Assembly: GCA_946479665.1 (NCBI GenBank)
Contig: CAMLGO010000061.1
Location: forward strand, 1-5,496
From: an uncultured Candidatus Saccharibacteria bacterium
GTDB lineage: Bacteria > Patescibacteria > Saccharimonadia > Saccharimonadales > UBA6022
Direction: 5' to 3'
DNA length: 5,496 nucleotides
Part shown: positions 1 to 5,496 of the stretch, one piece after another
Numbering within the stretch: the stretch's first letter is position 1
Layout: every line of letters starts with the position of its first letter
Translations under genes and position numbers: made by a program
Notes under the pieces: generated by a model
Told to the model about the DNA's origin: nothing
The model's input: only the letters and a program-made list of their open reading frames with translations
Databases searched by the model: none

Positions 1-413
1 ATACCACGCGTATCATCCTTGTCACCCTCAAAAGCCGCTCCCTTCATGGCGTTCGCAAGGTCAAGCGCATGTACAAACTCATCATACGCTTTCGTATTAT
101 TGCTAAATGTCTTGGTATTGATGACTGTTTGTAAATAGCCTTCGTAGGTTGTTATTGTACGGCTAGATGGACTTACCGAGATGCGATACGAGCGGAAGTT
201 TTCGTCAGCCACAATTGGCCCGCGTACGGTCATCTGAACGGAATGGTCAGCGCTTGTATTCAGCAGTGACTCACGCCCAACGTCAACCTTCGGCTGACTA
301 TTACCACCCTTAAAGACTGTTTGGCCAAGCGACACAATGGCAGAGATGGCAATGATAATAATGATCACTACTAAAGCGATCGGAATAATTCGTGATAGTT
401 TACCTCGTTGCAT
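1..413 (-). CDS. Single-pass membrane protein of unknown function, N-terminal part (3' end outside window)
   Basis: An open frame starts at the ATG at 413-411 and runs without a stop to the left edge, giving about 137 residues. It begins MQRGKLSRIIPIALVV, with a short basic N-terminus (R3, K5, R8). A strongly hydrophobic Ile/Val/Ala-rich segment follows at about residues 9-30, and then a soluble, mixed alpha/beta-looking part with no cysteines. This predicts an inner-membrane anchor with the bulk of the protein outside the cytoplasm. No lipobox or cleavage site is evident, so the segment is more likely an anchor than a cleaved signal. I do not recognise a catalytic motif and assign no function. 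The start is supported by a near-consensus promoter whose -10 ends 6 nt before the ATG; there is no Shine-Dalgarno. It lies 57 nt downstream of the pilin gene but appears to be transcribed separately. The call as a real gene is firm; the function is unknown. Confidence 0.8.
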   Translation of the reverse strand, partial: MQRGKLSRIIPIALVVIIIIIAISAIVSLGQTVFKGGNSQPKVDVGRESLLNTSADHSVQMTVRGPIVADENFRSYRISVSPSSRTITTYEGYLQTVINTKTFSNNTKAYDEFVHALDLANAMKGAAFEGDKDDTRG

Positions 414-419
414 GTGCCG

Positions 420-448
420 ATTTTATCATTTTTATGACAAAATGTCAA
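420..448 (-). promoter_or_regulatory. Strong sigma70-type promoter of the membrane-protein gene, predicted leaderless
   Basis: On the minus strand there is a perfect -35 TTGACA (448-443), a 17-nt spacer, and a -10 TAAAAT (425-420) preceded by TGA, which is an extended -10 TGn. Only CGGCAC separates the -10 from the ATG at 413. The usual start site, about 7 nt past the -10, is therefore the A of the ATG. No Shine-Dalgarno is present between promoter and gene. The initiation site itself is inferred. Confidence 0.8.
435..447. repeat. Short inverted repeat TGACA-N3-TGTCA overlapping the -35
   Basis: The + strand reads TGACAAAATGTCA, a perfect 5-bp inverted repeat around three bases. It covers five of the six -35 bases and the first part of the spacer of the membrane-gene promoter. 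It could be a repressor site, but because TTGACA itself contributes one arm, chance is a reasonable alternative. It is not a terminator: the stem is short and AT-rich. Confidence 0.35.
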
Positions 449-470
449 TATTACGGACCGTAGATGACAG

Positions 471-1424
471 CTACTGACTGGGGCCAGTTGAGGTTGCGTT
501 ATTTGGAGTGCCATTCCAGAGCCAGCTTGGCGAATCACCATCGGCATAATTTGGAAGGGCCGAACCTTTAGTAACCATGAATTCATCAAACCACAGGGTA
601 TCTCCTGCAGCTACCGTAAGGTTATAGATACCTGCCTGACTAACATAGACGCCTATTGCTGGCGTGTACGTTCCAGTGACTTTCGTCCAGGTATCGGCAG
701 GAATTGAAATGGTTCCCGCCGACCCGCCAGTATAACTACCGTCGGAAACCTTTGAGCCTTCCCAGTAGATAGTTGGAGTGCCGGCTTTGGTTGAGTACAC
801 CCAGAGGGACCACTGTACTTTTTCGCCAGCATTTACCTGCAGGCTATTTGCTGGCGGCCTTGCCATCGCTCCGGTATAACCAGACACTCCCGTGACATCT
901 ACCTTCAGAGAAGTTGGACCACTATGACTGCGGTCCGATGCAATCGACCTTGTTACGGCTATCGGCGATGCACCCGCCTGGCCAAACGCTGCAACACTAG
1001 CGCCGGCAGCATTCGGATTAGCTGCATAATTCGTCACTGCAGCCACCCCGCCGACGCCGTCACCTGGGCAGCCACCTTGCGCCGCTGTAGTGGCAATGTC
1101 GCTCACTTTAAAAGAAAGGTTGCCATTCGTACCGGTAATACAGTAAGTGGAGCCTGTACTTTGGAACTGGTAGCTTGTGCCGGGACTAGCCGGTAGACCC
1201 TTGCCGTTATCAACAGCCGCCTGAGTTAAAGGGTAACTGCCATTTAAGACGTTATCGGCTGCCATCTTTTTAGCGGCAAGCGCAAGATCTGATCTAAGAG
1301 CACTCTCTTTGGCGCGTTGCTGGACGCCGTTGTAGGCCACGATAGTTATCGCTGCCAGGATGCCAATAATAACAATAACAATCAACAGTTCGACGATCGT
1401 GAAGCCAGTTTGTTTTGTTCTCAT
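471..1424 (-). CDS. Type IV pilin-like protein with C-terminal carbohydrate-binding-like adhesin domain
   Basis: This 317-residue protein has a class III signal: MRTKQTG then F8TIVE, with prepilin peptidase cleavage expected after G7, Phe8 as the N-methylated first mature residue and E12 as the conserved Glu5. A hydrophobic helix covers about residues 8-31. A small pilin head follows to about residue 120, with C95 and C119 able to form the usual C-terminal disulfide. A Gly/Ala-rich linker (about 120-131) leads to a second domain at about 131-286. This domain opens TNYAANPNA, is rich in beta strands, Ser/Thr/Gly and Trp (W205, W208, W221, W246), and ends DTLWFDEFMV, resembling CBM4/9-type jelly-roll modules. 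The tail YADGDSPSW...WNGTPNNATSTGP resembles C-termini of phage and actinobacterial surface/tail proteins. Ordinary minor pilins are about half this length. It probably acts outside the cell as a pilus-tip or surface adhesin; the ligand is unknown. The ATG at 1424 is the only start that keeps the full class III signal, and it has its own promoter. Confidence 0.88.
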   Translation of the reverse strand: MRTKQTGFTIVELLIVIVIIGILAAITIVAYNGVQQRAKESALRSDLALAAKKMAADNVLNGSYPLTQAAVDNGKGLPASPGTSYQFQSTGSTYCITGTNGNLSFKVSDIATTAAQGGCPGDGVGGVAAVTNYAANPNAAGASVAAFGQAGASPIAVTRSIASDRSHSGPTSLKVDVTGVSGYTGAMARPPANSLQVNAGEKVQWSLWVYSTKAGTPTIYWEGSKVSDGSYTGGSAGTISIPADTWTKVTGTYTPAIGVYVSQAGIYNLTVAAGDTLWFDEFMVTKGSALPNYADGDSPSWLWNGTPNNATSTGPSQ

Positions 1425-1442
1425 AATCTATTGCAGATTATG
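1422..1442. repeat. Perfect 8-bp inverted repeat spanning the pilin -10 and start codon
   Basis: The arms CATAATCT and AGATTATG are exact reverse complements around five bases (GCAAT on the minus strand). One arm contains the -10 CATAAT and the other contains the ATG. A DNA-binding protein sitting here would cover the -10, the start site and the start codon. Because transcription should begin inside the repeat, the full hairpin would not form in an mRNA from this promoter. An operator is therefore a better reading than an RNA structure. In read-through RNA from dut it could hide the pilin start. Confidence 0.6.
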
Positions 1443-1465
1443 AAGCATGAGCGATATGGGGTCAA
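1437..1465 (-). promoter_or_regulatory. Sigma70-type promoter of the pilin gene
   Basis: The minus strand has -35 TTGACC (1465-1460), a 17-nt spacer, and -10 CATAAT (1442-1437), each matching the consensus at 5 of 6 positions. The -10 ends 12 nt before the ATG at 1424. The predicted start near 1430 leaves a leader of about six nucleotides, too short for a Shine-Dalgarno, and none is seen. The promoter fills the 58-nt gap between dut and the pilin gene, so the pilin can be expressed independently of the polA-dut operon. Confidence 0.72.
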
Positions 1466-1475
1466 GAAAGTGACC
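1460..1475. repeat. Inverted repeat GGTCA-N6-TGACC overlapping the pilin -35
   Basis: The + strand reads ggtca, six bases, tgacc. The left arm overlaps the -35 (1460-1465) and the right arm lies immediately upstream. It is 17 bp from the second inverted repeat at the -10. A five-base arm alone is weak evidence, but the position supports a possible activator or repressor site. No T-run follows, so it is not an intrinsic terminator for dut. Confidence 0.35.
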
Positions 1476-1482
1476 AGAGAGG

Positions 1483-1938
1483 CTACGCAGCTCGCATCGT
1501 AGCACCCGTGCTACCGAAGCCACCATCGCCACGCTCCGTATCGTCAAGCACCGCCACTTCTTCCCAGGCAGCCTGCTCATAACGCGCAAAGATCATCTGG
1601 GCAATGCGCATACCTGGCTCAATAACAAACGGTTCGTTACTAAGGTTAATTACAAGCGCGCCTACCTCACCCCGGTAGTCACTATCAATCGTACCGACAC
1701 CATTCACCATCGTAATGCCATGCTTGCTACTTAGGCCACTGCGAGCTCGTATTTGCGCTTCGTGACCTTCGGGCAGAGCTATCGCGATACCCGTAGGTAT
1801 AACAGCTCGCTCAAGCGGGCCAAGCGCCAGCGGGCCGTCGAGACGCGCATGGAGATCCATTCCGGCCGAGCCGGTCGTCTGATATTGCGGCAGCTGCGTA
1901 TCTTCATGCAGTCGCACAACCTTAATCTGTACACCCAT
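1483..1938 (-). CDS. dut: dUTP diphosphatase (dUTPase)
   Basis: This enzyme hydrolyses dUTP to dUMP and pyrophosphate in the cytoplasm, which keeps uracil out of DNA and supplies dUMP for dTMP synthesis. The 151-residue length is normal for the homotrimeric all-beta dUTPase family, and all five motifs are visible. Motif 1 is SAGMDLHA (24-31). Motif 2 is [11 protein letters not shown] (64-74). Motif 3 is [12 protein letters not shown] (82-93), with the expected catalytic Asp85 and the deoxyribose-selecting Tyr88. Motif 4 is RIAQMIF (111-117). The C-terminal motif 5 is [10 protein letters not shown] (136-145), with Arg136 and the uracil-stacking Phe141. The ATG at 1938 directly follows the polA TAG with no spacing, and a good Shine-Dalgarno lies inside the end of polA, so translation is probably coupled. 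The sequence suggests a bacterial housekeeping enzyme with no sign of truncation. Confidence 0.97.
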
Positions 1939-4494
1939 CTACAACTCTCCCCAATTTTTACCGATTGATACATCAACATTTAATTTGATCTTTAGTTCTG
2001 GATAAATATTCTCCATCGTTGTCTGCAAAAGTTCGGCAACCTTGTCGGCATTTTCGATCGGACATTCGATCAAAATACTGTCGTGGATTTGCAGAATTTG
2101 CTCACCAAGATCGCCGAGCTTCTTGTCGACTTCGATCATAGCCATCTTCATAAGATCAGCCTCGGTGCCCTGAATCGGCATATTGGCAGCCGCGCGCTTC
2201 GCACCTTCGCGCACCATGAAATTACTGCTATTTACGTCTGGCGTCGGCCGGCGGCGGCCGAAATACGTCTCGACGTAACCTTCGGATGCAGCTTTTCGTA
2301 ATGTCTCGTCGATGAAGGCACGGATCGGGGCGCGGATCGCAAAATATTGATCAATGAATTCCTTCGCCTGCGTAAAGTTCATGCCAGTAGCGGCTGAGAG
2401 TCCGTGAGGACTCATGCCGTAGAGTACGCCGAAGTTAATCACCTTGGCGTCGCGGCGCTGTGCCTTAGTAACATCATCCATCGGAATGCCGTAGACTTCG
2501 CTGGCGGTTTTAGTATGAATATCAACATCGCCGTTGAAGTCGTTGATCAGCTTCTTGTCGTCAGCCAGGACCGCCGCAAGACGAAGCTCAAATTGTGAAT
2601 AATCGGCACTGACAAATACCTTATCACCCTCTGGAATAAAGGCTTCACGGATTTTGCGGCCGAGCTCGGTGCGCACCGGAATGTTTTGCAAGTTCGGATT
2701 AGTCGATGATAGCCGGCCGGTACTTGCCACATCTTGATTGAACGTCGTATGAACTCGTCCGTGCTCATCAGCTAGTTTTGGCAGCGTATCGATATAGGTA
2801 TTCTTCAGCTTGGCCAGCTCGCGCGTGCGCTCAATGAGTTCAATAATCGGATGCTGCCCCCGCAGCTTGTCGAGTTCTTTTTGGCCGGTACTATAGCTGG
2901 TTTTTCCCTTCTTAATACCGGTCGTCGGCAACTGCAGCTTCGTGAATAATACCTCAGATAGTTGCGCTGGACTGGCAATATTGAACTCGTAGCCAACCAT
3001 TGCATACATTTCTTGTTCAAGCTTGGCATGTTCACCACCAAGCTCATCGCTCATACGTGCCAAAAAGTCTTTATCGATCTTAATGCCGCGGCGCTCCATG
3101 GCAAACAAATGGTATGTGAGCGGAAAATCTAACTCATACGCAATCTTCGCGAGCTTCGGCTCATTTGAAAATACAGCCGTCTGCTCGTCATAAAGCCTCC
3201 AGAATGCCGCTAGGGTCGCAGCCGAGCCAATAACTGGCTCACCGATAAGACCCTCGAGACTACGATCACGCAGCAGTGAATCAATCAAAAAAGCTGCCTG
3301 ATGGATATCGTGCAGTTCGTGGAAGCGCACGTTTATTCCATCGTCAGCCAATTGGTGATAAAGAAGCTTGCTGTCATAGCTAATAACTCTTGTCATTTCG
3401 AGGACGCGCCAGACGCTGCTATCAACTTCACCTATAGGAAGTACGTGCACCGTCTTTGCGTCTGTCGAGAGCCATAGCTGACGAGATTCGGTGTCAAAAT
3501 GAAGCGCGACCGGCCCGTCAACCGATAGCGTCGCTGGCCACGGTGTTGCCGTAAGCGGCGCGAGCGTCGACGGAAGAGAGGTGTCGAATAGACCCGCCTG
3601 ATCAGTGCCCGCTGGCGCCTCGCGCATATGCTTTGGAAGGCGGCGCACCAACGAACTAAATTCAAATTTTTGAAGAATGGCGGCAACGGCCGGAAGATCC
3701 GTGTTCTTCACATCGGCCTTAGCCCAATCGAGTTCAATTGGTGCATCCGTCCAGATGCGCCCCACTTCTTTGCTCATAAATGCCAAGTCCTTGCCGGCCT
3801 CAAGCTTTTTCGCCACAGTCGGCTTGATATCCGCTAGATGTTCGTAGACGTTTTCGAGTGTCGTAAACTCCTGCAGTAGCTGCACGCCCGTCTTCTCACC
3901 AATACCCGGCACGCCTGGTAGGTTATCGGATGAATCACCCTTTAGCGACTTGAGATCGAGAAACTGTTCAACGCCAATGCCATATTTGTTCTCAAAGTAA
4001 TCAACATCAAATTCTTCAATGTTACTCAGGCCATTTTTAAGCGCATACACTTTTGTCTTTGGACCAATAAGCTGCAGCGCATCAAGGTCGCTTGTAAGCA
4101 AACATGTTTCGATTCCCTCTGCCGTCGCCTGCTTGGCAAACGCGCCCAAAATATCATCAGCCTCATAATCATCCAGTTCGTAGAGCGGCCACCCAAATGC
4201 ATCGAGCAGTTCAAATAGCATCGGCAGCTGCGCGTAAAAATCGTCTGGTGCTTTTTTACGACCAGCTTTATATTCAGGGTAAATTTCGCGCCGTTTGCGG
4301 ATATTGGTACCCTTTTTATCCCAGGCAACTGCCACATAGTCAGGCTCGAGCTTTTTAATCAGCTCGATTGCCAGGCTCGCAAACCCGAATACTCCACCGG
4401 TTGGCGTTCCATCCTTGAGACTGAGCCCCGGCATTGCGTAGTAGCCTCTGTAAAAAACTGATTTTCCGTCGATAACTGCCAGGCGTTTTGTCAT
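1939..4494 (-). CDS. polA: DNA polymerase I (5' nuclease plus polymerase, proofreading domain probably inactive)
   Basis: This family A polymerase acts in Okazaki-fragment processing and repair gap filling. Its 851 residues compare with about 830-930 for the family. The 5'-nuclease domain (about 1-290) has VIDGKSVFYR with Asp9, YPEYKAGR (72-79), EADD (111-114), TSDLDALQL (134-142) and GDSSDNLPGVPGIGEKT (186-202), so it looks active. The 3'-5' exonuclease-like domain (about 325-450) keeps FDTE (333-336). By eye, however, the E. coli D424 position is Leu378 and D501 is about Ala425, so proofreading is probably lost. The polymerase part has STGRLSSTNPNLQNIP (591-606), motif A DYSQFELR (631-638, Asp631), the O helix RRDAKVINFGVLYG (680-693; Arg680, Lys684, Phe688, Tyr692), and motif C IHDS (803-806, Asp805). 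The usual motif C is HDE and motif A usually has Ile where Phe635 is here. It lies 15 nt after the WhiB-type gene, has its own extended -10, and abuts dut. Confidence 0.98.
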   Translation of the reverse strand: MTKRLAVIDGKSVFYRGYYAMPGLSLKDGTPTGGVFGFASLAIELIKKLEPDYVAVAWDKKGTNIRKRREIYPEYKAGRKKAPDDFYAQLPMLFELLDAFGWPLYELDDYEADDILGAFAKQATAEGIETCLLTSDLDALQLIGPKTKVYALKNGLSNIEEFDVDYFENKYGIGVEQFLDLKSLKGDSSDNLPGVPGIGEKTGVQLLQEFTTLENVYEHLADIKPTVAKKLEAGKDLAFMSKEVGRIWTDAPIELDWAKADVKNTDLPAVAAILQKFEFSSLVRRLPKHMREAPAGTDQAGLFDTSLPSTLAPLTATPWPATLSVDGPVALHFDTESRQLWLSTDAKTVHVLPIGEVDSSVWRVLEMTRVISYDSKLLYHQLADDGINVRFHELHDIHQAAFLIDSLLRDRSLEGLIGEPVIGSAATLAAFWRLYDEQTAVFSNEPKLAKIAYELDFPLTYHLFAMERRGIKIDKDFLARMSDELGGEHAKLEQEMYAMVGYEFNIASPAQLSEVLFTKLQLPTTGIKKGKTSYSTGQKELDKLRGQHPIIELIERTRELAKLKNTYIDTLPKLADEHGRVHTTFNQDVASTGRLSSTNPNLQNIPVRTELGRKIREAFIPEGDKVFVSADYSQFELRLAAVLADDKKLINDFNGDVDIHTKTASEVYGIPMDDVTKAQRRDAKVINFGVLYGMSPHGLSAATGMNFTQAKEFIDQYFAIRAPIRAFIDETLRKAASEGYVETYFGRRRPTPDVNSSNFMVREGAKRAAANMPIQGTEADLMKMAMIEVDKKLGDLGEQILQIHDSILIECPIENADKVAELLQTTMENIYPELKIKLNVDVSIGKNWGEL
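1947..1952 (-). promoter_or_regulatory. Shine-Dalgarno of dut within the polA 3' end
   Basis: GGGGAG on the minus strand ends 8 nt before the dut ATG and lies in the last codons of polA (TGG GGA GAG TTG TAG). It is the only clear Shine-Dalgarno in the window. This fits dut being an operon-internal gene that must be initiated or re-initiated by ribosomes on a polycistronic mRNA. Confidence 0.8.
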
Positions 4495-4500
4495 ATATTC

Positions 4501-4529
4501 AGTATACCATCAGGGAGACGATCGGTGAG
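4501..4529 (-). promoter_or_regulatory. Extended -10 promoter of polA, predicted leaderless
   Basis: The minus strand reads TGG TATACT: a -10 at 4506-4501 matching TATAAT at 5 of 6 positions, with an upstream TG extension (4509-4508). GAATAT then separates it from the ATG at 4494. The predicted start is the A of the ATG, the same 6-nt geometry as at the left-hand membrane gene. The -35 region at 4529-4524 (CTCACC, 17-nt spacer) is poor and lies inside the preceding gene, which is tolerable for an extended -10 promoter. There is no Shine-Dalgarno before polA, which supports leaderless translation. Read-through from the upstream gene also remains possible. Confidence 0.6.
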
Positions 4530-5448
4530 CACGGCGGCGCTCGCGCTCGCTCAGACCACCCCAAATACCGTGACGTTCGTCATTCTCCAATGCCGCTTCT
4601 AGACACTGAGAGCGCACGTCGCATGCATCGCAGACCTTCTTTGCGTCTCGTGTCGAACCACCCTTTTCGGGAAAGAAAATTTCTGGGTCAGTCTGAGTAC
4701 ATAAGGCATCTTGCTGCCAATCTAAATCCTCAGCGACAACGCCTCGATTTACTGTTGTCGGCACTCGCTCTTTGAGGAATATGCTACTAATACGCTGCAG
4801 CTCCTTGCTAATCACTACCTCCTCTAGGTCATGAGTCAAGGCAAGTTCAGCTACCGATGCACCTTCTAGCCATTGCGAACTGATGCGCAGCCAGATTTCC
4901 ATGGAAGGTGTGGAAAGGTATTGCGCTACCTGGCGTACACATTCTCGAAGTCTTGCATCATCAAATGTATTAATAAGATCACGACTGGCCGACAATTCAT
5001 CATCAATATATACAGGTGAAGGTAATAGTTCAACAGCTATTTTCAAGGGAATGTATGCACCCGAAAGCTTCCTGCCTAGCTCGTGCGACCGAGTCGCTCG
5101 CTCGGGCAAATAACTTGCTGCTATTTTCCGTGCCATATCGAGCGCCTCTGCTAGGCCTACCTCGCCTAACGTCTCTACTGCTTCGTCGGGATAGCCTGCG
5201 ACATATAGACCGATCGTCGTTTGATACTCCAATGGAAGCTGAGGGAATAATAACTTGAGACGACTAAGATTTGCCAAGCTACTCTCATAACCAAACAAGT
5301 CATGAAGTCGCTGTTCGGTAGAACGCGAAACCGGCTGGGGCGCCTCGGTATGTCCGTGCAGGTATTCTGCCATCCAGTGGGCAGTCGTCTGAGCTTGCTC
5401 CACGAGCGTTACGACTGATTCTTCTTGAATAAGGGATTGTCTTTCCAT
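4510..5448 (-). CDS. WhiB-like Fe-S regulator with long helical N-terminal region
   Basis: The C-terminal 70 residues of this 312-residue protein form a WhiB-type domain: DWQQDALC (C250), VCDAC (C273, C276) and QC (C282), spaced C-X22-C-X2-C-X5-C as expected for a 4Fe-4S cluster. GIWGGLSERERRR (294-306) supplies the G[IV]WGG turn and basic DNA-binding tail. WhiB proteins are small (about 80-130 residues) cytoplasmic transcription factors that sense O2, NO or redox state and commonly bind sigma region 4. Here about 240 residues precede the domain. They look helical, with no membrane segment or signal. Two stretches resemble helix-turn-helix or sigma region 4-like segments: about 70-108 (LPLEYQTTIGLYVAGYPDEA...) and about 185-224 (WLEGASVAELALTHDLEEVV...). 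That resemblance is by eye and uncertain. The ATG at 5448 is the first in frame after a TAA at 5466-5464; no strong Shine-Dalgarno or promoter is seen. The targets are unknown; polA follows after 15 nt. Confidence 0.85.
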   Translation of the reverse strand: MERQSLIQEESVVTLVEQAQTTAHWMAEYLHGHTEAPQPVSRSTEQRLHDLFGYESSLANLSRLKLLFPQLPLEYQTTIGLYVAGYPDEAVETLGEVGLAEALDMARKIAASYLPERATRSHELGRKLSGAYIPLKIAVELLPSPVYIDDELSASRDLINTFDDARLRECVRQVAQYLSTPSMEIWLRISSQWLEGASVAELALTHDLEEVVISKELQRISSIFLKERVPTTVNRGVVAEDLDWQQDALCTQTDPEIFFPEKGGSTRDAKKVCDACDVRSQCLEAALENDERHGIWGGLSERERRRAHRSSP

Positions 5449-5452
5449 GACA

Positions 5453-5496
5453 TTAGTCTCTTGTTAACTCGGCAATCCCAGCAACAACATAGCGCT
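5453..5496 (-). CDS. Possible C-terminal end of an upstream gene
   Basis: At the right edge one minus-strand frame reads RYVVAGIAELTRD and stops at TAA (5455-5453), 4 nt before the WhiB-type ATG. The composition looks protein-like, and the tight spacing would fit an operon and explain why no strong promoter is visible before the WhiB-type gene. Another frame also stays open from the edge to a TAA at 5466-5464 (ending LLLGLPS), so the assignment is tentative. There is too little sequence to name a function. Confidence 0.35.
   Translation of the reverse strand, partial: RYVVAGIAELTRD

Follow-up and report, generated by a model that had tools for sequence, protein, structure and literature searches.

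How does a WhiB-type protein come to be encoded in a Saccharibacterium, and what does the long N-terminal part in front of its WhiB domain do? In the sections drawn on here, a 2018 review describes Wbl proteins as exclusive to Actinobacteria (PMC6282962), a range into which the present locus does not fit, since PolA puts its contig in Saccharimonadales. The window, that is, the whole stretch of 5,496 nt that was analyzed, carries the following features.

4510..5448, minus strand: gene for the 312-residue long WhiB-type protein (open reading frame with an ATG start; relatives over the full length)
5110..5406, minus strand: acidic N-terminal helical domain (N-domain), residues 15-113 (AlphaFold; HMM match in 50 of 120 listed proteins)
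5014..5109, minus strand: low-confidence linker, residues 114-145 (pLDDT below 50 for 117-146)
4765..5013, minus strand: second helical unit, residues 146-228, HTH-shaped and weakly sigma-region-4-like (AlphaFold; conserved in the relatives P0002 and P0003)
4531..4719, minus strand: WhiB domain, residues 244-306 (PF02467, E 2e-25)
4699..4701, minus strand: C250 codon
4630..4632, minus strand: C273 codon
4621..4623, minus strand: C276 codon
4603..4605, minus strand: C282 codon
4555..4569, minus strand: GIWGG turn, residues 294-298
1939..4494, minus strand: polA, 15 nt downstream of whiB, which places the contig in Saccharimonadales
1483..1938, minus strand: dut (dUTPase), directly 3' of polA

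A long whiB gene next to polA

The open reading frame is that of a conserved protein and not a chance one, because a near copy (P0001, 99% identical) is present on another contig and two relatives, P0002 and P0003, match it over 98-99% of its length, at 40% and 39% identity respectively. A protein search with residues 1-240 returned P0001 as its sole match despite these two full-length relatives, which shows the limits of that search. Two scans of genome contigs and one of viral contigs yielded no relative; each of the three gave exactly 28 candidate stretches, an odd coincidence that deprives these absences of weight. The first-pass annotation had assigned the DNA to a probable Saccharibacterium, and PolA bears this out. 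Among the 120 PolA matches listed, the best of 8000 candidates scored, the closest named bacterium is a Saccharimonadales MAG at 92% identity; organism names stand on eight of the 120, seven of them Candidatus Saccharimonadales or Saccharibacteria and one 'compost metagenome'. Judged by PolA, the contig is one of Saccharimonadales.

The three genes lie on one strand, with 15 nt between whiB and polA (4495-4509) and 0 nt between polA and dut (1938/1939). From these distances, co-transcription is plausible, and with it a tie of the protein to replication or cell division. A promoter scan gave no more sites than were found in shuffled sequence (5 versus 6.5). P0002 has its longest contig (79,358 bases) in common with a PolA match (P0145, 83%), and P0004 likewise with another (P0174, 79%; 35,866 bases). 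Because each shares its longest contig with a PolA match, these whiB genes are probably situated close to polA on contigs of Saccharibacteria, which suggests that the linkage extends to these relatives.

Elsewhere in the window, a type IV pilin gene (471-1424, minus strand; PF07963, E 2.4e-7) encodes a possible adhesive pilin. Its C-terminal part has a weak likeness to a carbohydrate-binding module (PF02018, 161-256, E 2.4e-4, 21.9 bits, below the cut-off of 25.9), and its solved matches are pilins, mostly covering the N-terminus.

The WhiB module and its predicted sigma contacts

The C-terminal part had been read as a complete WhiB signature, and it is one: PF02467 matches residues 244-306 at 89.6 bits against a cut-off of 23.6, the four cysteines are spaced C-X22-C-X2-C-X5-C, and an Arg-rich tail follows the GIWGG turn. 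One extra cysteine, at residue 170, lies outside the motif. The module is 72-74% identical to WhiB of Streptomyces venezuelae (class II; PDB 8dy7, 8dy9), with which it shares the four cysteines, the FF pair, GIWGG, and the basic tail. The solved S. venezuelae chain differs in having 87 residues with no N-terminal domain, and it works with WhiA in an actinobacterium. WhiB1 (43-46% identical), WhiB3 (35-41%), WhiB7 (30-41%), and WhiB6 (25-33%) of Mycobacterium tuberculosis, whose solved structures include sigma-A region 4, have the same fold and cluster motif but are short and belong to other classes. By these identities, the window protein is closest to class II (WhiB/WhiB2/WhcD) among the solved Wbl proteins compared. 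Streptomyces WblM, WblO, and WblP, according to the review sections drawn on, are also longer than usual (PMC6282962), a likeness of length alone.

We aligned 50 long proteins, namely the window protein and 49 of the 120 listed matches (P0001, the short P0012, and 69 others were left out). W244, the four cysteines, F258, and F259 are invariant in all 50, and W296 is kept in 48; GILAG in P0003 and GIRGG in P0118 replace GIWGG, so the contact tryptophan is not universal. In the part of the study cited here, changing F31, F32, or W76 of WhiB3 to alanine (F17, F18, and W60 in WhiB1) abolished sigma-A4 binding (PMC10245118). On our own reading of the motifs, F258, F259, and W296 would be the equivalents of these WhiB3 residues, and their retention suggests that the module binds sigma-A region 4.

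This may not apply equally to the nearest relatives. Median identity to the window's WhiB part is 75% across the 49 rows, but the WhiB parts of P0002 and P0003 reach only 57% and 49%, a divergence that suggests changed or relaxed demands in the sub-group. It is conceivable that WhiB no longer works through sigma there, the cluster serving as a redox or NO sensor or decaying while the N-terminal part does the main work; the loss of the tryptophan in P0003 and the long branches of both proteins in the WhiB tree would agree with this. However, the window protein keeps every residue checked as well as its high identity to S. venezuelae WhiB, and we regard such a change as improbable.

The acidic N-domain and the second helical unit

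The N-domain, of about 110 residues, precedes WhiB in 50 of the 120 matches listed, the best of 1140, and was detected by HMM in none of the other 70 (E 1e-3). The HMM was built from 22 matches; it found the window protein too, and 28 of the 50 lie outside the training set. Because the domain occurs in dozens of relatives, the window protein is one member of a larger set and no lone oddity. Architectures vary: N-domain, linker, and WhiB, or a second helical unit between them, as in the window, P0002, and P0003. More than 100 residues follow WhiB in 11 of the 120 listed matches (P0011, P0013, P0016, P0019, P0023, P0024, P0025, P0037, P0042, P0043, and P0045). Besides WhiB, a single Pfam model recurs among the 50 long proteins, a winged-helix match below threshold (15 members, best E 0.014), which in P0117, the one case inspected, falls on the WhiB domain. 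Within the N-domain, G85 is invariant in the 50-protein alignment and W25 and R47 are kept in 49; the HMM does not find the domain in P0073, one of these rows.

AlphaFold predicts the N-domain confidently and places HTH-like helix runs at about 57-113 and 164-225. The first-pass annotation had described two HTH-like stretches in the N-terminal 240 residues, the first reminiscent of sigma region 4. The predicted helices agree with it; the sigma likeness is better for the second stretch, and no sigma match in residues 1-240 exceeded a curated cut-off. The N-domain itself has a weak likeness to HTH folds and sigma region 4, no Pfam match over the cut-off, and, when searched alone with Foldseek, a best E value of 2.9 against the PDB and of 0.61 against viral models. 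In a PDB profile search with the N-domain, the best match, a designed 'protein origami' (E 8.2e-6; best single stretch E 0.11), was rejected as a designed repetitive chain, and the next matches were nucleolar GTP-binding proteins (E 0.022 to 0.25).

DNA-binding HTH units are not normally as acidic as this domain. Its net charge over residues 15-113 has a median of -10 (range -15 to -4) and is negative in all 45 rows compared; residues 54-113 are net positive in none and the last helix in six. These rows are 45 of 51 N-domain sequences, with P0005, P0007, P0009, P0012, and P0057 missing and P0001 standing for the window. Because every row is acidic, protein contact appears favored over DNA binding, although the charge is compatible with DNA binding by part of the domain.

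The second unit is rarer, being seen in the window, P0002, and P0003 only. The like-placed stretch of P0018, P0022, and P0117 gives a doubtful likeness (hhalign probability 7%, E 0.0051 in one comparison, 36 columns) that is suggestive only. The unit is near neutral (net charge -3, -1, and +1), and its sigma-4 likeness, better than that of the N-domain, is still sub-threshold: the NCBIfam matches of its hand-made consensus are sigma-4 models only, the best at 16.5 bits against a cut-off of 42.9. No sigma family was among the Pfam matches listed for the window protein and its long relatives; in P0003, residues 185-209 match HTH_28 weakly (E 0.032). The best PDB profile match is an ArsR-family regulator (E 0.22), and the 12 rows of that search include 3 ArsR-type and 8 human kinase entries. 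Sigma factor region 4 itself differs (e.g. SigH, 3mzy; 10% identity, under every curated cut-off), as does KorA (5clv; 17%), a plasmid-borne repressor without WhiB. The idea that the two units are copies of each other was rejected: their helix order is similar, with an hhalign probability of 0.7% (P 0.079, 13 columns).

Several roles can be proposed for these units. They could bind DNA, the fusion supplying the sequence-specific contact that otherwise comes from WhiA and yielding a one-piece activator at its own sites. The HTH shape of both units, the HTH_28 match in P0003, the sigma-4 models, and the near neutrality of the second unit all favor such a role, yet the uniform acidity of the N-domain, the restriction of the second unit to a few proteins, and the lack of any match over a curated cut-off make it unlikely, if worth keeping in view. 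The earlier suggestion of a built-in version found little support. In such a protein, the WhiB module would bind a sigma-4-like unit within its own chain, and that unit would hold the module shut or replace the sigma factor. No sigma match exceeds its cut-off, the AlphaFold pTM of 0.46 is too low to place the parts reliably relative to one another, and most long relatives are without the second unit yet keep all the sigma-contact residues; we therefore give this arrangement very little credence. Equally slight are the chances of a split sigma-like activator, in which WhiB would capture the housekeeping sigma factor by its region 4, while the sigma-4-shaped unit or units would take over the beta-flap seat or the promoter contact of that region. 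If true, a single protein would redirect RNA polymerase in a lineage outside Actinobacteria.

Origin and proposed function

Many Saccharibacteria live on Actinobacteria, and the named matches without the N-domain among the 120 listed are from Arthrobacter, Paenarthrobacter, Tersicoccus, Nesterenkonia, Sinomonas, and Psychromicrobium, all Actinobacteria, and from 'bacterium RCC_150'. Transfer from a host and an old inherited family had both been put forward. We built a WhiB-domain tree of 82 rows: the 50 long proteins, 15 of the 70 listed matches without the N-domain, 14 plasmid or phage loci, and 3 solved proteins. Over its 76 columns, 11 of 77 inner branches are well supported and the bootstrap has not settled. 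With two labels, the tree needs 8 changes against a shuffled mean of 25.6 (0 of 500 shuffles as low); the well-supported branches force 4 changes, and a single origin appears in no bootstrap tree. The label 'SAC' was assigned by the long architecture and not by known taxonomy; P0073 is among the proteins that bear it. Because the labels are clustered but intermixed, no direction can be read from the tree, which does not tell transfer from inheritance. GC content (0.56 in the WhiB part, 0.50 in polA, 0.56 in dut) does not point to a recent acquisition from a GC-rich host, although this is weak evidence.

Candidates for the N-domain in phages did not stand. The 'Bacteriophage sp.' record MT836047.1, a 76% WhiB match, holds an ordinary 105-residue WhiB at 276-593 with no N-domain, and the record may derive from a bacterial genome. 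In Streptomyces phage Marky, a match that covers 67% of the query has its start within the helicase gene, and the WhiB coding sequence of Gordonia phage Skog (321 bp) is too short. In the PHROGs family phrog_8273 (216 positions), the WhiB part lies at 106-172; some phage proteins thus carry about 105 residues before WhiB, a likeness of position alone.

Taken together, we consider it fairly probable that the window protein serves Saccharibacteria as a transcription cofactor of the class II WhiB type, combining a cluster-bearing, sigma-docking WhiB module with N-terminal partner modules. The WhiB module is predicted most likely to hold a [4Fe-4S] cluster and, judging from its conserved residues, would dock on the primary sigma factor of its own cell, at region 4, as WhiB proteins do in Actinobacteria. 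The acidic N-domain, and in the window's sub-group the second HTH-shaped unit, would most likely make protein-protein contacts by which a partner is recruited to the promoter or kept there, replacing or acting alongside a partner such as WhiA. In the review sections drawn on, class II WhiB works with WhiA, Corynebacterium WhcD is unable to bind promoter DNA by itself, and WhiA has a much wider distribution than WhiB, reaching well outside Actinobacteria (PMC6282962). Its role beside class II WhiB, together with this distribution, makes WhiA a candidate partner here.

Several N-domain relatives are already annotated in databases as 'WhiB family redox-sensing transcriptional regulator', which means that they were previously recorded as WhiB proteins. 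A search of the open-licence literature by title or abstract start found no treatment of Saccharibacterial WhiB; in the portion of PMC12369343 consulted, the WhiB discussed is that of the host Schaalia odontolytica. The locus also brings in an undescribed acidic domain, about 110 residues long, which accompanies WhiB in dozens of proteins, and the main value lies in the lineage and this common extra domain, more than in the sigma-4 idea. A diverse Saccharibacterial WhiB set would break the Actinobacteria-only statement as worded in the review sections cited (PMC6282962) and would give a natural test of WhiA being more widespread than WhiB. Should the N-domain prove to be a partner module, it would reveal a way in which a WhiB protein acquires specificity.
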